The translations under genes were made by a program, and so were the position numbers. A stretch of DNA of 13,846 nt, taken from NCBI GenBank assembly GCA_018667995.1, contig JABIQT010000954.1, positions 1 to 13,846 of the forward strand, in the 5' to 3' direction. Below, piece after piece: positions 1-13,846 of this stretch. The notes under the pieces were generated by a model that did no database searches, was not told the DNA's origin, and saw only the letters and a list, made by a program, of their open reading frames with translations. Origin of the DNA: Candidatus Latescibacterota bacterium. Its GTDB lineage: Bacteria > JAAXHH01 > JABIQT01. Each line of letters opens with the position of its first letter. Position 1 is the first letter of the stretch.

Positions 1-126
1 GAGGTCCTGGAAACGACCCGGTGGCGTATTAGGGGTCCCCGCGGTGCCGCTGCCGTCCTTGATATGAAACCGACTACGCTCGAGTCGCGGATATCGAAAC
101 TGGGCCTCAAACGGCCCACAAGCTGA
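1..126 (+). CDS. C-terminal end of a sigma-54-dependent (NtrC/FhlA-like) transcriptional regulator, partial
   Basis: Frame 1 is open from the first base to a TGA at 124-126 and gives 41 residues; the 5' part lies outside the window. The peptide contains RGPRGAAAVLDMKPTTLESR followed by ISKLGLKRP. This matches the pattern GAA-x2-L-x2-K-x-TTL-x2-R-x3-LG-(I/L)-x-RP of the Fis-type helix-turn-helix that closes sigma-54 activators such as FhlA- and NtrC-like proteins. In that family this end binds enhancer DNA, while the missing AAA+ domain remodels sigma-54 RNA polymerase. The frame ends where the family normally ends, so this looks like an intact terminus rather than decay. Nothing here shows what the regulator senses or controls. 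No sigma-54 promoter was found in the window, so a link to the genes downstream is not supported. Confidence 0.85.
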   Translation, partial: EVLETTRWRIRGPRGAAAVLDMKPTTLESRISKLGLKRPTS

Positions 127-955
127 CCACCGAAGCCTCGAATAAACGCCCTCTGGTACATCTGTCGCGTTGTTCATGGGATCGACTCCCGCACCTCGCT
201 CACCTGCATGACCGTATCAACAAACCATGTTTCACCCAGACCTCGTCTTCCCCGCTCCGGTCGGCGCCAATCTGCCCAAAAAGCTTATTGTCTTACCTCC
301 CAGGATCGGGTTTCCCTCATAATGGGAACACCTGCTGGATCCCCCTCTGCTGAACCCCGGGCGAGAGTTCGCGGTCAGACTGAAACCGTCAACTCCTGAG
401 AAACCCGGTGCGAAGCAGCCATTAGGGTCGGTGGCCAGCTCGCCTTGAGTTCTTCCTCGCATTAACCGTTATCCAGTTGAAGAAAATCACATCTCCGACA
501 TATCGTATATCTACGACATTTCGGATACACAGCTTGGCTCCAATTGACATTTATATAACCACATTATGACATTACTACTTTATTTTTATATAGTTATGTG
601 GTTACGATGAATTCTGGAATGGCTATTGCAAGTATAGTTACCATACAAGTGACACATCTGGTAACGAGTGCCAATGGATTGCCGGTATCCGGAATGTGTT
701 CCTGTTGAAACACCCATGTCACAGATGGTACAGTTGACTCGGATCGACGAACCGACCCCGTCCCGAATCGGGATGCTCACGGGGGAGAGCAGCGGGTCAG
801 TTCATCGTGGTCGGTGTCGGTGCCATCTGCGGCATGGGTCATCCTGGCTCAGGGAAGTGATTTCCGGTTTCACTCTTCATTGACTCATGGACCATATCAC
901 GACTCCGGCTCATTAACAACGCTGTCCTGGAATGAATCAACGAAACCGTTACACC
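127..955. other. Long intergenic region without a supported gene
   Basis: About 830 bases separate the regulator end from the thioredoxin-like gene. Short open frames exist on both strands (208-399 and 668-883 plus, 232-462 minus). None has a Shine-Dalgarno site, a recognisable domain or protein-like composition, and they overlap each other. The stretch 538-604 is clearly AT-rich and contains an inverted repeat (listed separately). No tRNA or rRNA was recognised. The region may hold promoters for the thioredoxin-like gene or decayed sequence, but I cannot point to a convincing pair of promoter boxes. A TTGACA at 544-549 has no matching -10 box at a normal distance. Confidence 0.6.
557..603. 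repeat. Inverted repeat AACCACAT/ATGTGGTT in an AT-rich patch
   Basis: AACCACAT at 557-564 is the exact reverse complement of ATGTGGTT at 596-603, with a 31-base AT-rich spacer between them. The arms sit at the two edges of the only strongly AT-rich stretch of the upstream region. This could be a paired protein-binding site or a weak hairpin. With 8-base arms, chance cannot be excluded. Confidence 0.3.
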
Positions 956-1282
956 ATGTATATCACACTGACAAATGACAATTTTGACAGGGAAGTCCTT
1001 GAATCATCGCTCCCGATGGTGGTCTTCTTCGAGGCGCCGTGGTCCGGCGCCTGTCAGATTGTGGCGCCTATCATCTCAACCATAGCATCGGAGTTCTCGA
1101 ACGGTGTTAAAGTGGGCAGACTGGACACGGATGTACATTCCGAAACGGCGATGTCCTATGGCATCTTTCGTCTTCCCACAATGCTTTTCTTCCAACGGGG
1201 TGAGGTCGTAGACCACCTCACCGGTGTTATATCGAGAGAGGATTTGACGATCCGACTCGATGCCCTCTTGAAGGACAATTGA
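956..1282 (+). CDS. Thioredoxin-fold protein with SxxC active site
   Basis: The 108-residue product has thioredoxin length and layout: a first strand, the active-site region FFEAPWSGACQIVAPI at residues 24-39, and the cis-proline loop FRLPTMLFFQRGE. In thioredoxins the motif is WCGPC. Here the first, nucleophilic cysteine is Ser30 and only Cys33 remains, so a classical dithiol-disulfide cycle is not possible. A redox-inactive chaperone, monothiol or binding role fits better, as proposed for other SxxC thioredoxin-like proteins such as YbbN/CnoX types. There is no signal peptide, so it should be cytoplasmic. ATG 956 was chosen because homologues begin just before this first strand. An in-frame ATG at 932 would add eight residues, and neither start has a good ribosome site. 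It lies 39 bases upstream of the large exported protein in the same direction, so co-transcription is likely. Family is secure; function is not. Confidence 0.85.
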   Translation: MYITLTNDNFDREVLESSLPMVVFFEAPWSGACQIVAPIISTIASEFSNGVKVGRLDTDVHSETAMSYGIFRLPTMLFFQRGEVVDHLTGVISREDLTIRLDALLKDN

Positions 1283-1321
1283 ACAAAGATCTGCTCTCAT
1301 AATTGGCACGGAGGCCTCTAT

Positions 1322-4300
1322 ATGCTCAGTCTATATGCGCACCGTAGTGCCCGGAAGGATCTGTCCCGACGGGCTGAAAAAGCGCTGGTTCGAAAAGTCA
1401 AAACCAACTGGCTCGGTTCCCGTAAGGGCCTGAAACAGATTGTCCGCCGTGACGGTGGCACACTTCGCGGGCACCTGAGCTCCTTCGCCCGCACCGTGGC
1501 CACCACGCTGTTTCTGCTGCAAATGTATATTGTGGATGTGGAGGCGGCGAATACCACGCTGTCCATTGCTGAGGGCGTGACGAATCCCTTCGGATTGACG
1601 CAAGTACTTGTAGGTTGTACAGGACCAGCATTTGCAGATATGGACGGGGACGGCGATCAGGATATGTTAACGCTGGATGATATTGGCACATGGTATTATT
1701 TCGAAAATACAGGCGGAACGGGAATTTCCTCATTTGGCCAGCCTGTGATTAATCCGTTTGACCTGCCCGTTACGGAAAAAGGGAGGCCGGCACTTGCAGA
1801 CCTGGACGGGGATGGAAATCCGGAAATCATCATCTCGGGTACGTCAGGCATCTTACGGATCTTTCAGAGTTTCGAACTGGAAGGCGATATTCTCTTTGAG
1901 GAACTTACAGGCGAACTAAACCCGTTCAATGATTTCAATAATCTGTCAACTGGAGTTCAAGAACCCACCTTTGTAGATATCGATTGTGATGGCGACCTGG
2001 ATATGGTTGGTATCGATGGCGGCGGCCTAGTTTACGTCGAGAATTCGGACAATGGATTTGTTGAAGTAACTGGTCCAGAAAATGTATTTCAAGGCTTGGA
2101 TATTTTGCCCGGGGACACACCGTCGTTTGCAGATGTGGACCAGGATGGCGACCTGGATATGATATTGGAGGAGGCGGACGGAGCTACCCGGTATTTTGAG
2201 AATACGGGGAGTTCGCATGATGCGGTTTTTACCCAACGGTTCGGTGCGGAAAATCCCTTTACGGTACTGACCGAAGATGGGAACAGCAGGCGGGTAACGT
2301 TCGTAGACATTGACAACGACGGCGACCTGGACGGGCTTAGCGGTAGTGATAGCGGCGATTTTCGTTTCTACGAAAATACTACCCTACAACGTTTCGGGGA
2401 GCAAATAGGTAACCCCTTCAACTTCCCCAATGTTGGTTTTGCTTCCGCACCGACATATGGTGATTTAGATGGCGATGGTGACCTCGACTCCGTCGTCGGC
2501 AGCGGCAATGGTGAACTAAGGTATATGGAGCATATTGGTACAAAAACGGATCCGTCGTATGTTGAGCGTACGGGAACCTCCAACCCGCTTAATGGTATAG
2601 ACGTGGGAGATATCAGCAATCCGACTTTATTTGATATAGACGGAGACGGCGATCTGGATGTATTCGTCGGCGAGCGTTTCGGTCCTGTCTTTTATATCGA
2701 GAATATCGGTACATCTACCAATGATGTATTTGGTGCCCCGGTCACAGGGGCATTCAATATTACCGCTTCGGTTGAAAATGGGAGTCTGACGTTTGGCGAC
2801 ATAAATAACGATGGTAGGGTCGACATGGCTGCTGGAACCGGTTTCGGTGATTTCTTGTTTTTCATCAACACAAGCAGTTCGAACATTCCAGTTTTTGCTG
2901 ACCCCATTGAGAATCCTTTCCACCTGAGTAATATCGGTGATTTTGAGAATAAATTTGTTCTGATTGACATCAACGAGGATGGGCTACTGGACATCCTCGG
3001 TAGCATGCTCAGCGGGGATTTCTACCACAACATAAATGTCGGTTCCCTGGAAGATCCACTATACAACAAGATCGTTACCAATCCATCGGGGTTAACAAAC
3101 GTCGGCAACTTCCCCCAATTCGGACTTGCAGACTTCGATGGTGATGGTGACAAAGACATCGGTGGTGGGTTAGGCAACGGTGGTTCTTTTGTGATTTTCG
3201 ATGAAACCACACCTATTTCGATCTCAATCGATGATGTCACCATCAATGAAGGTTTTGATAATGAGGGGGGAGGGGTCGGGGCCGTTTTCTTCACCCTAAC
3301 CCTATCGGAACCGTCTGATGAAGACATCAGTGTCGATTTTGATACGTTCGACGTGACGGCCACTGACGGTGAGGATTATGAACGCGAAAACCTCAGAGTG
3401 ACAATTCCGGCGGGTAATACCCAACTCCAGGTGGGCGTAGTCATTTACGATGACGACTCGCGGGAAGACGGCGAGACGTTTAACGCCAACCTTTCCAATC
3501 CTGAGAATGCCATTCTTGGCACGAAGCATCAGGGCACATGTACGATTCAGGATGACGACGGGCCTGCGTTGATATTCCGAGATAGTTTTGCCGAACCGGG
3601 CGGCGAGTGCGATATAGTCGTCGATTTGAGGGCGCCCGATGTGACCGGACTCCAGTGCGATCTGATTCCTCAGATTGACGGCATACCGACAGATAAGATT
3701 ACATTTGTCGGCCCCCTCAATACACTGGGGAACAACGGTTACACTCTGAGCACTTCCATTGTCGTATTGCCCCCCTCCCGGGCACTTACTCCTGCGACAA
3801 CATTAGCCGCCAACCCCCGAGTGCTTCTATTTAGCAATACCAATGAGAAAATCGATCTCAACGAAGACGGATTGCGGGGTATTTTCAGTCTAATATACCA
3901 TATCGACGAATCCGTACCGCCCGGAACCGTCATCGATCTAGTTGTATCGAACAATATCCTGTCGAATACAGGTAGCGAAGCTATTGAGCATGATGTCATT
4001 GCTGGTCAGATCATCGTCGGTGTGAAGGGGGACTTGGGCAGCGGCGCCGGACCGCTGGGTGCCGGAGACGGCGATATCAATGTGCTGGATATCGTCAAGC
4101 AGATCAGCATCATTCTGGGCATACTGCCCATGCCCGAGTCGGAATCGTTTGCACATTATGTCGCCGATATGAACAGTGATGGTGTCATCAATGTGCAGGA
4201 TATCGTAGCTATGGTCAATGCCATACTGGGACCACCAACTGCGAAGACCACCGCAGGTGCACCGGCCCGAAACGCTACGGTGCACCTGGGCGCGGCACAG

Positions 4301-4954
4301 GCGATTGGCGATGGCCAACTTGCGATTCCTGTTCGCCTGGATGCCGATGGCATGGTGGCGGGATTAGAGGCTTCGTTTATTTTCGATCCGTCTTCTATGA
4401 CTATCGGCGAACCATATATAGCTGATCGTACCACCCACGTGAAGCTGGCGAGTCATACGAACGGCGGCTTCCTGCGGCTGGTGGCCTACAGCCTCACCGG
4501 CGAACAACTGCCTGCGGGTGAAGACGTGACGATGTGGATTCCGGTCACGCTCGAAGAAAACGGTCAGGGCAGTGCAGTGTTAGAGTTGGCAGATGCAATA
4601 CTGGCAGATCGTAACGCGCAGTCAGTGCATACAATTCTGGGCAACAGCTCTACGACGGTAAAGTCGATTCCCGTAGCCTTCTCCCTGAAACCCAACGCAC
4701 CGAATCCATTCAATCCGAGCACATCTATCGGGTACGAAGTGCCGCGGCAGACGCACATCACCCTGACCATCTACAACCTGCTCGGCCAGGAAGTCGCGCG
4801 ACTGATGGACCGAGTCCAGCCCGCGGGTCGTCATAGCGTCGTATGGAATGCCCGGAATTCATACGGGGTACCGGTCTCCTCGGGTGTCTACCTGTACCGC
4901 CTGTCTACGGGCACAGGTCAGAGCGAAAGCCGACGCATGATGCTGCTGAAATAA
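1322..4954 (+). CDS. Large secreted FG-GAP/VCBS repeat protein with Calx-beta, cohesin-like, dockerin-like and T9SS sorting domains
   Basis: The 1210-residue start at ATG 1322 is supported by GGAGG at 1310-1314, seven bases upstream. A basic N-terminus of about 57 residues precedes a hydrophobic stretch (about 59-71) and a likely signal peptidase site near VEA-A (75-76); such a long n-region is unusual. Residues about 85-625 hold ten repeats of about 50-65 residues, each with an NPF-like element and a calcium-loop motif such as DLDGDGDLD, followed by an aromatic strand often ending in ENTG. This is the FG-GAP/VCBS beta-propeller pattern. A Calx-beta domain (about 633-747) ends in DDDG. A cohesin-like beta domain follows (about 748-900), then dockerin-like loops (D916-D923 and D949-D960), a second cohesin-like domain (about 982-1116) and a type A T9SS sorting domain (about 1118-1210, with PNPFNPST). 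Export by Sec and then T9SS to the cell surface or medium is inferred. Binding partner or substrate is unknown; no catalytic domain is visible. Confidence 0.93.
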   Translation: MLSLYAHRSARKDLSRRAEKALVRKVKTNWLGSRKGLKQIVRRDGGTLRGHLSSFARTVATTLFLLQMYIVDVEAANTTLSIAEGVTNPFGLTQVLVGCTGPAFADMDGDGDQDMLTLDDIGTWYYFENTGGTGISSFGQPVINPFDLPVTEKGRPALADLDGDGNPEIIISGTSGILRIFQSFELEGDILFEELTGELNPFNDFNNLSTGVQEPTFVDIDCDGDLDMVGIDGGGLVYVENSDNGFVEVTGPENVFQGLDILPGDTPSFADVDQDGDLDMILEEADGATRYFENTGSSHDAVFTQRFGAENPFTVLTEDGNSRRVTFVDIDNDGDLDGLSGSDSGDFRFYENTTLQRFGEQIGNPFNFPNVGFASAPTYGDLDGDGDLDSVVGSGNGELRYMEHIGTKTDPSYVERTGTSNPLNGIDVGDISNPTLFDIDGDGDLDVFVGERFGPVFYIENIGTSTNDVFGAPVTGAFNITASVENGSLTFGDINNDGRVDMAAGTGFGDFLFFINTSSSNIPVFADPIENPFHLSNIGDFENKFVLIDINEDGLLDILGSMLSGDFYHNINVGSLEDPLYNKIVTNPSGLTNVGNFPQFGLADFDGDGDKDIGGGLGNGGSFVIFDETTPISISIDDVTINEGFDNEGGGVGAVFFTLTLSEPSDEDISVDFDTFDVTATDGEDYERENLRVTIPAGNTQLQVGVVIYDDDSREDGETFNANLSNPENAILGTKHQGTCTIQDDDGPALIFRDSFAEPGGECDIVVDLRAPDVTGLQCDLIPQIDGIPTDKITFVGPLNTLGNNGYTLSTSIVVLPPSRALTPATTLAANPRVLLFSNTNEKIDLNEDGLRGIFSLIYHIDESVPPGTVIDLVVSNNILSNTGSEAIEHDVIAGQIIVGVKGDLGSGAGPLGAGDGDINVLDIVKQISIILGILPMPESESFAHYVADMNSDGVINVQDIVAMVNAILGPPTAKTTAGAPARNATVHLGAAQAIGDGQLAIPVRLDADGMVAGLEASFIFDPSSMTIGEPYIADRTTHVKLASHTNGGFLRLVAYSLTGEQLPAGEDVTMWIPVTLEENGQGSAVLELADAILADRNAQSVHTILGNSSTTVKSIPVAFSLKPNAPNPFNPSTSIGYEVPRQTHITLTIYNLLGQEVARLMDRVQPAGRHSVVWNARNSYGVPVSSGVYLYRLSTGTGQSESRRMMLLK

Positions 4955-5126
4955 TGATTGAGATCAGAGCCCTGCTCAAGCGCGGCGATTCACATTCTTC
5001 GTCGGGTGAGATCATTGGCTAATATCTCGCGTCTTACGGGATTCAATCCGGACACTACCTGGAAAATGGTGTGGCGCTAGGCAGGTGTTGTTCAGTTCGG
5101 GCAGGTGACGGACGCTCATCCACACA

Positions 5127-5522
5127 TTGGGCATTGGGTTTAGAACGAATGGGGATCGTGACGTTCGTGCACTAAGACGCCGGCTAATCTCCTCAGACAT
5201 AAGTAGGATGATATCAGCCAACCCAGCACCGCGCTATTACGGATATCCGGGATATGACGAAGCCGAGCGAAAAGGCACCGGTCCCACTGGAGGTATTGTG
5301 CACGGCCACACGGTCAGCGTGCAAGGTCTTCATGCGACATTCTGTTTGGCCAACCAGGAGTTCGCAAACGTGCCAAGCATGGTTATATTCCTCGATTGGT
5401 ACTGGATCGCCCCTTACCATCCGGAATCTTTGATGAAATATCCGCCAAAGCACAAATCTACATCTCTGAGTATTTCAGAAATGATGGATAAAATAATGTC
5501 GGGCGAACATAACAACAAGTAA
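5127..5522 (+). CDS. Doubtful hypothetical protein, 131 codons
   Basis: An open frame of 131 codons runs from ATG 5127 to TAA at 5520-5522, with an internal ATG at 5209 that would give a shorter 104-residue product. Neither start has a convincing Shine-Dalgarno site. The product has no signal peptide or membrane segment that I recognise and matches no family I know. The second half (ANQEF, IFLDWYWIAPYHPES, KYPPKHKS) looks more protein-like than the arginine-rich first part. That could mean the true start is internal, or that this is the remnant of a gene. The frame sits alone between the secreted-protein gene and the rnf operon. A GC-rich hairpin (5543-5565) lies 20 bases after the stop. It may be a chance frame. 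Confidence 0.3.
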   Translation: MGIGFRTNGDRDVRALRRRLISSDISRMISANPAPRYYGYPGYDEAERKGTGPTGGIVHGHTVSVQGLHATFCLANQEFANVPSMVIFLDWYWIAPYHPESLMKYPPKHKSTSLSISEMMDKIMSGEHNNK

Positions 5523-5542
5523 GGTGCATAAGGCTCTAGATT

Positions 5543-5565
5543 AGGCCCAACACGCAGCCGGGCCT
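5543..5565 (+). other. Small GC-rich hairpin
   Basis: AGGCCC (5543-5548) and GGGCCT (5560-5565) are exact reverse complements around an 11-base loop. No T-run follows, so it is at best a weak or factor-assisted terminator for the doubtful frame ending at 5522. It may also be chance. Confidence 0.25.
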
Positions 5566-5721
5566 CAATCTCTTAAAAACCCGGACAGGTGTTACCTTGC
5601 TTACATATCGGATAATTTCTTCGGGACAACCCGAGATCCGCTTTGAAAATCAGGACACGCACCTGCTGTTTATTTCGGAGCCCTACTAAACAAGCAGTTC
5701 AAAGACCCCCATAGCGACACG

Positions 5722-5770
5722 ATCACCCCTTGAGAGACCTCCGCTATACCTCTTGAGGGGTGATTTTGTA
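5722..5770 (+). terminator. Probable Rho-independent terminator
   Basis: The arms ATCACCCCTTGAGAG (5722-5736) and CTCTTGAGGGGTGAT (5750-5764) pair over 15 positions; 13 are Watson-Crick pairs and two are G-U wobbles in the RNA. The loop is 13 bases. The stem is followed by TTTGTATG, so the T-run including the stem end is TTTT. The orientation fits transcripts read on the plus strand. It would stop transcription coming from the secreted-protein region and insulate the rnf promoter about 300 bases downstream. Confidence 0.65.
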
Positions 5771-6049
5771 TGTATTTGGGGCTTTTCAGGTCATCATAAC
5801 GTACAAGTATGCGCAGTAAACGCTGTAATCGCCTTAGCCGCACCCCAGAAAACGCCCGGTTTCTGATAGAACACCTCCTGCTTCACCCGAAGCGAAATGC
5901 AATCCCCCAGCCTTATTCATAAACTCCGTCGAATCCAGGTGGCTCCACTTCCCTGGGCAACACGCACACCATGCCCGATCAAAATCGTTAGTGCGCTAAT
6001 CCTGAAATGGATGCGTTTTTGATGGGACGCGAACGAAAGTCGCTTTTAC

Positions 6050-6070
6050 CTGTCCCCGAAGGGTTGACAG
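6050..6070. promoter_or_regulatory. Inverted repeat overlapping the rnf -35 box
   Basis: CTGTC (6050-6054) and GACAG (6066-6070) are reverse complements, and inside them CCC (6055-6057) pairs with GGG (6061-6063) around GAA. The right arm overlaps the TTGACA box at 6064-6069. A protein bound here would compete with RNA polymerase, so a repressor site is possible. The arms are short and part of the symmetry may simply come from the TTGACA itself. Confidence 0.3.
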
Positions 6071-6093
6071 ATAATCTATTCAACCTATATAAT
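6064..6093 (+). promoter_or_regulatory. Consensus sigma-70-type promoter of the rnf-nifJ operon
   Basis: TTGACA at 6064-6069 and TATAAT at 6088-6093 both match the housekeeping consensus perfectly, with an 18-base spacer. Transcription should start near 6100, giving a leader of about 120 bases before rnfB. It is the only promoter of this quality that I see in the window, and it sits directly upstream of the operon in the right direction. A full-consensus promoter implies strong, possibly constitutive expression unless the nearby palindromes bind repressors. Confidence 0.8.
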
Positions 6094-6094
6094 C

Positions 6095-6109
6095 TGAGAT
6101 ATCATCTCA
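6095..6109. promoter_or_regulatory. Palindrome TGAGAT-ATC-ATCTCA at the predicted transcription start
   Basis: A perfect 6-base inverted repeat with a 3-base centre begins one base after the -10 box and covers the expected transcription start. This position and dyad form are typical of repressor operators. No regulator for it can be named from the window. Chance is possible, since the sequence is AT-rich and the element is short. Confidence 0.4.
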
Positions 6110-6116
6110 CATAAAT

Positions 6117-6153
6117 GGAAACTGCGTTTTAGCCGGAAAAGCAGACTGTTTCC
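6117..6153 (+). promoter_or_regulatory. Leader hairpin in the rnf 5' untranslated region
   Basis: The leader can fold into a two-part stem. GGAAAC (6117-6122) pairs with GTTTCC (6148-6153). Inside it, TGC-G-TTTT (6123-6130) pairs with AAAAGCA (6137-6143) with one bulged G, closed by the loop AGCCGG. A C-rich run (6152-6157) follows, then the AGGAG of the leader frame. There is no T-run, so it is not an intrinsic terminator. It could stabilise the transcript or affect ribosome access to the site at 6158-6162. It matches no riboswitch that I recognise. Confidence 0.4.
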
Positions 6154-6169
6154 CCCCAGGAGACGTTTC

Positions 6170-6223
6170 ATGTCAGTCCATTTCCCGCTGGTCTTTACTC
6201 ATCCAATCAGGAGCCAGGATTGA
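6170..6223 (+). CDS. Short upstream leader frame, 17 residues, coupled to rnfB
   Basis: ATG 6170 is preceded by a strong ribosome site, AGGAG at 6158-6162, with a 7-base spacer. The frame encodes MSVHFPLVFTHPIRSQD and stops at TGA 6221-6223. That stop overlaps the TTG start codon of rnfB (6220-6222), and the rnfB ribosome site (6209-6213) lies inside the frame. Ribosomes finishing here could restart on rnfB, so translational coupling is plausible. The peptide has no run of one amino acid such as in biosynthetic attenuators. It may be a genuine leader peptide or an accident next to a good ribosome site. Confidence 0.4.
   Translation: MSVHFPLVFTHPIRSQD
6209..6213 (+). promoter_or_regulatory. 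Ribosome binding site that fixes the TTG start of rnfB
   Basis: AGGAG ends six bases before TTG 6220. No ATG or GTG lies in frame at a suitable place upstream, and the next in-frame ATG (residue 19) would cut off half of the membrane helix. The TTG is therefore the best start. Confidence 0.7.
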
Positions 6224-7143
6224 GTGAACTGATCTTATGGATAGGATCGAATCTGGCTGGCGCCCTTGTTTTTATGGGGGGACTGGGTCTTGTGCTAGCT
6301 GGTGTGCTTGCAGTGGCTAACCGCAAACTCCATGTGGCGGAAGATCCCAGGATTGATGAAGTCGAGGAGATGCTGCCCAAGGCTAATTGCGGGGCCTGCG
6401 GATTTCCGGGTTGTCGCCCCTTTGCCGAGTCGTGTGTGTCTGGAGCCTCTAATCCAGGCGGGTGCACGGTGAATTCAACTGATATGTCCCAGTTCATTGC
6501 CGAATTCCTGGGCGTTGAACTGGGAGAAGAGGCGAAACGTGTCGCACGTCTGGCCTGCGCGGGAGGCACGCACGTCGCCCGAATGCGTGCGCAATACACC
6601 GGATTGAAATCGTGCCAGGCCGCGGTGGTCACAGGCGGAGGGGGCAAGGCTTGCTCGTGGGGTTGCCTGGGTCTGGCGGACTGCGAGGTCTCGTGTGATT
6701 TCGACGCCATTCGGATGAACCGTTACGGCCTGCCCGAAGTCAGCGAAGAAAAATGTGTCGCCTGCAACGATTGTGTGGAAGCCTGCCCGCTTGATCTGTT
6801 TTCGCTCCAACCGGTCAATAACCGGCTGTGGGTAGCCTGCAAAAGCCTCGCTGAAGGCGATGAAGCACTCGAAGACTGTGAGGTGGCTTGTACGGCCTGC
6901 GGGCGATGCGCTGCCGATGCTCCGGAGGGATTAATTACCATGGTGAACAACCTGGCAGTCATCGACTATGCGAGGAACAATCTGGCTACAAGATTGCCCA
7001 TCCAGCGGTGTCCGACAGGCGCTATTGTCTGGCTGGAAGGCGAGCAAGCGGACAAGGGCTTGGCCGCAAAGAAAATCATTAGAAAGGATCCTTTGCCCGT
7101 TGGGCTGGATCCTGATCCGACCCATCTCAACTCTTCCCCATAA
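6220..7143 (+). CDS. rnfB: Rnf complex subunit B, iron-sulfur protein, long form with one degenerate cluster site
   Basis: RnfB brings electrons from reduced ferredoxin into the membrane-bound Rnf complex. The 307-residue product starts with a membrane helix (about 4-33). The family-typical cluster follows, with C57, C60, C65 and C82 in ANCGACGFPGC. A ferredoxin pair comes next: CSWGCLGLADCEVSC (C145, C149, C155, C159) and C179, C182, C185, C189 in CVACNDCVEACP. A second pair is degenerate: CTACGRCAADAP keeps C224, C227 and C230 but has Ala234 where the fourth cysteine belongs. The last motif keeps only C264, with N254, T257 and P260 at the other three places. In ferredoxin folds, C224/C227/C230 plus C264 would form one complete cluster, so only the partner cluster is lost. 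The tail after about 275 is charged and proline-rich. It is the first gene of the operon, with a TTG start supported by AGGAG. The family is certain; the cluster count is inferred. Confidence 0.95.
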   Translation: MSELILWIGSNLAGALVFMGGLGLVLAGVLAVANRKLHVAEDPRIDEVEEMLPKANCGACGFPGCRPFAESCVSGASNPGGCTVNSTDMSQFIAEFLGVELGEEAKRVARLACAGGTHVARMRAQYTGLKSCQAAVVTGGGGKACSWGCLGLADCEVSCDFDAIRMNRYGLPEVSEEKCVACNDCVEACPLDLFSLQPVNNRLWVACKSLAEGDEALEDCEVACTACGRCAADAPEGLITMVNNLAVIDYARNNLATRLPIQRCPTGAIVWLEGEQADKGLAAKKIIRKDPLPVGLDPDPTHLNSSP

Positions 7144-7164
7144 ACCAATAATAGGTTCCATGTT

Positions 7165-10100
7165 ATGCCTGCTAAAAACGAACAAGTGAAATATCCAGGG
7201 GTCCTGATGGCCATGGATGGTAATACCGCTGTCATCATGTGCGAGCGGGAATCGACCGACTCGGCTGGTGCCTATCCCATTACGCCGTCCACCCAGATGG
7301 GTGAGTACTGGGCTGAGGAAACCGCCAATGGGCATATCAATATCGCCGGGCATCCATTGATCTTTATTGAGCCGGAAGGCGAACACGCGGCAGCCGGAGT
7401 TACGGCAGGGATGTCCATGAGTGGTCTCCGGGCGTCTAACTTCTCTTCCGGGCAGGGAATCGCCTACATGCACGAATCGCTCTACGGTGCCGTAGGTAAG
7501 CGCCTGCCCTATATCTTGAACATGGGTTGCCGTGCCATTACCAAGACAACTCTAAACGTTCATGCCGGGCACGACGACTACCACCTCATGGACGATACGG
7601 GTTTCTTTCAGGTGATGGGGAAGAATGCGCAGGAGGCGGCAGATCTCAACATCATTGGGAGAAAAGTTGCCGAGCTATCCCTGACACCGGGAGTGGTAGG
7701 CCAGGATGGCTTCCTGACCACCCATCTCATCGAAACCCTCCTTATTCCTGAACGTGAACTCATCGCCGAATTCCTGGGGCGAGCCGATGATCTGATCGAA
7801 TGCCCCACCCCCGCGCAGAAGATCATCTACGGAGAAAAAAGACGGCGTATCCCCGTACTCTGGGATGTGGACAACCCGGTGCTTTCGGGTGCGGTTCAGA
7901 ATCAGGATTCTTACATGCAGTCGGTAGCAGCTCAGCGTCCCTTTTTCTTTGAGCATATTGCCCGGATTACTGATCAGTGCATGGCGGAGTATCACGAACT
8001 GACCGGCCGCTCCTATTCCCGGGTGTCTGCCTACCGGACTGAGGATGCCGACTACCTGGTCATCGGACAAGGCAGCGTCATCAGCACCGCGGAAGCCGTG
8101 GCAGACTACATGCGTGAAAAACACGGCATCAAGGTGGGTGTATTGAACATGACCATGTACCGTCCGTTCCCGGGTGACATGCTCTCCCACCTCATCAAAG
8201 GTCGCAAAGGCATAGCCGTACTGGAGAGAACAGACCAGCCCCTGTCCGAAGATCTGCCTCTTATTCGAGAGATCCGCGCTACCGTGAGTAAGAGTATGGA
8301 AAACGGACTGTCCGCCAGGGGCACGGAAACTCCCTATCCTGAGTATGCCAGCTTTAAGGACGCCAAGGACGTGCCCCCTTTATATTCCGGCTGTTTTGGG
8401 TTGGGAAGCCGCGACCTGCAGCCAGAAGGTGTTGTCGGAGCCATCGAAAACATGCTCGCCGATGGTCCCCGGAAGAAATTCTTCTACCTATCGATCGACT
8501 TCCTGCACGACAAGCCCGCGACACCCAAGAACGAGATCTATCAGCAACAGCTGGCGGAATCCTACCCCAAGGTCAAGGACCTTGCCGTAAAGGGCAGCGA
8601 GAATCCTAACCTTCTGCCCAAGGGTGCGATTACCGTGCGGATGCATTCGGTTGGAGGGTGGGGAGCCATTACGACAGGCAAGAACCTTGCTATCACGCTG
8701 TACGACCTGCTGGGTTACGATATTAAGGCTAATCCCAAGTACGGCTCCGAAAAGAAAGGCCAGCCTACCACCTATTACCTGTCAGCGGCTCCTGAGCCCA
8801 TTCGTATAAATTGCGAGTATACCTTTGTCGATGCGGTGCTTTCGCCGGATCCCAATGTCTTCAGCCACTCAAATCCTCTGTCCGGCCTCCAGGACGGAGG
8901 TTCCTTCGTCATTCAGAGCGATCTTGAGACGGCGGATGAAGTGTGGAGATCCTTCCCCATGGTGGCTCAGAAATACATCCTCAGCAAGGGGATTAGAGTG
9001 TTTTTTCTGGACGCCTTCAAAATTGCCAGAGAGGAGGCCTCCGATCCCGAACTGCAGTTCAGGATGCAGGGAATCGCCTTCCAGGGGGCTTTCTTTGCCG
9101 GATCGTCTCTCATGGCCAAGTCCGATTTCACCGAGGAATCTTTATTTAAGGCTATTCGTGATCAAGTGGAAAAGAAATTCAGCAGCAAGGGCGCGCGGGT
9201 GGTCGAAGACAACATGCGGGTGGTCAGGCGAGGCTATGATGAAATCACAGAGATCACGGAACAGAAGGTCGTGACTTCTGGTGAGAGCAAGGCCAGAAGT
9301 GAAACCAATCTTCCCATCATGCTCAAGCGTATTCCTGCCAGTGACGATCGCAGGACGGATATTCACCGTTTCTGGGAACAGACCGGCAGTTTCTACCTTG
9401 GTGGTAAACCCAACGACAACCTGGCTGATCCTTTCAACGCTTTGAGCCTGATCCCTGCCAATACCGGGTTATACCGCGACATGACTCAGATCCGTTTCAG
9501 CCATCCCGTTTGGGATCCTGAGAAATGCACCGCATGCAGTGACTGCTTTACCGTTTGCCCGGACAGCGCCATACCCGGCCTGGCCAGCACCATTTCGGAC
9601 GCCCTCAATACCGCGGTCAAGCGGGTCAGACGTGCCGGGCACGAAGTCAAACTGCTGCCCCGGGCGATTCGGGCGGTAGAAAAAAAGCTTCGCAGCGCTG
9701 TGATCCCCGGAGAAACCAATAGCATCGACGCCGGACCGCTCCTGAATCAGGCAATTGCCGATACCATTTCTGAAGAAGACGATGACCGGGAAGCACTTAA
9801 ACAGGAGTTTGAATGGTTTGTCCAGGCTATGGGGGAGTTCAAATTTGCCCTGACCAAGCCTTACTACGATCAACGGGAGAAGAAGGAAGCTGGGTCCGGT
9901 GGACTCTATGCCATCACGGTTAACCCCTATACGTGCAAAGGGTGTATGCTTTGCGTCGAAGTCTGTGAAGATGAGGCTTTGACCGTGATGGACCAGACTA
10001 CCGATTCCGTAAAACAGCTAAAAACGGAATGGGATTTTTGGCTGGATCTCCCCACTACTCCTCCTGATTTCATCCGAATCGATGACCTCGACGAAAAGAT

Positions 10101-12090
10101 TGGTGCGTTGGAAACCATGCTGATGGACAAGTCGGTTTATCAGTCAATGTCCTGCGGTGACGGCGCCTGCACCGGTTGTGGGGAAAAGTCGATGCTTCAC
10201 ATTTTTACCGGAACCATCACCGCCCTCATGCAGAGACGGGTGAAGAAACACGTGGAATACCTCTCGGATCTCATCCAGAGGATGGAAGATCACATCAAGA
10301 CAGAGCTGGCGGGCACCCTGGATTTGAGCGATTCCTCCGCGATTCAGAAAGCGGTCGAAACGCATCAGGATAAGGACCTCAGATTCTCTGAACTGGCCAG
10401 GACATTGGACGGCGGTGAGGCCGGTGAGCCCCTGGATCAGGAGTGGCTATCCTGGGTGACCGATTTGCTGTCCAGGCTGAAAGATCTGAAATGGCGTTAT
10501 GAAGAGGGACCGACAAAGAACGGGAGGGCCAAACTCGGCTTTATCAATTCAACCGGATGTTCGTCCGTCTACGGTTCCACCTTCCCCTTCAATCCCTATC
10601 CTTTCCCATGGTCCAACCACTTGTTTCAGGACGCACCTTCGGTCTCATTGGGGCTGTTTGAAGGACATATGCGCTCCATGGGAGAAGGATTCAAGGCGAT
10701 CCGGCTGGCCGAATCCGAACTGGCTGGGACAGAGAACTTCCAGAAAGCGGAAGCGTCGTTGCAGTACTTCGACTGGAAGAAGTTTACGGATGAAGAGTAC
10801 CTGCTGTGCCCGCCTGTCGTCGCGGTAGGGGGCGACGGGGCGATGTTTGACATTGGCTTTCAGAATGTCTCACGCGCGCTCATGACCGGCCGGCCCGTTA
10901 AGATATTTGTTCTTGATACGCAGGTTTACTCCAATACCGGCGGGCAGGCCTGCACATCAGGGTTTGTCGGACAAGTTTCCGACATGGCCCCTTATGGTTC
11001 CGTGTGGAAGGGGAAGACGGAGATTCGCAAGGAAATGAGTCTCATCGGAGCGGCCCACCGTACGGCGTTTATTCTTCAGGGCAATCTGGCCAATTACACC
11101 CATCTCATTGAAGGGTTCATCGACGGACTCAATACCCGGCGTCCTGCACTTTTCACGGTATATTCCGTCTGTCAACCCGAGCACGGAGTTCCCGATAACT
11201 CCACCGAATTACGCAGTAAAATGGCTCTTGAAGGTCGGGCCTACCCCGTATTGCGCTTTGATCCGGATGCCGGAAAGACCTGGGAAGAATGCCTAGACCT
11301 CGACGGCAATCCTTCGCTGGATACGGATTGGCCGGTCTACCAACTGGAATACGTCGACGAAGACGGAAACAGCCAGCACATGGAGTTACCCATGACTTTC
11401 GCCGATTTTGCGATCCAGGAGGGGCGTTTTCGGAAACACTTCCGGATGGTCCCGCGGGATGCCTGGAACGAAAACATGGTGCCCCTGGCAGAGCTGATTC
11501 AAATGGAAGGCGATGATCGGGAGGATTTATTCCCCTTCATCTGGGCAGTCGATAAGAAAAACAGGCTGGCCCGTGTTCTCGTTTCGGAGGAAATGGTTCG
11601 ATCCAGTGAAGAGCGGCTGGGCTTCTGGAATACCCTTAGATCCCTGGCCGGACTCACTGACAAGGTGGATCCGGAGGCCATTGCCCAGCAGGTGCGCAGT
11701 GAGACGGCCCAGAAGCTGGCCGCAGGCCTCATGGGACTTCTTGCGGGAGAGGGTAACAGCGATGCATTGCTGGACCTGGCCGAAACACAGCCGTCCGAAG
11801 GCGGGTCACCTACCGAATCTCAAACCGGCGAAAGTTATGAACCTTGCTGGATTGACCAGACCGAGTGTACCTCGTGCGACGAGTGCGTTAACATCAATCC
11901 CAAAATCTTTGCGTACGACGAGCACAAAAAAGCCTTCGTCAAAGATGCCAAAGGCGGGGCCTTCAAAGACATCGTCCGAGCAGCCGAAAAATGCACTGGC
12001 CGGTGCATTCATCCGGGAACCCCTCTCAATAAGAGTGAAAAGGGGTTGGATAAGTTGATCAAACGGGCTGAACAGTACCAGTCACAATAA
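7165..12090 (+). CDS. nifJ: Giant pyruvate:ferredoxin oxidoreductase-type enzyme with fused C-terminal ferredoxin domain
   Basis: PFOR uses thiamine diphosphate to oxidise pyruvate (or another 2-oxoacid) with CoA to acyl-CoA and CO2, reducing ferredoxin. Order of domains: N-terminal domain with YPITPS (T40) and Arg123 in GCRAI, the places of the catalytic Thr and Arg of known PFORs; domain II (about 296-373); gamma domain with MHSVGGWGAITTGKN (about 488-653); an EKR-like segment (about 656-700); two cluster motifs (C788, C791, C794, C798 and C924, C927, C930, C934); and the thiamine-binding domain (C1002, C1005, C1132, GDGAMFDIGFQN from 1223, N1257 in SNTGGQ, C1336). It is 1641 residues against about 1200 for the usual enzyme. 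The excess is an insertion between the cluster motifs, one of about 100 residues between C1005 and C1132, and a C-terminal ferredoxin-like domain (C1568, C1571, C1574, and C1610 or C1614) after a flexible linker. It lies 21 bases after rnfB and 16 before rnfC. PFOR type is secure; substrate is not proven. Confidence 0.93.
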   Translation: MPAKNEQVKYPGVLMAMDGNTAVIMCERESTDSAGAYPITPSTQMGEYWAEETANGHINIAGHPLIFIEPEGEHAAAGVTAGMSMSGLRASNFSSGQGIAYMHESLYGAVGKRLPYILNMGCRAITKTTLNVHAGHDDYHLMDDTGFFQVMGKNAQEAADLNIIGRKVAELSLTPGVVGQDGFLTTHLIETLLIPERELIAEFLGRADDLIECPTPAQKIIYGEKRRRIPVLWDVDNPVLSGAVQNQDSYMQSVAAQRPFFFEHIARITDQCMAEYHELTGRSYSRVSAYRTEDADYLVIGQGSVISTAEAVADYMREKHGIKVGVLNMTMYRPFPGDMLSHLIKGRKGIAVLERTDQPLSEDLPLIREIRATVSKSMENGLSARGTETPYPEYASFKDAKDVPPLYSGCFGLGSRDLQPEGVVGAIENMLADGPRKKFFYLSIDFLHDKPATPKNEIYQQQLAESYPKVKDLAVKGSENPNLLPKGAITVRMHSVGGWGAITTGKNLAITLYDLLGYDIKANPKYGSEKKGQPTTYYLSAAPEPIRINCEYTFVDAVLSPDPNVFSHSNPLSGLQDGGSFVIQSDLETADEVWRSFPMVAQKYILSKGIRVFFLDAFKIAREEASDPELQFRMQGIAFQGAFFAGSSLMAKSDFTEESLFKAIRDQVEKKFSSKGARVVEDNMRVVRRGYDEITEITEQKVVTSGESKARSETNLPIMLKRIPASDDRRTDIHRFWEQTGSFYLGGKPNDNLADPFNALSLIPANTGLYRDMTQIRFSHPVWDPEKCTACSDCFTVCPDSAIPGLASTISDALNTAVKRVRRAGHEVKLLPRAIRAVEKKLRSAVIPGETNSIDAGPLLNQAIADTISEEDDDREALKQEFEWFVQAMGEFKFALTKPYYDQREKKEAGSGGLYAITVNPYTCKGCMLCVEVCEDEALTVMDQTTDSVKQLKTEWDFWLDLPTTPPDFIRIDDLDEKIGALETMLMDKSVYQSMSCGDGACTGCGEKSMLHIFTGTITALMQRRVKKHVEYLSDLIQRMEDHIKTELAGTLDLSDSSAIQKAVETHQDKDLRFSELARTLDGGEAGEPLDQEWLSWVTDLLSRLKDLKWRYEEGPTKNGRAKLGFINSTGCSSVYGSTFPFNPYPFPWSNHLFQDAPSVSLGLFEGHMRSMGEGFKAIRLAESELAGTENFQKAEASLQYFDWKKFTDEEYLLCPPVVAVGGDGAMFDIGFQNVSRALMTGRPVKIFVLDTQVYSNTGGQACTSGFVGQVSDMAPYGSVWKGKTEIRKEMSLIGAAHRTAFILQGNLANYTHLIEGFIDGLNTRRPALFTVYSVCQPEHGVPDNSTELRSKMALEGRAYPVLRFDPDAGKTWEECLDLDGNPSLDTDWPVYQLEYVDEDGNSQHMELPMTFADFAIQEGRFRKHFRMVPRDAWNENMVPLAELIQMEGDDREDLFPFIWAVDKKNRLARVLVSEEMVRSSEERLGFWNTLRSLAGLTDKVDPEAIAQQVRSETAQKLAAGLMGLLAGEGNSDALLDLAETQPSEGGSPTESQTGESYEPCWIDQTECTSCDECVNINPKIFAYDEHKKAFVKDAKGGAFKDIVRAAEKCTGRCIHPGTPLNKSEKGLDKLIKRAEQYQSQ

Positions 12091-12106
12091 CTCAAAAGTA
12101 CCTGAC

Positions 12107-13477
12107 ATGATTAATGGACTCCATCGCCTCTTCGATACCGATCGCTGGTTTCGCCGTACGTTTTCACACGGAATTCATCCGACCGAAAACAAGCATTTCA
12201 CGGCAGACAAACCGATTCAGCGCTTCCCCTTTGCGCCGGAGCTGGTCCTTCCGCTTTCCCAGCACGCCGGAGCACCCTCGGAACCCCTGGTGCATCTGGG
12301 ACAGGAGGTTTTGCGCGGCGAGCCCATTGCCAAAGCGGCCGGGTTTATGTCCGTTCCCCAGCACGCCCCCGCAACGGGTGTGATCAAGAAGATCGAGCTC
12401 ATGCCGACAAGCAAAGGGCCTCGGACGCTCTCGATCATTTTGGAGGTCTACCCCGGTGACAGCCAGGAAGTGCGCTACGCTCAAGAGAGGGATGTGGACG
12501 CCATGTCACCGCAGGAGATTGTTCAGGCCGTGCAGGATACCGGTCTGGTGGGACTGGGAGGTGCCGCATTTCCTACCCATGTCAAACTCTCCCCTCCCAA
12601 GGGTCATAGCGTGCATACGGTCATTATCAACGGATGTGAATGCGAACCGTTTTTGACCACCGATCACCGGGTCATGCTGGAACAGACCGATGACCTGATT
12701 CTGGGAACCCGGATATTAATGAAGGCTCTGGGAGCGAAAAATGCCATTATCGGCACTGAGGACAATAAGCCCGATGCCGTGGAAGCATTGAAGGCTAAAC
12801 TCCCGGAGGACGGCTCCATCAGCGTGGAAATGGTTAGAACCAAGTATCCTCAAGGCGCCGAGAAGATGATGGCTAAATCCCTGCTGGGAGTGGAAATCCC
12901 CTCAGGCGGATATCCTTCCTCGGTTGGGCTTGCCGTATTCAATGTCTCCTCCACGGCACAGTTGGGCAGCCTGCTTCCCCAAAGCAGGGGGGTGATCGAG
13001 CGGGTAGTGACCATTACAGGGCCGGGAGTAAGTAAACCAGGCAACTATACAGTGGCCATCGGAACCCCGATTCGCTTTCTCCTGGATGAACTGGGCTTCC
13101 GTGGAAATGCTCAGCACCTGATTCTTGGCGGCCCCATGATGGGCGGAACGGTTTCCTCCCTGGACGTCCCGATTACCAAGGGGTGCGGGGGTGTTCTGGT
13201 CCTGACCGAGAAAGAAATGCAGGGCCAAACGGCTTCTGCCGCCTATCCCTGCATCAATTGCGGCAAATGTGTCGAGACCTGTCCCATGCACTTGAACCCC
13301 TGTCACCTGGGCAAACTGGCCTACAAGCATCGTTATGAAGAGATGGCCGATGCCTTCCAACTAAACGACTGTTTTGAATGCGGTTGCTGCAGCTATGTGT
13401 GTCCATCAGGGATTCCTCTGGTTCAGTACTTCCGTATTTCCAAGGCATCCAACAGGGAGAAGGCCAAAGCGTCATGA
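12107..13477 (+). CDS. rnfC: Rnf complex subunit C, NADH/FMN-binding iron-sulfur protein
   Basis: RnfC is the peripheral subunit that passes electrons to NAD+. The 456-residue product carries HGIHPTENK and VLPLSQHAGAP near the start, and a barrel-sandwich-like segment (QHAPATGVIKKIE). The glycine-rich nucleotide-binding motif GLVGLGGAAFPTHVKL begins about residue 146, and INGCECEPFLTTDHR follows. Two ferredoxin motifs close the protein: CINCGKCVETCP (C382, C385, C388, C392) and CFECGCCSYVCPSG (C422, C425, C428, C432). All eight cysteines of the two clusters are present, in contrast to RnfB. The length is typical of short RnfC forms without the long C-terminal extension of gamma-proteobacteria. 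The start at ATG 12107 gives an N-terminus about 15 residues longer than I expect before the conserved GIHP motif, and its ribosome site is weak. Its stop overlaps the start of rnfD (ATGA), a sign of translational coupling. Confidence 0.96.
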   Translation: MINGLHRLFDTDRWFRRTFSHGIHPTENKHFTADKPIQRFPFAPELVLPLSQHAGAPSEPLVHLGQEVLRGEPIAKAAGFMSVPQHAPATGVIKKIELMPTSKGPRTLSIILEVYPGDSQEVRYAQERDVDAMSPQEIVQAVQDTGLVGLGGAAFPTHVKLSPPKGHSVHTVIINGCECEPFLTTDHRVMLEQTDDLILGTRILMKALGAKNAIIGTEDNKPDAVEALKAKLPEDGSISVEMVRTKYPQGAEKMMAKSLLGVEIPSGGYPSSVGLAVFNVSSTAQLGSLLPQSRGVIERVVTITGPGVSKPGNYTVAIGTPIRFLLDELGFRGNAQHLILGGPMMGGTVSSLDVPITKGCGGVLVLTEKEMQGQTASAAYPCINCGKCVETCPMHLNPCHLGKLAYKHRYEEMADAFQLNDCFECGCCSYVCPSGIPLVQYFRISKASNREKAKAS

Positions 13478-13846
13478 ACCATCAGGATCTCCACGTCCAT
13501 CTGCGTACCTCGCCTCATTTGAGGGAGAGTCCTGCAGTAGATGTCATCATGCAGAATGTGGTTTATGCCCTTCTGCCTGTCTGTGCTTATGCCGTATATC
13601 AGTTCGGGATCAGTGTCCTGTCACTGCTTCTCGTCTGTACCGGCGCCGGTGTGCTGACCGAACACCTCATCTGCATACTTTCAGCCAAGGAGTCGACGGT
13701 CAAGGACTGGAGTGCCGTCATCACCGGGATCTTACTTGCGCTTACCTTGCCGCCCGGGTTTCCCCTCTGGATGGGGGCGGTAGCCGCGGTTGTGGGCATC
13801 GGGATCGCCAAAATGTTCTTTGGTGGATTGGGGTATAATATCATGA
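13474..13846 (+). CDS. rnfD: Rnf complex subunit D, N-terminal part, truncated by the window end
   Basis: The frame starts at ATG 13474 inside the rnfC stop (ATGA) and stays open for 124 codons to the last base. RnfD is an integral membrane subunit that carries a covalently bound flavin and belongs to the ion-translocating part of Rnf/NQR complexes. Visible family marks are LRTSPHLRESPAVDVIMQNV at the start, membrane helices with YALLPVCAYAVYQFGISVL and following segments, the motif DWSAVITGILLALTLPPGFP, and KMFFGGLGYNIM. In complete homologues NPAL follows that last motif. The flavin-attachment threonine lies further downstream and is not in the window. rnfG, rnfE and rnfA would be expected next, but this cannot be seen here. 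Confidence 0.94.
   Translation, partial: MNHQDLHVHLRTSPHLRESPAVDVIMQNVVYALLPVCAYAVYQFGISVLSLLLVCTGAGVLTEHLICILSAKESTVKDWSAVITGILLALTLPPGFPLWMGAVAAVVGIGIAKMFFGGLGYNIM

Follow-up and report, generated by a model that had tools for sequence, protein, structure and literature searches.

A PFOR-type gene with a fused ferredoxin domain inside an rnf operon, and its relatives across bacterial phyla

Introduction

Why does a gene for a ferredoxin-reducing enzyme lie inside the operon for an ion pump that oxidises ferredoxin, and might the two products work as one unit? The Rnf complex is usually pictured as being fed from the soluble ferredoxin pool. The initial annotation of the locus considered here, in which a PFOR-type gene sits between rnfB and rnfC, took the arrangement to be unusual and proposed a direct unit from 2-oxoacid to ion gradient, perhaps without free ferredoxin.

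Results

Gene order of the locus

The window, the whole stretch of 13,846 nucleotides that was analysed, is one complete contig (C237) of a MAG from Candidatus Latescibacterota (G000; 6.06 Mb in 1165 contigs, 85% complete). The ORF list and family scans place rnfB, a PFOR-type gene, rnfC and rnfD in this order on the plus strand, with the following features.

6064-6093, plus strand: promoter-like site of the sigma-70 type, TTGACA-N18-TATAAT; 12 of 12 consensus positions, pattern match only
6220-7143, plus strand: rnfB, TTG start; N-terminal transmembrane helix, FeS domain and C-terminal multi-[4Fe-4S] domain (family scans)
7165-12090, plus strand: long PFOR-type 2-oxoacid:ferredoxin oxidoreductase, 1641 residues (POR_N, PFOR_II, POR, Fer4, TPP_enzyme_C)
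9577-9909, plus strand: PFOR insert 1 (residues 805-915), between two ferredoxin-like cluster motifs (length comparison)
10210-10530, plus strand: PFOR insert 2 (residues 1016-1122), long helices (length comparison; helices in the AlphaFold2 model)
11725-11844, plus strand: variable disordered linker (residues 1521-1560); 11% mean identity, variable length, pLDDT 30-39
11845-12087, plus strand: C-terminal [4Fe-4S] ferredoxin domain (residues 1561-1641; Cys 1568, 1571, 1574 and 1610; Fer4_13)
12107-13477, plus strand: rnfC; SLBB, FMN/NADH-binding fold, GxGGxxFP motif
13474-13846, plus strand: rnfD, N-terminal 124 residues, cut by the contig end (PF03116, 4e-35)

The gaps are 21 bases between rnfB and the PFOR gene and 16 bases between the PFOR gene and rnfC, and rnfC and rnfD overlap by 4 bases (ATGA), in agreement with the order and spacing first reported. 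Chance or mis-annotation of the gene order is ruled out, since all the genes score with their own families and the order recurs in relatives. The strong promoter proposed before rnfB fares less clearly: a perfect -10/-35 pair with a spacer of 18 bases is present, but it is a pattern match in a region whose total of promoter-like sites is not above that of shuffled sequence. Farther upstream lie genes for a thioredoxin-fold protein (932-1282; PF00085) and, after it, a secreted protein of 1210 residues (1322-4954), in which FG-GAP/VCBS-like repeats, Calx-beta-like and dockerin-like stretches and a C-terminal FlgD-Ig-like sorting region were recognised by eye only.

RnfB belongs to its family by TIGR01944 (83.9 against a cut-off of 68.7) and has RnfB 7zc6_B as its best PDB match (E 4e-50), and RnfC does so by TIGR01945 (493 bits against a cut-off of 246). 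The remainder of the operon was found on a second contig of the same genome, C1013, which when read in reverse carries the C-terminus of rnfD followed by rnfG, rnfE, rnfA and genes for an FNR and ApbE. There rnfD resumes about 20 codons beyond the end of C237, and we infer that the two contigs join. RnfE and RnfA score over their cut-offs and RnfG just below its own (97 against 102 bits), and all six Rnf subunits are present in the source genome; the full operon is most likely rnfB-PFOR-rnfCDGEA-fnr-apbE. The FNR is related to PetH-type ferredoxin-NADP reductases, and the occurrence of such a gene in many of these operons suggests a possible branch of ferredoxin electrons to NADP(H). As in the Rnf complexes of C. 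tetanomorphum (7zc6), T. maritima and A. woodii, RnfB, C, D, G, E and A are all recognisable and the RnfC motif is intact (GxGGxxFP occurs in all 72 linked relatives); unlike those complexes, the present one has a B-first gene order with a PFOR gene inserted and an RnfC of a separate clade.

The PFOR-type protein

At 1641 residues the window PFOR is ~400 residues longer than the PFORs of known structure, and the extra length consists of two inserts, the variable linker and the C-terminal domain. All five Pfam domains score over their cut-offs in the full PFOR domain order, and the POR_N, PFOR_II, POR, 2[4Fe-4S] and TPP domains retain their ligands, which places the protein in the 2-oxoacid:ferredoxin oxidoreductase superfamily. 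It aligns with the homodimeric PFORs of Moorella (6cin) and D. africanus (1b0p) and shares with them the domain order and the TPP and cluster ligands. Across the 80 full-length sequences not one of the 12 core cluster cysteines varies (80 of 80), and the YPIT motif, the EPxxEH glutamates, the arginine of the CRA motif and YSNTGGQ are equally constant, as are the motifs of T40, R123 and N1257 (80 of 80).

Unlike 6cin and 1b0p, the window PFOR carries two inserts of ~80-100 residues and a fused ferredoxin, and near the substrate arginine GHDDYHLMDD replaces the canonical GDHxDxMxxR. Insert 1 is ~110 residues long in all long PFORs assessed, compared with ~31 residues in canonical PFORs, and insert 2 spans 86-115 residues in long PFORs, compared with 5 in canonical ones. 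With TIGR02176 the protein scores 382.7 bits, far below the cut-off of 911.35; we therefore neither file it as an equivalog of that family nor regard its activity on pyruvate as proven.

A ferredoxin domain fused to the PFOR C-terminus

The C-terminal domain has the family score (Fer4_13, 31.7 against a cut-off of 24.5 bits), the fold and the four cysteine ligands of a single [4Fe-4S] ferredoxin. It matches D. africanus ferredoxin I (E 7e-11), with 41% identity in the aligned region, and its model superimposes on 1fxr with a TM score of 0.86 on the target and an rmsd of 0.7 Å. In the AlphaFold2 run, made on residues 765-1641, it forms a separate domain (pLDDT ~79-89) behind the linker (30-39). 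D. africanus ferredoxin I is a free protein, whereas here the ferredoxin is a domain of the PFOR polypeptide: the PFOR C-terminus has the anatomy of a tethered ferredoxin. We found no description of a fused ferredoxin on an rnf-linked PFOR in the open-access literature searched.

The tail is present in 81 of 81 rnf-linked PFORs examined and also in G132 (locus L124), and its four cysteines are invariant in all 80 full-length rnf-linked sequences. Six long PFORs encoded outside rnf loci (L122, L125, L127, L129, L130 and L132) lack a third cluster motif; these tail-less proteins contain both inserts wherever these could be assessed. In five genomes whose long PFOR lies away from any rnf locus (G095, G040, G125, G046 and G063), RnfC gave no match. 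One of the six (L122; C599, 8237-12229, minus strand) is a second long PFOR of the source genome itself and is not beside rnf genes. When the tail columns are left out of the PFOR tree, a single change is enough to divide the linked from the unlinked long PFORs, a result of modest weight given its long branches.

The tie between the tail and Rnf is strong, not absolute, because of two sets of exceptions. In three genomes (G120, G089 and G068) the rnf-linked PFOR itself has no tail; a distinct POR-like gene carries it, placed immediately before rnfB and close to korAB-type genes. In a fourth, G024, a tail-bearing POR half gene lies beside korAB-type genes and no Rnf was found, which rules out a strict rule that the tail occurs only with Rnf.

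POR-like genes (769-1470 residues) ending in the same ferredoxin tail occur at L126:16164-18473, L128:5989-10401, L133:12120-14651 and L134:6930-9281. Each is near 2-oxoacid oxidoreductase alpha/beta-type genes and, except at L134, lies directly upstream of rnfB; they may encode another 2-oxoacid oxidoreductase, a second one connected to Rnf.

Distribution of the arrangement

A scan of genome contigs with the PFOR as query returned at least 80 loci at 60-77% identity, most of them from MAGs. Among the matches listed, rnfB precedes the PFOR gene in 70 of 71 loci with at least 1 kb of upstream sequence, and rnfC follows it in all 67 loci with at least 2.5 kb downstream. Likewise among the matches listed, D, G and A are present in 49-51 of 51 long loci and an FNR, by our cut-off, in 27 of 51. 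Because almost every relative tested shows it again, the order is far beyond chance. The sole relative with 10 kb of upstream sequence yet no rnfB before the PFOR gene is L051:1-10000, in which rnfC and rnfD follow as usual. The hosts belong to Verrucomicrobiota, Kiritimatiellota, Acidobacteria, Hydrogenedentota, KSB1, SAR324 and many Gamma- and Betaproteobacteria, and among the matches listed many are respiring sulfur oxidisers or Rhodocyclaceae.

The novelty assumed for the order in the initial annotation is thereby lost: a search of genomes shows it to be common across phyla, and a PFOR gene or genes between rnfB2 and rnfC2 had been noted in 2014 in the rnf2 locus of the Solemya velum symbiont (PMC4287430), so an order unique to the source organism is ruled out. 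As there, the gene here lies between rnfB and rnfC of an rnfBCDGEA operon. The accessible part of the Solemya account, which proposes pyruvate as electron donor to Rnf, does not mention a fused ferredoxin, a dedicated clade or a spread across phyla (PMC4287430).

Among 143 genomes sampled across phyla, RnfC was detected in 58 at E < 1e-60 and a PFOR gene inside the rnf locus in 6 of these 58, which rules out PFOR as a frequent member of usual rnf operons; the other RnfC genomes checked have mostly rnfCDGEAB, with no PFOR gene adjoining rnfC. The initial annotation gave the usual operons as rnfCDGEAB or rnfABCDGE, lacking a 2-oxoacid oxidoreductase; this list leaves out rnfBCDGEA, an order that Bacteroidetes and Chlorobi are known to have (PMC3534657, PMC4014512) and that is found in a form lacking PFOR in Caldithrix (Cabys_3129-3134; PMC5317091). 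The order described here is rnfBCDGEA plus PFOR.

Shared inheritance of PFOR and Rnf subunits

In an RnfC tree made by a quick method with SH-aLRT support and no bootstrap, the 77 PFOR-linked sequences, divergent lineages included, fall on one side of a branch (SH-aLRT 99) and 53 sequences without PFOR on the other. Moreover, the pairwise distances among PFORs are correlated with the distances among RnfC, RnfB and RnfD proteins (Mantel r 0.83, 0.79 and 0.72, respectively) as strongly as the Rnf subunits correlate among themselves (r 0.71-0.83; RnfC-RnfB 0.83), so that PFOR, judged by sequence distances, behaves as a lasting part of this Rnf lineage.

In the window RnfB, cluster II of the terminal dicluster is gone (residues 220-264): C4-C7 are replaced and C8 is kept, in contrast to 7zc6 RnfB, which has this last [4Fe-4S] cluster. 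The same loss relative to 7zc6 is found in 72 of 72 PFOR-linked RnfB sequences and in 5 of 19 from loci without PFOR. It is therefore ruled out as a unique mark of PFOR-linked Rnf and is suggestive at most as a sign of the lineage.

Discussion

The reading that we favour, and hold to be somewhat better than an even bet, is that PFOR and Rnf form a dedicated unit, with the tethered ferredoxin as the electron carrier between PFOR and RnfB. PFOR would reversibly oxidise a 2-oxoacid (pyruvate or a relative) and pass the electrons through its internal clusters to the ferredoxin domain that a flexible linker attaches to its C-terminus. This domain would dock on the cytoplasmic cluster domain of RnfB, described in PMC12174285 as the entry point of soluble ferredoxins into Rnf. 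Electrons would then reach NAD+ at RnfC with pumping of Na+ or H+, and the operon's FNR could divert the same electrons to NADP+ as a side branch. In the forward direction the unit would conserve energy as 2-oxoacids are oxidised; in the reverse direction NADH and the ion gradient would be spent on forming pyruvate from acetyl-CoA.

PFOR thus drawn probably gives electrons to Rnf, or takes them from it, without a free carrier protein, and we infer that the tail is the physical carrier to RnfB, that one complex forms and that flow in the source organism is forward. The proposal of a dedicated unit from 2-oxoacid to ion gradient gains from the conservation across phyla, the single RnfC clade, the parallel divergence with RnfB, C and D and the fusion of a ferredoxin to PFOR, and it loses the novelty of the order; the sequences make coupling more credible through a tethered ferredoxin and a dedicated Rnf lineage. 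These two elements are what the present analysis adds to a gene order already known and common. Tentatively, we put forward a fuller picture: PFOR and Rnf would form a stable supercomplex, a redox ion pump that is driven by 2-oxoacids (or synthesises pyruvate) and has the tethered ferredoxin in place of the free carrier, and this supercomplex would have spread vertically and horizontally across many phyla.

A serious rival, to which we give slightly less than an even chance, is that the unit runs mainly backwards, NADH and the ion gradient driving electrons through Rnf and the tethered ferredoxin to a PFOR that acts as pyruvate synthase (acetyl-CoA and CO2 to pyruvate), for example on storage polymers or acetate. 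The many respiring sulfur oxidisers and Rhodocyclaceae among the hosts favour it, as do a haem-copper oxidase in the source genome and the lack of any FeFe-hydrogenase match there. Kiritimatiellota and Opitutales, however, are generally regarded as fermenters, for which the forward direction pays, and nothing in the sequence fixes a direction. In sulfur-oxidising Kentron symbionts PFOR is highly expressed, and PFOR-based carboxylation of acetyl-CoA during PHA use has been proposed (PMC6593406); Rnf is reversible according to PMC12174285.

We regard as unlikely that PFOR and Rnf share an operon for co-regulation only, through a common ferredoxin pool, with the tail raising the local ferredoxin concentration and passing electrons to soluble carriers or the FNR. 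Soluble ferredoxins are indeed the usual partners of both enzymes, the FNR accompanies about half of the long loci among the matches listed and G024 has a tail without Rnf, but the tight co-inheritance of PFOR and Rnf across phyla in one clade argues for the dedicated unit, as does the confinement of tail-less PFORs to non-rnf loci, split-gene lineages apart.

RnfC scores over its cut-off in only 1 of 16 genomes of the source phylum, namely the source genome, and the nearest relatives among the matches listed are from Verrucomicrobia MAGs (75-78% identity). The single RnfC occurrence points to horizontal gain of the operon by the source organism or, less likely, to a contaminant contig. That the contig came from another organism, such as a Verrucomicrobium, fits both observations but is improbable given a GC content of 0.53 and a tetranucleotide correlation of 0.84, which fall near the bottom of the range of the genome's own contigs but inside it, and the presence of the operon's other half in the same assembly, and it would leave the nature of the operon unchanged.

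If the dedicated unit is real, many sulfur oxidisers, Rhodocyclaceae, Acidobacteria and PVC bacteria would have their 2-oxoacid metabolism connected straight to an ion pump. Hosts in culture (Thiocapsa, Allochromatium, Sedimenticola, Thiothrix and Kiritimatiellota) offer systems for asking about the channelling of low-potential electrons, and for asking whether the respiring bacteria concerned use PFOR to oxidise pyruvate or to make it. In Sedimenticola hydrogenitrophicus a peroxiredoxin gene of the Redoxin family lies between the PFOR gene and rnfC (L059:14926-15432), perhaps for oxygen protection.
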